Shown: positions 1-64,000 of the stretch, piece by piece
How positions within the stretch are numbered: position 1 is the first letter of the stretch
Layout of the letters: every line of letters starts with the position of its first letter
Source: Persephonella sp. KM09-Lau-8
Lineage (GTDB): Bacteria; Aquificota; Aquificia; Aquificales; Hydrogenothermaceae
Assembly (NCBI RefSeq): GCF_000703085.1
Contig: NZ_JNLL01000001.1
Location: forward strand, 992,001 to 1,056,000
Length of the DNA stretch: 64,000 nucleotides
Direction of reading: 5' to 3'
Made by a program: the position numbers and the translations under genes
The notes under the pieces: model-generated
The model's database searches: none
What the model was told of the DNA's origin: nothing
The model's input: only the letters and a program-made list of their open reading frames with translations

Positions 1-1181
1 TTTCTTTCTACCTCTTCTCTTGTTCCTGAACTGTCTGTATATTCTTTTCTTTTTGTAACAGTTCCATTACTATTTGTCAGAAGACCTACATATATATAAC
101 TATTCCCACTGGGAGCAAATCTTCCTGCAATTCCTGCTTTTGAGTCGTCATTTCCTGTGTGTTTTTCTGCATACATCATAATATCAAGCTGAGATTTATT
201 TATAACTGAAAATGGTTTAGAAAACTCCTTAATTCCAGAGTTTGCATTCTCATAAAGACTATCATCATTAACAAGCTTTCCTAATGTTCCTTTTCCTTCA
301 TCTATTTTTGCCAGTATTCTGTCTAATTTTTCTGAAGCTTCTCTTATTTTTTGTATAGCCACTTTTATATCTTCTCTGTTTTCTCCAACGGTGCCTTTTA
401 TTGTCTGTGCTGCCTCTCCAATTTCATCAAGAACTTTTGGTGTTTTTTCTCTAAGGGCTATAGATGTTTCTTTAAGATTTTTGATTAGTTCTCTTATATC
501 CTCTCTATTTTCCCCTGTGATTGATTCCAGATTTGTTGCTATTCTGTCTATCTTCTGAATAAGCGGTGGTAATTCTCTTCTAAGGCTATCTGTAATAGCA
601 ACTATATTGTCTATAGCCTGTTTAACTCCTTTGCGGTTTTCAACAACCATTTCATCGGCATGTTTGGCAAGAACTTTTATGTTTTCAACCATTTCTTTGA
701 GATTTCCATTCCCAAGGGCATCATTCAGATTATCTACTAATTTTCCTATCTTTTGGGCTATTTCCTGAACTGAGGAGAAAGCCTCCTCGGTAGATGCATA
801 AACCTGTGCATTTGTTATTGTCCCTCCCTCAGCAAGTTCTCCGGCGTCAGGAGTTCCAGGGTCAATATATATATATTTATCCCCCATTAATCCAAGTGTT
901 CTGACATAGGCTTTGGCATTTTTGTAAATAGGGATACTTTTTCTGATGCCAATCGTTACTTTTATTTTTCCTTTATCAAACTCTATTTTCTCAACTCTAC
1001 CTACTTTAACCCCTTTTACCTGAACATCAGCCCCCTGAGTAAGTCCTTCTACCGCATCAAAGTAAATTTGATACTCTCTTGTAGCTACGCCAAACTCTTT
1101 ACCACTGAATGTTATGATTAAATAACCAGCAATGGCAGAAATAATTAAAACAAAAAGCCCCACCCTAAAGGCTGTATTCAT
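1..1181 (-). CDS. mlaD: MlaD/MCE-domain lipid-transport protein, 3' end cut off by window
   Basis: Reading the minus strand from ATG at 1181, an open frame runs without a stop to the window edge, so the C-terminus (393 codons visible) is missing. It starts with a short cytoplasmic tail and one N-terminal membrane segment (about residues 5-22). An MCE/MlaD domain follows (about 35-115, with the GADVQVKGVKVGRV and GLMGDKYIYI stretches typical of the family), then a long helical, heptad-like region. The start is supported by AAGGTG eight bases upstream. The family holds the periplasmic hexameric component of ABC systems that move phospholipids between the membranes of diderm bacteria. It sits 14 bp downstream of the DHQ synthase gene. 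The family call is firm; the substrate is inferred from the family. Confidence 0.85.
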   Translation of the reverse strand, partial: MNTAFRVGLFVLIISAIAGYLIITFSGKEFGVATREYQIYFDAVEGLTQGADVQVKGVKVGRVEKIEFDKGKIKVTIGIRKSIPIYKNAKAYVRTLGLMGDKYIYIDPGTPDAGELAEGGTITNAQVYASTEEAFSSVQEIAQKIGKLVDNLNDALGNGNLKEMVENIKVLAKHADEMVVENRKGVKQAIDNIVAITDSLRRELPPLIQKIDRIATNLESITGENREDIRELIKNLKETSIALREKTPKVLDEIGEAAQTIKGTVGENREDIKVAIQKIREASEKLDRILAKIDEGKGTLGKLVNDDSLYENANSGIKEFSKPFSVINKSQLDIMMYAEKHTGNDDSKAGIAGRFAPSGNSYIYVGLLTNSNGTVTKRKEYTDSSGTREEVER

Positions 1182-1195
1182 AGCAGCACCTTAAA

Positions 1196-2191
1196 TTATT
1201 TTTCTAAAATTGTTTCCTCTACTTTCATACCAAAGTGTCTGCCTGCTTCTTCTACATATCCTAAGATTTCATCCCCTTCTTTCAGGTCTACAACTGATAT
1301 TAATGAACCATCTCCTTTAACCAGTCTGATTGTTTCAGCATTTTGCAGGACAGCACTAAGCTTTTTACCCTGATATTCTGCTTCCACAAGAAGCATAGGT
1401 CTTCTTTCTATCTTAGCCCTTCCAACAACAACAGCCCTCCCATTTCCTTCTATATCATAGGCCATAACTTCTTTTCCTGCTTCCAGTTCACATAGATAAA
1501 CGGTTTTTCCTCCAGGCACTCTGGTATACATGTGGACTGCACCGGCATTAACTCTAAACGGCCTTGATGCTACATAAGGACTTTCTTCTGTTTCTGCATG
1601 GACAAAAATCATCCCTGCAGAGGAGTTACCAACCAGCATACCTTCCCCTCGTTTGAAAAGGGAAGTGGTATCAACTGCAACCCTATCCCCCATTCCAACT
1701 GGAATTATTGCTGTTACTTTGGCTTTTACCAGTTCTATTTTTTCGGATGTTTCCTTTATGACATTGGCAACTTTTTTAATCTCATTCAAATCTTTTGTTT
1801 CCAGAACAACTCCTTTAACACCTTTTTCAAGAATTCCTACTGCAATACCTGCCTCATCGGCATTTTTTACCACTGCATAGATATTCTCTGACTGGGCTAT
1901 CAGATTTTCCAGAGGTATTATTGTCCAGTCTGTTGTTTTTACTATAACTTTTTTCCCGGATTTTGCCAGCTGGGCAGCCCTTTCCTCATCTTTTTTGTCA
2001 TTTATAACAACAAGAACAAAATCATCAGATAGATTTCCATTCTTATCAATAGTTATAAAATTAACTCTTCCCAGTTTTTTTGCTTCCTTAAGCTTGTCTT
2101 CAGGAACAATAATATAATCGGCACCGCTTTCAATTGCTGTTGTGATTATTGTTTTGTCGTAATCTGAAGCATCTACTATGAATTCTTTCAT
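1196..2191 (-). CDS. 3-dehydroquinate synthase II (archaeal-type)
   Basis: This 331-residue protein matches the MJ1249-type dehydroquinate synthase II family. That enzyme oxidatively deaminates and cyclises 2-amino-3,7-dideoxy-D-threo-hept-6-ulosonate to 3-dehydroquinate in the alternative, archaeal entry to aromatic amino acid synthesis. The N-terminal part carries alternating strands and helices (residues 1-140). The C-terminal part has the conserved AGAVHMYTRVPGGKTVYL and NAETIRL regions expected of the family (around 215-290). It is slightly shorter than the archaeal protein (about 360). The ATG at 2191 is preceded by GGGGTCAGAAG. The gene lies between the UbiE-like gene and the MCE gene in one minus-strand run. 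It implies that this lineage feeds the shikimate pathway without classical AroB, which can be tested genome-wide. Confidence 0.85.
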   Translation of the reverse strand: MKEFIVDASDYDKTIITTAIESGADYIIVPEDKLKEAKKLGRVNFITIDKNGNLSDDFVLVVINDKKDEERAAQLAKSGKKVIVKTTDWTIIPLENLIAQSENIYAVVKNADEAGIAVGILEKGVKGVVLETKDLNEIKKVANVIKETSEKIELVKAKVTAIIPVGMGDRVAVDTTSLFKRGEGMLVGNSSAGMIFVHAETEESPYVASRPFRVNAGAVHMYTRVPGGKTVYLCELEAGKEVMAYDIEGNGRAVVVGRAKIERRPMLLVEAEYQGKKLSAVLQNAETIRLVKGDGSLISVVDLKEGDEILGYVEEAGRHFGMKVEETILEK

Positions 2192-2223
2192 CTTCTGACC
2201 CCGTTTTTTAATTTATTATAATA

Positions 2224-2898
2224 TCAGTTTTCCTTTTTAAATACAGCAATGACCACCATACCACCAAATCTGGTTGTTATGTATTCTTTTTTGAAGGAAT
2301 ATTTTTTAAAAAGTTCCTCTAACTCCTGTGGTTTTCTTGAGTTTAAAACACTTTCCATAAAGTAATCATACTCTTCTTCTGTAAATATTCTCTGTCCAAG
2401 GGGTCGGAATATTTTATTGGCAAAGAAAAATATTGAGTTAAAAATAATTTTGCGTGGCTTGGATATATCCAGTATTGATACATAACCACCTTTTTTTAAA
2501 ACTCGGCTGAACTCGGGGATTGCTTTTTCTGCATCAAGATGTCTGAAAACCAGAGACATTAAGATAGAATCAACACTGCTATTTTTAAAAGGCATTTTGT
2601 ATGCGGAGGCTTTTACAAAAGCAGTATTTGTATTTTGGAGTTTTTCTTTCGCTTTTAAAAGCATATTCTGGGATACATCAACTCCAATGGTAAAAGTTTC
2701 AGGGTTTGACTTTTTTATTTTTTTGATTACCTCTCCTGTTCCTGTTCCCAGGTCAACAGAAATTTTGCCAACAGGGGTATTTTGAATCAGTGTTTCCTGC
2801 CACTTATTTATAAGACCAAATGTTACAGAAGATAAAAAAGCGTCGTAGGATTTTACGACGCTGTCAAATATTCTTTCTGCTATTTTTTCCTGAGCCAT
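2224..2898 (-). CDS. ubiE: UbiE/MenG-like quinone methyltransferase
   Basis: Class I SAM-dependent methyltransferase of about 224 residues. Motif I is DLGTGTGE (residues 49-56), the acidic post-I residue lies in TIGVDVS, and the LKKGGYVSILDISKP stretch is typical of the UbiE/MenG family that C-methylates the demethylmenaquinone ring. I place the start at the ATG at 2898, just past the cysS stop at 2900, because the longer in-frame reading from 2925 overlaps cysS and lacks a better ribosome site; GGAAG lies about 11 bases upstream. Menaquinone-type respiration fits the neighbouring sqr and prenyltransferase genes elsewhere in the window. The exact substrate (demethylmenaquinone or another naphthoquinone) is inferred. 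Confidence 0.7.
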   Translation of the reverse strand: MAQEKIAERIFDSVVKSYDAFLSSVTFGLINKWQETLIQNTPVGKISVDLGTGTGEVIKKIKKSNPETFTIGVDVSQNMLLKAKEKLQNTNTAFVKASAYKMPFKNSSVDSILMSLVFRHLDAEKAIPEFSRVLKKGGYVSILDISKPRKIIFNSIFFFANKIFRPLGQRIFTEEEYDYFMESVLNSRKPQELEELFKKYSFKKEYITTRFGGMVVIAVFKKEN

Positions 2899-2899
2899 C

Positions 2900-4363
2900 T
2901 TATTTTTTCTTCCATTTTGTTCCAACAGGTGTATCTTCTATTATTATTCCCTGCTGTTGCAGTCTATCTCTAATCATATCTGCAATTTCAAAGTTTTTCT
3001 GTTTTCTGGCTATATTTCTTACTTCAAGGAGTGTTTCTATTAGCTCTTCGTCTATAGCTTCTTCTTTTTTCTCTACCTGAATCTGTTCAACCTCAACACA
3101 AGGCTGCAGGCTATCAAAAAGTCCGAATATATCCTTTCCTATTTTATGAAGCACATCTGCAGCCTCTTTGTATGATGCAAGGGCTTTTTTGGATATTCCA
3201 CCTTCTTTAACTGCTCTGTCTTTAAGAATATTCATCTCTCTAACCAGACCAAATAAAGCAGCCAGAGCTTCTGGGGTATTAAAATCATCACTCATTGCAG
3301 CATAAAATCCTTGTTCGGCCTTTGCAATAGCGTCATATAAATGGCCTTCAAAATCTGGATTTTCCGGTAGTTTTTCCAGTATTTCATACTCATCCATCGC
3401 ATTTTTTAGTCTTTCGTAAGCCTTTTTGGTTTCTTCCATCTTTTCCCATGAAAAATCAAGGGGACTTCTGTAATGAACAGATAAAACCAGTAGTCTAAGA
3501 ATATCTGGCTCATATTTAGAATAAATCTCTTTAAGGGTTATGTAGTTTCCAAGGGATTTAGACATCTTTTGGCCGTTAACTGTAACCAACCCGTTATGTA
3601 TCCAGTATCTTGCAAATGGTTTTTCAGACAAAGCCTCTGCCTGAGCAAGCTCATTCTCATGGTGAGGGAATGTCAGGTCTAATCCTCCACCATGTATATC
3701 AATTGTTTCACCAAGATGTTTAAAAATCATTGCACAGCATTCTGTATGCCAGCCAGGTCTTCCTTTACCCCATGGGCTATCCCATGCAGGTTCTCCAGCT
3801 TTTGAGGCTTTCCAGAGTGCAAAATCCAGCGGGTCTTTTTTCTTTTCTCCTGGCTCTACTCTTGCACCAGCTATCAGCTCATCAACGCTTCTTTTGGATA
3901 ACTTTCCGTAATCTTTAAACTTTCTGACAGAAAAATAAACATCCCCTTCCACTTCATAGGCATAGCCTTTATCTATAAGCTTCTGGATAAAATCTATAAT
4001 ATCTGGAATATGGGTAGTGACCCTTGGCTCAACATCTGCAGGTTCTATCCTGAAATTCTCTGCATCCTGAAAATACTCTTTGATATATCTATCTGCTATT
4101 ACTGTAAAAGGTAGACATTCATTTTTTGCCCTGTTTATAATCTTGTCATCAACATCAGTAAAATTCCTGACAAATTTAACGTTATATCCCAGATACCTGA
4201 GATACCTTCTTATCATATCAAAAACAATTAAACTCCTTCCGTGTCCTACATGGTTAACATCGTAAACAGTAACACCACAGGTGTATATCTTGACCTCACC
4301 AGGATTTATAGGAACAAACTCCTCTTTCTGTCCTGAAAGGGTGTTATAAACCTTTAAACTCAT
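2900..4363 (-). CDS. cysS: Cysteinyl-tRNA synthetase
   Basis: Class I aminoacyl-tRNA synthetase charging tRNA-Cys. Visible hallmarks are the HIGH-like HVGHGR (residues 38-43), the zinc ligand C29 in YTCGVT, the TECCAM and HHENELAQ zinc-site segments, the KMSKS loop (QKMSKSLGN), and the C-terminal DALR-type anticodon helices. The length of 487 is normal. The ATG at 4363 is chosen over the GTG at 4372 because GGAGGTGAG sits eight bases before the ATG. It is transcribed divergently from the zinc-ribbon/hyu operon and is the first gene of the minus-strand run leading to ubiE, DHQ synthase II and mlaD. Confidence 0.97.
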
Positions 4364-4383
4364 GCCTCTCACCTCCAGTTGTT

Positions 4384-4397
4384 GTTATAATTATAAC
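4384..4397. promoter_or_regulatory. Palindromic divergent promoter core
   Basis: The perfect 14-bp palindrome GTTATAATTATAAC places a consensus TATAAT on both strands: plus 4386-4391 and minus 4390-4395. The minus copy is about 27 bp before cysS and the plus copy about 55 bp before the zinc-ribbon gene. The two -10 boxes overlap, so polymerases for the two operons should compete. No clear -35 is visible for either. Confidence 0.45.
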
Positions 4398-4447
4398 CCA
4401 ATTCTATATTTAATAATGATAATAACTGCTTTTTAAGGAGGCCTGAA

Positions 4448-4921
4448 ATGAATAACAGAAAGGACAGACTGCTGAAAGAGTATATCCACGACCCATACTT
4501 CACAAAGGAAAAATACCATGACCCTTCTGTATGCGAAAGGTGTGGAGTGGTTTTCCACGAAGGAATTTTCCAGTGGATTGAGCCTCCACCTGCTAATGCT
4601 GAAAAAATGATATGTCCTGCCTGTAGAAGAATTGAGGACAGATATGAAGGAGGGGTTGTTATCCTGAAAGGAGAATTCCTTGCATCCCATAAAGATGAAA
4701 TTCTAAATCTTATAAGAAATGTTGAAGAAGAAGAGATGGCATATAGACCCCTTGAAAGAATAATAGAAATAAACGATGAAGGAAACAAAATAACAATAAC
4801 AACAACTTATGAACATCTGGCAAGAAGAATCGGAGAAGCTGTCCATAAAGCATACAAAGGCAAATTAAACTTCCAGTATCCTGAAGGAGCAAAATATATA
4901 AGGGTTCACTGGGAAAGATAA
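4448..4921 (+). CDS. Zinc-ribbon conserved protein (BCAM0308-like)
   Basis: A 157-residue soluble protein with two CxxC knuckles, C29-x2-C32 and C56-x2-C59. They flank a conserved FHEGIFQWIEPP-type segment and form a probable zinc ribbon in the N-terminal half. The C-terminal half (about 65-157) looks like an alpha/beta domain ending in YIRVHWER. I recall this architecture as a conserved bacterial family of unknown function (BCAM0308-like); that is memory, not a search result. AAGGAGG precedes the ATG by seven bases. Its stop abuts the hyuA start codon, so it leads the hyuA-DUF3592-hyuB operon, and its role is likely tied to that system. Confidence 0.75.
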   Translation: MNNRKDRLLKEYIHDPYFTKEKYHDPSVCERCGVVFHEGIFQWIEPPPANAEKMICPACRRIEDRYEGGVVILKGEFLASHKDEILNLIRNVEEEEMAYRPLERIIEINDEGNKITITTTYEHLARRIGEAVHKAYKGKLNFQYPEGAKYIRVHWER

Positions 4922-6892
4922 ATGATAATCATAGGGGTTGATACAGGGGGAACTTTTACAGACTTTATTTACAAAAAAGATGGAAAGTGGCATATTTACA
5001 AAACCCTGTCAACCCCTGAAAACCCCGCCATTGCTGTTTTAAAAGGAATAAAGCATATAGGTCAGAACAACAAAAAAGATATAACCCACGGTTCTACTGT
5101 TGCCACAAATGCAGTTCTTGAAAGAAAAGGAGCCAAAACAGCTTTTATCACAAACAAAGGCTTTGAAGATATTATCTATATAGGCAGACAAAATAGAAAA
5201 GAGCTTTATAACCTTTTTTATAGAAGACCTGAGCCTCTTGTTGAACAAAAACACTGCTATGGTATCAATTGCCGTGTAAACAGTAAGGGTGAGATTATTC
5301 AGGAAATAGATGAAAATGAAATAAACCAGATTATCCAGAAACTAAAACAGGAAAATATTCAGTCTGTAGCCGTTTCATTTCTGTTTTCATTTTTAAATCC
5401 GGAACATGAAAAAATACTCAAAGAAAAACTTATTCAAAATGGTCTTTATGTAACGGTTTCCCATGAATTAATTCCAGAATTCAGGGAGTATGAACGCTCA
5501 TCAACAGTAGTCATTAACTCTTACGTAATGCCAAAGATGAATTACTACATAAGCTATATACAGGAAAATCTATTACCAGAAGACCAATTTAGGATAATTC
5601 AATCAAACGGTGGAGTAATCGCACCGGAAGTAGCAAAAAAGGAACCTGTTAGAACAGTTTTATCAGGACCTGCCGGTGGTGTAGTAGGAGCATACCACAT
5701 AGGGCAGATAATAGGACAGACCAGACTAATCACATTTGATATGGGAGGGACATCAACAGATGTTGCTCTAATAGATGGTCAGATACCATTTTCCACAGAA
5801 TCAACAATATCAGACTTTCCTATAAAGGTTCCTGTCATTGATATTCATACTGTAGGTGCAGGTGGCGGTTCTATTGCATATCTGGACGAGGGTGGAGCCT
5901 TAAATGTAGGTCCTGAAAGTGCTGGAGCAGACCCGGGGCCAATCTGCTACGGCAAAGGGGAGAAAATCACTGTAACAGATGCAAATCTTATCACAGGTCG
6001 TCTTCTTCCTGACTATTTTCTCGGTGGAAAAATGAAATTAGATTACGAGAGAACATACAGATATTTTGAAAAATATGCACAGGAATGGGATATTCCCGTT
6101 GAAAAACTCGCAGAAGGAGTTCTAACAATTGCCAACACAAAAATGGAAAATGCCATAAGAAAAATATCCATTGAAAGAGGTCATAATCCGAAAGATTTTG
6201 CACTTTTTGTTTATGGAGGAGCAGGAGGACTGCATGCTGCATTTTTAGCAAAATCCATAGGTATACCAAAGGTAATAATTCCTAAAAATCCAGGTATTTT
6301 TTCTGCCTTTGGAATGCTTTTGTCCGATATTGTGAAAGACTATTCTCTGACAGTTTTACTTGATGCCAGAGAAAATAGCTTTAATCATTTAAACCAGCTT
6401 TTTGAAACTCTAAAAGAAAAAGCTATAACAGATTTAAAACAGGAAGGGATAGACCAGCAAAATATTAAAATCCAGAAAATCCTGGATATGAGATACAAAG
6501 GACAATCCTTTGAGATATTTGTTCCATTTTCAGAAAAGTTTATTGAGGATTTCCACAACATATATGAAAAAAATTACGGATATAAAATGCCAGATAAACC
6601 GGTTCAAATCGTAAATATCAGACTAAGAGCAACAGGCTACAAAGAAAAACCAGAAATAGAAAAAATCATAGAAGGGACAGAACAAATACCACAGGAGGCC
6701 ATAATAGACCACAGACCTGTTATTTTTGATGGCAAGGAGTATAAAACAGCAATTTTAAACAGAGATAAACTACTTGCAAATAATGAAATCAATAGTCCAG
6801 CAATAATAGTTGAATACTCTTCAACAACAGTTGTGCCGCCTTTTGCAAAGGCTATAATAGATTTATATGGCAACATAATAATAGAGGTATAA
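4922..6892 (+). CDS. hyuA: Hydantoinase/oxoprolinase subunit A (HyuA family)
   Basis: A 656-residue ATP-dependent hydantoinase/5-oxoprolinase/acetone carboxylase-type A subunit. The N-terminus GVDTGGTFTDF is the phosphate-binding loop of the ASKHA-like fold. HGSTVATNAVLERKGA, the central FDMGGTSTDVALI and the GAGGGSIAYLDEGG/GADPGP segments are diagnostic. The length is usual for stand-alone HyuA. Family members cleave cyclic amides (5-oxoproline, N-methylhydantoin) or carboxylate ketones using ATP together with HyuB; the substrate here cannot be told from sequence. The ATG follows the zinc-ribbon TAA with no gap, and GGGAAAG in the preceding codons acts as ribosome site. Its partner hyuB lies one small gene downstream. 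Confidence 0.93.
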   Translation: MIIIGVDTGGTFTDFIYKKDGKWHIYKTLSTPENPAIAVLKGIKHIGQNNKKDITHGSTVATNAVLERKGAKTAFITNKGFEDIIYIGRQNRKELYNLFYRRPEPLVEQKHCYGINCRVNSKGEIIQEIDENEINQIIQKLKQENIQSVAVSFLFSFLNPEHEKILKEKLIQNGLYVTVSHELIPEFREYERSSTVVINSYVMPKMNYYISYIQENLLPEDQFRIIQSNGGVIAPEVAKKEPVRTVLSGPAGGVVGAYHIGQIIGQTRLITFDMGGTSTDVALIDGQIPFSTESTISDFPIKVPVIDIHTVGAGGGSIAYLDEGGALNVGPESAGADPGPICYGKGEKITVTDANLITGRLLPDYFLGGKMKLDYERTYRYFEKYAQEWDIPVEKLAEGVLTIANTKMENAIRKISIERGHNPKDFALFVYGGAGGLHAAFLAKSIGIPKVIIPKNPGIFSAFGMLLSDIVKDYSLTVLLDARENSFNHLNQLFETLKEKAITDLKQEGIDQQNIKIQKILDMRYKGQSFEIFVPFSEKFIEDFHNIYEKNYGYKMPDKPVQIVNIRLRATGYKEKPEIEKIIEGTEQIPQEAIIDHRPVIFDGKEYKTAILNRDKLLANNEINSPAIIVEYSSTTVVPPFAKAIIDLYGNIIIEV

Positions 6893-7414
6893 ATGGAAGA
6901 TAGAAAATTCTTATTTCTACCTTTTGGCTTCTGGGTGACAGTTTTAGGGCTTATAACACTTTATCTTCTATACCGTTTAATCAGGATATATTTATGGCCT
7001 AAAACAGAGGGAATCATAATAAAGTCCGAAATACAGAAAGACAAAAGGACTATAGCCTATGACTACTACTATCCCCATATAGAGTATAAATACACGGTAA
7101 ACGGTAAAGAGTATATATCTAACAGAATTTTCCTTACAGAAATGGCATCTGATTATGAAACGATAAAAAAACTGGTGGAAAAATTTCCAGAAGGAAGTAA
7201 AGTCAAGGTTTACTATAATCCCTTTAATCCTTCTGATGCAGTTTTAAAAAGAAACTACCATACAGGAATGTTTATCCAGACCCTTGTATTTTTCAGCATG
7301 CTGTCTGTTTTCCTTTATACACTGATTTTTGAAATTATTTTTTATGGCTCAGATTTATCTGATTTAGCAAATATAGTAAAAAGCTGGCTCCACTCAATAA
7401 TCTATGGAGAGTAA
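6893..7414 (+). CDS. DUF3592 membrane protein between hyuA and hyuB
   Basis: A 173-residue integral membrane protein. One N-terminal transmembrane segment (about 9-31) is followed by an extramembrane beta-rich domain containing YYYPHIEYKYTVNGKEY and KVKVYYNPFNPSDAVL, the signature of DUF3592. A second transmembrane helix lies at about 123-147. The domain is of unknown function and common in bacterial envelopes. It starts immediately after the hyuA stop, with AGAGGT four bases before the ATG, and its TAA ends one base before the hyuB ATG. Translation is therefore almost certainly coupled across hyuA, this gene and hyuB. Its placement suggests it anchors or serves the Hyu enzyme at the membrane; that is inference from context only. 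Confidence 0.8.
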   Translation: MEDRKFLFLPFGFWVTVLGLITLYLLYRLIRIYLWPKTEGIIIKSEIQKDKRTIAYDYYYPHIEYKYTVNGKEYISNRIFLTEMASDYETIKKLVEKFPEGSKVKVYYNPFNPSDAVLKRNYHTGMFIQTLVFFSMLSVFLYTLIFEIIFYGSDLSDLANIVKSWLHSIIYGE

Positions 7415-7415
7415 T

Positions 7416-8978
7416 ATGATAGACCCGATACTGCTTGAAGTTTTCAAAAATAGAACCTCAGCAATTGCAGAAGAAATGGGGATTATCCTCCAGAGAACCT
7501 CTTACTCCCCCAATATAAAAGAGAGAAGAGATTTTTCCTGTGCTATTTTTAACAACAAAGGAGAGCTAATAGCTCAGGCTGCACATATCCCTGTTCATTT
7601 AGGCTCAATGCCTATGTCTGTTTTAGAAGCAATAAAATCTATTTCCTTTGAAGAAGGGGATATGGTCGTTCTAAACGACCCATACAAAGGAGGAACACAT
7701 CTGCCTGATATAACACTGATTGCCCCTGTTTTCATAGACGGAAAGCTTCAGTTTTTTGTTGCAAACCGCGCCCATCATTCAGATATAGGAGGTGCTTCTC
7801 CTGGTTCAATGCCAATCTCAAACTCAATATTTCAGGAAGGATTTATCATTCCACCTGTAAAACTGGTAAAGAAAGGACAGATTGACAAGGAAATTTTTGC
7901 TCTGATTAAAAACAACGTAAGAACTCCAGAAGAACGGGAAGGGGATTTTAATGCACAAATAATGGCAAATGTAACAGGGATTAAAAGATTAAAAGAGCTT
8001 GTCCAGAAATACTCTTTAAAAACTGTAAATCTGTATATGAATGCTCTTCTTGACTACTCAGAAAAAATAATGAGAAACAAAATAAAAGAAATTCCCGACG
8101 GTGCTTATTCTTATGAAGATTACATGGAAGACGACGGACTTGGAAACACAGAGATAAAAATAGCAGTGGAAATCTCTATAAAAAATGATGAGGCTATAGT
8201 TGATTTTTCAAAATCAGACCCACAAACAGAAGGCAGCATAAACGCAGTAAAAGCAATAACTATGTCTGCCGTTTATTATGTTTTCAGGTCTTTGTTGTCT
8301 TCTGATGTTCCAACAAATGCCGGTTGTTTCAGGCCAGTAAAAATAATTACTAAAAAAGGTACAATTGTTGACTGCAACCATCCTGCAGCTGTATCCGCTG
8401 GCAATGTTGAAACCTCACAAAGAATTGTTGATGTGGTTTTAGGTGCTTTATCAAAGGCAATTCCAGAGGAAATACCTGCAGCGAGTCAGGGAACAATGAA
8501 CAACATAACCATTGGTGGAATAAATCCTGAAACAGATCAACCTTTTACATATTACGAAACCATCGGCGGCGGAATGGGTGCTTCTGTCAAAACAGATGGG
8601 GAAAGTGCTATCCAGTCCCACATGACAAACACCCTAAACACTCCTGTTGAGGCTCTGGAGTTTGAATATCCATTTCAGATTGTCAGATATTCCATAAGAA
8701 AAAATTCAGGTGGAAATGGTTTTCACAAAGGAGGAGATGGAATTATCAGAGAAGTAAAACTCCTAACAGATGCACAGGTAACGGTAATATCAGAAAGGAG
8801 AAAAATAGCTCCTTACGGTTTATTTGGAGGAGAAGCGGGGGAAACAGGTAAAAATATAGTCATAAAAAATGGTAAAAAAGAGATAAAACCATCTAAATTT
8901 TCAGAAAAACTCCAGACTGGAGATATAATCCGAATAGAAACCCCCGGTGGAGGGGGATATGGAAACCCTACTTCTTAG
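7416..8978 (+). CDS. hyuB: Hydantoinase/oxoprolinase subunit B (HyuB family)
   Basis: A 520-residue B subunit of the hydantoinase/oxoprolinase family. Conserved segments are the N-terminal LLEVFKNRTSAIAEEMG, the SPNIKERRDFSCAIF region, NDPYKGGTHLPDI, NRAHHSDIGG, and the glycine-rich C-terminal end PGGGGYGNP. I use the ATG at 7416, with GGAGAG just upstream, rather than the in-frame ATG at 7404, which lies inside the DUF3592 gene. It should form the hydrolytic or carboxylating partner of HyuA. Its last ten bases overlap the 3' end of the convergent cyclophilin gene. Confidence 0.93.
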   Translation: MIDPILLEVFKNRTSAIAEEMGIILQRTSYSPNIKERRDFSCAIFNNKGELIAQAAHIPVHLGSMPMSVLEAIKSISFEEGDMVVLNDPYKGGTHLPDITLIAPVFIDGKLQFFVANRAHHSDIGGASPGSMPISNSIFQEGFIIPPVKLVKKGQIDKEIFALIKNNVRTPEEREGDFNAQIMANVTGIKRLKELVQKYSLKTVNLYMNALLDYSEKIMRNKIKEIPDGAYSYEDYMEDDGLGNTEIKIAVEISIKNDEAIVDFSKSDPQTEGSINAVKAITMSAVYYVFRSLLSSDVPTNAGCFRPVKIITKKGTIVDCNHPAAVSAGNVETSQRIVDVVLGALSKAIPEEIPAASQGTMNNITIGGINPETDQPFTYYETIGGGMGASVKTDGESAIQSHMTNTLNTPVEALEFEYPFQIVRYSIRKNSGGNGFHKGGDGIIREVKLLTDAQVTVISERRKIAPYGLFGGEAGETGKNIVIKNGKKEIKPSKFSEKLQTGDIIRIETPGGGGYGNPTS

Positions 8979-9546
8979 CAGGTTTTACTACCTCAATTTT
9001 TTCTATAATAACAGGCTTGACAGGAACATTCATCATCCAACCAATATTTACCACGGGAACTTCAGCAATTTCATCAACAACATCCATTCCTTTTATAACC
9101 TTCCCAAAAACTGTATATCCCCATTTCTGAGGATTTTTCCCATAATCCAGATATGTGTTATCAGCAAGATTTATAAAAAACTGGGTATTTGCACTATGGG
9201 GGTCAGAAGTTCTTGCCATAGCTATAGTCCCTCTAACATTAGATAGACCATTATTTGACTCATTTTTTACAGGAGGATGGGTGGGCTTTTTATAATTTAA
9301 ATCCTTATCAAATCCTCCTCCCTGAATAACAAACCCTTTCACAACCCTGTGGAATATCGTTCCATTATAAAATCCTTCTTTAACATAGGTAAGAAAATTT
9401 TTAACTGTTAAAGGTGCTTTATCGGGATAAAGTTCCACATAAATATCACCCATATTTGTTTTAATAACAACAACAGGATTATCTTTAGCATAAGAAAACC
9501 CTATAACTCCAATCACAAAAGCCAAAACCATAAATATTTTTTTCAT
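8968..9546 (-). CDS. Exported cyclophilin-type peptidyl-prolyl isomerase
   Basis: About 192 residues. The Sec signal peptide (1-20, hydrophobic core FMVLAFVIGVIGFSYA) indicates periplasmic or outer-face location. A cyclophilin domain follows, with the catalytic-site segment FHRVVKGFVIQGG (about 65-77, R67) and the TQFFINL strand. It catalyses cis-trans isomerisation of prolyl bonds during folding of exported proteins. The start at 9546 is preferred because GGAGAGGAAG precedes it, while the upstream ATG at 9558 has no ribosome site. A C-terminal proline/lysine-rich tail ends the protein. It converges on hyuB with an 11-bp overlap. Confidence 0.92.
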   Translation of the reverse strand: MKKIFMVLAFVIGVIGFSYAKDNPVVVIKTNMGDIYVELYPDKAPLTVKNFLTYVKEGFYNGTIFHRVVKGFVIQGGGFDKDLNYKKPTHPPVKNESNNGLSNVRGTIAMARTSDPHSANTQFFINLADNTYLDYGKNPQKWGYTVFGKVIKGMDVVDEIAEVPVVNIGWMMNVPVKPVIIEKIEVVKPAKK

Positions 9547-9604
9547 CTTCCTCTCCATAGTGGTATTTTTTATATAAAATTTATATCAAAAATTGGGGGA
9601 GCAG

Positions 9605-10306
9605 ATGAAATTTGAAAAATATATATACAAAAAACGAATAAAAGACCTGCCGGAAGAATTAATGCCGCGGGAGAAAGCTCTTAAATATGGACTTTCTTCA
9701 TTATCAGATGCAGAACTACTGGCACTTTCATTGGGAAAGGGAACAAAGGAACTTAATGTTCTTGGTCTTGCAGACTTGCTCCTTAAAAAATTCAAAGGTC
9801 TATCCTCAATGAAAAATATAACCCTTGAGCAGCTCACAGAAATAAAAGGTATAGGCAAAGTAAAAGCACTCCAAATCCTATCAATATTTGAAATTCTAAA
9901 AAGAATAGAGCAGCAAGAAGAAAACACTATATTTTCGACTCCGGAAGATGTATATTCCCACGTAAAATGGCTATCCAAAGAAAAAAAAGAACAGATGCTT
10001 GTTTTATACACAAACACAATGAACCAACTACTTGGAGAAGAAACAGTTGCTATAGGTTCAATAAATGTTGTATCAGTCAGACCCCGGGATATTTTCCAGC
10101 CTGCATTTAAATACAACGCTTATGGAATAATCCTTGTGCATAATCATCCTGAAGGTTCTCCATATCCTTCAAAGGAGGATATAAAATTTACAGAGCTCGT
10201 CAGCCGTCTGTCTTTTGAAATCGGTTTCGAACTATTAGATCATATAATTGTCGGAAAAAAAGATTTTTACTCCTTTGCCCGTGAAGGAAAACTTGATAAT
10301 ATCTAA
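9605..10306 (+). CDS. radC: RadC-family MPN/JAMM protein
   Basis: About 233 residues with the usual RadC layout: an N-terminal helix-hairpin-helix region (ITEIKGIGKVKALQI type, about 75-100) and a C-terminal MPN/JAMM domain. The metal-binding signature is HNHPEGSPYPSKED (H-x-H ... S ... D). Family members have been called DNA repair proteins, but their true biochemical role is unsettled. I prefer the ATG at 9605, after GGGGGAG, over the TTG at 9593. It is divergent from the cyclophilin gene, and its stop is 46 bp before the FAS1 gene, which has its own promoter and operator. Confidence 0.88.
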   Translation: MKFEKYIYKKRIKDLPEELMPREKALKYGLSSLSDAELLALSLGKGTKELNVLGLADLLLKKFKGLSSMKNITLEQLTEIKGIGKVKALQILSIFEILKRIEQQEENTIFSTPEDVYSHVKWLSKEKKEQMLVLYTNTMNQLLGEETVAIGSINVVSVRPRDIFQPAFKYNAYGIILVHNHPEGSPYPSKEDIKFTELVSRLSFEIGFELLDHIIVGKKDFYSFAREGKLDNI

Positions 10307-10313
10307 AAATTAC

Positions 10314-10346
10314 TATATTCTGTTAGTAAATACTAACCGCAGAGGT
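10314..10346 (+). promoter_or_regulatory. Promoter, 16-bp palindromic operator and RBS of the FAS1 gene
   Basis: A TATATT -10 candidate (10314-10319) is followed by the palindrome GTTAGTA-AA-TACTAAC (10322-10337), which would cover the transcription start, and then by the ribosome site AGAGGT (10341-10346). An almost identical block lies before the MFS gene at 56662. The arrangement suggests repression by a dimeric winged-helix or TetR/MarR-like regulator; the regulator is unknown. Confidence 0.55.
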
Positions 10347-10352
10347 AAAATT

Positions 10353-10832
10353 ATGAAAAAATGGAAACCACCAGCAGAAAACTTACCTAACATATACGAT
10401 AGACTTGTTGAGGGCCTTGCATACCCCCATTTCTTTCAACTTATTCATATAGCCGGATATCAGGACTATCTAAAAGAAGGAGCTTTAACAATATTTGTCC
10501 CTGTAGAAAATACAATTGATTATATATCTCCTGAAACTCTGACAACTATAGAAAAAGCTTTAAAAGATGAAAAGCTTGCAAAAGAAATACTTGAAAACCA
10601 CATAGTAGAAGAGCCTATAACACTAAAAGAAATGCTTGATATAAAAGAACTTACCACCCTAAATGGCAAAAAGATTTCCATCAATGTAGAATGCCATATA
10701 AGAGAAGATTATGAATTTCTTATTGACCATGCCTGTTATGTAACGGCAAAAATCCAGAACAATAAAATCGAAACGGCAAATATAGTTTGCTATAACGGTT
10801 TTATTCATACAATCAAAGGTATTATTATTTAA
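10353..10832 (+). CDS. FAS1 (fasciclin)-domain protein, no signal peptide
   Basis: A 159-residue protein covered by one FAS1 domain. The H1-like stretch ALTIFVPVENTI, the NHIVEEPITLKEML segment, TLNGKKISI and the closing NGFIHTIKGIII match the fold of extracellular adhesion modules. Unusually, no signal peptide or membrane anchor is visible, so the protein looks cytoplasmic. The ATG at 10353 has AGAGGT seven bases upstream; earlier in-frame starts lie inside radC. It is monocistronic: its own operator sits upstream and a hairpin terminator follows directly. The shared promoter block with the MFS gene at 56662 suggests joint control. The function is unknown. Confidence 0.75.
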   Translation: MKKWKPPAENLPNIYDRLVEGLAYPHFFQLIHIAGYQDYLKEGALTIFVPVENTIDYISPETLTTIEKALKDEKLAKEILENHIVEEPITLKEMLDIKELTTLNGKKISINVECHIREDYEFLIDHACYVTAKIQNNKIETANIVCYNGFIHTIKGIII

Positions 10833-10839
10833 CTTCTGC

Positions 10840-10870
10840 AGCTCAGAAAATTTCTGAGCTTTCTTTTCTT
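10840..10870 (+). terminator. Rho-independent terminator after the FAS1 gene
   Basis: AGCTCAGAAA pairs with TTTCTGAGCT (10840-10849 and 10851-10860), followed by a T-rich run TTCTTTTCTT. Confidence 0.8.
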
Positions 10871-11013
10871 ATTTTCAATAATGTAATCCAAAATCTTTTC
10901 ATTTTTATTCTATTTTTTTGTATAATTAGTTGTAGTTATAAATAAATAGGAAATCATAATAAATAATAAAAATATAAAAACTCTAATATTCAAATAAGAG
11001 GGAGGATTTCATC

Positions 11014-13815
11014 ATGCGAAAGCATCTTCTTCGGTATTCCCTGTCTGCAGGTATTCTAACTGCAACAATTTTTGTTTCCTCCTGTTTTGATGATTCAGAC
11101 GGAGGAAATATCAACAATCCTAAAACAGAAACACCATCCCAGGAAAGTCCTATCACACAGGCAGTTATTAGCGGGTCCATTGATAGTGGAGGAATTGACA
11201 CTCAGGCTGTAGGAGATGCCAAACCAGCTTTAATTACTGCACTATCTATCGACAAGGATGGGAAAGAAATTGGAAAATCAAATGCTGTTGAAAACAATGG
11301 CTATTTCGGGATTAGCGTTCCTATATCAAAAGATGGCGGGAAAATAGTAGTATCAGTCAATAAAGACGGGTTTACTCAGGGAACCCAGACAATTGAATAC
11401 AGCTCTCCGGAAGATGTTAAAAAGTTGAATATAACTATCCCTATAAAACCTGTAAAAAAACAACTCGTAAATTTAGGAAATATTAATTTAGCTTCGGTAG
11501 ACAATAACTCAGTAAGAATCAGATTTTATAAAGATTCTGATGGAAAAGTAAAATCCCAGGTTGTTCGCGGTATATCCACACAATCACAAGAAAACACAAT
11601 AATGGAACTTGCTATCCCTGTTTCTAAACTCCAGGCAAATAACTCTTCTGTTGTGGAAATCTCTTATCAAGGATTTACTCCATCAGATCCTGAGGATTAT
11701 AAAAACTTCCCGGGAGAGGATTATATAGAAGGAGGAGAACTTATTTCCTTTGGATTTGACTGGCTGGATATTAAAGATCCAACAACAGGGAATAACCCTT
11801 TAGCACAAGGTAATATTTCTCCACAGCTTGCAAGACAAGAATTAGGAGAATATTTCAGGATTTTCAGGTATGTTGATTGTTATCAACTTAGAAAATTGAA
11901 AAAAAGCTTAGATACACTTGATATCAATCCTAATAAAGAAGGTATTCAATACACCTTTTATGCTTATGACTGGGAATCCGGTGCATGGTTAAAAGCAGGA
12001 GAAGGTGTATTTGTAAATGGTTCAACAGATTATTACGTAATGGGTGAAAATGATGACAAAATAGATACTGCATGGGACTACATTATCAAAAACGGCTGTA
12101 TAGATGATACTCCTTGTTCTCCAAACTCCAGCAGCCAAGCCTGTGTTGATGTAGATAATGACGGGAACCCTGAGGATGTAAGTTGTTCCGGCAACAATAT
12201 AATCACAGACGAAGATCAAATATGCGCTTCAGGTAGAGAAACTTACGTAGTGGTCAGCTCAACTAATCCAGATCTTAGCTGGAAAAATCTGGATTATATA
12301 AAGCCTGCTGAAAAAGTTGTAGAATGTCAAATAACCGTTAAGGACGAAGATGGTAATCCTGTAGCAACAAACATTTATGTAGAACCTGATAATAACAACT
12401 GTATATCTACATGGTATGGAACCTCTTCTGCAAAAGGAGAAGCTACAGCTAATGTCTTGAAATACTGTGATCCTGCAGATGGGGTAATCAGTGTGGTTAA
12501 CCCATATACACATCGTTACATGTCAAATGTAAAAGAAGTCACTTTTGGAGAAGGCTGCAAAGTTTCTATAACTGTTCCAAATCCAAATAAATGTCAGGTT
12601 GAAGGTAAAGTTGTAAATAAAGATACTGGTTCTGCAAGACCGGATATAGATGTTGTTCTGGAAAGTACACAGGTTGGATTTTATAAATATACAACAACAG
12701 ATCAAAATGGGCATTTCAGCGAAAATGTTCCTTGTAATTCTGATATCAATATTCATGTAGCAAATAAAGGCATACAGTTTAATGTAAACGGTGTTTTAGA
12801 AAGTAACGAATCTCAAGATAACAATAACAAAGTTGTATTAAAAGATATAAAAACTACAAATATTCCACCAGAAGGATACGGAGAAGTTCTATCAAAAATC
12901 GTAAAAGCTGGAGATGATATAAAAGCAAGAATATATGGATGGGACAGAGATGGAAAATATCCTATAAATTATACAATTGCTGTTAAACTTGATGGAAACA
13001 CTGTAAAAACTGTAACGGGTCAGCTCAATTCCGCAGAGGAAAATATACAAATCCCAACAAACGATATATCTGATGAAGGCACATATAAACTCTATTTAAT
13101 ACTAGAAGACTCTGAAGGCGGTAAAAGCTACGATATTTATATAGGAGATGTCCAGATCTACGTAAACAACGCAGCCCCACAAATATTAAGCTTTTACACA
13201 AATCCAAAAACTGCTACCAATACAGCAATAGATATAGATGTAATCGGTTCCGCTTATGACTTAGAAGGTGAAAATCTCACATACACAATTTCTTATGACT
13301 GTGAAGGAAATGGCCAGTATACTCAACTTACAACAGGTTCAGGGCAAGGAAGCATAGATTTTGATGAAAAATTCAACATACCAAACAACGCAACAGAGTG
13401 TAAGCTCAAACTTGAAGTTAGCGACGCATCAGGAAACACATCAAACAGAGAATATACATTAACAGTAAAGGACGAACCCCCTGTAGTTTATATCTCAGCT
13501 TATCCAGAATATCCAAATGAGAACGATTCATATGTGGATATACACGCATACATATATGAACCAGACGGCCAACAATACACCTGTAAATGGTATGTAAACG
13601 GAAATGAAATCCAGGAGGAAGACGATATATATTCTCTTTATTCTGATAAGTGCGAGGGAATGACTATCCATCTTGAAAACATGAATCCTCCACCTCAAAC
13701 CGGTGATGAATTCAAAGTAAAAATAGAAGTGACAGATGCTACAGGTAACAAAGTAGATAAAGAAATTAGTATCATTTACGGAAAATCTGCAAATGTAAAC
13801 ATAGGAATACAATAA
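11014..13815 (+). CDS. Large secreted lipoprotein with repeated beta-sandwich domains
   Basis: A 933-residue protein with a lipoprotein signal: the hydrophobic core ends at VSSC, so C24 is the predicted lipidated residue. The acidic, Ser/Asn-rich linker that follows is typical of surface lipoproteins. Two carboxypeptidase-regulatory-like Ig folds are suggested by ITVKDEDGNPVATNIYV (about 437-500) and VEGKVVNKDTGSARPDIDVVL (about 525-605). Cadherin/PKD-like Ig repeats follow (about 615-930, with DLEGENLTYTISYDCEG and EVSDASGNTSNREYTL). A DVDNDGNPEDVSCSG segment near 375-395 resembles a calcium-binding loop. GGAGG lies eight bases before the ATG. It is 13 bp upstream of a second lipoprotein gene, so the two are probably co-expressed. 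No enzyme motif is visible; an adhesive or structural surface role is inferred. Confidence 0.75.
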   Translation: MRKHLLRYSLSAGILTATIFVSSCFDDSDGGNINNPKTETPSQESPITQAVISGSIDSGGIDTQAVGDAKPALITALSIDKDGKEIGKSNAVENNGYFGISVPISKDGGKIVVSVNKDGFTQGTQTIEYSSPEDVKKLNITIPIKPVKKQLVNLGNINLASVDNNSVRIRFYKDSDGKVKSQVVRGISTQSQENTIMELAIPVSKLQANNSSVVEISYQGFTPSDPEDYKNFPGEDYIEGGELISFGFDWLDIKDPTTGNNPLAQGNISPQLARQELGEYFRIFRYVDCYQLRKLKKSLDTLDINPNKEGIQYTFYAYDWESGAWLKAGEGVFVNGSTDYYVMGENDDKIDTAWDYIIKNGCIDDTPCSPNSSSQACVDVDNDGNPEDVSCSGNNIITDEDQICASGRETYVVVSSTNPDLSWKNLDYIKPAEKVVECQITVKDEDGNPVATNIYVEPDNNNCISTWYGTSSAKGEATANVLKYCDPADGVISVVNPYTHRYMSNVKEVTFGEGCKVSITVPNPNKCQVEGKVVNKDTGSARPDIDVVLESTQVGFYKYTTTDQNGHFSENVPCNSDINIHVANKGIQFNVNGVLESNESQDNNNKVVLKDIKTTNIPPEGYGEVLSKIVKAGDDIKARIYGWDRDGKYPINYTIAVKLDGNTVKTVTGQLNSAEENIQIPTNDISDEGTYKLYLILEDSEGGKSYDIYIGDVQIYVNNAAPQILSFYTNPKTATNTAIDIDVIGSAYDLEGENLTYTISYDCEGNGQYTQLTTGSGQGSIDFDEKFNIPNNATECKLKLEVSDASGNTSNREYTLTVKDEPPVVYISAYPEYPNENDSYVDIHAYIYEPDGQQYTCKWYVNGNEIQEEDDIYSLYSDKCEGMTIHLENMNPPPQTGDEFKVKIEVTDATGNKVDKEISIIYGKSANVNIGIQ

Positions 13816-13828
13816 GGAGGGAGTAATT

Positions 13829-15328
13829 ATGAGAAATCAAATAAAAAAATTAGCACTGGCTGCCATTATGGTAGCCCCCCTTTCATATATAGCATGTGTT
13901 GGCTCAGATTCTAACACTTCCGAAAATTCTTCACAGGCAAAAACTGCATCTTTACATCTCGCTATAAATTTCAAAAATTCCAGACCAAATGCACAATATA
14001 TATCTAACGATATTCAATGTATTAAGTATTCAATAGACAATGGAAGCCAATGGATTAATGGAACCATTACCAAAGATAATCCTCAAATAGATCTCCAGAA
14101 TGTACATGTAGGACAAAACTATATGTATTTAGGATTTTATTCAGGTGATGAAGTAGATGGAAGATGCGATGGGGATCTGTTATCATCAATGCACTTAGAA
14201 CTAAATCTTATAGAAGGTGATAATACATTCAATATTCCTTTCATAGCTTATACAAAATGGAAATTGGAAAATCCCATAACATTTAATAAACTCAAAAAGG
14301 ATTCTCAGGAAACTATAGATTCTTTTATTATAAATTCAAATATGCTCCGTTACAGCTCCGGATATGATGCCGTTCCAGCTTCTGTTGACGAAACTAAGCC
14401 GGCTTTCCCTCAGAGCTACCATCTAATATGGCAGGGAAGTAATCTATATACCGGAAATAATGAATGTGCAAATCAGGAAGACAGGGATAAGTTCTGTTTC
14501 TTAAGATACGACCTCCAGTATATACTCCAATTAATAGGACCTGGTGGAACACAGATAGCTCCGAATGCGATAGAGTCTAATGATCTTGACCTTGAACCGT
14601 ATACAGATAACAACGGTACTAAATGGAGGAGGAATATATTTATCTACGGCACAAATCCAACCTATGAAGCTTATCAAAACTTTGACAAAAAATTATACAA
14701 ACTTCCTGAAGATGAATTTTCATTAACACAAGAAGATGGCACAGATGTTGTTGATGAGCTTGATACAGTCTATAAAACAACGGCTCTTAATGGTAATCAA
14801 ATTGAAGGAACAATTATAGAGGTAGCAACAAACACATCAGACTATTTTGAAGATTACACTTGTGCCTGGGATCCTGACTTTAAAAATACATTCCAATGTC
14901 CACAAGAAATTCAGCAAGAAGGTATAAAAGTTGCCGTATCCAGTGCTCTGAAAAATCAAGTTAGTGCCCAGTCTAAAGATGCAAATGATTGTTATATGGA
15001 CACCAGAATAAACGAAACACGTTATTGGGTAGAACATTCCATGCAATATGCGCAATGTGAAGTAGAAGAAGAAGGAATAAAAGCCCAAGTAGCCACTTAT
15101 TATTCAGACAGATGCGATTATAATCTTGATGGAGTAATAGATGAAAAAGATGATACAAATGAAGACGGACAAATAGACTGGCACGATAGCCTTCCTATAT
15201 TTGTTAAAATGCATTCAGAAGGAACTCTAAATATCTGTCTCTATCCATTTACAGCAACCGCAGAAGAACTTACTCCAGAAGATAAAGACATATTAATCCA
15301 ATATGGTTCTAATAGAAGACTTTATTAA
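13829..15328 (+). CDS. Second lipoprotein with dockerin/EF-hand-like calcium loops
   Basis: A 499-residue exported protein. The N-terminal hydrophobic segment ends at SYIAC (C23), a slightly atypical lipobox, followed by a Ser/Asn-rich linker. Near the C-terminus DYNLDGVIDEKDD and DTNEDGQIDWHDS form two EF-hand-like calcium loops in tandem (about 430-460), reminiscent of dockerin. The rest resembles no family I recognise. Cysteines are numerous enough for periplasmic or surface disulfides. A strong AAGGAGGGAG precedes the ATG. It follows the 933-residue lipoprotein by 13 bp. Its 3' end overlaps the GT-C gene by 26 bp, so these three genes probably form one transcript. Confidence 0.65.
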   Translation: MRNQIKKLALAAIMVAPLSYIACVGSDSNTSENSSQAKTASLHLAINFKNSRPNAQYISNDIQCIKYSIDNGSQWINGTITKDNPQIDLQNVHVGQNYMYLGFYSGDEVDGRCDGDLLSSMHLELNLIEGDNTFNIPFIAYTKWKLENPITFNKLKKDSQETIDSFIINSNMLRYSSGYDAVPASVDETKPAFPQSYHLIWQGSNLYTGNNECANQEDRDKFCFLRYDLQYILQLIGPGGTQIAPNAIESNDLDLEPYTDNNGTKWRRNIFIYGTNPTYEAYQNFDKKLYKLPEDEFSLTQEDGTDVVDELDTVYKTTALNGNQIEGTIIEVATNTSDYFEDYTCAWDPDFKNTFQCPQEIQQEGIKVAVSSALKNQVSAQSKDANDCYMDTRINETRYWVEHSMQYAQCEVEEEGIKAQVATYYSDRCDYNLDGVIDEKDDTNEDGQIDWHDSLPIFVKMHSEGTLNICLYPFTATAEELTPEDKDILIQYGSNRRLY

Positions 15329-16865
15329 AAACATTTTAAGGAACAGAGAGTTTCCTCTGTTCCTGCTTCTTTTTTTAACAGGAATAATCCTAAGAATAAT
15401 TACTTACCAATACCTGAATTCTCCAACATTCCACTGTTTCCCACCTAACAAAGATGAAGATTTTTATTACTTTTTAGGCAAGTTCATAAAAGAAAACTTT
15501 TTCCTTTATTCAAATGAGGTTTTTTATTATTCTCCTTTTTATGCATATCTGACCTCAATGCTTAAACCAGAAGTTCTAAGAATTCTAAACATGCTTGTAG
15601 GTTCTTCTATTCCTATTGCTGTTTATCTATCTGCAAAATATTTTTTTAAAAAACCGATACCTTTAATACTCTCTTTAATAATTTTGTTTCTTGACATTCT
15701 TATCATATACGACATACACATTCTAAAAACATCACTGGGAATTTTTTTTATTACATGGGGATTTGTTTTTTATTTATACAGCTTAAAAAATAAAAATTTG
15801 ATATTTCCTATTATCTCAGGAATTTTCTTTGCATTTGCATCGCTAATCTATATAAACTTTTTACCTGTGGTTGTGGGTCTTTTAATCTATTTATTTATAA
15901 AAAACAGAAAATTCGCCACTTTATCTTTAATCCCTGTAATTGTTCTTATCTCTTTAACAGCAACCCGCAATTACATTGTCTCCAAAGATTTTGTTATGGT
16001 CAGCGCAATTGGAGGGATTCATTTTTATATTGGTAACTCCAAATATGCCTCAGGTGGCTATCAATCCATACCAGGTATAAGGACATCAGCCTTTGGACAT
16101 TACTTTGATGGTAGAAATACTGCAGAAAAGGAAACAGGAGAAAAGCTAAAACCATCCCAGGTAAACCGATTCTGGATAAAAAAAACATTAAACGATATTG
16201 TTTCAGACCCAAAAAGATGGTTATTACTGGAAATCAAAAAGCTATTTCTTACATTCCACAACTACGATATACCAAATAACATAAACAAAAACTATCTAAA
16301 ATCTAAAGTCCCTTTTTTAAAGTTATCTACAACCTTTGGAATTATAGCTCTTCTTGGCTTATCAGGCCTTATTTTCTCCATTAGAAAAAAAGAGTTTTTA
16401 CCTGTCCATATATTTTTCGCAGTTTATCTTTTAACAGTACTCCTGTTTTTTGTAACAGATAGATACAGACTTCCATTATTCCTGCCCCTTATTCTTTATA
16501 TAGGTGTTTTGTCTGAAGTAATTTTGCAAAAAAATTTAAAAGCAAAAATTTTGTCTGGATTGGTAGTAATAATATTTAGCTTCTGGGTCTTCTGGCCTAT
16601 TGATTACTCAAAAAATTATTCCCAATTAGCATTAGAGGAAAAATACTCAGTAAAACTTTGTAAAATCAGGAAAAAGGAAAAAAATACCCAAAACCCCAAA
16701 AAGCTAAGTTATTTATATCTTCAGGAAGCTTATTTATACATGAATCTAAAAGGCTATGAACAGGCTTTATTTTTGACGGACAAGGCTATAAAACTAAATC
16801 CCAACAACATACAGGCAAAACAAATCAACAGATTTTGCCACAAAATAATATTTAATCTCTTTTAA
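15303..16865 (+). CDS. GT-C type membrane glycosyltransferase with C-terminal TPR-like tail
   Basis: A 520-residue polytopic membrane protein with roughly ten hydrophobic segments between residues 18 and 445. An acidic luminal motif near the N-terminus (PPNKDEDFYYFLG, about 47-59) sits in the first extramembrane loop, where GT-C enzymes of the PMT/ArnT class keep their catalytic acidic residues. The last about 80 residues are hydrophilic and contain a tetratricopeptide-like unit (EQALFLTDKAIKLNPNN). Such enzymes transfer sugars from polyprenyl-phosphate donors outside the cytoplasmic membrane. The ATG at 15303 lies inside the previous gene, and no clear ribosome site is visible, so translational coupling is likely. 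It converges on fabZ with a 14-bp overlap. Donor and acceptor are unknown. Confidence 0.7.
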   Translation: MVLIEDFIKNILRNREFPLFLLLFLTGIILRIITYQYLNSPTFHCFPPNKDEDFYYFLGKFIKENFFLYSNEVFYYSPFYAYLTSMLKPEVLRILNMLVGSSIPIAVYLSAKYFFKKPIPLILSLIILFLDILIIYDIHILKTSLGIFFITWGFVFYLYSLKNKNLIFPIISGIFFAFASLIYINFLPVVVGLLIYLFIKNRKFATLSLIPVIVLISLTATRNYIVSKDFVMVSAIGGIHFYIGNSKYASGGYQSIPGIRTSAFGHYFDGRNTAEKETGEKLKPSQVNRFWIKKTLNDIVSDPKRWLLLEIKKLFLTFHNYDIPNNINKNYLKSKVPFLKLSTTFGIIALLGLSGLIFSIRKKEFLPVHIFFAVYLLTVLLFFVTDRYRLPLFLPLILYIGVLSEVILQKNLKAKILSGLVVIIFSFWVFWPIDYSKNYSQLALEEKYSVKLCKIRKKEKNTQNPKKLSYLYLQEAYLYMNLKGYEQALFLTDKAIKLNPNNIQAKQINRFCHKIIFNLF

Positions 16866-17301
16866 GGGCAGCCATTAAAACAGCTTCACAGACTACTTTG
16901 TCATCTACTTTTGCAACGGCTTTTATTTTGCCCATACTTTTTTTAATATTTATTCCCTCTATCTCAAAAATAATCTGGTCACCTGGAACAACAGGCTTTC
17001 TAAACTTGGCATTTTCAATACCTGCAAATAATACTGTAAAATCCCCTTCTATTCCTTCTGCCTGTGCCTTTTTTATCATTAGATAAGCACCTGCCTGTGC
17101 CATGGCTTCGATAATTAAGACCCCTGGCATTACAGGAAAATGGGGAAAATGACCATTAAAAAATTCCTCATTTACGGTAACATTTTTAAGGGCTTTGACT
17201 TTTAGATTTTCAATATCAAGTTCAAGAATTCTATCTATCAGTAAAAACGGATATCTATGGGGAAGAACTTTCTTTATCTCCTGAACATCAGCAAAAGACA
17301 T
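16852..17301 (-). CDS. fabZ: 3-hydroxyacyl-ACP dehydratase FabZ
   Basis: A 149-residue hot-dog-fold dehydratase of type II fatty acid synthesis. It removes water from (3R)-3-hydroxyacyl-ACP. The LPHRYPFLLIDR signature (13-24) and the active-site GHFPHFPVMPGVLIIEAMAQ run (50-69), with catalytic H51 and E65, are intact. The length is standard. AAGGAGGG lies before the ATG. It is downstream of the mqnP-like prenyltransferase gene (13 bp gap) and overlaps the convergent glycosyltransferase gene. Confidence 0.96.
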   Translation of the reverse strand: MSFADVQEIKKVLPHRYPFLLIDRILELDIENLKVKALKNVTVNEEFFNGHFPHFPVMPGVLIIEAMAQAGAYLMIKKAQAEGIEGDFTVLFAGIENAKFRKPVVPGDQIIFEIEGINIKKSMGKIKAVAKVDDKVVCEAVLMAALKRD

Positions 17302-17314
17302 AACAAATCCCTCC

Positions 17315-18178
17315 TTATATTGTTATCTTAAAATATACATCTAAAATAACAAACACCATATAAAGTATACTGATATATCCATTAATTGTAAAAAATGCCA
17401 CATTTATTTTTGATAAATCATTTTCTTTAATTAAGGAGTGTTCATAAATCAAAGCTCCTGTCAGTATCAAAAGACCAACATAATATATCAATCCTAATCC
17501 TGCAAAATAGCCTGTAAGCATTAAAAATACAAAAGTCAAAATATGAAAAACTCTGGCAAATAATATTGCCTTTTTAACACCAAATCTGGCAGGTATAGAA
17601 TGAATTCCCATTTTTCTATCAAATTCTATGTCCTGCAAGGCATAAAAAATATCAAATCCAGCAACCCAGAAAGCCATTCCAAGTCCTAAGAACACCGTTG
17701 ATAGCTCAACTCTACCTTCCAGAGCCACAGAAACAGCAATAGGAATAATAAAATAAACAGCCCCAAGGATCAGATGAACAAAATTTGTCCATCTTTTACC
17801 GAGGGGATAGATAATCAAAAGGGCAATAGCCACCGGAGATAGATAAAAGGCCAGTCTATTCAGCTGATAGGCAGCAAAAACCAAAACACCAGAGGATAAA
17901 ATGGCGAGGGCAAGAATTTCTCCTGCTTTTACTGCACCTGAAGCTGAAGCCCAGTTTTTAGTTCGTGGATTAAGTTTATCAAAAGGTAAATCAAAAAACC
18001 TGTTAAATGCCATTCCTGCTGTTCTGCCGGCAACTGCAGCAACTATAATCCAGAAGACTTTCTCCCAGGAAGGCAGTCCTTTTTCCACAATAAAAACAGC
18101 AGCAAGAACAAATGGTATGGCAAATATTGTGTGTTCAAACTTTATCAGGTCTGCATAAAGCTTTATCTTTTTAATCAA
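17315..18178 (-). CDS. mqnP: UbiA-type prenyltransferase, MqnP-like
   Basis: An integral membrane prenyltransferase of about 287 residues with about eight helices. The first aspartate-rich motif is NRFFDLPFDKLNPRTKN and the second is DIFYALQDIEFDRKMG. The segment LIKFEHTIFAIPF near the N-terminus and the two motifs match the MqnP branch that prenylates the 1,4-dihydroxy-6-naphthoate intermediate of the futalosine menaquinone route. A 4-hydroxybenzoate prenyltransferase role is the alternative. The longer reading from 18220 overlaps the HAD gene. I choose TTG at 18178 because it overlaps the HAD stop and has GGGAGG ten bases upstream. Confidence 0.78.
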   Translation of the reverse strand: MIKKIKLYADLIKFEHTIFAIPFVLAAVFIVEKGLPSWEKVFWIIVAAVAGRTAGMAFNRFFDLPFDKLNPRTKNWASASGAVKAGEILALAILSSGVLVFAAYQLNRLAFYLSPVAIALLIIYPLGKRWTNFVHLILGAVYFIIPIAVSVALEGRVELSTVFLGLGMAFWVAGFDIFYALQDIEFDRKMGIHSIPARFGVKKAILFARVFHILTFVFLMLTGYFAGLGLIYYVGLLILTGALIYEHSLIKENDLSKINVAFFTINGYISILYMVFVILDVYFKITI

Positions 18179-18965
18179 TAAATTCAATCCTCCCAATAAG
18201 TTCTGACAAGGAATTAACAACTAAATCTATTTTCATATCTTCAGGTATATCCTCAACAGTATATTTTCCGGTAGTTACAAAAATAGTTTTTAACCCAAGT
18301 TTTTGATAACCTCCAAGGTCTACAAATATATCATCGCTTATAATAGCCAGATTTTCTGGTTTAATTCCTATTTTCTCAAAAATAACCTTGTTATACTCTT
18401 CTCCACCCTTTCCAAAATGCTTAAAATCCTCATTACACTGGCAGGCAGTAGCAAACATTTTTGCTACCGTTCCCACCCCTGGAAATAAAAGACCATCATC
18501 ATCTTTTGAAATAATATTTTTATTCAGTGCATACAGCTTAGCTTTTTCCCTTTTTAAAGCTGTAGTGGCTATCTTTATTTTCTGGAAATTCAAACTTTTA
18601 TCTAAACCAACAAGAACAGCATCTACGTGATAATCATCAACTACACTAAAACTTTTTTCTACAAAAAATTTTTTTACAGAATCAGAACCTAAAATAAATA
18701 AAGTTTTTATATTTTCTTTTTTCAAAATTTCAGGAGCAACTACCAGCGGCGAAACTATATCAGAACTATTTATATCAAAACCATGTTTTTGCATTCTTTT
18801 TGCAATTTCCTTAGGGGGATATCTGGAATTACTTGTTGCTATTACGAAAGGAATATTTTCTTTTTTTAAATAGCTGATAAACTCAATGGCACCATTGATA
18901 GGAGAAAAATTTTCATCCTTTGTAAGAACACCATCTAAATCTATTAGAAATCCTTTTATCCTCAT
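18171..18965 (-). CDS. HAD-superfamily (NagD-like) phosphatase
   Basis: A 264-residue HAD hydrolase of the NagD/HAD-IIA type. Motif I is DLDGV (nucleophile D9, general acid D11), motif II is ATSN, the motif III lysine lies in FGKGGEEYN, and motif IV is ISDDIFVDLGG. The large C2-type cap between motifs II and III fits this subfamily. Likely substrates are small phosphomonoesters such as nucleotides or sugar phosphates; none can be assigned. No Shine-Dalgarno precedes the ATG. A TATAAT box ends exactly seven bases before the A of the start codon, predicting a leaderless mRNA. It overlaps the mqnP-like gene by eight bases. Confidence 0.85.
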   Translation of the reverse strand: MRIKGFLIDLDGVLTKDENFSPINGAIEFISYLKKENIPFVIATSNSRYPPKEIAKRMQKHGFDINSSDIVSPLVVAPEILKKENIKTLFILGSDSVKKFFVEKSFSVVDDYHVDAVLVGLDKSLNFQKIKIATTALKREKAKLYALNKNIISKDDDGLLFPGVGTVAKMFATACQCNEDFKHFGKGGEEYNKVIFEKIGIKPENLAIISDDIFVDLGGYQKLGLKTIFVTTGKYTVEDIPEDMKIDLVVNSLSELIGRIEFID

Positions 18966-18971
18966 AAAAGT

Positions 18972-19001
18972 ATTATAATTGCTTTCACTGCATTTTCACA
19001 A
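18972..19001 (-). promoter_or_regulatory. Promoter predicting a leaderless mRNA for the HAD gene
   Basis: On the minus strand TTGTGA (complement of 18996-19001), an 18-bp spacer and TATAAT (complement of 18972-18977) place +1 on the A of the ATG at 18965. Confidence 0.5.
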
Positions 19002-19048
19002 TACAGGCTTAATTTAAGTTCAAAAAAATAATAAAGGAGGACTATTAA

Positions 19049-20461
19049 ATGAAAAAACTTTTATCTCCTGCTTTGTTTTTGCTGATTTTATTTCAATTGT
19101 CATTTGCAACCTCACTGATGCAGCAGCTTGAGCAGGAAAGAATCCATCTGGTAGAAAAAGTCTCTCCAGGAGTTGCAACTATCTTCACAATAAAAGAAGT
19201 AAAGATTGCAAATCCTTTTGCAGGTAATCCATTTGGAGACTTTTTTGGTATACCAAATGTTCCTGAATTTAAGCAAAGGCAAGAGGGGCTTGGTTCAGGA
19301 TTTATTGTAAAAGTAGATAAAGAAAAGAAAAAGGTTTATCTACTTACAAACAACCATGTGGTTGAAAATGCCCAGAATATAAAGGTTCAGTTTAAAAATG
19401 GAACAGTTCTGGATGCAAAAATAGTAGGAACAGATAAACTCAGTGATGTTGCTTTAATAGCTGTTCCATTTAAAGAGGGCATAGAAAAATTTGCCGAAGA
19501 ACACGTTTTAAAGTTAGGAGATTCAGATAAACTCAAACCTGGTATGACAGTAATTGCAATAGGTAGCCCTCTGGGACTAAAAGGGACTGTAACAATGGGA
19601 ATTATTTCTGCATTAAATAGAGAAATACCAGGACATCCAGGAGAAGGATTTATACAGACAGATGCAGCAATTAACCCTGGAAATTCAGGGGGACCTCTCA
19701 TTAACCTAAACGGAGAAGTTATAGGAATAAACACAGCTATTATAATGGGTGCTCAGGGACTTGGTTTTGCAGTGCCAATTAATCATGCAAAATGGGTTAT
19801 GGAACAGGTTCTAAAATACGGAAAAGTAAAAAGAAGTAAAATTGGTGTGGTCATACAGCCATTAACTCCTGAACTGGCAAAACATTTCGGTGTCAAAAAA
19901 GGTGTTCTTGTTGCTCAAGTTATGAAAGGAGGACCTGCAGATAAAGCAGGAATCAAACCAGGAGATATTATAGTGGCTGTTAATGGAAAACCTGTAAGTA
20001 AGATAATAGAGCTACAAAAATATGTTATGAGAAACCCACCAGGAACAGAATTAAAAATAACCGTAGTGAGAGATGGCAAGAAAATAGATTTTTCTGTTAA
20101 AACAACTTCCTGGGAAGAAGAAACAGAAGTTTCAGAAGGTAACCTCCACCAGATGGAAGCAAAATATGGTCTGATTGTAAAAGACATAACACCAAATCTG
20201 GTAGAGAGATACAGAATTCCTAAAGTTCCTTATGGTGTATTTGTGTTAGGTGTTAAATATGGTTCTATTGCTGATGAAGCAGGCATCAGGACAGGGGATG
20301 TTATTCTGACTGTAAACAAAAAACCTGTAAAAACAGTTAGAGATTTCTGGAAAGAAATTAAAAAAGCTGAGAAAAAAGGAGCAGATAGCGTATTACTATT
20401 TATCAGAAGAGGAGATGCAACCATCTACACTGTAATGCCTGTTATTAAATCCAAAAAATAA
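19049..20461 (+). CDS. degP: DegP/HtrA-family periplasmic serine protease
   Basis: A 470-residue exported protease and chaperone. It has a signal peptide (1-20), a trypsin-like domain with catalytic H103 (TNNHVV), D133 (LSDVAL) and S213 (GNSGGP), and two PDZ domains at about 260-350 and 375-465. The length is typical of DegQ/DegP. It degrades or refolds misfolded envelope proteins. AAGGAGG is eight bases before the ATG. It is divergent from the HAD gene and is followed by a short hairpin terminator, after which nadD begins. Confidence 0.96.
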   Translation: MKKLLSPALFLLILFQLSFATSLMQQLEQERIHLVEKVSPGVATIFTIKEVKIANPFAGNPFGDFFGIPNVPEFKQRQEGLGSGFIVKVDKEKKKVYLLTNNHVVENAQNIKVQFKNGTVLDAKIVGTDKLSDVALIAVPFKEGIEKFAEEHVLKLGDSDKLKPGMTVIAIGSPLGLKGTVTMGIISALNREIPGHPGEGFIQTDAAINPGNSGGPLINLNGEVIGINTAIIMGAQGLGFAVPINHAKWVMEQVLKYGKVKRSKIGVVIQPLTPELAKHFGVKKGVLVAQVMKGGPADKAGIKPGDIIVAVNGKPVSKIIELQKYVMRNPPGTELKITVVRDGKKIDFSVKTTSWEEETEVSEGNLHQMEAKYGLIVKDITPNLVERYRIPKVPYGVFVLGVKYGSIADEAGIRTGDVILTVNKKPVKTVRDFWKEIKKAEKKGADSVLLFIRRGDATIYTVMPVIKSKK

Positions 20462-20468
20462 TCCACTG

Positions 20469-20495
20469 GCCTCCCTTTGTGGGAGGCTTTATAAT
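20469..20495 (+). terminator. Hairpin after degP, merging into a nadD -10
   Basis: GCCTCCC (20469-20475) pairs with GGGAGGC (20481-20487), followed by TTTATAATAT. The T-tract includes TATAAT (20490-20495), which lies ten bases before the nadD ATG. Confidence 0.65.
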
Positions 20496-20504
20496 ATTCA
20501 AACT

Positions 20505-21134
20505 ATGATCGGATTATACGGCGGAAGTTTTGACCCTGTTCATATAGGACATCTGCGAATAGCTGAGGATATAAGGGAGTATTTTTCTCTTGAAAAGATA
20601 ATTTTTATCCCTGCTTATCACTCTCCTTTAAAAGACCCAAGCAAAGCCTCTCCCCAGGATAGACTTAATATGCTTAAAATATCTATTGAAGATAATCCTT
20701 ATTTTGATATTGACGACATAGAAATCAAACGTAAAGGTAAATCCTATACTATTGATACAATAAACATTTACAGAGAAAAATTAGGTTATTATCCATTCTT
20801 CATAGTTGGAACAGACGCATTTTTAACACTTGATAAATGGAAAAACCCAGAAGAACTAATTAGAAACACAAATTTTATTGTTGTTGGAAGGGGAAAAGAC
20901 AATTTTGAAACGATAGTTAATTTTGTAAAAAGCAAATTTCCTGAAATGGAGATAAGAGATAATAATCAACTTGATTCTAAAAAATCAGGTGTAATTTATT
21001 TCTTTAGTAGCAGAAGAATAGATATATCTTCCACAGAAATTAGAAGTAGAATAAAAACAGGAAAATCTATAAAATATCTTGTCTTGCCACAGATAGAAAA
21101 ATATATTTTAAATAAAAAACTATATAGGGGCTGA
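20505..21134 (+). CDS. nadD: Nicotinate-nucleotide adenylyltransferase
   Basis: A 209-residue nucleotidyltransferase. The HxGH-type nucleotide-binding loop lies in GGSFDPVHIGH (residues 6-16), and the SSTEIRSRIKTG segment near the C-terminus is the ISSTxxR signature. It adenylates nicotinate mononucleotide in NAD synthesis. No ribosome site is visible. A TATAAT in the terminator T-tract upstream would start the mRNA about three bases before the ATG, so initiation may be close to leaderless. clpS follows after four bases. Confidence 0.93.
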   Translation: MIGLYGGSFDPVHIGHLRIAEDIREYFSLEKIIFIPAYHSPLKDPSKASPQDRLNMLKISIEDNPYFDIDDIEIKRKGKSYTIDTINIYREKLGYYPFFIVGTDAFLTLDKWKNPEELIRNTNFIVVGRGKDNFETIVNFVKSKFPEMEIRDNNQLDSKKSGVIYFFSSRRIDISSTEIRSRIKTGKSIKYLVLPQIEKYILNKKLYRG

Positions 21135-21138
21135 GAGT

Positions 21139-21417
21139 ATGGGCATAGGATTTGAGACTGACATTCAAGAAAAGAAAAAAACTGAGATAGGCTTACCGGC
21201 AAAAGTAATAGTTTATAACGATGACTGGCATACCTTTGAAGAGGTAATCTATCAAATAATGAAAGCTACTAAATGTGACCTTGCAACAGCAGAAGCTTTA
21301 ACTTGGGAAATACACACCAAAGGAAAAGCAGTTGTATTTGAAGGGGATTTAGAAGAAGCCCTCTATGTCCAGAATGTCCTTGAGGAAATAGACCTTTCTG
21401 TGGAAGTTTTAATCTAA
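21139..21417 (+). CDS. clpS: ClpS-like Clp protease adaptor
   Basis: A 92-residue protein matching the ClpS fold: a flexible N-terminus, then VIVYNDDWHTFEEVIYQIM (about 24-42) and the EALTWEIHTKGKAVVFEG helix-strand region. ClpS delivers N-degron substrates to the Clp ATPase. The NDD motif of the substrate pocket is present. The usual ClpS-binding residues for ClpA cannot be judged from sequence alone. It is co-transcribed with nadD and followed by a strong terminator. Confidence 0.82.
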   Translation: MGIGFETDIQEKKKTEIGLPAKVIVYNDDWHTFEEVIYQIMKATKCDLATAEALTWEIHTKGKAVVFEGDLEEALYVQNVLEEIDLSVEVLI

Positions 21418-21423
21418 AAATAA

Positions 21424-21450
21424 AAAAGCCCCGCTTAAGCGGGGCTTTTA
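21424..21450. terminator. Bidirectional terminator between clpS and the sqr operon
   Basis: AAAAGCCCCGC and GCGGGGCTTTT form a perfect hairpin with A/T tracts on both sides. It serves clpS on the plus strand and the sqr/small-protein transcript on the minus strand. Confidence 0.9.
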
Positions 21451-21453
21451 TCA

Positions 21454-21582
21454 TTAATGAACTTTTTTGACCAGTTTATTGAAATGCAATCCTAAAACCA
21501 CAAACCTCATTAATTGAACTAACAGATTTTTTCTATATTTCCACATTTTTTCCATCATTTCTCTTTTTTTGTCAGTAGCCAT
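21454..21582 (-). CDS. Small basic membrane-associated protein (42 aa) downstream of sqr
   Basis: The minus strand encodes 42 residues from ATG at 21582, with GGAGGG seven bases upstream, a textbook ribosome site. The peptide has a charged helical start (MATDKKREMMEKMWKYRKN), a hydrophobic centre (LLVQLMRFVVLGLHF) and a basic end (NKLVKKVH), which suggests an amphipathic or membrane-attached helix. It begins 25 bp after the sqr stop and ends a few bases before the bidirectional terminator, so it is the last gene of the sqr transcript. I know no family for it. A small accessory or anchor of the sulfide oxidase is a reasonable guess from position only. Confidence 0.65.
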   Translation of the reverse strand: MATDKKREMMEKMWKYRKNLLVQLMRFVVLGLHFNKLVKKVH

Positions 21583-21607
21583 AGCTAATCCCTCCATTAG
21601 TTTTTAA

Positions 21608-23032
21608 TTAAGGTATAAGTTTCCAACCAGGCTTAGCCTGGAGTTTGTAAAGGAATGCATGGTGTAAGAACCATTTGAACCAAGCACCTGCAAGTCCAAT
21701 TTCTGCCACACAGTTATCAAGGTCTCTACCATATTCTGGGAAAGCAGCTCTATTTCTTGCAACAGGGTAAATACCAATAGTTACAGCTTCACCTGTCATA
21801 AGGTGGTGTTTAAGTGAAGCTACACAAAGACCTGGTGTTTCTGCCATTGATGCTGTGTGAGATGGTTCTTTACCTTCTATCATATCAACTATGTTTAAAG
21901 CTGCTGCTTTACCAGAAAGCTCAGCAGTATAACCTGTTCTTGGTGGAGCTGGTGCTATTGGTGAACCATCTGGAGCCTGAGATGGTCTTGATAATGGTCC
22001 TGGTGGTGCAAACGCAATACCTGCAGCAAATACATTTTTATAAAGTGGGTTCTGATATGTTCTTGGCCAGTCTGGACCATCAAGCTCATCATAAGGTTTT
22101 CCATAAACAGCATCAACTTTTACAAATCCTGCAGGGTTACACATCTTATCTGTTATATCATTTCCATCTTTGTCTATCCATTTAATAGGTTGAGCTTTAA
22201 ACTGAGGTATTAACATTGCAAAGTCGTATTCAATTTCATTTTCATTTCCATCTACATCTATTGTATATATTTTGCTTTCATCAACCTGTTTAACATGAGA
22301 TTTAATTTGCCATTTGATTCCATATTTTTCAAAGAGAAATCTAACCATTTCTTCACCGGTGAATATTTCACCGCCATATCTCATTTCAAGTCCATCGATA
22401 CCAAAGTCCCCAAGGGCTGGTTCGTTTGAAACCCAGAGAATTTCAGCTCTATCTCTCAGCCCTCTATCAACAAGGTCATTGTGAACGTTTGCTATATATT
22501 CAAATGCAGCACCCTGACATGTAGCCGCACCATGTCCTGTTCCAATTACTATTTTTACTTTGTCTCCTTTTTCCATTCTTTGAATAAGTTCAAGGTAAGC
22601 AGCTGCTGCTTTTGTTGCGTGTGGTGGAGTACATATTGAGTGTGTATATCCTTTGTCTGGCCCCAGTCCTGGAGTTCCTTCAAAGTTCAGATATGGTCCT
22701 GTTGCCATAATAATGTAGTCATAATCTACATTTTTTGTTTCTCCATTTGGAAGTTCAACAACAACATATTGTTCGTCAGGGTGAACTTCTTTGGCAACAC
22801 CATGAACCAGATTAATTCCCATTTTGTCATAGACAGGTTTCAGGTCGAACTGAACCTGGTCAGCAGTCATCTGGCCAACCCCCACCCAGACAAGAGAAGG
22901 AATATAAGTGAATTTTGGAACACGGGTAATAACTGTGATATCATGATTGCCCTTTCCTTTAAGGGCATCTGATAAAATGAGTGCCGCATAGTGCCCGGCA
23001 AATCCTGCCCCTACTACCACAATCTTTGCCAT
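21608..23032 (-). CDS. sqr: Sulfide:quinone oxidoreductase family flavoprotein
   Basis: A 474-residue FAD-dependent disulfide oxidoreductase. The N-terminal GAGFAGHYAALIL is the dinucleotide loop (8-20). ATGPYLNFEG and NVFAAGIAFAPPG are the second and third FAD contacts. Candidate redox cysteines are C134 (HSICTPP) and C172 (GAATCQG), with further cysteines in the C-terminal half. It would oxidise sulfide to sulfane sulfur and pass electrons to menaquinone at the membrane. The Sqr subtype is not certain from sequence by eye, and a flavocytochrome-c-like FccB is less likely without a haem partner. GGAGG precedes the ATG, and a strong promoter and perfect dyad lie upstream. Confidence 0.88.
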   Translation of the reverse strand: MAKIVVVGAGFAGHYAALILSDALKGKGNHDITVITRVPKFTYIPSLVWVGVGQMTADQVQFDLKPVYDKMGINLVHGVAKEVHPDEQYVVVELPNGETKNVDYDYIIMATGPYLNFEGTPGLGPDKGYTHSICTPPHATKAAAAYLELIQRMEKGDKVKIVIGTGHGAATCQGAAFEYIANVHNDLVDRGLRDRAEILWVSNEPALGDFGIDGLEMRYGGEIFTGEEMVRFLFEKYGIKWQIKSHVKQVDESKIYTIDVDGNENEIEYDFAMLIPQFKAQPIKWIDKDGNDITDKMCNPAGFVKVDAVYGKPYDELDGPDWPRTYQNPLYKNVFAAGIAFAPPGPLSRPSQAPDGSPIAPAPPRTGYTAELSGKAAALNIVDMIEGKEPSHTASMAETPGLCVASLKHHLMTGEAVTIGIYPVARNRAAFPEYGRDLDNCVAEIGLAGAWFKWFLHHAFLYKLQAKPGWKLIP

Positions 23033-23045
23033 AATTAATCCTCCA

Positions 23046-23069
23046 TTGATATATTTGGTCTTATATCAA
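23046..23069 (-). promoter_or_regulatory. Perfect dyad at the sqr transcription start
   Basis: TTGATATA-N8-TATATCAA, a perfect 24-bp dyad, directly abuts the sqr -10 box on its downstream side, so it would cover about -6 to +18. That is a repressor-type position; the regulator is not identified. Confidence 0.55.
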
Positions 23070-23098
23070 ATTATAAACCTAATTGTTAAATATTTGAA
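23070..23098 (-). promoter_or_regulatory. sigma-70-type promoter of sqr
   Basis: On the minus strand TTCAAA (complement of 23093-23098), a 17-bp spacer and a perfect TATAAT (complement of 23070-23075). Confidence 0.65.
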
Positions 23099-23177
23099 TT
23101 GATTTACATTAATAAGTTTAGATTTATAAATGCTGGTTAACAATAACTAACTCAATATTAGGATAATAATCTTTTGA

Positions 23178-24365
23178 CTAATTTCTCAACTTTTTCTTTT
23201 TTCCTATTTTATCTGCAATATCTATCAGGTTATATAAAATATCTTCATCCAGTGGATTCATAGTAACAGCCTTATAAAGAAATCTATAAGCTGTGTGAAA
23301 CTCTCCTTTTAGTGCATATACTATTCCCAATATGTTATACATAGGAGCACCTTGATAGACAGATAATATATCTGGAGCAGAAATAAGAATATCTCCTGCT
23401 TTTCCTTCTTCAATAGCAGATTCCAGCTCTTTTACTAATTGTTGAATTTTATCTATATTTTCAGTAATTTCCTGAGCTTCCTGTTCAGTCAAGCCCTGTT
23501 CTGTTGAGGTTATTGATCTTGCCTTATCAAAAAATCCCATCATTACAAGTGTATTTATAAGTTTTTTCAAAGAAACCTGATTATGAAAAGATAAAAGAGC
23601 TTTTCTGTAATACTCTGAGGCATTATAAAAATCAAAATAATTGAAAAGTTTATCCCCTATCATTGTATATGCAGTTGAATATGCCAGATTTTCATTTTTA
23701 TCCCAGCTTAAAGAAGAAAATATCTCTTTTTTCCAATCATAAATTTTTACGGCTTCTCTTAAAGCTTTACTCCTGAAAGAAGTATCAATAAAAGTATCTC
23801 TCAGATTAAAAGTTATAAATGTAAACTCTGCCAGTTTTAATCTAAGATTTTTTAGGTTTTTGTATAGAAACTCATAGAACTCGTAATCTTCATATTCTTC
23901 ATTAAACTTTCCAAGCCTATCAAAGATCGATTTTTTAGTAACAACCCCCCATTCAGGTAATTCATCTTCAAGGGTTAATGCCTGTATAAGTGTATTTTCA
24001 GCTCCGTAATAATCAGAAAAATTTCTTATATCCTCATCATCTCCTATTTTTATTATCTCATTTGCATAAATAATATCTGCATCTGGATTGTCCTCTATTT
24101 CATCAATAAACTCTTCTATTGATGTATCTTCAAGCTCATTATCAGATGATAACCACAAAATATAGTCCTGAGAACTCTCATCTATTAATTTATTTTTTAT
24201 CACAGCTTTGTTGTCTGAGCTGACATCTATTGTTCTTATTTTAGGATGAATTATTGCCACTTCTGGATCGGTGATAATAATTTCTTCAACTTCAGATAAA
24301 TCATTCTCCAGTAGAGTTTTTATTGTTTTATCAGGAAATTTGCCTATTATACAGACTGTAAGCAT
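23178..24365 (-). CDS. Degenerate GT2-like protein with TPR tail, flagellar island
   Basis: A 395-residue acidic protein. Residues 1-200 follow the outline of a family 2 glycosyltransferase, but where active enzymes have VDDGSTD and DxDD this protein has ITDPE and LSSDNELED, so the donor-binding residues look lost. The C-terminal 200 residues are helical with TPR-like units (YYRKALLSFHNQVSLKKL; GEFHTAYRFLYKAVTMNPLDED). It has GGAGG before the ATG and is divergent from the methyltransferase-glycosyltransferase gene that leads to flagellin. It may act as a scaffold or cofactor for flagellin glycosylation; this is inference from neighbours. Catalytic activity is uncertain. Confidence 0.6.
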   Translation of the reverse strand: MLTVCIIGKFPDKTIKTLLENDLSEVEEIIITDPEVAIIHPKIRTIDVSSDNKAVIKNKLIDESSQDYILWLSSDNELEDTSIEEFIDEIEDNPDADIIYANEIIKIGDDEDIRNFSDYYGAENTLIQALTLEDELPEWGVVTKKSIFDRLGKFNEEYEDYEFYEFLYKNLKNLRLKLAEFTFITFNLRDTFIDTSFRSKALREAVKIYDWKKEIFSSLSWDKNENLAYSTAYTMIGDKLFNYFDFYNASEYYRKALLSFHNQVSLKKLINTLVMMGFFDKARSITSTEQGLTEQEAQEITENIDKIQQLVKELESAIEEGKAGDILISAPDILSVYQGAPMYNILGIVYALKGEFHTAYRFLYKAVTMNPLDEDILYNLIDIADKIGKKKKLRN

Positions 24366-24392
24366 ATGAACCTCCTTATCCTTTTATTATCA

Positions 24393-24420
24393 TTTTCGGA
24401 TTGGCTTAATATCTTATTTA
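24393..24420 (-). promoter_or_regulatory. Possible sigma-28 promoter (minus) for the degenerate GT gene
   Basis: On the minus strand TAAA (complement of 24417-24420) is followed after 16 bases by TCCGAAAA (complement of 24393-24400). This is six of eight to GCCGATAA with one base too many in the spacer. Confidence 0.3.
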
Positions 24421-24422
24421 GC

Positions 24423-24449
24423 TAAACATTTATGTGAAAATACCGAACA
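24423..24449 (+). promoter_or_regulatory. Possible sigma-28 promoter (plus) for the glycosyltransferase-flagellin run
   Basis: TAAA (24423-24426), exactly 15 bases, then ACCGAACA (24442-24449), which keeps the CCGA core of GCCGATAA. It is about 37 bp before the ATG at 24486. Confidence 0.35.
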
Positions 24450-24485
24450 TATATAGCAGATCATTACCAGGGAAAGTTAAGGAAA

Positions 24486-26393
24486 ATGGAAGAAACTACA
24501 TATTCTCAAATAGAAGCTTTACTATCTATATTAGGTTCTGTAAAGCAAAAATTTCTTTTTCCTGAACTTCGAGGTTGGGCTGCTTCCCCTGATTTTATAA
24601 AAGAATTATTTAAAGTCTTGATGGAAAAAAGTTCCATAAAAAAGGAAATTACAATTTTAGAATTAGGTTCAGGTGCATCTACATACTTTATATCAAATCT
24701 GATAAAAAACCATAATATAAATGCTAAATTTATATCAGTAGACCATAGTATAGATTTTCTTAAGAAAACTCAAAAATACATATCTTTAGAAGGATTAGAT
24801 AATTATGTAAAACTGATATTTGCTCCATTTAAATACCACGTTATTAATAATACAGAGTGGATATGGTATGACTCAGACAAGATAATTTCTGCTCTTTCAG
24901 ATTCTAAAATTGATATTTTAGTTATAGATGGACCCCCTTATGATACACAACGTATGGCAAGATTTCCAGCTATTCCTTTATTAAAGGATTTCTTTTCTAA
25001 AGAATGCACCGTTCTTTTAGATGATTATTACAGAGAGGATGAACAAAAAGCTGTTGAATTATGGATGAAAGAACTTGAAAATGCAACCTTAGAAACAATA
25101 CATACCGAGAAAGGAACAGCTAAAATAGAACTAAATGATTTCAAATATAAACCTTTGATTTCTATATGTACTCCTACATATAATAGAGCTCATTTTTTAA
25201 AGGAGAGTATTAATTCTGCAATTAGCCAGAACTACAAAAATATTGAAATTGTAATAGTTGATGACGGTTCTACAGACAATACTGAAGAGGTTGTAAAAGA
25301 AATAATGAATAAATCCCAAATACCTATAAAATACCATAAAAACCCTGAAAATAAAGGAAGACCTTATAGCAGAAATATGTGTATAAAACTTACCAGCGGT
25401 GAATATATCTTATGGCTAGATGATGATGATTTACTAAAGCCAGATGCAGTCTCTTCTTATGTTCAAGTCTTGAATCAATTTGATGATTTGGATGTTCTTT
25501 ATTCTAATTTGGAAACTTTTGGAAGTGAAAATTTTCTATATAATTATAATGATTTCTACAAAGCAAACAGATTTCTATTAAGAACACAAATAGAAAATAA
25601 CTCTATTCCCAACCCTGGAACAATGGTTAGAAAAGAAATTTACAATCAATATGGATTTTTTAATGAGGAATTTATTAGAGCTCAGGATTATGAATTCTGG
25701 GTAAGAATAGCAAAATATGCAAAATTTAAGCATACAAATAAAGCTCTTGTTAAATATAGAATTCATGAGGAAAATGTATCTGTAGGTTTACTTAAAATAG
25801 ATACCTCTTTTGAATCTGTAATAAAAAGGAGATTCTTAAAATATTATTCTCTTAAGGAAATATTTGGAAATTTACCAGATCATATAGCAATATCAGATAT
25901 TTCTATATTCTTAGATAAAGTCTTTGATTTATATAATGCAATTTTATACAGTTATTTATCTTATAAAATGGGCAATAAAGATTCTCTAAAACAGGCTTTT
26001 TTACTTTCAATGAAGGGTAACTACAAAGAAACAGTAGAGGTTATAAAAAGAGAGTTACAAGAAGTTTTTCCTAAAAAACAGATTAAAAATCTATTAAAAA
26101 TATATAAGCTTTTTAAACTTGAACAACTATCCAAAATAGATAATTTTTATGAAAACAGTTTTCAAAATATTTATAAAAAGGGTCTTAAAAAATTGGAAAC
26201 TAACAAAGAAGAAGCGAAATCTTTCTTAAGAATCTGTTTAATAATGAATCCTATGGATGAAAATCTGTTCAACCTGTATTCAAATAATTTTGGAGAAGAA
26301 GAGGCCAAAGCTATTGTAAATAGAATTATAACTCCGCAAAACAAGTATGAAACTGAATATTTCCCAGAGTTTAAATCTTTATTAAAGTTATAG
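24486..26393 (+). CDS. Fused class I methyltransferase and GT2 glycosyltransferase
   Basis: A 635-residue two-domain protein. Residues 50-215 form a SAM-binding Rossmann-like domain with ILELGSGAST (58-66) and DILVIDGPPYD (143-153). Residues 222-460 are a GT-A family 2 glycosyltransferase starting ISICTPTYNRA, with the VDDGSTD nucleotide loop (258-264) and LDDDD donor/metal site (311-315). The remaining about 170 residues are helical. A methyltransferase-glycosyltransferase fusion suits synthesis of a methylated glycan. It precedes a second GT2 gene (9-bp gap) and flagellin, so O-glycosylation of flagellin is the likely task (inferred). Confidence 0.75.
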   Translation: MEETTYSQIEALLSILGSVKQKFLFPELRGWAASPDFIKELFKVLMEKSSIKKEITILELGSGASTYFISNLIKNHNINAKFISVDHSIDFLKKTQKYISLEGLDNYVKLIFAPFKYHVINNTEWIWYDSDKIISALSDSKIDILVIDGPPYDTQRMARFPAIPLLKDFFSKECTVLLDDYYREDEQKAVELWMKELENATLETIHTEKGTAKIELNDFKYKPLISICTPTYNRAHFLKESINSAISQNYKNIEIVIVDDGSTDNTEEVVKEIMNKSQIPIKYHKNPENKGRPYSRNMCIKLTSGEYILWLDDDDLLKPDAVSSYVQVLNQFDDLDVLYSNLETFGSENFLYNYNDFYKANRFLLRTQIENNSIPNPGTMVRKEIYNQYGFFNEEFIRAQDYEFWVRIAKYAKFKHTNKALVKYRIHEENVSVGLLKIDTSFESVIKRRFLKYYSLKEIFGNLPDHIAISDISIFLDKVFDLYNAILYSYLSYKMGNKDSLKQAFLLSMKGNYKETVEVIKRELQEVFPKKQIKNLLKIYKLFKLEQLSKIDNFYENSFQNIYKKGLKKLETNKEEAKSFLRICLIMNPMDENLFNLYSNNFGEEEAKAIVNRIITPQNKYETEYFPEFKSLLKL

Positions 26394-26402
26394 GGATTAA
26401 AT

Positions 26403-27926
26403 ATGAAAATCTCTGCATGCATTATAGCTAAAAATGAAGAAAAAAATCTCCCAAGACTGCTTGAGAGTCTAAAAGGTAAATTTGATGAGATTATTCTTGT
26501 TGATACAGGTTCAACAGATAAAACTATAGAGATAGCAAAACAACATGGCTGCAAAGTTTATCATAGACAGTGGCAAGGATTTGCAGATGCACGAAACTAT
26601 GCAGTTTCAAAAGCATCAGGAGAATGGATATGGCATTTTGATGCGGATTTTGAATTAGAAGAGGAAGAGTGGAAAAAGGCATTGTATTATCTAAATAACA
26701 TCCCAGAAAATATTCTGGCTGTAACCATACTTATTAAAAATATTGGTGATAACATAGAAAGTGCAGGAATTTCCTCCAATACCTTTATACATCGAAATAA
26801 TCCTAAAGTAAAATGGGTAGGGAAAGTCCATGAAACTTTAAATGTTTCCGAAAGTTATGGAATACCCGTTTTTGTGAAGCATTACGGTTTTCAAGACTCT
26901 ACAGTTTTAAGAAAAAAAGCTTTGCGTAATATAAAGTTATTAAGACAGGAACTAAAAGAATTAGACAAAAATTCCAAACAATACCATATAAAACTTTTTT
27001 ATTTAGTACAATCTTACGCAGTTCTAACTTCTTATGATGCCAAATATACTAAACAAGTTATAAAATACGCCACACAATTCATAAACAACATAGTAGAAGA
27101 AACCAAATTTTTTGATATTTATGTATATGTTTATTTGATAGAAGCCCTTTTAAAGGAAAAAAGGTTTAAAGAAGCTCTGGAAAAAATAAAAGAAGCACAA
27201 CAAATATTCCCAGATTATTTAGATATAATATTTCTTGAAGGAAAAGTATATTTAGAATTGGAAGAATATAATGAAGCGGTAGAAGCTTTTCTTAAGTTTA
27301 TAACCTTAACAGATCAACACCTTAAAAATCCTTTTGTGTTATCAAAAGGACATGCCTTTGTTTCTGACAAACTATTAAATCTTCCTTATTACATTGAAAA
27401 TATAATTCCTGAGGCCGTAATAAAATCTGACCAATATACCTTAGAAAAACTAATAAACTTATGGAAAGAAAAAAAGGGAGAATATTTAGGAATTCTGATA
27501 ATAACCACAGCTAAGAAACTAAACCAAGATATCTCTAAATTTTTAAATAAATTTATAAACCTATATAACAACTCTTCAAAAGCCTTATCTTTTGCTTTAG
27601 TGTATGCAGAACATATGGGACACATTAATACGAAAAGTAAAATTATTAAGAGACTACAAAAAGTAGATCCCCAAAATAGTTTACTATGTTATTTTTCAGG
27701 CAAAGAAGCCTTAGAAAAAGGAAAATACGAAACTGCTTTGAAAGATTTAACAATATATTTTCAAAAAACCAAAAATCTTAATATAATTCCCGATATAAGA
27801 AAATGCTTGATAAATCTTAATCTAAAGGAAGAACTTAAAAGATTCGATGAAGAAATTAATAATCTAACTAAAAAATTAAAAACCACCTCCGATAATAAAA
27901 CTCAACAAAAACAAAATCGGAGGTAA
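26403..27926 (+). CDS. GT2 glycosyltransferase with TPR tail upstream of flagellin
   Basis: A 507-residue protein. Residues 1-220 are a WaaE/SunS-like GT2 domain starting ISACIIAKNEE, with LVDTGSTD (32-39) and the HFDADFE donor site (78-84). Residues 225-500 form tetratricopeptide-like helical repeats (KEALEKIKEAQQIFPDY, NEAVEAFLKFITL). Bacterial enzymes of this layout use the TPR part to bind a protein acceptor. Its stop is six bases before the flagellin ATG, so flagellin or another filament protein is the natural candidate acceptor. The sigma-28 promoter and the ribosome site of flagellin are both inside its final codons. Confidence 0.78.
   Translation: MKISACIIAKNEEKNLPRLLESLKGKFDEIILVDTGSTDKTIEIAKQHGCKVYHRQWQGFADARNYAVSKASGEWIWHFDADFELEEEEWKKALYYLNNIPENILAVTILIKNIGDNIESAGISSNTFIHRNNPKVKWVGKVHETLNVSESYGIPVFVKHYGFQDSTVLRKKALRNIKLLRQELKELDKNSKQYHIKLFYLVQSYAVLTSYDAKYTKQVIKYATQFINNIVEETKFFDIYVYVYLIEALLKEKRFKEALEKIKEAQQIFPDYLDIIFLEGKVYLELEEYNEAVEAFLKFITLTDQHLKNPFVLSKGHAFVSDKLLNLPYYIENIIPEAVIKSDQYTLEKLINLWKEKKGEYLGILIITTAKKLNQDISKFLNKFINLYNNSSKALSFALVYAEHMGHINTKSKIIKRLQKVDPQNSLLCYFSGKEALEKGKYETALKDLTIYFQKTKNLNIIPDIRKCLINLNLKEELKRFDEEINNLTKKLKTTSDNKTQQKQNRR
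27869..27895 (+). promoter_or_regulatory. sigma-28 promoter of flagellin
   Basis: TAAA (27869-27872), exactly 15 bases, then TCCGATAA (27888-27895), seven of eight to the consensus GCCGATAA. It lies inside the coding end of the upstream glycosyltransferase gene, and +1 is expected near 27902. Confidence 0.8.
27885..27924 (+). promoter_or_regulatory. Inverted repeat that masks the flagellin Shine-Dalgarno in long mRNA
   Basis: ACCTCCGAT (27885-27893) is perfectly complementary to ATCGGAGGT (27916-27924), with a 22-base loop. The right arm contains the flagellin ribosome site GGAGGT. The left arm overlaps the sigma-28 -10 box and would be absent from sigma-28 transcripts. Confidence 0.65.
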
Positions 27927-27932
27927 TCAGTC

Positions 27933-28793
27933 ATGGCACTGAGAATTAACTACAACTTCCAGGCAGACTTCACACATGCCAACCTATTAAGAACTGAATA
28001 TAACATGAACAAATCCCTTGAAAGGTTGGCTACAGGTTACAGAATTAACAGAGCTGCAGACGACGCAGCAGGTCTCTACATTGCAGACCAGCTCAAAACC
28101 TATGTGGTATCTCTTGAACAGGGAACAAGAAATGCTGCCGACGGTGTAAGTATTGCTCAAATTGCTCAAGGTTCCCTTGCTGAAGTTTACAATATTCTAA
28201 ATGACATTAAAGCCAAAACAATTCAGGCTGCCAACGATTCAAATGATGACACAGCAAGACAACAAATCCAGCAAGATATTAATAGTCTTGTTGACACTAT
28301 TAGTAAAATCTTCAAAGATACAGAGTTTAATGGGGTTAATCTATTCTCTTCTGGAACAGTAGTAAGTTTTACAATACACTATGGAGGAAGAACAAATCAA
28401 GAACTCAAAATCACAGGAGATAAGGCAGGAGCAACAGCAGGAACTTCTGCTACCCGTGCATCCTCTGTTGTAATAGGAGATACAACCTATACTATAGACG
28501 TTACTTCTCAAACAAAAGCTAATGCTTCCGTATCCACTGTAGATGCTCTTATTAAAGCTGTCGACAACCTTGCTGCCAAGTTCGGTTCTTATCAAATTGA
28601 GCTTGAAAAAATTATCAATAACAACAACACACAAAGGGTTAACGTTTCTGAAGCTGAGTCTCGTATTAGAAATGTTGACTTCGCTAAAGAAATGTCCGAA
28701 TTCACAAGAAACCAAATACTCATGCAATCTGGTACAGCTATGCTTGCACAGGCAAATCAGCTCCCACAACTTGTTTTACAGCTTCTCAGATAA
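27933..28793 (+). CDS. fliC: Flagellin
   Basis: A short 286-residue flagellin. The N-terminal D0/D1 helices run from MALRINYNFQ through RLATGYRINRAADDAAGLYIADQL (about 1-135). A compact, Thr/Ser/Ala-rich variable centre spans about 140-205. The C-terminal D1/D0 helix ends RNQILMQSGTAMLAQANQLPQLVLQLLR. The termini that drive filament assembly, axial export and TLR-type packing are conserved. The centre has Ser/Thr clusters and NAS/NNT sites that could carry glycans. GGAGGT lies eight bases before the ATG, and a sigma-28 promoter lies upstream. It is followed by a terminator and by flaG-fliD-fliS. Confidence 0.96.
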   Translation: MALRINYNFQADFTHANLLRTEYNMNKSLERLATGYRINRAADDAAGLYIADQLKTYVVSLEQGTRNAADGVSIAQIAQGSLAEVYNILNDIKAKTIQAANDSNDDTARQQIQQDINSLVDTISKIFKDTEFNGVNLFSSGTVVSFTIHYGGRTNQELKITGDKAGATAGTSATRASSVVIGDTTYTIDVTSQTKANASVSTVDALIKAVDNLAAKFGSYQIELEKIINNNNTQRVNVSEAESRIRNVDFAKEMSEFTRNQILMQSGTAMLAQANQLPQLVLQLLR

Positions 28794-28806
28794 TAATTTT
28801 AATAGA

Positions 28807-28832
28807 GGGGAGTCTTTCTCCCCTTCTTTATA
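28807..28832 (+). terminator. Rho-independent terminator after flagellin
   Basis: GGGGAG pairs with CTCCCC around TCTTT, followed by TTCTTTAT. Confidence 0.75.
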
Positions 28833-28863
28833 AATATCTGCCAATGGGCAGGTATTTATAAAG
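28826..28863 (+). repeat. 17-bp hairpin between flagellin and flaG
   Basis: CTTTATAAATATCTGCC (28826-28842) faces GGCAGGTATTTATAAAG (28847-28863) with an AATG loop. Sixteen of seventeen positions are Watson-Crick and the other is a G-U pair. It begins in the T-tract of the flagellin terminator and has no T-tract of its own, so it is not a simple terminator. A role in mRNA stability or in processing read-through RNA is possible. Confidence 0.7.
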
Positions 28864-28888
28864 AAAATACTAAATACGGGGATAAGCC

Positions 28889-29266
28889 ATGGATATCAAA
28901 AATGTTAATAATGTTATGGATAAGTCCCTTGTGGAAGGTCAGACTTTAGATCGAACTCGAACAAAAGAGATAAACAATTCTCCCGCTGAACAAATTGCCA
29001 AACAACAACAAGAAGAACTAAAGAATAGTTTACAAAAACTAGATAAAAAGCAACTAGAAGACTTATTCAAAGATATTAAAGAGAAATTTGATTACATGAA
29101 CAAATATCTAAAAATAGAAATAGATAAAGATCTGCATGAACCTGTAATAAAGATAATGGATAAGCAAACAAACAAAGTCATAAGACAGATTCCCCCTGAA
29201 TACGTCCTTGAACTTGCAAAAAGAATAGATGAGCTGGTAGGGCTCTTAATCAAAAAAGAGGTTTAA
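28889..29266 (+). CDS. flaG: FlaG-family flagellar protein
   Basis: 125 residues. The last 75 carry the FlaG signature: a helical DYMNKYLKIEIDKDLHEPVIKIMDK segment followed by TNKVIRQIPPEYVLELAKRI. The first 45 residues are Gln/Asn/Lys-rich and probably unstructured. FlaG proteins modulate filament length in polar flagellates. It lies between flagellin and fliD, the standard position, and GGGGA precedes the ATG. A four-base gap to fliD indicates co-translation. Confidence 0.92.
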   Translation: MDIKNVNNVMDKSLVEGQTLDRTRTKEINNSPAEQIAKQQQEELKNSLQKLDKKQLEDLFKDIKEKFDYMNKYLKIEIDKDLHEPVIKIMDKQTNKVIRQIPPEYVLELAKRIDELVGLLIKKEV

Positions 29267-29269
29267 ATC

Positions 29270-30592
29270 ATGGCTGGCGAAATTTACTTAAGCAATCTTA
29301 CTGGAGGATTTGATTACCAGCAGATTCTTGATAGTATGAGAGCTCTTAAAAGCCAGCAGATATATCTACTCCAATCCAGAGAAGATCAGATAAAACAGAA
29401 AAAATCAGCTTTGTCTGATTATGCAAAGATACTGAACGATTTTAAAAGTTACTTTAATAAAGTAACTGACCTGTTTGAGCTTGATAAGAAAAAAGTCAGT
29501 GTATCAGATGAAAATGTAATAGATGTCATAATAACAGATGACACTAAACTGATACCATCAACAATAGATATACAGGTAAATCAGCTTGCCAAAAATGATG
29601 TATGGCTTACAAATGGTGGTGTTGATGATCAAAATGAAGCAATATCTGACTTAGACTCAGCAACTCTAAGTATAACTTATCAGGGCAATACAATAGATGT
29701 TTCTTACGATAACACAATGTCTTTGAAGGACATAGTTTCACAGATAAATTCAACTGCAGCAAATAGTGATATGAACATATCAGCTTCGATATTCTATGAT
29801 GGTTCCCAATATAGGCTTCTTATTCAGGGCAAAGATACAGGAAGCGATAATACAGTAACTATCTCTGATTCAGGAAATCTATCCTCAACTTTAGGAGACT
29901 TTTATCATGCACAAACAGCCCAGAATGCTCAAATCAGCATATATGACCAGACAATAGAAAGTTCAGATAATTCCTTTGAAAATGTTATTGCAGGCCTCAC
30001 AATAAATGTAAAATCAACATCATCTTCCCCTGTAAACATAAACATTCAGCAGGATTTTGAGCCATTCATGGATGATTTACAAAAAATGATAGATAAATAT
30101 AATGAGCTGGTAGATTTTATCAAAAACAACACAGGGGAAAATGGAATATTATCAGATGAAATATCAACTCTGCAGTCTGTAAGGTCTGGAATTTTTAATA
30201 GATTTGATCCTTTATTTGAATTGGGTATTCTAAGTGTTGATAAAGACACAGGCCATATCTCTATAGACAGCACAAAACTAAAAGATATGCTATACACAGA
30301 TGAAGAAACAGTTAAAAGCAAAATTTCGCAGCTTAAAGATAATATGTATGATTATCTTATCTATATCACCGGTTCAGACAGCCCTATCAAACTTAAACAA
30401 AAAAGTTACGATAAACAGATACAGAATATAGAAGAATCCATAGAACTTCAGAAAAAAAGAATTGACGAAGAAATAAAATCATTAAAAATGCAATTTGTAG
30501 CACTGCAACAACTGATGGCACAGATGGAGGATATAAGACAGAGAATAGCCGCAACTTTTGGTAATGTTTCCTTACTAAATTCAAATCAATAA
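29270..30592 (+). CDS. fliD: Flagellar cap protein FliD (HAP2)
   Basis: 440 residues. The N-terminal FliD D0 domain (GGFDYQQILDSMRALKSQQI) and the C-terminal helical domain (QNIEESIELQKKRIDEEIKSLKMQFVALQQLMAQM) frame a beta-rich middle region (about 70-270). The cap catalyses flagellin subunit insertion at the filament tip. The length is normal for compact homologues. It follows flaG directly, and fliS comes 12 bases later. Confidence 0.95.
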   Translation: MAGEIYLSNLTGGFDYQQILDSMRALKSQQIYLLQSREDQIKQKKSALSDYAKILNDFKSYFNKVTDLFELDKKKVSVSDENVIDVIITDDTKLIPSTIDIQVNQLAKNDVWLTNGGVDDQNEAISDLDSATLSITYQGNTIDVSYDNTMSLKDIVSQINSTAANSDMNISASIFYDGSQYRLLIQGKDTGSDNTVTISDSGNLSSTLGDFYHAQTAQNAQISIYDQTIESSDNSFENVIAGLTINVKSTSSSPVNINIQQDFEPFMDDLQKMIDKYNELVDFIKNNTGENGILSDEISTLQSVRSGIFNRFDPLFELGILSVDKDTGHISIDSTKLKDMLYTDEETVKSKISQLKDNMYDYLIYITGSDSPIKLKQKSYDKQIQNIEESIELQKKRIDEEIKSLKMQFVALQQLMAQMEDIRQRIAATFGNVSLLNSNQ

Positions 30593-30607
30593 GAGGAGAG
30601 TTAAGTG

Positions 30608-30967
30608 ATGACAAATCCCTATGATGTATATCTCAAAACAGACATATCAACAGCATCTCCAGTAAAACAGGTAATTATGCTTTACGACAAAGCAATTGCC
30701 TGTTTAAAAGCAGCTATAGAGGATATAAAAAATAATGATATCAAATCGAAAGTAAATAATATTAACAGGGCTACAGAAATAATCCTTGCATTGAACTCTT
30801 CTCTTGATATGGAAAAAGGTGGAGAAATAGCAAAAAATCTAAGGGAACTTTATGAGTTTTCTTACGGGAAAATCCTTGAAGCCCATGCCAGAAATGATAT
30901 ACAGCTTTTACAAGACATCGTGGAAATCTTAGAAAAACTAAGAGAAGGTTGGGAGGGAATATCATAG
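30608..30967 (+). CDS. fliS: Flagellin export chaperone FliS
   Basis: A 119-residue all-helical chaperone with the conserved N-terminal NPYDVYLKTDISTASPVKQVIMLYDKAI and the LNSSLDMEKGGEIAKNLRELY helix. It binds the flagellin C-terminus and keeps it unfolded for export. I take the ATG at 30608 (AGGAGAG seven bases upstream) over the GTG at 30605. The stop codon overlaps the next gene's likely start in the sequence ATAG. Confidence 0.94.
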   Translation: MTNPYDVYLKTDISTASPVKQVIMLYDKAIACLKAAIEDIKNNDIKSKVNNINRATEIILALNSSLDMEKGGEIAKNLRELYEFSYGKILEAHARNDIQLLQDIVEILEKLREGWEGIS

Positions 30968-31197
30968 ATTTAAGGCATTTATTTGACCAGATTTTTCTGG
31001 CACTTGAAAATGAAGACTATGAAAAAATCCAGCAACTCTCAAAACAACTTCAGGGGATAGATTTTTCCGGTCTATCCCCTGAAGAAGCAAAAGAAATAAT
31101 CCAAAAAATAAATCAAATAGAAAAAATAACAGAAGAAAAACAAAAAAATATCATTTCAGCCATTGAAAAAAAGATGAATATGAAAAAATATCGATAA
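30949..31197 (+). CDS. Small helical protein in the FliT position
   Basis: A highly charged helical protein of 77-82 residues with the pattern of a small export chaperone (DYEKIQQLSKQLQGIDFSGLSPEEAKEIIQKINQIEKI). The outermost start is TTG at 30949, but it lies inside fliS. A strong GGGAGGG at 30951-30957 instead points six bases downstream to ATA at 30964, overlapping the fliS stop as ATAG. No ATG, GTG or TTG suits that ribosome site. By position and size it could be a FliT-like chaperone for FliD, although sequence likeness to FliT is not evident to me. Confidence 0.6.
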   Translation: MGGNIIDLRHLFDQIFLALENEDYEKIQQLSKQLQGIDFSGLSPEEAKEIIQKINQIEKITEEKQKNIISAIEKKMNMKKYR

Positions 31198-32145
31198 TTA
31201 TTTATAAAACTTCAGAAGGCTTAAATCCTTATTTTGCATTATAGAAGCAATTGTTGCCTCATACGCTGTCCTTGCTTTTTCTAACTCGGATATAGTTCCT
31301 GCATAATCTGCATCTTCCAGCTTAGAAACAAGTTCGGAAAAGTTCACCCTAAGGGTTTCATTCTGTTGTTTAAGATTATCTGCTATTCTTATTTGCTCTC
31401 CAAGCATAGATCTACGTTGAAGTATCTCATTTAACCCAATATCAAATGCTTCTATTACTGATACATTTCCGTAAGAATTTCCATCTATCTGAACATTTAT
31501 ATAATCTGCAGGATTATAAAGTCTTGATAAATCTCCTGAATCTATAATATCTATAATTTTGTCAATCACTTCTACTATGAGCATTTTGTTACTTGTTTCA
31601 TTAACTCCCAGATATTCTTTACCGTTAAAGGTTGTGTTAAGTTCAACTCCTTTTGATACAGGGACAGTAGTTTCAACAAGTTCTCCCACATATGTTCCAT
31701 CGGAAGCAAACGGATCAGTCTGGGATTTTACACCACCGAACAATCTGGAATCTCCCACCTGAACGTTGGCCTGATCAAGTATATAATCCCTCATTGATTT
31801 AAAGAAATCTTTAAGAATTTCTGCATCCTCAGCATCAAGAACTCCTACATTATGTAATCTTATTATCTCTACTTTAGTTTCCCTTGCTGCTTCTATAATA
31901 TTGGCAAGCGTGCTTTCTGCAACATCAAGCTGTGTTTTAACTCTGTCAATATTTCTGTTATAAGTATCTATATTCTCAATAAGTTTTTTGAACCTTAAAG
32001 ACCTGACATTATCTACAGTATTATCAGATGGAGAAAGGATCTTTTTACCTGATGCAAGCTGTCTTGTATATTTCTCTATATCCTTCTCTCTTATCCTATC
32101 ATATTTGATAAATGTATCAAAGAAAGATATATCAGGGATTCTCAT
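31198..32145 (-). CDS. flgL: Flagellar hook-filament junction protein FlgL (HAP3)
   Basis: 315 residues with flagellin-like terminal helices: RQLASGKKILSPSDNTVDNVRSLRF near the N-terminus and the EKARTAYEATIASIMQNKDLSLLKF end. It joins hook and filament together with FlgK. The ATG at 32145 (AGGTGAGG upstream) is preferred to the GTG at 32154. It has its own sigma-28 promoter in the gap after flgK and converges on the fliT-position gene with adjacent stops. Confidence 0.9.
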   Translation of the reverse strand: MRIPDISFFDTFIKYDRIREKDIEKYTRQLASGKKILSPSDNTVDNVRSLRFKKLIENIDTYNRNIDRVKTQLDVAESTLANIIEAARETKVEIIRLHNVGVLDAEDAEILKDFFKSMRDYILDQANVQVGDSRLFGGVKSQTDPFASDGTYVGELVETTVPVSKGVELNTTFNGKEYLGVNETSNKMLIVEVIDKIIDIIDSGDLSRLYNPADYINVQIDGNSYGNVSVIEAFDIGLNEILQRRSMLGEQIRIADNLKQQNETLRVNFSELVSKLEDADYAGTISELEKARTAYEATIASIMQNKDLSLLKFYK

Positions 32146-32180
32146 CTTCCTCACCTACTCTATTTCAAAATTTGAGTTTA

Positions 32181-32207
32181 TTATCGGTAATTATAATTTA
32201 TTTTTTA
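32181..32207 (-). promoter_or_regulatory. sigma-28 promoter of flgL
   Basis: On the minus strand TAAA (complement of 32204-32207), exactly 15 bases, then ACCGATAA (complement of 32181-32188), seven of eight to consensus. It sits in the 66-bp gap between flgK and flgL. Confidence 0.75.
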
Positions 32208-32211
32208 ATAA

Positions 32212-33672
32212 CTACTTAACAAGATTTAACACTGTTTGTAATAGTTCATCTGTAACATTTATAATACGGGCAGATGCTTCGTATGCCCTCTGAAGTTTTG
32301 TCAAATTAATTAATTCCTCATCTATATTAACACCGGATTTTTCCTTTATTTTCTGGTCTATAGCATCGAGCATAAAGCTACTATCATCGGTAAGAGTTTT
32401 AACATGGGAAAGTTCTGTTGAAATAGGAGTAACCATTTCAGAGCTGTAAAACTCATGGAAAGATTTTCCTTTTATCAGATTGTAGTTGTTTACATTATTA
32501 AGGGTGTATGTAATTCCTCCAATGGTAATTGATCCATCAGATAAAAGGTCTGACTCCTCCGAGGCGGTTAACACTCCATTTATATCATCCTTTAGCTCTA
32601 TTATTTTTTTTATATTTGTATTATCAGAATTCGTATAAGCAGGATCAGATGCAGCTGCTATCTGCTTTGGGTCTGTTATATTTAGAATAATATTGCCTGC
32701 ATTTATATTTGTTTCTGAGCTTTCAGGATCAATTCCGAAGAAATCTATATCAGTATCTCCATTCAGGTCATATCCCTCTCTGTGCTGTTTGTTAACCACA
32801 AGAGCGAGTGTTGCTGTAAAATCATTCAGCTGATTTATGGCTTCATTAACTTTTTTAATTCCTTTCATATAACCGCCTATCTTCCCATTTCCAAGAATAT
32901 CTGAGATATTATTTCCCCTAACTCTAACCACAGGGTTATTATTTTCATCTGTATCATAGGTTACCTTTGCTGCCTGATCAAATACCAGAAGATCAAAACC
33001 TTTAGCTGTAAAAAGGTCAACGGTATTATCATCATTTATTCTTGTTTTAACATCAATTAGAGAAGATATCTCTTTTACAAGTCTGTCCCTTTCATCTAAA
33101 AACTCATTTAGTCTGACTTCATCGTAGAAATAAAATTTTATATTTTTGTTTACATAAGCAAGCTGATTTAACAGATCATTTAATCTGCCAATACTATCCT
33201 TTATGGATAAGGAAGTCTTTTCTTTTATGTTTTGTAATGTTTCAAAGCCATTTCTAATTCTACCAACAAGAGCCTGTGCCTTTGACATTACAGAGTATCT
33301 TGCCGCAAGGTCGTCTGGATTAACAGCAACATCATTAAAGGAATTAAAAAAATCATTCAGTTCGCTGGCAAGACCTGAACCATGAATATCGTTGTATATA
33401 TCCTCAATCTGCTGAAGAACATCCTGATAGTTTTCATATCCGGCTTTTTGATTGTTTGTGGCAATGTATCTGCCAAAAAGGGATTTATCAAAAACTCTTT
33501 CTATTTTTTTCAGATGAACACTGCTTGCAGGCAAGTCAGAAAGGTGATTTACCCTTCTTGAATAACCTTCAGAATACATATTGGTCATATTTTTATTTAC
33601 ATTATCCATTGCCCTTTTATGAGTTAGGAGCGATTGTCCTGCAATAGATAGAGAGAAAAACAGAGAAGACAT
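32212..33672 (-). CDS. flgK: Flagellar hook-associated protein FlgK (HAP1)
   Basis: 486 residues. The N-terminal SLSIAGQSLLTHKRAMDNVNKNMTN helix and the C-terminal GVNIDEELINLTKLQRAYEASARIINV motif are diagnostic of FlgK. The middle contains beta-rich domains and DLNGDTDIDFFG, a calcium-loop-like segment. It is exported and assembles at the hook tip before FlgL. A GAGG ribosome site and a sigma-28 promoter with an exact GCCGATAA lie upstream. Confidence 0.94.
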   Translation of the reverse strand: MSSLFFSLSIAGQSLLTHKRAMDNVNKNMTNMYSEGYSRRVNHLSDLPASSVHLKKIERVFDKSLFGRYIATNNQKAGYENYQDVLQQIEDIYNDIHGSGLASELNDFFNSFNDVAVNPDDLAARYSVMSKAQALVGRIRNGFETLQNIKEKTSLSIKDSIGRLNDLLNQLAYVNKNIKFYFYDEVRLNEFLDERDRLVKEISSLIDVKTRINDDNTVDLFTAKGFDLLVFDQAAKVTYDTDENNNPVVRVRGNNISDILGNGKIGGYMKGIKKVNEAINQLNDFTATLALVVNKQHREGYDLNGDTDIDFFGIDPESSETNINAGNIILNITDPKQIAAASDPAYTNSDNTNIKKIIELKDDINGVLTASEESDLLSDGSITIGGITYTLNNVNNYNLIKGKSFHEFYSSEMVTPISTELSHVKTLTDDSSFMLDAIDQKIKEKSGVNIDEELINLTKLQRAYEASARIINVTDELLQTVLNLVK

Positions 33673-33707
33673 TTCATTACCTCAGTTTTCAGGATTTTAT
33701 ATAGATA

Positions 33708-33734
33708 TTATCGGCAGTATGAAAAATTTTTCTA
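33708..33734 (-). promoter_or_regulatory. sigma-28 promoter of flgK
   Basis: On the minus strand TAGA (complement of 33731-33734), exactly 15 bases, then a perfect GCCGATAA (complement of 33708-33715). Expected +1 is about 28 bp before the flgK start. Confidence 0.8.
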
Positions 33735-33735
33735 C

Positions 33736-34107
33736 TTATTGGAATCTTTTGAGTTCTTCTTTATCTATTTTTTCCTGTCTTTCAAAAATCTCAGTATTTT
33801 TCTTTTCTATATAATCTTGCTTTTTATATACATAATAAAATGTAGTAACATAACCTACAAAAGCACAGCTATGGAAAACCACCTGAACTGGACTGAGCAA
33901 ACCTTCATCAAAAACAAGGGACAAAATCTCAGAGACTACAGCTGACAAAAATATAAAGAAGAATGTTATTCCATAAAGTATCGTAACTTTTCTATTAATT
34001 AGATAATCTTCATATGTGTAATACTTAGACAGGGACTTTTTGGTAGTTTCTTCGGTGGTAATTTCTTCTTCAACTGATGTATCAACTGGTTTTGTAGCCT
34101 CTGCCAT
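33736..34107 (-). CDS. Small two-helix membrane protein of unknown function
   Basis: 123 residues with an acidic, Thr/Glu-rich N-terminus (1-35), two transmembrane helices (about 42-65 and 76-95), and a charged, coiled-coil-like C-terminal tail (KKNTEIFERQEKIDKEELKRFQ). AAGGAGA precedes the ATG. Its stop lies against the -35 of the flgK promoter. I recognise no family. It lies upstream of flgK on the same strand but is not clearly part of that operon. Confidence 0.6.
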   Translation of the reverse strand: MAEATKPVDTSVEEEITTEETTKKSLSKYYTYEDYLINRKVTILYGITFFFIFLSAVVSEILSLVFDEGLLSPVQVVFHSCAFVGYVTTFYYVYKKQDYIEKKNTEIFERQEKIDKEELKRFQ

Positions 34108-34199
34108 TAATCTTCTCCTTGATTTATTTGCCCTGTCTGGAAAGCCTTTGAAAAATATAAAACCTTTGTGTTTTTATTTTAAAATCTGGAACAAAAAAG

Positions 34200-35477
34200 T
34201 CAAGATTTACTGACTAACCATTTCCATAAGGGTGTCAGATGAATTTTTAAAGAATTAGTAGTAATTGTTTCTTCTTTCTCAGATGTTATCAAATATGACT
34301 CTTTTATTCCGAAATACTTCATACCTTCTTCTAAGGCAGTTAATTCTCTTTTTAAAGTTTCTTTACTGGATATATCATAACTTACATTTATAAGAAGTTT
34401 TTCTTGAGGAACATAAAAATCAACTTCTCTTTTCTGTCTGAAGTAATAAACATCTTTATATTTTCTTCTTAAATTTAAGAAAACTAAATTTTCATATAAT
34501 TTAGAGAAATCTGGAGAAAATGAAGTGTCGAATATATAATTGAATCCATTATCTACAATAAATACTTTTTTAGGGTTTCTTACTTCTTCTTTTACAGAAC
34601 TTTTAAATACTGCTGTTGTAAACGCTACATAAGCATCATTTAGATACTCAAAATACTCAAACAGTGTATCTTTAGATAGCTTATAACCCATTGATTTGAA
34701 ATCGTTATATAGTTTATTAAAACTTATCAGAGTAGCCGGATTTGAAAATATATACTTAATTAGTAGCTTTAATAAGGAAAGATTTTTAATATGGTATCTC
34801 TCTATAATATCCCTATAGACTACTAAATCGACATAATCCCTGAGAATTCTAATCTGGATATCTTCGTTTTCTTCCAAAACAACTTCAGGAAAACCACCTT
34901 TTATGAGATATTCGTTAAATGCACTTTTTATAAAAGATAAACTTTTAGAAGAATATAAATTAAACTCTATATTTTTAAAATCCAAAAATTCTTTAAAACT
35001 AAGAGGAAAGATTTCATAACTAATCGTCCTTCCCCTTAAAGAAGTTGCTATTTCTTTTGATAGTAGTTTAGAAGAAGAACCTGTTATATATATTTGTGTA
35101 TTCAGTGAGTCATAAATTCTTCTTACAAACTTCTCCCAATATTCAACTTCCTGGACTTCATCCAAAAAAATATATATCCTCTCTTCTCTTTTTCGTGGAA
35201 AAAGTTCAAAATAAGCCTCTATTAGTTCATCAAGATTTTTATAGGTAATACCAATTAATCTATCATCTTCAAAATTTACATAGATAATATTTTCCCTTAG
35301 CCCTTTTTCTCTAAGTTTTTTTATTAAATCAAATAATATATATGTTTTCCCGCTTCTTCTTACCCCAATTAAAGAAACTATTTTTTGTGTATCAAGGGGA
35401 ATATTATAATTCCTACTTAATACCTCTAAATCTTTTTCCATAAAGTCAGTTATTAATCTTTTAAAAAGTTCCTTCAT
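34200..35477 (-). CDS. AAA ATPase of the DUF4143 family
   Basis: About 425 residues. The N-terminal AAA_14 domain has Walker A GVRRSGKTYILF and Walker B IYIFLDEVQEV, plus the sensor-like ITGSSSKLLSKEIATSLRGRT. The C-terminal DUF4143 nuclease-like half carries the FRQKREVDFYV motif (D/E...K type). Such proteins are widespread, often laterally mobile accessory ATPases of unknown role. The start at 35477 is chosen for AGAGGGA upstream; the longer reading from 35528 runs through a repeat-rich promoter. Its codon and base use is more AT-rich than the neighbouring Cus operon, which is compatible with acquisition. Confidence 0.82.
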   Translation of the reverse strand: MKELFKRLITDFMEKDLEVLSRNYNIPLDTQKIVSLIGVRRSGKTYILFDLIKKLREKGLRENIIYVNFEDDRLIGITYKNLDELIEAYFELFPRKREERIYIFLDEVQEVEYWEKFVRRIYDSLNTQIYITGSSSKLLSKEIATSLRGRTISYEIFPLSFKEFLDFKNIEFNLYSSKSLSFIKSAFNEYLIKGGFPEVVLEENEDIQIRILRDYVDLVVYRDIIERYHIKNLSLLKLLIKYIFSNPATLISFNKLYNDFKSMGYKLSKDTLFEYFEYLNDAYVAFTTAVFKSSVKEEVRNPKKVFIVDNGFNYIFDTSFSPDFSKLYENLVFLNLRRKYKDVYYFRQKREVDFYVPQEKLLINVSYDISSKETLKRELTALEEGMKYFGIKESYLITSEKEETITTNSLKIHLTPLWKWLVSKS

Positions 35478-35492
35478 TTTGTCCCTCTTAAC

Positions 35493-35535
35493 AAGGATAA
35501 AAATACAATATTTTATCCTTCTTGACAAGGATAAA
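35493..35535 (-). repeat. Inverted and direct repeats before the DUF4143 ATPase gene
   Basis: AAGGATAAAA (35493-35502) and TTTTATCCTT (35511-35520) form a 10-bp inverted repeat with an 8-bp spacer. A further direct copy, CAAGGATAAA, lies at 35526-35535. The set lies directly upstream of the ATPase start and is a candidate operator. Confidence 0.55.
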
Positions 35536-35556
35536 GAGAGCCTTTACGGCTCCCTT
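35536..35556 (-). terminator. Terminator of the CusABC-like operon
   Basis: On the minus strand GGGAGCC-GTAAA-GGCTCTC (one G-U pair) followed by TTTATCC, directly after the cusA stop. Confidence 0.6.
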
Positions 35557-35559
35557 ATT

Positions 35560-38500
35560 TTAGTTAAACCTTTTATAGACAAATCTATAAACAACGGGCA
35601 GAAGTATTAGTGTCAAAAATGTGGAACTGAATATTCCACCGATAACCACAACAGCAATTGGTTTTTGGATTTCTGAACCTATATCGTTTGTAAACAGAAT
35701 AGGCACAAGACCTAAAGAGGCTGCTGTAGCTGTTATAAGAATAGGTCTAAGCCTTAAGGTAGTGGCCTTTTGTATAGCAGTATCTATATCCTTTCCTTCA
35801 TCTAATACCTGCCTTATGTATGAAACAAGAACAACACCATTTAATGTTGCTATACCGAAAACAGCAATAAATCCAATAGATGCAGGAACAGATAGATTAA
35901 AACCTGATATATAAAGTGCCAGAATTCCTCCGATTGTGGCAAAAGGAACATTAAGCATTATTAAAAATGCATCTCTTATTGAGTTGTAATTTATAAAAAG
36001 CAGCAGGAATATAAGTGCTATTGCCACAGGAACAATGATTGTTAGTTTTTTCATTGCCCTTTCCTGATTTTCAAACTGACCTGCAAAGCGGATAAAATAG
36101 CCCTCAGGTAGTTTTAACTCTTTGTGCAGTTTCTCCCTTAATTCTTTTATAAATCCTCCTAAATCCCTTCCTTCTATATTTAGCTGAACAAGGGCATATC
36201 TCAGGCCGTTTTCATGTCTTATTTTGAAAAATCCTTCTACGATCTTAACATCTGCTATATCCTTTAGATATAAAAGTGTTCCATCCTCTTTTTTATACAC
36301 AGGAATATTTCTGATTTTTTCTATATCATTTAAATCTTTTCCTGAAGTCTTTACAAAAACAGGATAGCTGATAAGACCATCTCTATATTCATTTACTTCT
36401 ATACCTGCCATATACTTTCCAACGAGGGATAAAATCTCTTCTATATTCAGGCCATATCTATAAAGGATTTCTCTTTTAGGAACTATTTGAAGCTGCAGCT
36501 TCCCTGTCTGTGCTTCTGTTTCAACATCTATTGCTCCTTTTGTATTTTTTGCAATTTCTTCCACCTTATAAGCTATCTCATTTATCTTTTCTAAATCATC
36601 TCCAAATATTTTTATAGCCACTGTCGCTTTTACTCCTGATAGTAGCTCTTCTATTCTCATTGCTATAGGCTGGGTAAATATAATTCCTGCAGCAGGCAGG
36701 TCTTTTAACTTTTCCCTCAAAGCCTCTTCAAACTCTTTCCTTGAGGAAAATTCTTTCCACTGGTCATAAGGCTTAAGAAGTATCCATGTTTCCATATAAT
36801 TAACATCCTGAACTTCTCCTTTTTCTGCTCTACCGATTGTTGTGAAAACCTTTTGAACTACATTGAAAGACTTAGCCTGATTTTCTATATATCTTGCTAC
36901 TTTTTCCGACTGATCTAATGAAATATTAGGATCTAAATAAACCTCCAGTAAAACAGCGCCTTCATCAAGTTCAGGGGTAAACTCTGTTCCTATTTTACTA
37001 AGCAGATAGAGGCTACCACCAAAAACAACTGCTGTAGCAATGAATAAAATAGCTCCTATCTTGAAGGCGAATCCCAAAATTTTGTGATAAATCTTTTCAA
37101 TGAACTCCATTACTATATTTTTCTCTGACCCACTTTTTAATCCAAAATAAGCCAGCACCGGCATAGCAACTAATGCAATAAGTAAAGAAGATATAAGTGC
37201 AAAGATTATTGTTAAAGCAAGAGGCTTAAAATATTTACCTTCAACCGATTCAAAACTGAAAATAGGCAAGAAAACAACAATTATAATTAAAATAGCGAAG
37301 ACAACAGGTCTGATTATTTCCTGAACAGAAAGCTTTATAACCTCTAATTTGAACCTTTTGTCTCCTTCTTCATTATGGCTTAAATGCCTGAAGATATTTT
37401 CAATAACAACAACTGTTGCATCTGCAAACAGACCAAGACCAATTGCAAGACCACCAAGGGACATAAGATTTGCAGTAAGACCAAACTGTTTCATAAGGAT
37501 AAATGATAAAAGTAATGTAAAAGGAATAGATAGAATTACAAGGATAGCTGCTCTGATATTTCCAAGAAATATAACCATTGCAATAGATACCAGAATAATA
37601 CCTTCAATTAGTGCCTTTTCTATAGTAGATAAAGCCTTTTCTGTAAGATAAGACTGGTCATATAAAAGCTTTATCTGGACGCCTTCAGGTAGAACCTCTT
37701 CATTTATTCTTTTTATTTCTTTTCTAAGCTTTTCAACTATTTCCTGTGTATTTGTTCCTATCCTTTTGAGGACTATGTTCCCCTGAACCTCTCTACCATT
37801 TAGGGTAAATGCACCTCTTCTTTGGGGAACTTCATCTTCTTTGACTACTGACACATCTTTTATTCTGACAACCTGTCCATCAACTACTTTTACAGGAATG
37901 TTCTGTATGTCTTTTATAGATGTAATACTTCCGACAGCTCTTATGACTAAATCCCCTTCTGCTGTCTTTGTATATCCTCCGCCAGCTAATCCTCCATTTT
38001 TGTCAATTGCTGTAAAGATATCATCAATAGTTAATCTGTATTTCAGGAGTTTCTCTAAATTCGGATAAACAATAAATGCCTTTTCTGGTCCCCATTGGAC
38101 AATATCTTCAACACCGTTGATTGATTTTAAAAGGGGTCTTATAGTCCATTCTTGAATAGTTTTAAGGTCTGTTAATGAGTATTTTCCTGAGTTGTCTACA
38201 AGTGCATACAGCAGAACATTTCCCAAACCTGAAGAGTTTGGACCCATTATTGGAGTAATTCCTTCCGGTAGTTTAGACTGGGCTTCAGGCAGTTTTTCCA
38301 TAACCAGTCGTCTGTCAAAATAAATATCTGTTCCATCTTTAAAGAAAATTGCTACATAAGATAATCCTGCTATACTTTCACTCCTAACTTTTTCCACATC
38401 CTTTATTCCACTCATCACAGTTTCAATTTTTTTGGTTATCAGTGCTTCTACTTCTTCTGCTGAGTATCCAGGAGCTTCTGTGTATATATTTACCTGCGTT

Positions 38501-38619
38501 GGCGTTGGGTCTGGGAATGTATCAACAGGAATAGTTTTAAATGCATAATATCCATAGGCTAAAGCCCCTATTAACAAAAATAGGACTATCAATCTATACT
38601 TAAGTATTAAACCTATCAT
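35560..38619 (-). CDS. cusA: Heavy-metal RND efflux pump, CusA/CzcA family
   Basis: A 1019-residue inner-membrane RND proton antiporter with 12 predicted helices and two large periplasmic loops. PDPTPTQVNIYTEAPGYSAEEVE and the duplicated RND core are typical of the HME subfamily. The proton-relay helix reads LGGLAIGLGLFADATVVVIEN. It lacks the DFG of divalent-cation CzcA proteins and is closer to the monovalent CusA pattern, so copper/silver is the better guess for substrate. It follows the adaptor gene by 11 bp in a CBA-type operon. Confidence 0.92.
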   Translation of the reverse strand: MIGLILKYRLIVLFLLIGALAYGYYAFKTIPVDTFPDPTPTQVNIYTEAPGYSAEEVEALITKKIETVMSGIKDVEKVRSESIAGLSYVAIFFKDGTDIYFDRRLVMEKLPEAQSKLPEGITPIMGPNSSGLGNVLLYALVDNSGKYSLTDLKTIQEWTIRPLLKSINGVEDIVQWGPEKAFIVYPNLEKLLKYRLTIDDIFTAIDKNGGLAGGGYTKTAEGDLVIRAVGSITSIKDIQNIPVKVVDGQVVRIKDVSVVKEDEVPQRRGAFTLNGREVQGNIVLKRIGTNTQEIVEKLRKEIKRINEEVLPEGVQIKLLYDQSYLTEKALSTIEKALIEGIILVSIAMVIFLGNIRAAILVILSIPFTLLLSFILMKQFGLTANLMSLGGLAIGLGLFADATVVVIENIFRHLSHNEEGDKRFKLEVIKLSVQEIIRPVVFAILIIIVVFLPIFSFESVEGKYFKPLALTIIFALISSLLIALVAMPVLAYFGLKSGSEKNIVMEFIEKIYHKILGFAFKIGAILFIATAVVFGGSLYLLSKIGTEFTPELDEGAVLLEVYLDPNISLDQSEKVARYIENQAKSFNVVQKVFTTIGRAEKGEVQDVNYMETWILLKPYDQWKEFSSRKEFEEALREKLKDLPAAGIIFTQPIAMRIEELLSGVKATVAIKIFGDDLEKINEIAYKVEEIAKNTKGAIDVETEAQTGKLQLQIVPKREILYRYGLNIEEILSLVGKYMAGIEVNEYRDGLISYPVFVKTSGKDLNDIEKIRNIPVYKKEDGTLLYLKDIADVKIVEGFFKIRHENGLRYALVQLNIEGRDLGGFIKELREKLHKELKLPEGYFIRFAGQFENQERAMKKLTIIVPVAIALIFLLLFINYNSIRDAFLIMLNVPFATIGGILALYISGFNLSVPASIGFIAVFGIATLNGVVLVSYIRQVLDEGKDIDTAIQKATTLRLRPILITATAASLGLVPILFTNDIGSEIQKPIAVVVIGGIFSSTFLTLILLPVVYRFVYKRFN

Positions 38620-38630
38620 TTTTAACCTCC

Positions 38631-39698
38631 TTACTCCTCTGCTTCTCCGAAGAATTTAGATTTAAGATGAATTGTCCCTTGAACAACTATCTTTTGACCT
38701 TCCTGTAGACCTGATAGAACCTGATAATAACCGTTTATTCTCTCCCCTATTTTGACCTCAACAGGCTTAAAGTTGTTTTCTTTATATTCCACAAAAACAA
38801 AATGTTTTCCTTCATTTTCAACAACAGCAGAGGCAGGAACAAATAATCCCTTGATTTTTCTTAAAGGGATTTTTATATCAACATACATATTTGGCCTTAG
38901 AATATGATTCTGGTTGTTTACTACTACTCTGACATTTACTCTCTTTGTTTCTGGGTCAACCTGTTTGCCTACATAATCAACTATTCCGGAAATTTTTCCT
39001 GTTGGGAATAAAACCTGTGCCTTAGTCCCTTTCTTCACAAAAGGTGTATCTTCCACAGGAACCGCTGCGATTACCCATAACCTTTTGTCTGAATAAATCC
39101 TGAAAAGCATTTTATCTATATCAACACTATCTCCCAGAACAACATTTTGGTCGGTTATATATCCATTTATTTTTGACCTGAGGATGAGAAAACCGTCGCT
39201 AACCTCTCCGTAAACCTTGAGGCTGTCTTGTAATGCCTTTAGATTTGCTTTTGCATTTTCATAGTTAATCTTTGAGTTATAAAATCTTGTGTATGTTATT
39301 AGCTTTTTGTTATATAGCTGCTTTTCCCTTTCATACAGCTTTTTCAGTGTTTCATACTTTACTCTGGCCTGATTTATCTGGGTTGTGATTTTAGCTATTT
39401 CTGGAGAGTAAACATAGGCAAGAATCTGTCCTTTTTTAACTGTATCCCCCTTTTTTACAAAAAGTTTTCTGACTATTCCATCAACAGGGGAATAAATCTT
39501 TTGAACAAGGGTTAAATCCTCCTTTACTACAGCAGGGTATTTTTTTACTAAATCAATCGTCTGGACTTTTACAGTAGTTGTTTTTATCCCCAGAACCTTC
39601 TGGATTTTTGGTGGAATTTCATTACTTTCAGATACTATATTTTCCTCTTCAGCAAAGGCCAAACCCCATATAAGAAGAAATAATATTAACCCTTTCAT
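38631..39698 (-). CDS. cusB: RND efflux periplasmic adaptor, CusB/CzcB family
   Basis: A 355-residue membrane-fusion protein. It has a signal peptide (1-16) and a lipoyl/barrel-sandwich part (IYSPVDGIVRKLFVKKGDTVKKGQ and its partner SKINGYITDQNVVLGD). An alpha-hairpin coiled coil lies between them (about 108-165), followed by beta-barrel and membrane-proximal domains. It links the RND pump to the outer membrane channel. Its ATG overlaps the cusC stop by one base. Confidence 0.9.
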   Translation of the reverse strand: MKGLILFLLIWGLAFAEEENIVSESNEIPPKIQKVLGIKTTTVKVQTIDLVKKYPAVVKEDLTLVQKIYSPVDGIVRKLFVKKGDTVKKGQILAYVYSPEIAKITTQINQARVKYETLKKLYEREKQLYNKKLITYTRFYNSKINYENAKANLKALQDSLKVYGEVSDGFLILRSKINGYITDQNVVLGDSVDIDKMLFRIYSDKRLWVIAAVPVEDTPFVKKGTKAQVLFPTGKISGIVDYVGKQVDPETKRVNVRVVVNNQNHILRPNMYVDIKIPLRKIKGLFVPASAVVENEGKHFVFVEYKENNFKPVEVKIGERINGYYQVLSGLQEGQKIVVQGTIHLKSKFFGEAEE

Positions 39699-40879
39699 TA
39701 TTTAACACCTCCAATTTTTATAAACTCTCCATAAAGTTTGTGTAACTGATAGTAAAGTTGGGCTTTGTATAAAAGAGTCTGGTAATACTGCTTTCTAAGT
39801 GAAGACAGCTCAAGGTATGTAATTGTTCCTTCTTTGTATCCTGATAAGGCAAGCTGTAAGCTCTGGCTAATCTTATCAATAGCTGTTTTGTCCAGTTTGT
39901 TTATCTGATCTGTTAAAACTTTATACTGGTTTGTAATACTTTCTATCTGTGCTTGATACTGGAGTTTATACTGTTTTTCTTTTGCTATTAGCTGCTTTTT
40001 TCTGTTTACAGCAGATATTATTTCTCCCTGATTTCTATAAAAAACAGGAATAGAAGAGGATATTCCTATCCCAAACTCATATTTGCCAAGCTCTTCTGCG
40101 TCTTCCTCTGCTACTAAACCAACAGATATTTGAGGCTTTGCAAGGGCTTTCTGTCTTTTTATCTCTTCATCATAGGATTTAATCAGAAGCTTATAGTAGT
40201 TTAATAGGGGAATATCCTGGACAGATATGCTACCTAAAGGATTAAGCTGATATAGATTTCCTTCTATTTTTACTGGATTTATTCCTGCAATTGCAAACAG
40301 ATAGCTTTCTTTGGCTTGTTTTTCGGATTTTAGTTTTTGTATCTCAAGCTGGATAAGGGAAATATCTTTTTCTGTCCGCAGAACATCTATTAGCAGTGCA
40401 TCCCCAAGCTCATATTTTTCCTTTATAAATGAATAAAGCTTTTGCAGGTTCTCAAGTTCTTTTTGTCTTATTTTAATCTGCTGGTCTAAAAACAGAATTT
40501 CATAAAAAATCTGGTATATCTGGCCAGCAAGGATATTTCTCTGTTGTTGGAAAAAATATTCCTCTGCTTTTTTCTGTAAAACAGCTGATTTTATTGCAAA
40601 ATCTTTTTCTCCCCATAGCCTAAGCTGCTGGCTTATAGAAAAAGATGTTAAAGCAAAGCCGCTTTCTGTCTGGGATACAAGTCTGCCAAACTCAATATCA
40701 ATTTCAGGATTATATGTCTGTTTGGCAGAAAGAATTTTACCCTCATAAGCCTTTTTCTTATATTCATAGCTTTTTAGATACGGACTGTTTTCAAAGGCTT
40801 GCTGCAAAATATCCTCATAGGTTGCAGCATAGCTAAAGCCAATTATTAACAGGAATACAATATAAAATCTGGAAAACAT
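39698..40879 (-). CDS. cusC: TolC-family outer membrane efflux protein, CusC/CzcC-like
   Basis: A 393-residue exported protein with a signal peptide (1-18) and two repeated long alpha-helical hairpin halves of the outer membrane efflux family (about 25-190 and 205-385, for example NSPYLKSYEYKKKAYEGKILSAKQTYNPEIDIEFG). It would form the trimeric exit duct of the CusABC-like complex. GGAGG-type ribosome site TCAGGAGG precedes the ATG. First of the three structural pump genes. Confidence 0.88.
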   Translation of the reverse strand: MFSRFYIVFLLIIGFSYAATYEDILQQAFENSPYLKSYEYKKKAYEGKILSAKQTYNPEIDIEFGRLVSQTESGFALTSFSISQQLRLWGEKDFAIKSAVLQKKAEEYFFQQQRNILAGQIYQIFYEILFLDQQIKIRQKELENLQKLYSFIKEKYELGDALLIDVLRTEKDISLIQLEIQKLKSEKQAKESYLFAIAGINPVKIEGNLYQLNPLGSISVQDIPLLNYYKLLIKSYDEEIKRQKALAKPQISVGLVAEEDAEELGKYEFGIGISSSIPVFYRNQGEIISAVNRKKQLIAKEKQYKLQYQAQIESITNQYKVLTDQINKLDKTAIDKISQSLQLALSGYKEGTITYLELSSLRKQYYQTLLYKAQLYYQLHKLYGEFIKIGGVK

Positions 40880-40937
40880 ATTAAACCTCCTGAAAAATGG
40901 TTTTGAAAAAAACAGAATAAGGCCGTAAAAATTTAGA

Positions 40938-41243
40938 TTAAGAAAGGGTTGGAGGTTTAAATATCTCTTGAGGGGTATCCTTTGGATTTAAATCTGGTAG
41001 GATAGGAATATGCTTTTCAGAAAACTTAATCTCTTTAATTTCAAAGTTTTCCACAAATAGATACTTTAGATGCAAATTCTGATGAATCTCGCATAGAGGG
41101 TCATTGTCTTCATGGGCATTATAAAAGGATTTTAGACTTTCAACTTTTTGCATACATGGGTCTATTTTGTAAAAAACAAACTCATGAAAAACATTAAAGG
41201 AAAATCCTATTAGCAAGATAATCGCCACTAATTTTTTGAACAT
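40938..41243 (-). CDS. Small exported Cys/His protein leading the efflux operon
   Basis: 101 residues. The hydrophobic N-terminus (KKLVAIILLIGFSFNVFH) reads as a signal peptide or anchor. C30, C51 and several His residues (NAHEDNDPLCEIHQNLH) could bind metal, and the Pro-rich end IFKPPTLS resembles tails of small proteins in copper operons, from memory. No ribosome site precedes the ATG. A weak TAAATT would set +1 on the start codon (leaderless). Located 58 bp before cusC, it is probably part of the metal-efflux transcript. A periplasmic metal-binding or sensing role is inferred. Confidence 0.6.
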   Translation of the reverse strand: MFKKLVAIILLIGFSFNVFHEFVFYKIDPCMQKVESLKSFYNAHEDNDPLCEIHQNLHLKYLFVENFEIKEIKFSEKHIPILPDLNPKDTPQEIFKPPTLS

Positions 41244-41252
41244 ATTGTTAAT

Positions 41253-41279
41253 TTAGCAGATTTATCTTTGTTTTGCTAA
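41253..41279 (-). promoter_or_regulatory. Dyad over the promoter of the efflux operon
   Basis: TTAGCA-N15-TGCTAA. On the minus strand the first arm coincides with a possible -35 (TTAGCA), and TAAATT (a -10 candidate) follows after 18 bp. A dyad lying in the promoter spacer is the arrangement used by MerR-type metal regulators. Confidence 0.35.
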
Positions 41280-41297
41280 TGGTTTATCTCATAAAAT

Positions 41298-42254
41298 TTA
41301 TAGCCAGCCTTTTCTTTTAAAGATATAAAGTGGAATTAATGCTGAGATTATCATAAGAAGCAATGCAAATGGATAACCATATTTCCATGCCAGTTCAGGC
41401 ATGTGCTGAAAGTTCATGCCATAAATACTCGCTATCAGTGTAGGTGGAAGGAATATAACAGACATAATTGTGAATATTTTTATAACCTGGTTTTGCTGAA
41501 TATTAAGTAGTCCCAGAAATGTATTTTGCAGGTAATCAAGTCTTTCAAAATTAAAAGTGGTGTATTCAATCAGTGAATTTACATCTTTTATCATTATTCT
41601 CAGTTCTTCTCTTACCTCACGGGGAACTTTGTAAGATTTGAGCAACGAGGATAATATTCTCTGTTTGTCAATCAGGTTTTCTCTGATTGTCATATTCATC
41701 TCTTCAAAATAAGAGATAGACTCAAGGATTTCTTCTGTTATATCAATTCCTGTAAAAATAATCTTACTAAGCTTGCTTATCTCTCTGGTTATGAACTCAA
41801 GAGTGTCCGCATCTGTATCAATTCTAATCTCGAGCAGTCCAGCAAAAACATAATATCCATCTTCGTAGGCACTTGGATTCATCATAAGCTTTTTAACAAG
41901 CTCTTTGAAAGTTTTAAGCTCCCTATATCTAACCGTTATCAGATGGTGTTTTTTCAAGATAAATGTTACTGTTTCATTGAAAGGAGTTTCACCTTCGGTG
42001 GTTATCAAATAATAGGCATTGATTGTTATACTTTCTTCGTCTTCAAAATATCTGGAACTGATTTCTATCTCTGTGATTTCCTGTTTAGACGGAAATTCAA
42101 CCTCAAATTCTTTTGATACCCATTCTATCTCTTCATCGGTGGGGGAAATCATATCAATCCACAGGACTTTTTCAGGATGTTTACATTTCCTTGAGAGGTC
42201 TTCTACATTCTCAATCCTTATATTTTGCTCTTCTCTTATGAATAATCTAATCAT
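41298..42254 (-). CDS. corA: CorA-family Mg2+/Co2+ transporter
   Basis: 318 residues. A large cytoplasmic N-terminal domain (1-255) is followed by two C-terminal transmembrane helices, with the signature YGMNFQHMPELAW between them. This GMN loop forms the pore filter of pentameric CorA channels. The tail ends in basic residues (FKRKGWL) as usual. It is monocistronic, downstream of nothing on its strand, and divergent from the HNH-queH run. Confidence 0.95.
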   Translation of the reverse strand: MIRLFIREEQNIRIENVEDLSRKCKHPEKVLWIDMISPTDEEIEWVSKEFEVEFPSKQEITEIEISSRYFEDEESITINAYYLITTEGETPFNETVTFILKKHHLITVRYRELKTFKELVKKLMMNPSAYEDGYYVFAGLLEIRIDTDADTLEFITREISKLSKIIFTGIDITEEILESISYFEEMNMTIRENLIDKQRILSSLLKSYKVPREVREELRIMIKDVNSLIEYTTFNFERLDYLQNTFLGLLNIQQNQVIKIFTIMSVIFLPPTLIASIYGMNFQHMPELAWKYGYPFALLLMIISALIPLYIFKRKGWL

Positions 42255-42318
42255 AATACCTTATGATACTACTTTTTAATTTTTTCGTAAAAAATGAATC
42301 TATGTTGATTTTCTCCAG

Positions 42319-42389
42319 TATAAAAAATTTTTTATAGGAGATTTTATACAAAATAGCCCTTTACTGCAAATATAATGTCTATTATATTT
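42319..42389 (+). promoter_or_regulatory. Palindromes upstream of the HNH-queH operon
   Basis: An 18-bp perfect palindrome of T/A bases (42319-42336) lies upstream of AAATATAAT-N4-ATTATATTT (42368-42389). The second closely resembles the porin operator at 54348. ATATTGCAA is repeated directly at 42391-42399 and 42415-42423. TATAAA at 42402-42407 is a possible -10. Confidence 0.4.
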
Positions 42390-42436
42390 AATATTGCAAT
42401 GTATAAAAATTCAGATATTGCAAATTAGAGGTAAAA

Positions 42437-43030
42437 ATGGGTGAGATAATCTGTCAATTTGGAGATGAAATCCTGAAAAAAATAGATGGCTTTGAAAATT
42501 ATGCCGTTAGCAACAAAGGATATATCTACAGAGGATTGAAATATGGGCTTTTACCTGAAAAATATAAGGAATTCAGGGTAAAGCCATTTAAAAATAAGCA
42601 AGGCTTCCTGCAGGTTCAGCTCAGTAATAGAGGAAAAAGAAAAATTTTCTACGTTCACAGGCTTGTTGCCCAGTATTTTGTCCCTAATCCTGAAAATTAT
42701 AAATATGTTATCCATATAGACGGGAACAGAGAAAATAACGAGGCTTCAAATCTAAAATGGAGTCCTTATTCAGACAGAAAGGGGGAAGAAAGCTATTCAG
42801 AAATATTTGATTTATACTCACAGGGGTATTCTATTTATAAAATCTCAAAACAGACAGGATTAAGTCCCCAAAAAATAATGAAAATATTAGGCAAAAAGGA
42901 TATATTAAGTATATCCATATCCCCTGAGCTAAAAGAGAAGCTTGTTCAGGAAGCAAAGGAAAAAGGTATAACCTTAAATAAACTGATTGAGGAAATACTA
43001 AACCAATATATAGGAGAAAAAAATGGATAA
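42437..43030 (+). CDS. HNH endonuclease-like protein with NUMOD4, HTH and RHH modules
   Basis: 197 residues in four parts. A NUMOD4-like start (IDGFENYAVSNKGYIY, 16-31) is followed by an HNH core (H74 in VHRLVAQYF, then HIDGNRENNEASNLKW, 93-108). A short helix-turn-helix unit follows (about 117-152), then a C-terminal ribbon-helix-helix-like segment (SISISPELKEKLVQEAKEKGITLNKLIEEIL). The first two modules resemble free-standing homing endonucleases; the two DNA-binding ends are an unusual addition. AGAGGT precedes the ATG. It overlaps queH by eight bases, so it is translated together with a housekeeping tRNA-modification gene. It may be a domesticated nuclease or a DNA-binding regulator. Confidence 0.75.
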   Translation: MGEIICQFGDEILKKIDGFENYAVSNKGYIYRGLKYGLLPEKYKEFRVKPFKNKQGFLQVQLSNRGKRKIFYVHRLVAQYFVPNPENYKYVIHIDGNRENNEASNLKWSPYSDRKGEESYSEIFDLYSQGYSIYKISKQTGLSPQKIMKILGKKDILSISISPELKEKLVQEAKEKGITLNKLIEEILNQYIGEKNG

Positions 43031-44267
43031 GATTCTGGTTCATATATGCTGTGGGGTAGATGCAATTTATGCACTACAAAAAATAAAAGAGGAGTTCCCA
43101 AATTCTTACATAGAAGGATATTTTTATGACCCTAATATACACCCCGAGGAAGAATATGAACTAAGATGGATAGAAACTCTTAGGGTATGCAATCAGCTTG
43201 GGATAAACTGTGAAAAGGCTGAATATGACGTCCAGAACTGGCTAACAGCAGTCGAAGGACTGGAAAATGAGCCTGAAAGAGGAGCAAGATGCACTGTCTG
43301 CCATGATGTCAGACTGGAAAAAACAGCACAGAAGGCAAGAGAAAAAGGATTTAATAAAATTACAACTGTTCTTATGATGAGCCCTAAAAAAGATTTTCAG
43401 GTTTTGAAATCTGTAGGGGAGAAAGTAGCCTCCGAATACGGTCTTGAGTTTGTAGCTATAGACTTCCGTAAAGGTGGCGGCGTTGAAAAGATGAACAAGC
43501 TATCCAAAGAAAGCCAGCTATACCACCAGAATTACTGTGGGTGTATGTTTGCCCTATTCCAGCAAAGAAATAGTGAGTTCGTGGAAGAACTGGTTAGTTT
43601 CGGTAAAGGGAGACTTCCTGGAAGTAGAGAAGAACTTCTTTTTGTAAAACAAATCAGGACATTTGCAGAAGAGCTGGGACTACCTTGCACTGAAAAAGAT
43701 TTTGATTTTATAAACTGGCGTTTAATATCCTCTGTAATGAAAGTAAATAAACAGCCTGTCTTCCACACGGTTTTATGGGGTTCCCGTTCAATAAAAGGAA
43801 TACTTAGAGCAAAAATCAGTGAGATATTAGAACTGGAAGATAAAAAGGTATGCTTATTAAACAAATCAAATACTCAAATATGGATTTTGGACACTTCTCT
43901 AAAGGAAATTCCCCTTGAAAAACCAAGAAATTTTACACATCCAGTTTTTATTGTTGGAAATGAAACACAACTAAGCATAGGAGATAAAGTTGAATTACAA
44001 CTGAAAACCAAATTTGATGAGAATGGAAAATCCCAAAATCTGTATATAGGGAAAGATACAGCAACAGAATTTATAGATTTCTGGAGTGATACCCTTTCAG
44101 ATGGTTCTTATGGCTGTGAGATAGAAAAAATTAAAAATGCGTTAATAGAACATAAAAAAGATATAAAAGATGGAAAACTCCAGATAAGGATTTTCGGAGC
44201 ACATACAATTGGACAGTTAGGGAAACTCTCTTCACAGGAAAAAAGTTTGAATTTAAATTATTATTAA
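43023..44267 (+). CDS. queH: Epoxyqueuosine reductase QueH with long C-terminal extension
   Basis: 414 residues. The first about 200 match QueH (former DUF208): HICCGVDAIYAL (C9, C10), YFYDPNIHPEEEY, ERGARCTVCHDVRLEKTA and NYCGC supply the cysteines for its Fe-S/metal site. QueH reduces epoxyqueuosine to queuosine in tRNA wobble position 34, an alternative to QueG. Typical QueH proteins end near residue 200. Here about 210 further residues continue, with no family I recognise. GGAG precedes the ATG. Its partner upstream is the HNH-like gene, with an eight-base overlap. Confidence 0.85.
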   Translation: MDKILVHICCGVDAIYALQKIKEEFPNSYIEGYFYDPNIHPEEEYELRWIETLRVCNQLGINCEKAEYDVQNWLTAVEGLENEPERGARCTVCHDVRLEKTAQKAREKGFNKITTVLMMSPKKDFQVLKSVGEKVASEYGLEFVAIDFRKGGGVEKMNKLSKESQLYHQNYCGCMFALFQQRNSEFVEELVSFGKGRLPGSREELLFVKQIRTFAEELGLPCTEKDFDFINWRLISSVMKVNKQPVFHTVLWGSRSIKGILRAKISEILELEDKKVCLLNKSNTQIWILDTSLKEIPLEKPRNFTHPVFIVGNETQLSIGDKVELQLKTKFDENGKSQNLYIGKDTATEFIDFWSDTLSDGSYGCEIEKIKNALIEHKKDIKDGKLQIRIFGAHTIGQLGKLSSQEKSLNLNYY

Positions 44268-44307
44268 TGTTATACTTTACCATATCACTAACTTAGGGTT
44301 TTAAATA

Positions 44308-45036
44308 TTGATTGACCTCATTCAAGCATCTAAGATTTGCAAAGATGAGAGGGAAAAGAGGGGTCTATCCAGAGAAGACCTTCACAAAATCACAAAACTG
44401 CCTGTTGATATAATCAGAAGATTAGAGGAAGATGAAAATTATCTCAAAAAAGAACCCTATGCCTATTTTCAGATGAAGGTTCTTTTAAACCATTTTGGTA
44501 TCAATGAGGAGCTTTCAAGGGAAACCTTGCCAGAAGAACCCAAAAAAGAAAAAGAAGAAAAAATCGAGTATCAGCCCAAAAGCTCATTCTTTAAATTTTT
44601 TAAAGGAGTTTTTGGAGCATTAATAATTGTTTTATTTACAGCTCTATCATTTTCATTTAAGGAAAAAGAAGAAGATGATTTTGCATCATTTTTATCCCTT
44701 TTAAACTCAACCCCTGAAGAAAAAAAACAAATCCCCCAAAAGATAGAAAAAAACACAAAAGTTATAAAAAATATTCATCTAAAAGCAAAAAATTATGTAT
44801 GGATAACAGCTTATATAGATGGGAAAGAAAAAGTTATAAAACTTACAAAAGGCCAGTCTATAAAACTAAAATTTAACAAAAAGATTAAATTTGAAACAAT
44901 AGGAAATGCCAATAATCTCATTATTATCTTTGATGACAAAAAGGTTGCCCTCAACCAGAAAATAATTCATAATCTTTTTGTTGATAACGAAGGAGTTTTC
45001 TACAACGGATACAATCTGGCACAGGAAGAAAGTTGA
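44308..45036 (+). CDS. rodZ: RodZ-like cytoskeletal membrane protein
   Basis: 242 residues with an N-terminal Xre-type helix-turn-helix (about 8-60, REKRGLSREDLHKITKLPVDIIRRLE), a charged linker, one transmembrane helix (about 93-113) and a periplasmic DUF4115-like beta domain (about 150-235). RodZ couples MreB to the cell-wall elongation machinery. The start is TTG at 44308 with a weak AGGGT upstream. It overlaps the ogg2 start (TTGA), giving the order rodZ-ogg2-rsmG. Confidence 0.82.
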   Translation: MIDLIQASKICKDEREKRGLSREDLHKITKLPVDIIRRLEEDENYLKKEPYAYFQMKVLLNHFGINEELSRETLPEEPKKEKEEKIEYQPKSSFFKFFKGVFGALIIVLFTALSFSFKEKEEDDFASFLSLLNSTPEEKKQIPQKIEKNTKVIKNIHLKAKNYVWITAYIDGKEKVIKLTKGQSIKLKFNKKIKFETIGNANNLIIIFDDKKVALNQKIIHNLFVDNEGVFYNGYNLAQEES

Positions 45037-45701
45037 TACCTGCCAAAGAAGAAATAGAAAAGGCAAAACAGGAAGTAGAAAAATACGTTAATCAAAGAAT
45101 ATCAGAATTTAAAAACCTGAAAGAGAAAAATCTAACTACATTTGATTTTAGACCATTTGTCAATATTGAACCTTATCAGGCTGATATATTCTCGGAGGCA
45201 TGTTTCTGTATTCTAACTGCTAATTCTTCTGCAGTAATGGGAATAAAAATCCAGAAAGAAGTAGGCATAAAAGGATTTAAAGAATACCCTTTTGAAAAAC
45301 TATTTGAGATTATCAGAAAAAAAGGGCATAGATTTGCTGCCCAGAGGGCAGAAAGGATTATAAGATTAAGGGAACAGGAAGATTTTCTACTGAGCATTGC
45401 CAAGGAACAAAATGGTAAAGAAGCAAGGGAAAAACTGGTTAAAGCTATATATGGATATGGATATAAAGAAGCCAGTCATTTTTTAAGAAATATAGGTTTT
45501 GATGATGTTGCTATTATTGACAGGCATATATCCAGATTTTTATTTGAAAAAGGCCTTGTAAAACCAAGAAAAACCATAACCAAAAAAGTTTATCTTGAAT
45601 GTGAAGAAGCCCTTGAAAAAATTGCCGCAGATATGGGTCTAACTCAGGCAGAACTTGACCTATATATCTTCTACATCAAAACAGGTAAAGTTTTGAAATG
45701 A
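45033..45701 (+). CDS. ogg: 8-oxoguanine DNA glycosylase/lyase, Ogg2 type
   Basis: A 222-residue helix-hairpin-helix DNA glycosylase of the archaeal-type OGG2 family. The catalytic lysine is K145 in GYGYKEASHFL, and the conserved aspartate is D163 in AIIDRHISRFL. It removes 8-oxoguanine opposite C and cleaves the backbone. TTG start at 45033, with AGGAAG upstream, overlapping the rodZ stop. The ogg stop in turn overlaps the rsmG ATG (ATGA). Confidence 0.9.
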   Translation: MIPAKEEIEKAKQEVEKYVNQRISEFKNLKEKNLTTFDFRPFVNIEPYQADIFSEACFCILTANSSAVMGIKIQKEVGIKGFKEYPFEKLFEIIRKKGHRFAAQRAERIIRLREQEDFLLSIAKEQNGKEAREKLVKAIYGYGYKEASHFLRNIGFDDVAIIDRHISRFLFEKGLVKPRKTITKKVYLECEEALEKIAADMGLTQAELDLYIFYIKTGKVLK

Positions 45702-46303
45702 TACAAAAATTAAAAGAGTTAGCAGAAAAAAACGGGATATATCTTAATGAAGAGCAGCTAAAAAAGTTTGAGAAATATCTGGAGCTATTATCAAAATGGA
45801 ACAGGGTTTATAATCTCACATCAATAAGAAAAAAAGAGGAAATAATCACAAAGCACTTTTTAGATAGTCTCACCCTTGTTAAAGTTTTTGAAAGGACAGG
45901 TATATCGATAGAAGGCAAAAAAATAGCTGACCTTGGTTCAGGTGGAGGGTTTCCCGGAGTTCCAATAAAGATATACTACGGAAACAAAATTGATATGTAT
46001 CTGATTGAAGCTGTTCAGAAAAAATGCATCTTTCTGGAAATGCTTAGAAGGGAGCTTGAGCTGGATTATAAGGTGCTGTGCAACAGGGCAGAGAATATAA
46101 ACCAAAAATTTGATATTATTCTGAGCCGTGCAACAGGAGATACTTTTGATGTTCTAAAATGGGGAAAAGACCTATTAAAAGAAGGTGGCTATCTAATTAT
46201 CATGAAAGGAAAAAAAGTTGAAGAAGAGTTAAAACCATATACCTTATCCATAAAATTTGCAGGACTCCCTGAAAGAAAGTTTGTAATAATCCAGAAATCC
46301 TAA
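45698..46303 (+). CDS. rsmG: 16S rRNA m7G527 methyltransferase RsmG
   Basis: 201 residues. Class I methyltransferase with motif I ADLGSGGGFPGVPI (77-90) and the RsmG-specific NLTSIRKKEEIITKHFLDSL segment (39-58). It modifies G527 of 16S rRNA. It overlaps ogg by four bases. No terminator follows; the 119-bp gap to moaA contains the moaA promoter and a dyad. Confidence 0.94.
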   Translation: MIQKLKELAEKNGIYLNEEQLKKFEKYLELLSKWNRVYNLTSIRKKEEIITKHFLDSLTLVKVFERTGISIEGKKIADLGSGGGFPGVPIKIYYGNKIDMYLIEAVQKKCIFLEMLRRELELDYKVLCNRAENINQKFDIILSRATGDTFDVLKWGKDLLKEGGYLIIMKGKKVEEELKPYTLSIKFAGLPERKFVIIQKS

Positions 46304-46348
46304 TTGAGCTACATCAATGCTTTTCCCCTGAAATAACTCCATATTAAA

Positions 46349-46409
46349 AACCGTTATTTCTTTCTTGTAATAATGAAATTTTTGTTATATCTTAAAAGTA
46401 ATAACGGTT
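46349..46409 (+). promoter_or_regulatory. Promoter of moaA enclosed by a 10-bp inverted repeat
   Basis: AACCGTTATT (46349-46358) and AATAACGGTT (46400-46409) are exact complements 41 bp apart. Between them lie TTGTAA (46365-46370) and TATATC (46386-46391), a possible -35/-10 pair. The right arm ends against the moaA ribosome site AAGGAG. Confidence 0.5.
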
Positions 46410-46422
46410 AAGGAGATTAAAG

Positions 46423-47394
46423 ATGCTGCAGGAAATAACATATTTGAGAGTTTCCGTCACAGATAAATGCAATCTCAAATGTTTCTACTGCCGTCCTGAT
46501 AATTCAGAGTTTGTTCCCCACGAGGAAATCCTGAGATACGAGGAAATAGCAAGACTTGTAAAGGCAATGACAAAATACGGATTGAAGAAAGTTCGTATAA
46601 CAGGAGGAGAGCCTCTTGTAAGACCTCAATTAGAAGAACTGGTCAGAATGTTGAGAGAAATTCCGGAAATAAAAGATATATCTCTTACCACAAATGGAAT
46701 AACACTGGCAAAACATGCAGAAGAACTGAGAAAAGCAGGGTTAGATAGATTAAACATATCCATAGATAGCCTGAAACCAGACCTATTTTATCAGATTACA
46801 AAAGGCAGACTTGAGGATGTTCTTGAAGGCATTAGAGTCTCAAAAAAACTGGGATACGACCCAATCAAAGTAAATGCAGTTATTGTAAAAGGTCTAAACG
46901 AGGATGAGGCTCTGGATTTCGTTGAGTTCGGAGCAGAATACGGGGTAGAAGTCAGATTTATTGAGATGATGCCAATAGGTGGAGAGCTTATAAACTGGTC
47001 AGAAGAAAAAGTCAAACCCCTTGATGAGATAAAACAAAAAATAGAAGAAAAATACGGAAAGTTAATTCCTGCCATATCCATAGGAAGTGGTGCAGCAAGA
47101 GTTTACAAAGTGCCTAAGCTCAACACAAAAGTAGGATTTATTACTCCTATATCAGATCCATTCTGTGATGGCTGTTCTAAACTCAGACTAACAGCAGAAG
47201 GACATATAAAGCTATGCCTCAGGACAGATGAGGAGATAGATGCAAAACCTGTGATTAGAAATGGAACAGATGAAGAATTAGATAGATTTATAAAAAAAGT
47301 TATAGTAGAAAAAGAACTTTCAAACCAGAAAATCCTAAAATCAGGCTACGCATTCTCAGATTGCAGAAGAATAATGACAAGCATAGGAGGATAG
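46423..47394 (+). CDS. moaA: GTP 3',8-cyclase MoaA
   Basis: 323 residues. A radical-SAM enzyme for the first step of molybdenum cofactor synthesis. The N-terminal cluster motif is C16-x3-C20-x2-C23 (DKCNLKCFYC). The C-terminal cluster is in DPFCDGCSKLRLTAEGHIKLCL, and the conserved GG ends the protein (SIGG). The ITGGEPL segment follows the radical-SAM fold. AAGGAG sits eight bases before the ATG. Mo/W enzymes such as nitrate reductase or polysulfide reductase are the presumed users. Confidence 0.97.
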   Translation: MLQEITYLRVSVTDKCNLKCFYCRPDNSEFVPHEEILRYEEIARLVKAMTKYGLKKVRITGGEPLVRPQLEELVRMLREIPEIKDISLTTNGITLAKHAEELRKAGLDRLNISIDSLKPDLFYQITKGRLEDVLEGIRVSKKLGYDPIKVNAVIVKGLNEDEALDFVEFGAEYGVEVRFIEMMPIGGELINWSEEKVKPLDEIKQKIEEKYGKLIPAISIGSGAARVYKVPKLNTKVGFITPISDPFCDGCSKLRLTAEGHIKLCLRTDEEIDAKPVIRNGTDEELDRFIKKVIVEKELSNQKILKSGYAFSDCRRIMTSIGG

Positions 47395-47436
47395 GATATA
47401 CTGGATAATATACTAATAAACTAAGAGGTTCTAAAA

Positions 47437-48531
47437 CTGAAAATTATCTTGTATACTCCTTCTCTAAAAGGTGGGGGTGTTTTAGAATCAAATAGATTAT
47501 TAGCGGAAGGATTTAGAAAAAAGGGATATGATGTTCTTATTATATCCAATAGAAAGACAGATATAGAAATAGATGGGTTTACACATATATATCTTAATGC
47601 AGGGGATTTAACAAGACCATTTAAACTAAAAAGTATAATTGAAAGAGAAAAACCTATTGCTGTTTTCGGCAATATGCTTCCTCAAAATATATCTTTATCT
47701 TTAGCAAAAATACTTATAAGGGAATCCCCCAAAACTAAATACTTTGGCTTTGTTAGAACATCAAGCTCTTTTATCGAATATAAAGCATTCTACAAAACAC
47801 CTTATAAAACCTTTGTTAGAAAAATTTACGAAAATTTAGACAAGATCATTGCTATATCAAGTATTGTCAAAAAAGATTTACAAAATGCATTCAAAGTTGA
47901 TGAAAACAAAATAGAGGTAATCCATAACCCTATAGATTTAGAATATATAAAAATAATATCCCAAGAAGCTTTAAACGAGTTTGAGAGAAATATTTTTAGT
48001 AAAAAGACAATACTTTATGTAGGTAGATTTTCTCCTGAAAAAAGATTAGATTTGCTTATCAAGATATTCTCATTAATTAATGCAAAATTAAAAAATATAA
48101 ATCTTGTATTGGTAGGCACTGGAGAAGAAGAAAAAAATTTAAAAGAATTAGTAAAAATATACAATATAGAAAAAAATGTTTTCTTTTTACCATATACAGC
48201 CAACCCATTTAAATATATGAAAAACGCCACTATTTTTGCTCTCACTTCTGAACAAGAAGGATTTGGTAGAGTGGTTGCAGAATCTATGGCCTGTGAAACA
48301 CCTGTAATTGCTTTTGAAAATGAATTTTCAGGACATAAAGATATAGTAATTAATGACTATAACGGTATACTTATACCATTTGGAGATATAAATTCTTTTG
48401 TCGAAAAAGCGTATAAGATTCTTGAAGATACTGATTTTTACAAAAAGTTAAAGAATAATGCTCTTAAATCATCATACTCATTTTCTTCAGAACAAGTAAT
48501 AGATAAATTAGAAAATCTATTCAAGGGATAA
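47437..48531 (+). CDS. GT4 glycosyltransferase with likely CTG start
   Basis: About 364 residues, a GT-B fold family 4 enzyme. The first strand and glycine loop are KIILYTPSLKGGGVLES, the C-terminal nucleotide-sugar domain begins ILYVGRFSPEKRLDLLI, and EQEGFGRVVAESMACETPVIA is the catalytic E-x7-E motif. A start at TTG 47449 would cut off beta-strand 1. CTG at 47437 restores the family N-terminus and has AAGAGGT seven bases upstream. It leads a three-gene glycosyltransferase run, each gene overlapping or nearly touching the next. Confidence 0.85.
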   Translation: MKIILYTPSLKGGGVLESNRLLAEGFRKKGYDVLIISNRKTDIEIDGFTHIYLNAGDLTRPFKLKSIIEREKPIAVFGNMLPQNISLSLAKILIRESPKTKYFGFVRTSSSFIEYKAFYKTPYKTFVRKIYENLDKIIAISSIVKKDLQNAFKVDENKIEVIHNPIDLEYIKIISQEALNEFERNIFSKKTILYVGRFSPEKRLDLLIKIFSLINAKLKNINLVLVGTGEEEKNLKELVKIYNIEKNVFFLPYTANPFKYMKNATIFALTSEQEGFGRVVAESMACETPVIAFENEFSGHKDIVINDYNGILIPFGDINSFVEKAYKILEDTDFYKKLKNNALKSSYSFSSEQVIDKLENLFKG

Positions 48532-48533
48532 TT

Positions 48534-49298
48534 ATGAATAAGCTCCCTCTTTCTGTTGCTTTAATATCTTATAATGAGGAGGAAAATATAAGTAGAACTC
48601 TCAAAGCCATTCAAGATATAGCTTCTGAAATTATTCTGGTAGATTCAGGTTCAACTGATAAAACCATTGAAATTGCTAAAAGTTTTGGTGCAAAAGTCTT
48701 TATTGAGGAATGGAAAGGGTTCAGGGAACAAAAAAACTCAGCACTGGAAAAATGCTCTCAGGAATGGATTTTATTTTTAGATTGTGATGAAGTAGTATCA
48801 AAAGAGCTTAAAAAATCCGTAATAGATGCTATAAAAAATCCTTTTGCAGATGGATACCTTATAAACAGAAGGACAGTTTATTTAGGAAAACCTTTGAAAT
48901 ACGCCTGGCAACCTGATTTAAAATTAAGACTTGTTAATAAAAACTCCAATCCCCGATGGGAAGGAGGAGAAATCCATGAATTTTTAGTAATCGATGGAAA
49001 AGTAAAGAAAATTAAAGGGGATTTGTTTCATTACTCCTATAAAGATATAAAAGAACACTTCACTAAAGTTATTAATTATTCATATATAGCTGCTTCTGAA
49101 TTGCACGAAAAAGGGAAAAAGTTTAAACTCCACAAAATAATTTTAAATCCTATGGCATCTTTTATAAGAGAATATTTCTTAAAAAGAGGCTTCCTTGATG
49201 GAATAAGAGGCTTTATTGTTGCTATCAGTGCTACAGTTTATAGCTTTTTAAAGTACATATACCTTTGGGAGATGCAGAAAAAAGATGGAGAAGGTTAG
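48534..49298 (+). CDS. WaaE-like GT2 glycosyltransferase
   Basis: 254 residues resembling the WaaE/KdtX family of lipopolysaccharide-core glycosyltransferases: SVALISYNEEENI, LVDSGSTDKTIEIA, the FLDCDEVV donor site and the WEGGEIHEFL motif, with a C-terminal amphipathic helix. It probably adds a sugar to lipid A-core at the inner face of the membrane. AAGGGATA precedes the ATG, two bases after the previous stop. It overlaps the next gene by 14 bp. Confidence 0.85.
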   Translation: MNKLPLSVALISYNEEENISRTLKAIQDIASEIILVDSGSTDKTIEIAKSFGAKVFIEEWKGFREQKNSALEKCSQEWILFLDCDEVVSKELKKSVIDAIKNPFADGYLINRRTVYLGKPLKYAWQPDLKLRLVNKNSNPRWEGGEIHEFLVIDGKVKKIKGDLFHYSYKDIKEHFTKVINYSYIAASELHEKGKKFKLHKIILNPMASFIREYFLKRGFLDGIRGFIVAISATVYSFLKYIYLWEMQKKDGEG

Positions 49299-50166
49299 CG
49301 TAGTTATACCTGTTTATAACGGTGAGAAATTTATAAAGCAAGCCGTTGATTGTGTATTAAATCAGAAGTACACGAATATTCAAATTGTTATCATTGACGA
49401 TTGTTCTACAGATAAAACACAAGACGTAATTTTTAAAAATTTCAGGGAACTAATAGGAAATAAAATTATTTATCACCAAAATGAAAAAAATATGGAGCGG
49501 GTTTATAGCAGAAATAAAGGTATTGAATTATCAGATGGAGAATACATCTTTTTCCTTGATTATGATGACTTATGGACAGAGAATTACATAGAGACTGTTA
49601 TACCTTATTTCAAAGAATTTGACATTGTTTATTCTTTTCCACGAACATTTATAAATGAAAAAGGAGAGACAATAAGAAAATCAAAAAAAAGTATACAGTC
49701 TATAGAAAAAATTATATTTTCAGGTCTTATCGGATATCCTTCTGCTTCTGCTTTTAAAAAAAGCAAATTTCCTTTTTATAAACAAGAATATTTGATGAGG
49801 GAAGACTGGGAAATATTTGTAAGAAGTTTTATAAAAGGTCTAAAAATAAAATTATTAGATAAAAATACTGTTTTTATTAGAGAACATCAGAACAGAACCA
49901 GCAAAAACAATATAAGTTTTTACAAGGCCACCCTTAAAGTTTACTCAGATTATAAAAATTTGGTTCCTGATAGCTATAAAGCAGATTTTTTATTTCATGT
50001 TGGGGAAGTTTGCCTTAGATATGGAGATATTCCCAAAGGATGGAATTTAATCCTAAAATCTATACTATTAAAACCCAAAATCATACAGGACAAAAGAAAA
50101 ATTATTTCTCTTTTAAAAAGAGGTTTTAGAGTAGATAGAGCATTAAGATTTCTTAACAGCAACTAA
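49285..50166 (+). CDS. GT2 glycosyltransferase
   Basis: 293 residues. GT-A family 2 with VSVVIPVYNGEKFI, IIDDCSTDKT and the FFLDYDDLW donor/metal motif, then the MREDWEIFVR catalytic-base region. The C-terminal 70 residues are helical. It continues the run of envelope glycosyltransferases. It overlaps the convergent O-methyltransferase gene by 24 bp. Donor and acceptor are unknown. Confidence 0.85.
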   Translation: MEKVSVVIPVYNGEKFIKQAVDCVLNQKYTNIQIVIIDDCSTDKTQDVIFKNFRELIGNKIIYHQNEKNMERVYSRNKGIELSDGEYIFFLDYDDLWTENYIETVIPYFKEFDIVYSFPRTFINEKGETIRKSKKSIQSIEKIIFSGLIGYPSASAFKKSKFPFYKQEYLMREDWEIFVRSFIKGLKIKLLDKNTVFIREHQNRTSKNNISFYKATLKVYSDYKNLVPDSYKADFLFHVGEVCLRYGDIPKGWNLILKSILLKPKIIQDKRKIISLLKRGFRVDRALRFLNSN

Positions 50167-50763
50167 TATCCCATCTCTTATTGGAAGGATAACCGAAAAA
50201 TAATTCTCAAACATATATTTATTAAACTGGTTTAATATTTTAGCCTTTTTGTTTTCAGGTTCAAATAAGACTTTCCCCTGAAACAAAACATTATCAGCTA
50301 TTACTATCCCATCTGGAGAAAGATTTTTTTCCAGAGTTTTTATTGCTTTCATATATTTTGCCTTTTCCAAATCCAGAAAAAGTATATCAATATTTTTATA
50401 TTCCTGTCCTATTTCAATAGCATCTCCAACTCTAAATTCAACTTTGTCTAATAATTTAGCTTTAGTGAAAAATTCCTTGGCAAGATTTATATTCTTTTCC
50501 TGATAATCTATTAAGACAACTTTTCCTTTTTTTAATCCTTTTGCAAACCAGTAAGCAGAATAACCAAAACCTGAGCCTATTTCTACAACAAGACGGGGAT
50601 TTTTGAGTCTTGTTAGCAAATATAAAAGCCGTCCACCTTCCCTACCAATAATAGGAAAATCTTTTTCTTTAGCATATTTCTCCATTTCTAAAACTATTGG
50701 GTCTTCTTCTACAGAAAGATTTTCCAGATATTCCTCAAGCTTCGAATTTACCAAAAACTCCAT
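50143..50763 (-). CDS. O-methyltransferase family 3, TrmR-like
   Basis: 206 residues. A SAM-dependent methyltransferase of the caffeoyl-CoA/YrrM group: VVEIGSGFGYSAYWFA (motif I), ILFLDLEKAKYMKAI and IADNVLFQGKV are typical. Bacterial members include TrmR, which methylates 5-hydroxyuridine in tRNA, but small catechol-type substrates are equally possible. GGGAG-type ribosome site precedes the ATG. It is convergent with the glycosyltransferase run and divergent from the toxin-antitoxin genes. Confidence 0.8.
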   Translation of the reverse strand: MEFLVNSKLEEYLENLSVEEDPIVLEMEKYAKEKDFPIIGREGGRLLYLLTRLKNPRLVVEIGSGFGYSAYWFAKGLKKGKVVLIDYQEKNINLAKEFFTKAKLLDKVEFRVGDAIEIGQEYKNIDILFLDLEKAKYMKAIKTLEKNLSPDGIVIADNVLFQGKVLFEPENKKAKILNQFNKYMFENYFSVILPIRDGILVAVKKS

Positions 50764-50843
50764 TTATCTCCCTCTGAAAGTTTTAAGACTAATATCTTAT
50801 GAACTTTTTTCTGAGGTTGCAAAGTTATAAAATTAGTATTAAA

Positions 50844-50865
50844 TTTGTGTATAAAAATACACAAA
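50844..50865 (+). promoter_or_regulatory. Operator of the toxin-antitoxin pair
   Basis: TTTGTGTAT-AAAA-ATACACAAA is a perfect 9-bp inverted repeat ending at the antitoxin ribosome site AAAGGAGG. RHH antitoxins autoregulate at such dyads. Confidence 0.6.
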
Positions 50866-50879
50866 AGGAGGAAAACCCA

Positions 50880-51110
50880 ATGCCTGCAGTAAGAATGAAT
50901 ATATCTCTTGACAAAGAAATAGCTGATGAGCTCGAAAGCATAGCTAAAGAGCTTGGAGAGAAAAAAAGCCATATTATAAGAGATGCCCTTATGTATTATT
51001 TTGACTACTTGGATGTGAAAATTGCTGAAGAAAGACTTAAAAGAGTAGAAAGGGGAGAAGAAGAACTTATACCTTTTGAAGAAGTAAAGAGAAGGCTCGG
51101 ATTGGAGTAA
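50880..51110 (+). CDS. Ribbon-helix-helix antitoxin
   Basis: 76 residues. The N-terminal RHH fold (VRMNISLDKEIADELESIAKELGEKKSHIIRDAL) is followed by an acidic C-terminal tail (about 50-76) of the kind that wraps a RelE/ParE toxin. AAGGAGG lies eight bases before the ATG at 50880. Longer readings from 50799 run through the operator. The toxin gene follows by three bases. Confidence 0.88.
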   Translation: MPAVRMNISLDKEIADELESIAKELGEKKSHIIRDALMYYFDYLDVKIAEERLKRVERGEEELIPFEEVKRRLGLE

Positions 51111-51113
51111 TAT

Positions 51114-51374
51114 ATGTATGAAATCAAATTTACTAAAACCGCATTGAAAGAATTAAACAGTCTAAATAAGCCCATTCAAGAGCTTATTATAAAAAAATTA
51201 GAAATTCTCTCTCAAAACCCTAATCTGCTTAAAAACAACATAAAAGTTTTAAAAGGAAAATGCAAAGGCTTAAAAAGACTAAGAGTGGGCAAGTATAGAG
51301 TAATTTTTGACCAGAAAGATGATGAACTTATAATTCTCATAATCAGGGTTGCTTCAAGAGGAGAAATTTATTGA
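51114..51374 (+). CDS. RelE/ParE-superfamily toxin
   Basis: 86 residues with the RelE fold: YEIKFTKTALKELNSL, then KVLKGKCKGLKRLRVGKYRVIFDQ, ending in a hydrophobic strand and the basic RVASRGEIY tail. The central basic residues match ribosome-dependent mRNA endonucleases of the RelE branch better than gyrase-targeting ParE. GGAG six bases before the ATG. Forms a type II module with the preceding gene. Confidence 0.87.
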   Translation: MYEIKFTKTALKELNSLNKPIQELIIKKLEILSQNPNLLKNNIKVLKGKCKGLKRLRVGKYRVIFDQKDDELIILIIRVASRGEIY

Positions 51375-51424
51375 TTTTTCACATTTTTATAATATCTTTT
51401 TCTTAAAAAATCCGAGAGAGGAAG

Positions 51425-53416
51425 ATGGCAAAAAGTCCTTTTAGTATAAAACTACCCTTTGAACCTGCTGGAGACCAGCCCAAAGCAATAAAACAGCTTT
51501 ACGATAACCTGAAACACGGAGTAAAAGAACAGGTTCTACTGGGAGCTACTGGTACCGGTAAAACAATAACATTTGCCTCGGTTATAGAAAAATACGGTAA
51601 GCCTACCCTTGTTTTGACACATAACAAAACCCTTGCTGCACAGCTTTACAGAGAGTTAAAAGAGCTATTTCCTGATAATGCTGTTGAGTATTTTGTTTCT
51701 TATTACGATTACTATCAGCCAGAAGCTTATGTTCCTGAAAAAGACCTTTATATAGAAAAGGATAGTTCTATTAATGATGCAATAGACAGGCTCAGGCACT
51801 CTGCAACTAAAAGCCTTATAGAAAGACCTGATACTATTGTTGTTGCCTCTGTTTCATGTATATACGGACTGGGAACACCTGAGTTTTATGAGAAGCTAAG
51901 GCTTCAACTGTATGTTGGTCAACAGATAGACAGACAGGAGCTTTTGAAAAAACTTGTTGAGCTTCAGTATCTTAGAGATGATTTTTCATTTAAAAGGGGG
52001 ACCTTCAGGGTTAAAGGAGATACCGTTGAGATTATTCCTTCCCACGCAGAAGACAGGATAATCAGAGTTGAGTTTTTCGGAGATGAGATAGACAACATAA
52101 CAGAGATAGACCTTTTTAACAGGGATATAAAACAAAAGCTAAACACTACAGTTATTTTTCCGGCAAGCCACTATGTTATCCCAAGACCAGATATGGTAGA
52201 AGCCATAAAACAGATACAGATAGATTTGGAAAAAGAGGTTGAGGAGTTTAGAAGACAGGGAAAAGAGATAGAGGCCAACAGACTTTGGCAGAGAACAAAC
52301 TATGATATTGAGATGATGCTTGAGCTTGGCACATGCAAAGGAATAGAAAACTACTCAAGATATTTTGATGGTAGAAAGCCAGGAGAAGCACCTTATACAC
52401 TAATGGATTACTTCCCAGATGATTATCTCCTTATTATTGATGAGTCACATGTTACTATTCCACAGGTCAGGGCTATGTATAACGGGGACAGGAGAAGAAA
52501 GGAAAACCTCGTTAAATATGGCTGGAGAATGAAATCTGCCTATGATAACAGACCACTGAAATTTGAGGAGTTTTTACAAAAAATAGAAAGGGCTATTTAT
52601 GTATCAGCAACACCTGCAGACTGGGAGATAGAAAGAAGCAAAGGTGTAATAGTAGAGCAGATTATCAGACCAACAGGGCTTCTTGACCCTGAAATAGAAG
52701 TCAGACCGACAGAAGGACAGATAGATGACCTTATAAATGAGATATGGAATATAAAAGAAAGGGGAGAAAGGGCTATTGTTATTACCCTTACAAAGAAAAT
52801 GGCTGAAAATCTTGCAGACTATCTGGAAGAAAGGGATATAAAAGCTATTTATCTACACTCTGAAATAGACACAATAGAAAGGGCAAAAATCATAAAAGAG
52901 CTGAGAGAAGGGAAATATGACGTTATAGTTGGAGTTAACCTTCTTAGAGAAGGGATTGATATGCCTGAGGTTTCTCTGGTTGCTGTTTTAGATGCAGATA
53001 AACAAGGATTTTTAAGGTCTACAACAGCACTTATCCAGATAATAGGAAGGGCAGCAAGAAATGTCCATGGAAAAGCCATTTTATATGCTGACAAGATTAC
53101 CCCAGCAATGGAAAAAGCTATAGAAGAAACAAATAGAAGAAGAAAGATACAGCAGGAATACAATGAAAAATACGGTATAACTCCAAAATCTATTAAGAAA
53201 GAAATAAAAGAGCTTATATCCCTTGAAGAAATTGGTATTTACGAATATGCTGAGTATATTCCTGAAGATGTTGAAACAGAAGAAGACCTTATGAAAAAGA
53301 TAGAAGAGCTTGAAAAACAGATGTGGAAAGCAGCAGAAAACTGGGAGTTTGAAAAGGCAGCAGAACTCAGAGACCAGATAGAAAAACTAAGAAAATTAGT
53401 TGGTGTGGTTAAGTAA
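51425..53416 (+). CDS. uvrB: Excinuclease ABC subunit B
   Basis: 663 residues. UvrB of nucleotide excision repair with Walker [11 protein letters not shown] (38-47) and the damage-probing beta-hairpin [12 protein letters not shown]. Helicase motifs include [11 protein letters not shown] and the motif [11 protein letters not shown], and the C-terminal UVR domain (about 625-660) binds UvrC/UvrA. Length and motifs are complete. GAGAGGAAG precedes the ATG. Nothing else is on this strand until 53976. Confidence 0.97.
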
Positions 53417-53460
53417 GTCCAATATCATTTGGCTGATAATAGCCCTTCTTCTCATAGGAA

Positions 53461-53832
53461 TTAAATAGTTGTTGGCTCCTTTTTAGCCGTATTTTTAAAC
53501 TGTAGAAGTTTCTGGAATAACTTAGTTGATATATCCTTAATTTTTTCTAGCTGTTTTTCTTTTTCTTTACTTTCTAAAATATTTTTAGAAATATTATGAA
53601 ATTCACAATGAAGGTCATAAATCTCTTTAAACAAAGTTTTCAGATTCTCTGGTAAATTTTCCATACATTCATCTTTTATGAGATCTATTGCCTTTCCAAA
53701 TGCACAGGAATGGCAGTCTGTTGGTTTGAATTCCAATTTTCCTTCTATTGCTTTTTCAAGTCTGTTTATATAAATTGCATGCTGAGATATATAAATATCT
53801 ATATCTTCAGCAAGCTCATTTATTTTTTTCAC
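53461..53832 (-). CDS. Stand-alone CZB (chemoreceptor zinc-binding) domain protein
   Basis: 123 residues, all helical. H18, C43 (in CAFGKAI), H75 and H79 (DLHCEFHN) reproduce the three-His/one-Cys zinc site of the CZB domain. CZB normally sits at the C-terminus of chemoreceptors or diguanylate cyclases and senses zinc or hypochlorite. Here it is free-standing, with an extra C40 next to the ligand cysteine. GTG start with GGAGGG five bases upstream. Downstream and convergent is uvrB; upstream is the sigma-28 promoter of a small membrane protein, which links it to motility by position. Confidence 0.8.
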   Translation of the reverse strand: MKKINELAEDIDIYISQHAIYINRLEKAIEGKLEFKPTDCHSCAFGKAIDLIKDECMENLPENLKTLFKEIYDLHCEFHNISKNILESKEKEKQLEKIKDISTKLFQKLLQFKNTAKKEPTTI

Positions 53833-53917
53833 AATTACCCTCCTATATATTTTTATATTTTTTATATTTAATAATAAGAAAATAACTATAAACTTTTATG
53901 GAATAAATCATATTACC

Positions 53918-53944
53918 TAAAGTTTAACTGTGAAAAACCGATAA
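53918..53944 (+). promoter_or_regulatory. sigma-28 promoter of a 44-residue gene
   Basis: TAAAGTTT at 53918-53925, with TAAA and exactly 15 bases before ACCGATAA (53937-53944). The -35 is a full match and the -10 seven of eight. Expected +1 is near 53951, 25 bases before the ATG at 53976. Confidence 0.75.
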
Positions 53945-53975
53945 ATTACTATAAATAAAAGCTAAGAGAAAAAAG

Positions 53976-54110
53976 ATGTTTACCGAAAGCAAAACAGAAC
54001 TTATGATATGGTTGTTCTTATTTATTACGCTGATTACTATTTTTTTACTGGATAATACTTTCTCTTCTCAATTGGAAACTCCACAGGTAAGTATCACAAT
54101 AAATTTTTAG
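53976..54110 (+). CDS. Small single-pass membrane protein (44 aa) under a sigma-28 promoter
   Basis: Forty-four residues: a polar start (MFTESKTEL), one hydrophobic helix (about 10-25, MIWLFLFITLITIFLL) and a short polar tail ending QVSITINF. A modest AAGAGA lies before the ATG. Coding status rests mainly on the near-perfect sigma-28 promoter, correctly spaced upstream; the leader contains no other start. I know no family for it. Position beside a CZB protein and the promoter class suggest a motility-linked membrane peptide. It converges with the 55-residue gene, overlapping by four bases. Confidence 0.55.
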   Translation: MFTESKTELMIWLFLFITLITIFLLDNTFSSQLETPQVSITINF

Positions 54111-54274
54111 GCATAAATATCTATTTTATGATTCCCTTCTTTTTTAGGATTTTCAATTTTTTTCTTTTCTGTTCTCTTTTTGGATTTTCTATAAACTGTC
54201 CACAGTCTTTTCTGAGATTTTTCATCCGTTACAGGTTTTATTCGTAAGACATTTGTAATATCTGGCCAATCCAT
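54107..54274 (-). CDS. Small basic protein (55 aa), unknown
   Basis: The minus strand encodes 55 residues from ATG at 54274, with an excellent ribosome site GGAGGT seven bases upstream. The start is MDWPDITNVLRIKPVTDEKS. The second half is very basic (RKSKKRTEKKKIENPKKEG), suggesting nucleic-acid or acidic-surface binding and disorder. No family is recognised. It is divergent from the porin gene and shares that intergenic region, including the 54348 operator. Confidence 0.55.
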   Translation of the reverse strand: MDWPDITNVLRIKPVTDEKSQKRLWTVYRKSKKRTEKKKIENPKKEGNHKIDIYA

Positions 54275-54347
54275 ATTTTATACCTCCCCCCTTCAAATAT
54301 CCCCTGTCGTTATTTTTAATTCTAAGAAAATTTTTAGATAAGTCAAC

Positions 54348-54393
54348 AAATATGATGTATATCATATTTAGGATTTATCTTGTTTAATATCAT
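54348..54393 (+). promoter_or_regulatory. FNR/CRP-shaped operator and promoter of the porin gene
   Basis: AAATATGAT-N4-ATCATATTT (54348-54369) contains ATGAT-N4-ATCAT, the FNR half-site spacing. TATCAT at 54388-54393 as -10 gives +1 at 54400 and centres the dyad at -41.5, the class II activator position. Confidence 0.5.
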
Positions 54394-54432
54394 CTAATTG
54401 AAATTAAATCTCAATATCATGAGGAGAGAACA

Positions 54433-55428
54433 ATGAGATATAGAACTGCCTTAATCTTTAGCCTGATTCTATCTGGAGCTACATTATCTCAAGAAACTCA
54501 AAAGCCTTTTATTCTGGAACATATGTTCCATGAGCACAAAATAGATTTTGTGAACTCAACTGTTTATCAACAGATAGATGGATATGCTGCGGTATATAAT
54601 AGTTCCCACATATTTTTTGATTTGAAATTCACTCCTGATGATGAAATTTTTCTCAATGCTTCTATAACCTTTGGGAATGGGATAACAAAAGAAACAGAAA
54701 AGGAAGGATATTCAATATCAACAACTGCAGATGATCTTGAGGATTATCTAAAAGATATAAATGATACAGGAAGAGATTACCTGTTAGAGCTTTTTTACCA
54801 GAAATCAATAGGGAATTTCACATTTATAGGAGGCTTAATTGATTCTACAGCTTTTATAGATGCAAATAGATATGCCAATGATGAGCATCTACAGTTTTTG
54901 AATTGTGCCTTTGTGAACAATCCAATAGCTGCTTTGCCTTCCTATAATCCAGGGGTATATATCCATTATCAGATCACAGGTTCCACAGGAATTTCCGGAG
55001 TTTATATGCAAAATAAACCTGACAAAGGAAATGTTGGTATAGTTGAGATAGAATACGAAACAGGAAATATTGGGATAAGACCTTATTACTTTTATGTTTT
55101 TGGAGGAGAAGAGCTTAAAGGTTTTGGTTTATCTGGGGATTATAGTTTTGGAAATAAAGGTGTGTTCCTAAGAATTGGAAATTCAAATACAGACCAGGAT
55201 TATTTTATCTCTGGTGGATTTGAAATTAGTAATATTTTTAAAGATGACAGAGTTGGTTTGGGGTATGGTTATATTCACGGTAAAAATGAGACAGATGACG
55301 TTCACGTTTCAGAGGCTTACTACAGTTATAGCCTGAATGAACATATTACTCTATCTCTGGACATTCAATATATGAAGGAAGTAAAAAAGGATTTTATTTA
55401 TGGAAGTAGACTATATCTATCTTTTTGA
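54433..55428 (+). CDS. Outer membrane beta-barrel porin (OprB-like)
   Basis: 331 residues with a signal peptide (1-19), then alternating amphipathic strands and a C-terminal aromatic signal YLSF for barrel insertion. The FGNGITKETEKEGYSISTTADDLEDYLKDIN loop and FIGGLIDSTAFIDANRYANDE segment resemble carbohydrate-selective OprB-type porins. An autotroph probably uses it for ions or small acids rather than sugars. AGGAGAG precedes the ATG. An FNR-like dyad upstream suggests redox or respiratory control. Confidence 0.75.
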   Translation: MRYRTALIFSLILSGATLSQETQKPFILEHMFHEHKIDFVNSTVYQQIDGYAAVYNSSHIFFDLKFTPDDEIFLNASITFGNGITKETEKEGYSISTTADDLEDYLKDINDTGRDYLLELFYQKSIGNFTFIGGLIDSTAFIDANRYANDEHLQFLNCAFVNNPIAALPSYNPGVYIHYQITGSTGISGVYMQNKPDKGNVGIVEIEYETGNIGIRPYYFYVFGGEELKGFGLSGDYSFGNKGVFLRIGNSNTDQDYFISGGFEISNIFKDDRVGLGYGYIHGKNETDDVHVSEAYYSYSLNEHITLSLDIQYMKEVKKDFIYGSRLYLSF

Positions 55429-55456
55429 AAAAAGAGGCCTAAAGGCCTCTTTTTTA
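55428..55456. terminator. Bidirectional terminator between porin and MFS genes
   Basis: GAGGCCT-AA-AGGCCTC flanked by A6 and T6 tracts. Confidence 0.92.
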
Positions 55457-56662
55457 CTTTTTTATTCTTTTTTCTTTTACACTTACAGGCATTTCAAGGG
55501 TCAATACAGTTATAAGCCATAGAAAAGTGATTATTCCAAGGAAAATAAAAACTGCTTTATGTCCATACTGGAGTAAATAACCAGCTGCAGCGCCACCTAC
55601 AAAAGCACCAAGAAACTGGGCAGTATTAAAAACACCGGAAGCAGTCCCTTTCACCTGTGGCTTTGCATATCTGCTCATAAGGGAAGGCATTATTGGCTCC
55701 AGCATCATAAATCCTGTAAAGTAAACAATAATAGCTATTATTGCAGGGACAAACTGGTTTTCAAATTCCATGAAAAGACCAAAAGAGAAAATAAGGATTA
55801 GGATGGCAACTATTTTTACCTCTTTTATCAAACCTTTTTTTTCTGCAATTATAGTTGAAGGAACCATTAAGGTTAAACCAACAAGAAACATCACCAGATA
55901 AACTTTCCATAAATCTCCTACATCCATGAATTGCTTTAGTATCAGTGGAGCAGATGTAAAAACAGCTGTCAGCCCCATATGGAGAACAAACATTCCAAAA
56001 TCCATTTTAAGCAGGTTTTTATCTTTTAAAACCGTTCCAAGATACGAACCTGTGAACTCTGCATCTTCATGGTGGACAATTACTTTTGGTTTTGGTAATC
56101 CCCAGATTATATAAGGAATAGAAATCAAAGCTAAAATTGCTGTAAACCCAAATACACCGGCAAGTCCAAAATGGGCAGCTATCCATGGTCCCAGAACCAT
56201 ACCAAAGGCAAAAGCCATTCCTATAGAAGCCCCTATTGTTGCCATTGCTCTGGTTCTGATTTCTTCACGGGTAAGGTCTGCTATAAGGGCAATAACAACC
56301 GAAGAAACAGCTCCCATACCCTGTAAAAATCTACCTGCTATAAGAAGGTATATATTCTCCTGCAGTGAAGCATAAGCAGCCAGAAGGCTACCAAAAACAA
56401 ATATTATTGTAGAGAATAAAAGAATAGGAATTCTTCCTATTTTGTCACTTAAAAGTCCATAAGGTATCTGGAAGAAAGCCTGAGTTAACCCATAGGCACC
56501 AATGGCAAGTCCCACAAGAAATGATGTCGCTCCTGGAAAATCATGGGCATATATACTTAAAACAGGTAAAACCAAAAATAGTCCAAGCATTCTCAGAGAA
56601 AATATTGCAGAAAGACCAAGGGTTGCTTTTTTTTCTACAGGTGTAAAATCTTTGTCTATCAA
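55454..56662 (-). CDS. Major facilitator superfamily transporter
   Basis: 402 residues, 12 predicted transmembrane helices. The MFS motif A-like loop GLLSDKIGRIPILLFS after helix 2 and GRFLQGMGA in helix 4 point to a drug/metabolite proton antiporter of the DHA1 type. The start is TTG at 56662 with AGAGGT seven bases upstream. The operator just before it is shared with the FAS1 gene. Substrate unknown; a toxic-compound exporter is the usual assignment. Confidence 0.88.
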   Translation of the reverse strand: MIDKDFTPVEKKATLGLSAIFSLRMLGLFLVLPVLSIYAHDFPGATSFLVGLAIGAYGLTQAFFQIPYGLLSDKIGRIPILLFSTIIFVFGSLLAAYASLQENIYLLIAGRFLQGMGAVSSVVIALIADLTREEIRTRAMATIGASIGMAFAFGMVLGPWIAAHFGLAGVFGFTAILALISIPYIIWGLPKPKVIVHHEDAEFTGSYLGTVLKDKNLLKMDFGMFVLHMGLTAVFTSAPLILKQFMDVGDLWKVYLVMFLVGLTLMVPSTIIAEKKGLIKEVKIVAILILIFSFGLFMEFENQFVPAIIAIIVYFTGFMMLEPIMPSLMSRYAKPQVKGTASGVFNTAQFLGAFVGGAAAGYLLQYGHKAVFIFLGIITFLWLITVLTLEMPVSVKEKRIKK

Positions 56663-56670
56663 TTAGACTA

Positions 56671-56702
56671 CCTCTCGGTTAGTATTTATTAACCTAATTA
56701 TA
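56671..56702 (-). promoter_or_regulatory. Promoter, operator and RBS of the MFS gene
   Basis: On the minus strand TATAAT (complement of 56697-56702) is followed by the dyad GGTTAATA-AA-TACTAACC (56677-56694, one mismatch) and then AGAGGT (56671-56676). The block parallels that at 10314-10346. Confidence 0.55.
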
Positions 56703-56754
56703 CTCCTCAAAAAATTCAAATTTAGTATTATCTATATCATAAAGCTTTAATCTT

Positions 56755-57348
56755 TTATATGAAGAATATCCAGTATTTTCTGAAAGTTTTCTTCTGTTTT
56801 ATTTTTTTGTAAACTTTTGCCGCTTCTATTAGCTTTTCTTTATCAAATTCTGGAAAATATTTGCTTCCTTCTCCTATTATAAATTGAATTAGCTGGGTTA
56901 CATTCTGAAGATTTTTAGAAAATTTGCTTCTTTCAAAATCAATTAGATACACCTTTAAGTTATCATCAACAAGAACATTTGTATATGGTCTGTGCATTTC
57001 CTCTTTGTTTATACCGAGTTTGTCCAGAATCCTTGCCTGTTTTAGAAGCTGGGAAATAAGAGCTTTTGCATTTTCTTTGTTGATTACCTTCTTTAATGGT
57101 TGTCCATGAATAAACTCATACGCTATAAAATCTTCACCAGCAATAACAAGTTTTCCACCTATGCCATACTGATTAACAATTTTAAGTATCTGGGCTTCTT
57201 TTTGGATATTAGGAATAAATTGTTCCTCAGAGGCAACCTTAAATGCCAGCTCTTGATTGTCTAAATAACCTCTATAAACCTCCCCTCTCCATCCTTCTCC
57301 TATTAGCTGTAGATTTTTTATTTTGCTTTTTATATCTTTAAATTTCAT
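56755..57348 (-). CDS. COG2112-type protein-kinase-fold protein
   Basis: 197 residues. Kinase N-lobe with glycine loop IGEGWRGEVYRG (16-27), lysine K37 and glutamate E51. The C-lobe catalytic loop reads MHRPYTNVLV (118-127), with P121 where kinases have the catalytic Asp, and the metal loop is DFER (137-140) in place of DFG. This DFER pattern fits the archaeal/thermophile COG2112 family of predicted Ser/Thr kinases. Phosphotransfer is therefore uncertain; it may act as an ATP-binding or pseudo-kinase. It overlaps the LOG-family gene by 11 bp. Confidence 0.75.
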   Translation of the reverse strand: MKFKDIKSKIKNLQLIGEGWRGEVYRGYLDNQELAFKVASEEQFIPNIQKEAQILKIVNQYGIGGKLVIAGEDFIAYEFIHGQPLKKVINKENAKALISQLLKQARILDKLGINKEEMHRPYTNVLVDDNLKVYLIDFERSKFSKNLQNVTQLIQFIIGEGSKYFPEFDKEKLIEAAKVYKKIKQKKTFRKYWIFFI

Positions 57349-58006
57349 ATTCGTAATGTTGTGAATAGAAATTCACTATTATATCCACTATCTCATCAAG
57401 GTCATCAACTATCTGGAACAACTCAAAATCCTCAGGAGATATGTATCCATCTGCAAGAACTTTATTTTTTATCCATTCTACAAGCCCATTCCAGTATTCG
57501 CTACCATACATAATAACTGGAAAAGGTTTCAGCTTTTTGGTCTGAATTAACACCAGTGTTTCCGTAAGCTCATCAAGTGTTCCGTATCCACCAGGGAATA
57601 AAACATAAGCTGTTGCATATTTGTTAAACATGACTTTTCTGGCAAAAAAATAGCGAAAGTTAAGTGTTACTGTTGCATAAGGATTGGGAACCTGCTCCAT
57701 AGGAAGTGTTATATTCAATCCTACAGAACGACCTCCTCCTTCCTTGGCACCTCTATTTCCAGCTTCCATTATTCCGGGACCACCACCGGTAATTATAGAA
57801 AAGCCTTTTGCTACCAGTTTCTTTGCAAGTTCTCTGGCAGCTTCGTAATACTTGTTTCCTTCTTTTACCCTTGCAGAACCATAAAAGGTTACCGCAGGTA
57901 TGAACTCAGGTAAAACTTCAAAGCCATCAACAAAATCACCTATTATTTTGAATAACCGCCATGCATCTTCCTTTTTTAGCTCATTAATAAAATATTTTTC
58001 TTCCAT
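57338..58006 (-). CDS. LOG-family nucleotide-binding protein (lysine-decarboxylase-like fold)
   Basis: 222 residues. TIGR00730/LOG-type Rossmann protein with GGGPGIMEAGNRGA (74-87) and the PGGYGTLDELTE motif (138-149). Homologues hydrolyse nucleoside 5'-monophosphates such as AMP or cytokinin riboside phosphates to the base and ribose 5-phosphate. They are often misannotated as lysine decarboxylases. Its GGAG ribosome site lies in the end of the giant TPR gene, and it is followed by the kinase-like gene, so the cluster is probably co-transcribed. Confidence 0.88.
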   Translation of the reverse strand: MEEKYFINELKKEDAWRLFKIIGDFVDGFEVLPEFIPAVTFYGSARVKEGNKYYEAARELAKKLVAKGFSIITGGGPGIMEAGNRGAKEGGGRSVGLNITLPMEQVPNPYATVTLNFRYFFARKVMFNKYATAYVLFPGGYGTLDELTETLVLIQTKKLKPFPVIMYGSEYWNGLVEWIKNKVLADGYISPEDFELFQIVDDLDEIVDIIVNFYSQHYEYEI

Positions 58007-58008
58007 CT

Positions 58009-60627
58009 TTACTCTCCTGACTTACTCCTTGCTTCGTTTAGTACTCTCTCCGCCTCCCTTATTCCCATTGCAGCAGCTTTTTCAAGGTCTGATATAGCTT
58101 TTCTATACTCTCCTTTTACATAATTACCATGTTCATAATAAAGTTTACCTCTTAAGTAATAGGCACGGGCATTGTTTGGATTATATTTTAATACCATTGA
58201 TAAATCATTTATAGCCTTTCTGTAGTCTTTTAGTTTTAGATAAGCAAGAGCCCTTATGTAGTAAACATTTTCATTTTTATATCCATTATTTATTGCTTTT
58301 GTTAGATATGTTATGGCTCTCAGATATTTCCCTTTGTCGTAATAAATTTTCCCCATATAGTAGTAGATTTCAGGATTTTTATATCCTGAGGATTCAGCTT
58401 TAAGTAAATATTTTAGAGCCTGATCATAGTTTTTTAGAGAGTAATAATATTTACCTTTTATATAGTAGGCAAGGGGTAGATTTTTACCCTGTTGTATCAA
58501 AAGGTCTGCATACTGATTTGCTTTTGATAAATTTCCGGTTTTTATGTAGATGATTGCCAGTTTGTTTATTATATCTGGGTCATTATTACTTTTTGCATAT
58601 TTTTCCAGATATGGAAGGGCTTTTTTGTAATTACCTGTTTTTAAATAAATCTGTCCAAGGTAATATATAATTTCTTTGTTGTTTGGATAGGCCTGTTTTG
58701 CTTTTTGTAGATATTTAAGAGCCAGATTATATGAACCCTGTTGGTAATATTTTTTACCAAGCAAAAGGTATAGCCTGTATATCTTAGGTTCTATTTTATC
58801 GGAAATAAGAGGATTTATTGCCATTGCTTTTTTGTAAAATTCTAAAGCATCATTATATTTACCTTGCTGGTAATACTGGTCGGCTATTTTTATATAGATT
58901 TGTGAAAGTCTGTCCCTCAGGTTTTTTCTTAAAGATGGTTCTATAGAGATTGCTTTTTGATAATGTCTTAGAGCAACGAAATAGTTTCCTTTTTTGTATT
59001 CTTTATTTGCCAGTTTAAGGTAAAGGGCTGCTTTCTTTGTCTTTGCTTCGGGAGATTTGAGGCGTTGATAATAGATTAAAGCAGATTTAGTGTCCCCTAA
59101 TTTTTCATAAATTCGTGCAATTTTAGGATATATTTTTGCTGGATTGTTTGTATATGCAAGAGCTTTTTTATAATAATTGAGAGCCTGTTTAAGATTTTTT
59201 CTCTCATAGTATTTTTCTGCTTTGCTTATATAAATTTTTGCTATTTTTGAGTTGATATCTTTTTTGAGCTCTGGATTTAGTTTTAAAGCCTGTAAATAAA
59301 GTTCTAAAGCTTTGTCATAATTTTTTTGGTTATAGTATATATCTGCTATAGCTTTTATAATTCGAGGATCTTTTTTAATCTGTTGTGCTTTTTCAAGATA
59401 ATTAAGGGCTTTTTCATATTCTTCAGCAGTAAGCAGATGGAAACTTAAGCTTTTATAAGCATTAAATAGTTTTTCTTTTACTTCAGGTAAATTTTGAATT
59501 TTTTCATAATAAGGAATAGCTTTATCGGTCTGGTTTTTTTTCATATATATATCCCCTGCAAGGAGCAAGGCGGAGGGATTATCAGGTTGCAGGTTTAATA
59601 CCTTATTTACCACTTCAAGGGCTTTATCTACCTCTCCTGTTTCATAAAGGATTTTGCCATATAAAAGAAGTGAAGGAATATGGTCTGGATTCAATCTCAG
59701 GGCTTTTTTAAGAAAAGATATTGCTTCCGGTATATCAATTCGGTTATATGCCTTTTTAGCGAGTATATAATAAACTTCAGGATCATTAATATTTTTCTTT
59801 TGGACTTCATCTATATCTATCTGTGAAAGCACAAAATCTAATTTATCTTCTAAATTTTTGCCTTGAATGTTTAGATTTTTTGCTTTAAGAAGTATGTCGA
59901 GAGCTTTTGAGTATTCTTCCATAGATATGTAGTCATCATATATTTTCATATAAATATCAAAGAGTTCTTTCTTCAAATCAGGATCAGGATATTTTTCAAG
60001 TCCAAGTAATTTTTCATAATAGTAAGCTACTTTTTTTAGATTTCCTTTTTCTTTATATTTTTCAGCGGCTGTTTTTGAGAGCTCTTTTATTTTTGCAATC
60101 AGTTTAGCTTTGAGCTCTTTCATATCTTTTTCATCTTTGAATGGGCTGCTATCTATTGTTTTTATGGCATCTTCATATATAGAGATATTATTTTCAATGT
60201 CTGAGATAGAATCGAAAAACTTAGCAGTTTTAAGGTATATTTCTATTTTTTGTTTTAATCTTCTTTTCTCTTTTAAAAGTTGCTCAAGTTTTCTTTCATT
60301 AATCCATTTACCCTGATAGTATATATATCCCTGGGCAACTTTTTGCATAATAGGATCAGAAGAAAGTCTATTTTTGAGATTGTTTATCTCATCCTGTTTA
60401 AATAATTTGAGGATTATAAGCTGATCATATCTTTTTAAAGCCCTATCAAAAAGTGATTTTGCTTTTTTATACTCTTTTTTTTGATAAGCTATTTCTGCTT
60501 GTTTCTCAAGATCTTTTGCAAGTTCGTAAATCTCTTTTTCCTGTAGAAAATAGATTCCAAGGTATATTAAACTGGCTGAAAATAAAAGAATTATCAGTAG
60601 TTTTATTTTCCCCCTCATAAAATTCAC
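58009..60627 (-). CDS. Giant tetratricopeptide-repeat protein, membrane-anchored
   Basis: 872 residues. One N-terminal hydrophobic helix (about 8-26) anchors an otherwise helical protein made of around 20 TPR units, for example YYQQGKYNDALEFYKKAM and YYSLKNYDQALKYLLKA. Adjacent units in the C-terminal half are close copies, suggesting recent internal duplication. I take GTG at 60627 (AGAGGT six bases upstream, overlapping the lipoprotein stop) rather than the ATG at 60618, which has no ribosome site. It probably works at the periplasmic face as a scaffold with the lipoprotein encoded just upstream. No partner can be named. Confidence 0.75.
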   Translation of the reverse strand: MNFMRGKIKLLIILLFSASLIYLGIYFLQEKEIYELAKDLEKQAEIAYQKKEYKKAKSLFDRALKRYDQLIILKLFKQDEINNLKNRLSSDPIMQKVAQGYIYYQGKWINERKLEQLLKEKRRLKQKIEIYLKTAKFFDSISDIENNISIYEDAIKTIDSSPFKDEKDMKELKAKLIAKIKELSKTAAEKYKEKGNLKKVAYYYEKLLGLEKYPDPDLKKELFDIYMKIYDDYISMEEYSKALDILLKAKNLNIQGKNLEDKLDFVLSQIDIDEVQKKNINDPEVYYILAKKAYNRIDIPEAISFLKKALRLNPDHIPSLLLYGKILYETGEVDKALEVVNKVLNLQPDNPSALLLAGDIYMKKNQTDKAIPYYEKIQNLPEVKEKLFNAYKSLSFHLLTAEEYEKALNYLEKAQQIKKDPRIIKAIADIYYNQKNYDKALELYLQALKLNPELKKDINSKIAKIYISKAEKYYERKNLKQALNYYKKALAYTNNPAKIYPKIARIYEKLGDTKSALIYYQRLKSPEAKTKKAALYLKLANKEYKKGNYFVALRHYQKAISIEPSLRKNLRDRLSQIYIKIADQYYQQGKYNDALEFYKKAMAINPLISDKIEPKIYRLYLLLGKKYYQQGSYNLALKYLQKAKQAYPNNKEIIYYLGQIYLKTGNYKKALPYLEKYAKSNNDPDIINKLAIIYIKTGNLSKANQYADLLIQQGKNLPLAYYIKGKYYYSLKNYDQALKYLLKAESSGYKNPEIYYYMGKIYYDKGKYLRAITYLTKAINNGYKNENVYYIRALAYLKLKDYRKAINDLSMVLKYNPNNARAYYLRGKLYYEHGNYVKGEYRKAISDLEKAAAMGIREAERVLNEARSKSGE

Positions 60628-61580
60628 TGCTTAACCTCTTCAAACTTTTTTTGATATATTTTCAGATATTTGTTTTTATTTTCTATGAATCTTTTTATCA
60701 CAGGAGAAAGTTCTGTCAGGATTTTTTTATCTTCCTCTTTTACTTCCATTGCTGTTGAGATCTCTTTACTTAAAGAAGCTTTTTTCCCTAAAAAGCTATA
60801 AAAATCATCAATATTAATTCTGATCAATGCTTTCAGGTTTTCTATAATTCTGAGATATGCGTATGTTCTTCCGTTACGTCTTGTCTCGTAATAACTAAAG
60901 TTTTCTCTAACTTCTTTTATTACATATCTATTTTTCTTCATATCACTAATTAATTGTCCAAATGCGTTGTCAAGCTCCTGGAAATAATCAAGAATATAGT
61001 CTTTATTTGTGAAAAATAACCAGGAGGCTTTTATACTCTTAAGGGTTTTTATATATTCCTTGAGCATTTTTTGTGTTACTTCAAATCTATGTATAACTTC
61101 TTCATCAAGTAAATTCTTCATATCTTTTGTTAAATAATCAAGTAATCTGTCTGTGTGTTCAAGTATCGCAAATATTTTTGAATCATTATTAATGAATATA
61201 TCTATTACTTCTGTATCTCCGGCTTTCATAGCCCAGTATAAAAAATATAAGAAATCTCTATGAAAGTTGACATAATTGGACAGGTATAGTCTTTCAAGAA
61301 TTTTTGCTGATTTAATATCTTTAGTTTGGTTATAGGCTAATGAGCAATATCTTATTGTTTTAAGTTTGTATTCATTCTGGAAATTTCTTATATAATCTTC
61401 CTTTAGATACTCTTCCTGATATTTTTTGTAATATTTTTCACAAAGAACCGGAAGAATTTGGGGATCTTTTTTCTTTTCATACAGGATTTCCAACTCATCA
61501 GTATCAAGGCTTTTATAATCAATGCAGGAATTTAAAACTACTGTGACACCTATAAGAAGAAGGATAATAAACTTTTTCAC
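60624..61580 (-). CDS. Helical lipoprotein paired with the giant TPR protein
   Basis: 318 residues. Signal peptide with lipobox VLNSC (C19), then an all-helical body rich in charged residues (LCEKYYKKYQEEYLKEDYIRN and later helices). Irregular TPR-like helix pairs are possible, but no family is recognised. GTG start with TAGGGA upstream. Its stop overlaps the TPR gene start by four bases, so the two are co-translated and likely interact in the periplasm. Confidence 0.7.
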   Translation of the reverse strand: MKKFIILLLIGVTVVLNSCIDYKSLDTDELEILYEKKKDPQILPVLCEKYYKKYQEEYLKEDYIRNFQNEYKLKTIRYCSLAYNQTKDIKSAKILERLYLSNYVNFHRDFLYFLYWAMKAGDTEVIDIFINNDSKIFAILEHTDRLLDYLTKDMKNLLDEEVIHRFEVTQKMLKEYIKTLKSIKASWLFFTNKDYILDYFQELDNAFGQLISDMKKNRYVIKEVRENFSYYETRRNGRTYAYLRIIENLKALIRINIDDFYSFLGKKASLSKEISTAMEVKEEDKKILTELSPVIKRFIENKNKYLKIYQKKFEEVKQ

Positions 61581-61618
61581 TTCCCTACCCCGTATTTATA
61601 AAGCTAATATAAATATAT

Positions 61619-61642
61619 TGTTTACTTACTTTAATGTAAACA
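61619..61642. repeat. TGTTTAC inverted repeat between PilZ and lipoprotein genes
   Basis: TGTTTAC (61619-61625) and GTAAACA (61636-61642) form a dyad with a 10-bp spacer in the 64-bp gap upstream of the lipoprotein gene. It may be an operator or a weak hairpin. Confidence 0.35.
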
Positions 61643-61644
61643 TT

Positions 61645-62682
61645 TTATCCAAACTTATTTTTTATTAACTCTCTCAATTTTTGTTGTTTTTTCTTTACAA
61701 ATTTAAGTATATATGATTCATCTGCTGGTTTAATATTTTTGAACTTTATACCATAGCAGATCGTATTTTTTCTCTCTACTATATTAACAACCTGACCATT
61801 TATTTTAAGTTTTTTTCCATCAAGTTCAAAGTCCATTTCAAGCTCCGTACCGATTCCTACACTTGCTGTTTTTCTCTTATCCTGTGGTATACATATTCTT
61901 ATCCCACCTGCACTTATATCTTTTCCTTCAAATATGATGATCTGAGGTTTTATTTCAGAGAGTATTTTAGTTTTTACAGGTATATCAATTTCCACTCTGG
62001 CATATTGCCTACGCTGTGTTCTTTTTAGATCTGCATGATGGGGAATTTGAAGTATTATTTTGCCGTTTTCATTTAGAATATCTTTAACTTCTCCTTCCAG
62101 TGTGTATATGGCATCATCCCTTCTAAGAAAGATTATTTTTACCCTTTTCCCTTTCAAATCAGGGGGAGAAGCCAAATCAATCATAAGCCAGTACATATAT
62201 TTTTCATCTTTATCATATAGGGAAACAGGGAATGTTTGATTTTGATAGTTGAGCCTACCCCCTTGAAATAGTTCAATGTCTTTGGTTGATGTAAGAGGAA
62301 CAAATGGTGGAACAAAATCAAAACCTAATTTTTTACGGCTTTCTTTGATTAATTCCTCATCATAATTGGAGTTTTCATTTACATATTGGTCTATCACTTT
62401 TTCAAAAGAGGCCTTTACTTCCAGTGATAAAAATGGATCCCTATTTAGTTTTTTGGAATACTTCCACAAAATATCTATTATTTTTTCTGATAAACCTTTT
62501 TCTTTTGCATTTTTATAAAAAAGTTTTTTTAGGAATCTGGCTTTTATTGTTTTTCTAAAATAGAGAATAGCTATGAAAATCAGGACTAAAAATAGAATTA
62601 TAAAAATCAAGAGAAGAATTTCTGTTATTTGCGTATCTGTTGCTGACTTAAAAGATTCAAGAGCTTTTAGTCTCTCGTCCAA
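61645..62682 (-). CDS. Membrane-anchored PilZ c-di-GMP receptor
   Basis: 345 residues. An N-terminal helix (about 20-42) is followed by a helical/coiled region (45-120), a YcgR-N-like barrel (about 125-215) and a PilZ domain. The c-di-GMP motifs RRQYAR (224-229) and DISAGG (255-260) are intact. It probably signals to motility, secretion or surface attachment. The start is TTG at 62682 with a weak AGGT upstream. It is the first gene of the minus-strand set leading to the lipoprotein and TPR protein, and it follows the glnA terminator. Confidence 0.85.
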   Translation of the reverse strand: MDERLKALESFKSATDTQITEILLLIFIILFLVLIFIAILYFRKTIKARFLKKLFYKNAKEKGLSEKIIDILWKYSKKLNRDPFLSLEVKASFEKVIDQYVNENSNYDEELIKESRKKLGFDFVPPFVPLTSTKDIELFQGGRLNYQNQTFPVSLYDKDEKYMYWLMIDLASPPDLKGKRVKIIFLRRDDAIYTLEGEVKDILNENGKIILQIPHHADLKRTQRRQYARVEIDIPVKTKILSEIKPQIIIFEGKDISAGGIRICIPQDKRKTASVGIGTELEMDFELDGKKLKINGQVVNIVERKNTICYGIKFKNIKPADESYILKFVKKKQQKLRELIKNKFG

Positions 62683-62690
62683 TTATTAAC

Positions 62691-62722
62691 CTAATAAAAG
62701 GGGGTAAAAACCCCCTTTTTTA
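62691..62722 (-). terminator. Terminator of glnA
   Basis: GGGGG-TTTTTA-CCCCC on the minus strand with an A-rich left flank and TTTTATTAG tract. Confidence 0.85.
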
Positions 62723-62725
62723 TTA

Positions 62726-64000
62726 TTAGATATCATAGTATAACTCAAATTCCTTAGGATGTGGAACAAGTCTGATGGCGTCAACTTCTTCCTGTTTTGT
62801 TTCAATCCACATGTTAATGAAGTCTTCGTCCATAACTCCGCCTTTTGTGAGGAATTCCATATCTTCTTTGAGGGCATCAATTGCTTCCTGGAGAGAAGCT
62901 GGAGTTGATGGAACATTTGCAAGCTCTTCTGGTGGAAGAGAGTAAATGTCTTTATCTAATGGTTCACCTGGGTGGATTTGGTTTTCGATACCATCAATTG
63001 CAGCCATTAAAAGTGCAACAAATGCAAGGTATGGGTTTGAAGATGCATCTGGAAATCTTACTTCAATTCTTTTGGCTTTTGGAGATGCTGAACCCATAGG
63101 TATTCTTATAGCAGCAGACCTGTTTCTTGCAGAGTAAGCAAGTCTTACTGGAGCTTCAAATCCTGGAACAAGTCTGTGGTAAGAGTTAGTTGTTGGGTTT
63201 GTGAATGCTGCAATAGCTTTTCCGTGTTTGATAATACCACCAATTGCGTAAAGTGCTATTTCAGAAAGGCCTGCATACTGGTCTCCTGCAAACTGGTTTT
63301 CACCATCTTTCCAGATAGAGAAGTGTGTATGCATACCAGAACCGTTATCACCTGCAATTGGCTTTGGAAGGAATGTTACATATTTTCCATGTCTGTATCC
63401 TACATTTCTGAGAACATATTTGTATTTGAGAACGTTGTCACCAGTTGTTACAAGGTCAGAAAATCTAAAGTTAATTTCACCCTGTCCAGCTGTTCCAACT
63501 TCGTGGTGTTCCCTTTCTACTGTGATACCAACTTCTTCAAGTGTTTTTACCATATCTCTTCTGATGTCAAACATCTTATCTAATGGTGGAACAGGGAAAT
63601 ATCCTCTTTTGTAAGGTGTTTTATATCCAAGGTTAGGCATTTCTTCTCTGCCTGTGTTCCACCAACCTTCAATAGAGTCTACTTCATAGTAAGAGTGGTT
63701 TGGACCATTGCTGAATTTGATATCGTCAAAGATAAAGAATTCTGCTTCAGGTCCAAAGTAAGCAATATCTCCAATACCTGTTGATTTGAGGAATTCAATA
63801 GCTTTTTTAGCTATCTGTCTTGGGTCTCTGTTGTATGGCTCTCTTGTGATAGGGTCAACAACATCACAGATTAATGATACTGTTGGGTCAGAGATAAATG
63901 GGTCAATAAATGCAGATTTTGGGTCAGGTATCAGGAGCATGTCTGATTCCTGAATGCCTTTCCAACCTCTAATTGAAGAACCATCAAATGGAATTCCATT
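62726..64000 (-). CDS. glnA: Glutamine synthetase type I, N-terminus cut off by window
   Basis: About 425 codons visible; the gene enters from beyond the window edge (the last bases read [13 protein letters not shown]... in frame, so the true start is upstream). Catalytic segments are [11 protein letters not shown], the NRSAAIRIP arginine loop, and [15 protein letters not shown]. The [10 protein letters not shown] segment keeps the tyrosine adenylylated by GlnE in GSI-beta enzymes. It makes glutamine from glutamate, ammonia and ATP. Nitrogen-responsive regulation cannot be judged, because the promoter is outside. Confidence 0.95.

Follow-up and report, generated by a model that had tools for sequence, protein, structure and literature searches.

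The transposase leaders of IS10 and IS50 are shielded from impinging transcription, and flagellin mRNA in B. subtilis is under the control of CsrA and FliW. The IS200 leader, likewise, has a stem-loop that covers the transposase ribosome site in transcripts arriving from outside (PMC3196728), and in Campylobacter CsrA and FliW block flagellin after transcription, at the ribosome site of its mRNA (PMC4894983). The systems closest to the locus described here are phage T4 gene e (lysozyme), soc, 49, and I-TevI, whose long early transcripts fold over the ribosome site (PMC3014915, PMC2988022). The T4 late promoters sit in the DNA of the 5' strand of the fold, and the late transcripts, made without that strand, are translated; synthesis from the long form of gene e is reportedly cut about 100-fold (PMC3014915, PMC2988022).

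We analyzed a window of 64,000 nucleotides from Persephonella sp. KM09-Lau-8, in which a flagellin gene (27933..28793, plus strand; Pfam PF00669 and PF00700) lies directly behind glycosyltransferase genes. The first gene of the likely upstream operon encodes a methyltransferase and a GT2 glycosyltransferase (24486..26393, plus strand), and the second encodes a glycosyltransferase with GT2 and TPR parts (26403..27926, plus strand). FlaG (28889..29266, plus strand; Pfam PF03646) is located 3' of flagellin and is followed by ORFs resembling further flagellar genes. The genome encodes both FliA and FlgM. Upstream of flagellin we found a sigma-28 promoter with exact spacing, consisting of a -35 element TAAAAAAT (27869-27876, plus strand; CTAAA from 27868), an N11 spacer, and a -10 element TCCGATAA (27888-27895, plus strand). 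The same CTAAA-N17-CGATAA style is kept 5' of most flagellin genes examined. Judging from the position of the -10 box, the sigma-28 transcript should start near 27902, about 7 nt past the box.

The sequence ACCTCCGAT (27885-27893, plus strand) spans the final three bases of the spacer plus six of the -10 element's eight, and it is the perfect complement of ATCGGAGGT (27916-27924, plus strand). The latter contains the flagellin Shine-Dalgarno sequence GGAGG (27919-27923), nine bases 5' of the ATG at 27933. This complementarity, and its overlap with the sigma-28 -10 element, had been pointed out in an initial annotation of this DNA and is confirmed by the sequence. Together the two arms give nine Watson-Crick pairs around a predicted loop of 22 nt (27894-27915, plus strand), and the left arm, an anti-Shine-Dalgarno strand, would be carried only by read-through RNA. 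No Rfam family was detected in the window at the gathering threshold.

In folding predictions for a long RNA of 100 nt, the hairpin had an energy of -17.7 kcal/mol (z=-4.25), and none of 200 shuffled sequences was equally stable. At 37 C, the model energies for opening the six bases GGAGGU were 12.7-13.3 kcal/mol in the long RNA and 1.4-4.3 in an RNA beginning at 27902; at 70 C they were 5.2-5.8 and 0.7-1.0, respectively. When the nine left-arm bases alone were shuffled, the opening cost at 70 C dropped to a mean of 1.15 (sd 0.61). The locus had a helix score of 23 (scored as L051, which is identical in sequence here), a value reached by one of 73 control genes with GGAGG sites that were drawn from the fetched loci and the window (median 9.5, 95th percentile 15.8). 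Within the short mRNA, the folding model paired GGAGGU more weakly with ACUUCC, early in the flagellin coding region (27919-27960), at 37 C; most of this pairing was melted at 70 C. The initial annotation had proposed that the long RNA hides the ribosome site and that the short RNA leaves it free. The predictions agree with this, even at 70 C, but in this genome coupled translation, rather than full silence, is to be expected of the long RNA (see below).

We consider a translational insulator built into the sigma-28 promoter to be the best explanation for the arms, with a probability of roughly two in three. The spacer and -10 box of the flagellin promoter would encode the anti-Shine-Dalgarno strand, and RNA reading through from a codirectional upstream gene would fold that strand onto the flagellin ribosome site. 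On such RNA flagellin would be translated poorly, or only by ribosomes ending the upstream gene. Transcripts initiated by sigma-28, about 7 nt past the -10 box, would be made without the strand and could be translated freely. The benefit, we infer, would be that no flagellin appears until export and glycosylation are ready. The arms are real, conserved, and probably functional, and a single sequence plausibly serves as both promoter and anti-Shine-Dalgarno arm.

We asked how the pairing behaves in relatives, using flagellin loci collected from genome contigs and 136 Aquificota genomes. This gave 94 distinct upstream regions, some of them labelled Campylobacterota, and 63 after clustering. The sigma-28 promoter was nearly universal among the loci collected. 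Helices joining the promoter region to the ribosome site recurred with varied sequence and register and reached 13 bp in L010, 12 in L031 and L098, 11 in L055, L005, and L017, and 9 in L026, L072, L066, and L115, with wobble in some of these helices. The registers differ, as illustrated by ATGGCCTACCTCC/GGAGGTAGGCCAT in L010, TTTTTGACCTCC/GGAGGTCAAAAG in L031, and CCTTCTTCTTCC/GGAAGAAGGAGG in L098, the last two including wobble pairs.

We then compared the energy of each left arm paired with its own ribosome arm to its energy with permuted partners from other loci. Across the 63 clustered loci the mean was -11.03 kcal/mol for own partners and -9.94 for permuted ones (z=-4.8), and none of 100,000 permutations reached the own value. 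By family, the own value was reached in 14 of 20000 permutations for Hydrogenothermaceae, 3 of 20000 for Desulfurobacteriaceae, and 654 of 20000 for the Campylobacterota-labelled loci; there was no significance in Aquificaceae and others. As controls, left arms that were reversed or shifted gave no significance in Hydrogenothermaceae or Desulfurobacteriaceae. Two designs for these two families were meant to limit shared ancestry: with one locus per genus (15 genera) the median p-value was 0.001 at 37 C, and permutation within genera gave 512 of 20000 at 37 C and 197 of 20000 at 70 C. By these sequence permutations, chance is excluded as the source of the pairing for the locus set as a whole. 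Covariation column by column in one fixed register was weak, which is expected if the register drifts, and as a result the support from conservation rests on the energy test. The initial annotation had looked to co-variation of the arms in related genomes as a check on its reading, and by the swap tests the arms do co-vary.

Two groups of loci in this collection were peculiar in other respects. Ten loci (L007, L009, L011-L015, L023, L024, and L030) come from MAGs, most of them labelled Campylobacterales or Nitratiruptor, and encode flagellins at most 75% identical to that of the window behind a like style of promoter; either horizontal transfer or mis-binning would account for them. In the Aquificaceae loci L142, L143, L146, and L147, the leader has a small palindrome, CCTTATAAGG, that overlaps the Shine-Dalgarno sequence and lies inside the sigma-28 transcript.

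The strongest rival explanation is a coupling device, which we regard as a tentative possibility that falls short of probable. Here ribosomes finishing the glycosyltransferase would unfold the hairpin and reinitiate 6 nt further on, giving a low flagellin output proportional to glycosyltransferase, and the hairpin would block only independent initiation. The glycosyltransferase ORF (26403-27926) runs in frame across both arms, a feature absent from the initial annotation. It ends in a TAA (27924-27926) that shares bases with the end of the right arm and with the ribosome site, leaving 6 nt to the flagellin ATG. The end of this reading frame is shared by L002 and L051, and the upstream ORFs of L017, L026, and L108 end at most 3 nt from the flagellin start or past it. 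Against this, most relatives retain the helix with an upstream stop codon placed in the loop or ahead of the left arm, positions from which only weak coupling would be expected. Because the ORF crosses both arms and stops in the ribosome site, ribosomes on it should open the hairpin in Persephonella sp. KM09-Lau-8, a point against the insulator, and the long RNA there is likely to yield some flagellin at a low level through coupling.

The pairing could also reflect no more than the separate constraints on the promoter and the ribosome site. The sequence CCTCCGATAA would then be simply a strong version of the sigma-28 -10 region for flagellin, one that any GGAGG ribosome site complements, and the hairpin would be without a role. 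Under this explanation TCCGATAA is kept for promoter reasons and the TCC/GGA complementarity comes free, and the weak covariation in fixed-register columns is in keeping with it. So are the loci that have the promoter and not the arms: genus g9 (L056, L058, L062, and L063), which has the promoter and a codirectional upstream gene without the pairing, and many Aquificaceae. In the initial annotation, relatives with the promoter and without the complementarity were to count against its reading. Such relatives do occur, in g9 and in most Aquificaceae loci, but the latter are mostly divergent from their upstream neighbor and little read-through is expected there.

Against separate constraints, the pairing reaches beyond both elements and varies between species in a matched way. 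The sequence CCTC stood directly 5' of CGAT in 9 of 14 flagellin promoters and in 0 of 23 other putative sigma-28-like promoters with the same spacing, among the matches listed in a family scan that covered loci outside g9. The flgL promoter in the window is likewise without CCTC before CGAT. The orientation of the upstream gene, called in relatives from ORF length only, also made a difference. In Aquificaceae-type loci, CCTCC was found in 8 of the 15 whose upstream gene is codirectional and abutting, and in 0 of the 27 whose upstream gene is divergent (p=5e-5, a value that ignores relatedness). Over all families, the helix was stronger in codirectional (49) than in divergent (21) clustered loci (p=5e-4 for helix score), and the opening difference at 70 C was also larger (p=2e-4, same loci). 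The sole divergent Desulfurobacteriaceae locus, L110, is without the helix. One exception is g9, codirectional yet without the helix; another concerns five Persephonella-like loci (L027, L046, L047, L066, and L069), in which the pairing persists despite a divergent upstream gene about 300 nt away; an alignment of the divergent Persephonella loci, L066 excluded, gave no clear conserved extra promoter 5' of them. These contrasts are consistent with read-through as the cause of selection for the arms, and we consider it unlikely that promoter and ribosome-site constraints are all there is.

A palindrome that acts at the DNA level under a protein, for example a repressor over the promoter, is very improbable. 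The inverted repeat does overlap the -10 box, and in an RNA-versus-DNA test by the asymmetry of GU and AC pairs, swap tests read on the antisense strand were about as strong, such that wobble pairs do not discriminate between RNA and DNA. Nevertheless, the sequence of the repeat changes between species and its complementarity stays, unlike a fixed operator, and the strong helices take in the ribosome site. Least likely is a transcription terminator or processing site of the upstream operon, as the stable hairpin at the end of the upstream ORF might suggest: the 22-nt loop is too long, no T run follows, and a scan between the glycosyltransferase and flagellin genes found no terminator, so an intrinsic terminator, with its short-loop GC-rich hairpin and T run, was rejected. 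A CsrA-regulated leader was rejected as well, because the genome has no PF02599 match in a search that was positive in the controls E. coli, B. subtilis, and T. maritima.

If the translational insulator is the correct reading, the next consideration is what flagellin is insulated from. The upstream genes of relatives are often of a glycosylation type (GT2, Maf/MptE-like), but UbiD, a dienelactone-hydrolase-family protein, and a tRNA m1G methyltransferase occur in this position as well. A device that insulates flagellin from whatever is transcribed upstream therefore fits better than a glycosyltransferase timer, and the earlier suggestion that flagellin is kept off while the glycosyltransferases are made is too narrow. 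The temporal switch of the initial annotation can be hypothesized, given the predicted masking, the co-varying arms, and the presence of FliA and FlgM, but flagellin on the long messages here is probably translated by coupling and not shut off. In addition, a degenerate sigma-28-like match, CTAAA-N17-CGAACA, is located 5' of the glycosyltransferase operon (24422-24449). If this match is real, the operon may itself partly depend on sigma-28, and thus the long and short transcripts may not be separated in time.

Two further sigma-28-like promoters were observed in the window. One (32181-32207, minus strand) lies between flgK-like and flgL-like ORFs, and its leader is without an anti-Shine-Dalgarno arm despite a codirectional upstream gene. 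The other (CTAAAGTTT ... ACCGATAA, within 53917-54110) precedes a 44-codon ORF from 53976, possibly an unannotated late flagellar small protein.

The fold at the flagellin locus is probably functional and, on this analysis, would extend a known mechanism of phage type to bacteria in a new form. No earlier report of such masking for flagellin or sigma-28 was found in a literature search that lay mostly outside subscription papers. The odds appear even that this is an old and general Aquificota device, in which the flagellin sigma-28 -10 region is co-selected as an anti-Shine-Dalgarno strand wherever a gene precedes, and which amounts to a T4-type early/late switch in cellular chromosomes working at 65-75 C. 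If true, the site of transcription initiation would by itself enforce the flagellar hierarchy at translation, with no protein or small RNA involved, and the placement of flagellin directly behind housekeeping or glycosylation genes would be explained. The combination of a -10 element and an anti-Shine-Dalgarno strand would also provide a signature with which to look for further cases among other late genes that sit in operons.

The transposase leaders resemble the flagellin locus in masking by a stem-loop; they differ in protecting a mobile element and in having no alternative-sigma promoter in the arm. The CsrA/FliW systems need CsrA, for which this genome has no match, and act on the sigma-28 transcript itself. 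The likeness to T4 gene e and I-TevI goes further. At flagellin, a 5' strand complementary to the ribosome site is present in the long transcript only, with the short start deduced from the promoter; the stage-specific promoter is nested in the DNA for that masking strand, the sigma-28 -10 element overlapping the left arm; and the pairing is kept in relatives despite sequence change, some lineages excepted. Unlike T4, where phage genes and a phage late sigma factor are involved, the gene here is a chromosomal flagellin, the sigma factor is sigma-28, the hosts are thermophiles, and in Persephonella sp. KM09-Lau-8 an ORF is translated through the hairpin. If the reading holds, the phage T4 principle would be shown in conserved bacterial chromosomal genes.

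What the first reader, a model, noticed from the sequence alone, without database searches (positions are those of the whole stretch)
53918..54110. Unannotated 44-residue membrane peptide under a near-perfect flagellar promoter
TAAAGTTT ... ACCGATAA with exact 15-bp TAAA-to-CCGATAA spacing lies 31 bp before a 44-codon frame with one clear transmembrane helix. The promoter match is as good as those of flagellin, flgK and flgL in the same window. The neighbour on the other strand is a CZB zinc-sensing protein. This looks like an undescribed small member of the flagellar late regulon.
Basis: partly seen in the sequence, partly recalled or inferred. Interest (0 to 1): 0.75.

Follow-up and report, generated by a model that had tools for sequence, protein, structure and literature searches.

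The report
Conserved small membrane protein under flagellar promoter
A short membrane protein that no family library knows is switched on, judging by its promoter, together with the flagellum in heat-loving Persephonella bacteria; its sequence and its promoter are both preserved across species, so it is very probably a real but still uncharacterised motility-linked gene.

Summary
TAAA-N16-CCGATAA at 53918-53944 ties with the flagellin and flgL sites as best sigma-28 match in the 64-kb window; the flgK site is weaker. The ATG of a 44-codon frame with one membrane helix follows 31 bp later. Eight of the 14 genomes held for its genus encode a homologue. The frame is under purifying selection (dN/dS 0.13 for G000/G024; 0 of 7 changes alter the protein in G025/G022). 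All eight carry an exact TAAA-N16-CCGATAA site 31-35 bp before the ATG, while the spacer between the boxes is no more alike than chance. A ninth, syntenic copy lies in another genus (G016); its kinship rests on position, not sequence score. No Pfam, NCBIfam, PHROG or Rfam family matches. The CZB neighbour accompanies only 4 of 9 copies. Best reading: a real, lineage-restricted late-flagellar gene for a bitopic inner-membrane peptide, probably an accessory subunit of a motility membrane complex. Gene and promoter conservation are shown; transcription, membrane insertion and function are inferred.

The parts
53918..53944 (+). sigma-28 (FliA) type promoter, TAAA-N16-CCGATAA
   Evidence: Exact match; tied best site of the window; exact in all 8 same-genus homologues with N16 and in G016 with N15, 31-35 bp before the ATG; spacer identity 0.36 against 0.34 expected.
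53976..54110 (+). 44-aa single-membrane-helix protein, new small family (E8, D26 and C-terminal P-x-[VI]-x-[IL]-x-[IV]-N-F conserved in the same genus)
   Evidence: Frame conserved in 8 of 14 same-genus genomes; dN/dS 0.13 for G000/G024; KD19 2.35 at 7-25; no informative family match.
54107..54274 (-). Convergent 55-aa basic small frame ('RIKP.TDEK' family, uncharacterised), stop codon overlaps that of the 44-aa gene; context, probably not part of the unit
   Evidence: Relatives at E <= 1e-3 in 21 of 41 family genomes; tail-to-tail overlap read in G000 and G016.
53461..53832 (-). Stand-alone CZB (chemoreceptor zinc-binding) protein, divergent neighbour; context only
   Evidence: PF13682 7e-10; beside the small gene in 4 of 9 members.
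51425..53416 (+). uvrB, upstream neighbour used as synteny anchor
   Evidence: Pfam UvrB domains; upstream in members except G018, and in G016.

Best explanation
A real protein-coding gene, transcribed on its own by RNA polymerase with FliA (sigma-28) late in flagellar assembly, so that it is made together with flagellin, FlgK and FlgL. Its product is a bitopic inner-membrane peptide of 44-51 residues: a short N-terminus inside, one helix framed (in the same genus) by a conserved Glu and a conserved Asp, and a tail of about 18 residues outside ending in an alternating hydrophobic stretch and Asn-Phe. It most likely works as many peptides of this size do, by packing its helix and docking its tail against a larger membrane complex of the motility apparatus; the MotA/MotB stators are my first candidate, chemoreceptors or the export gate next. 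Shown: frame conservation, purifying selection, promoter conservation. Inferred: transcription by FliA, membrane insertion and its direction, partner and function.
For: Homologues found by protein search alone in 8 of 14 same-genus genomes, each then seen to have an exact TAAA-N16-CCGATAA site 31-35 bp before its ATG. dN/dS 0.13 (G000/G024), 0 (G025/G022), 0.09 (G023/G017, only 4 changes), 0.27 (G023/G029); neutral reshuffling of the 27 changes of G000/G024 never gave as few amino-acid changes without a stop (0 of 5000). Spacer at chance identity while both boxes are invariant. G016, of another genus, has site + membrane frame + the same convergent partner after uvrB. The same exact motif precedes flagellin and flgL in 7 of 7 genomes scanned. 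FliA above cut-off and a flagellin-family match in all 9 carriers. Shine-Dalgarno match of 4-7 bases in 7 of 9. Hydrophobic segment KD19 2.35-2.81 in 8 of 8 distinct proteins.
Against: No expression data. G000 itself and G024 show no Shine-Dalgarno match of 4 bases or more. G028 (complete, flagellin and FliA present) lacks the gene beside uvrB and by profile search, so it is not a core flagellar part. Charge balance is weak: N-terminal K+R exceed C-terminal K+R in 5 of 8 proteins, tie in 1, are fewer in 2. AlphaFold gives the tail no strand (pLDDT 62 and 57 for the last two blocks). Nothing ties it to a particular partner.
Confidence: 0.55

Rival explanations
1. A real sigma-28 dependent membrane protein whose job is not in the flagellar motor but in something switched together with swimming: surface attachment, type IV pili, chemosensing or second-messenger control.
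For: The same exact motif precedes a PilM-type pilus gene in 4 of 7 genomes (Pfam run on the G000 copy only) and a 231-261 aa protein without Pfam match in 4 of 7, so the regulon may be wider than the flagellum. Patchy distribution suits an accessory role.
Against: No pilus or signalling gene is conserved beside it; the CZB neighbour is present in 4 of 9 only.
Confidence: 0.3
2. The transcript acts as an RNA, for instance antisense to the convergent small gene and the MFS transporter gene beyond it; the reading frame is secondary.
For: Stops of the two convergent genes overlap and no intrinsic terminator-like site was found between them, so the transcripts may overlap; sigma-28 dependent regulatory RNAs are known in E. 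coli and Campylobacter (PMC10578931: start of abstract in the listing and one passage; PMC4626219: listing only).
Against: Codon-pattern substitutions and low dN/dS; no Rfam match; length differs (44, 46, 47, 51 codons) with the frame kept.
Confidence: 0.08
3. A membrane-active toxin peptide of the type I kind, or another small toxic peptide.
For: Size and one hydrophobic helix only.
Against: Flagellar-type promoter conserved in all 9; conserved tail after the helix; the convergent partner is a protein-coding frame that occurs without the peptide in other genera.
Confidence: 0.04
4. Chance: a random open frame behind a random motif.
For: The exact motif (N13-17) is not enriched genome-wide over its reversed control in G000, 21 against 44; over six relatives with N15-16 it is 49 against 38.
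Against: Conservation of frame and motif in 8 of 8 homologues found without using the motif.
Confidence: 0.01

Closest known systems
FliA (sigma-28) dependent late flagellar genes (flagellin, flgK, flgL)
   Same: Promoter boxes, spacing and distance to the start codon; kept in all carriers.
   Different: Product is a 44-aa membrane peptide, lineage-restricted, alone in its unit; dependence on FliA not measured.
FliL (stator-associated single-span protein)
   Same: One span, short inner N-terminus; FliL alleles that keep the N-terminus plus span without the outer domain lose or slow motility (PMC10127578, abstract and part 1 of its Observation section read).
   Different: No periplasmic domain, no Pfam match to FliL; a full FliL exists apart in 7 of 7 genomes tested.
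Small bitopic accessory peptides such as MgrB, AcrZ, KdpF, CydX (recalled)
   Same: Around 50 residues or fewer, one span; bind a larger membrane protein (recalled).
   Different: No informative match in Pfam or NCBIfam; partner unknown.
SwrD of Bacillus, a small protein raising motor power (recalled; search listing only)
   Same: Small motility accessory.
   Different: No relation tested or claimed.

Membership tests
sigma-28 (FliA) regulon | TAAA and CCGATAA boxes at the right spacing upstream of the gene | tested here: met
   conserved in 9 of 9 carriers.
sigma-28 (FliA) regulon | A FliA sigma factor in the same genome | tested here: met
   TIGR02479 over cut-off in G000 (C1:1552680-1553348) and in all 9 carriers.
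sigma-28 (FliA) regulon | Transcription lost without FliA | not testable with these tools
   Needs RNA data or in vitro transcription.
FliL | FliL domain (PF03748) | tested here: not met
   No Pfam FliL match for any of 8 members; FliL is encoded elsewhere in 7 of 7 genomes.
MotB | MotB plug region (PF13677) | tested here: not met
   No match for any of 8 members; two MotB genes lie elsewhere in 7 of 7 genomes.
Bitopic small membrane proteins | One hydrophobic span, about 50 residues or fewer | tested here: met
   KD19 2.35-2.81 in 8 of 8 distinct proteins, 44-51 aa; AlphaFold helix 2-34.
Bitopic small membrane proteins | Inserted in the inner membrane, N-terminus inside | tested here: inconclusive
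   Charge bias favours N-inside in 5 of 8, ties in 1, opposes in 2; insertion itself not tested.
CZB-linked signalling unit | CZB gene conserved beside the small gene | tested here: not met
   4 of 9 members.

The most novel reading that the evidence does not exclude
The founding member of a family of sigma-28 controlled stator modulators: a FliL-like span without FliL's outer domain, made only once the filament grows, that sets the output of the MotA motor with two MotB proteins found in Persephonella, through its conserved membrane-edge Glu and Asp and its outer tail.
Probability: 0.15. Interest if true: 0.65.

Novelty: new member of a known kind. Interest (0 to 1): 0.45.

Why it matters
It suggests that the late flagellar regulon of a deep-branching thermophile holds a conserved protein too small for the family libraries searched, and it gives an immediately testable candidate for a lineage-specific motor or motility accessory. 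The combination used here (short frame plus conserved FliA site) could be run over other flagellated phyla to find more such peptides.

Tried and rejected
CZB partnership: rejected, 4 of 9 only. Distant relatives: a profile of 8 members over 136 genomes of the phylum gave 67 genomes with a match at E <= 1, but below the 9 members the best were 3.3e-4 and weaker; of the 11 weaker loci I opened, none had a small gene behind a motif on its own strand; G039 near flgL looked tempting but the matching frame lies antisense to a longer one. The other weak rows were not opened. In one search a G011 match (E 0.0017) was dropped because it lies in a 279-aa open frame.

G016 kinship by sequence: a profile without G016 does not score it above block-shuffled versions of itself (960 of 2000 shuffles reach it), so the 2.0e-15 is circular and is not used. 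Its inclusion rests on synteny and anatomy.

In one search I first read two minus-strand loci (L013, L015) in the wrong orientation; one search corrected this. Genera g2, g3, g4 and others: regions after uvrB (23 loci scanned, 10 of them printed) or before the convergent gene (21 loci given; its pattern found the convergent gene in only 7, so the other 14 were not scanned) held no such frame beyond G000 and G016; in g2 (G003, G004) a different gene follows a weaker TATA-type site after uvrB.

Solved structures: one designed membrane peptide at E 0.024, uninformative. Plasmids: no match. Literature: the searches listed nothing that I recognised as this gene or as a Persephonella flagellar regulon; the library is limited to open PMC papers, and only PMC10127578 (abstract, part of one section), PMC11955535 and PMC10578931 (passages) were opened. 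Fold search was not run: one helix would match anything.

Full report
What is there. At 53918-53944 the + strand reads TAAA-N16-CCGATAA, and 31 bp after it an ATG opens a 44-codon frame ending at 54110. A simple consensus score over both strands of the window ranks this site level with those of flgL and flagellin, and above that of flgK (genes named by Pfam). One such motif is not strong evidence alone: with N13-17 it occurs 21 times in G000 against 44 for the motif read backwards, and with N15-16 it occurs 49 times against 38 in six relatives together.

Is the frame a gene. A search with the protein alone over 41 genomes of the family found homologues ending at the same residue in eight genomes of the same genus, own genome included: G000, G017, G018, G022, G023, G024, G025, G029, 8 of 14. 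Of the six without it, five are 70-86% complete; G028 is complete and lacks it beside uvrB and by profile. Substitutions follow the codon pattern: dN/dS 0.13 for G000/G024 (27 changes, 9 amino-acid differences; 0 of 5000 neutral reshuffles were as conservative without a stop), 0 of 7 changes non-synonymous for G025/G022 (0 of 5000), 0.27 and 0.29 for G029 against G023 and G017. For those last two pairs 132 and 111 of 5000 reshuffles were as conservative, for G023/G017 (4 changes) 577 were, and for G025 against G000 and G024, where synonymous sites are saturated, 1 each. The clearest pairs carry the argument and the others agree.

Is the promoter real. The eight homologues were found without reference to the motif. 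All eight have it exactly, with N16, 31-35 bp before the ATG. Among six distinct N16 sequences the spacer has mean identity 0.36, where composition alone gives 0.34, while all 11 box positions are invariant. FliA is encoded above cut-off in all nine carriers, and each has a flagellin-family match (for G025 only a weaker, flgL-like one). In the seven genomes scanned for the exact motif (G000, G016, G017, G018, G022, G024, G028), flagellin and flgL carry it in 7 of 7, the small gene in 6 of 6 that have the gene, a PilM-type gene in 4 of 7 and a protein without Pfam match in 4 of 7. Of the 21 G000 sites only the first 8 came as loci, so the G000 tally beyond the window is partial.

A ninth copy. 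In G016, of another genus, the same place after uvrB holds an exact site (N15), a 51-aa frame with one membrane helix ending in INLP, and the same convergent small gene. A profile built without it does not single it out from block-shuffled copies (960 of 2000 reach its score). I count it by synteny and anatomy. Its contig length suggests Persephonella marina (recalled). One homologue, in a named record whose contig length equals that of G023:C2, is titled Persephonella sp. (L173).

Anatomy. The helix has KD19 2.35-2.81 in all 8 distinct proteins; AlphaFold2 from the single sequence gives helix 2-34 with mean pLDDT 97 for residues 11-20 and a loose tail. Same-genus members share a Glu at the start of the helix and an Asp at its end (offset or replaced in G016) and a tail P-x-[VI]-x-[IL]-x-[IV]-N-F. 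Charges lean towards N-terminus inside (5 of 8, 1 tie, 2 against). No Pfam, NCBIfam, PHROG or Rfam match was informative.

Surroundings. The CZB neighbour stands beside 4 of the 9 copies and similar stand-alone CZB genes occur in genomes without the small gene. The convergent gene on the - strand, 54107-54274, overlaps the stop codon, is conserved more widely (21 of 41 at E <= 1e-3), and has no known family. No terminator-like site was found. FliL (7 of 7) and two MotB genes (7 of 7) exist apart from the small gene in the genomes checked, G028 included, so the peptide does not replace either.

Mechanism. What is shown ends with a conserved small protein behind a conserved FliA-type site. From size, one span, conserved edge carboxylates and conserved outer tail I infer an accessory subunit of a motility membrane complex, with the stator as first guess. 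FliL alleles that keep the inner N-terminus and the span without the outer domain lose or slow motility (PMC10127578, abstract and part of one section read); that makes a short spanning peptide a plausible motor modulator, but it is an analogy and not membership. A role in pili, attachment or sensing switched on with swimming is the main rival, as the motif also precedes a PilM-type gene in four genomes.

Verdict. Observation confirmed, interpretation supported with corrections: narrower distribution, CZB neighbour not linked, no core flagellar role. Interest 0.45.

Noticed in passing
54107-54274 (-): Convergent 55-aa basic protein ('RIKP.TDEK..RLW ... DIY') with relatives in 21 of 41 family genomes at E <= 1e-3, no informative Pfam or NCBIfam family; a second uncharacterised small family.
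   Followed up: partly
L001:1501-1527 (G000:C1:92408-92434): A strongly conserved sigma-28-like site TAAAGCCTTCCCTTTTT..CCGATAA lies 39-60 bp before a PilM-type gene in G000, G017, G022 and G024: type IV pilus assembly may be under flagellar sigma control here.
   Followed up: partly
L004:1501-1527 (G000:C1:381047-381073, -): Exact sigma-28-like site 33 bp before a 231-261 aa protein without Pfam match, found in G000, G022, G024, G028.
   Followed up: no
L085 and L077, after uvrB: In genus g2 (G003, G004) a different, secreted-looking protein follows uvrB behind a weaker CCGATA site; G005 has a relative of the protein.
   Followed up: no
L107, L108, L103: Another small single-span frame (MKWIIILMFLLYFATMIFLIY...) shared by G027, G028 and G021.
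   Followed up: no
L233 (G000) and equivalents: PilZ-like gene and motA (names recalled) followed by two tandem MotB genes in the loci read; two MotB matches in 7 of 7 genomes.
   Followed up: no
53907-53934 (-): A sigma-70-like match that could serve the CZB gene overlaps the sigma-28 site on the other strand; such matches are common by chance in this region.
   Followed up: no
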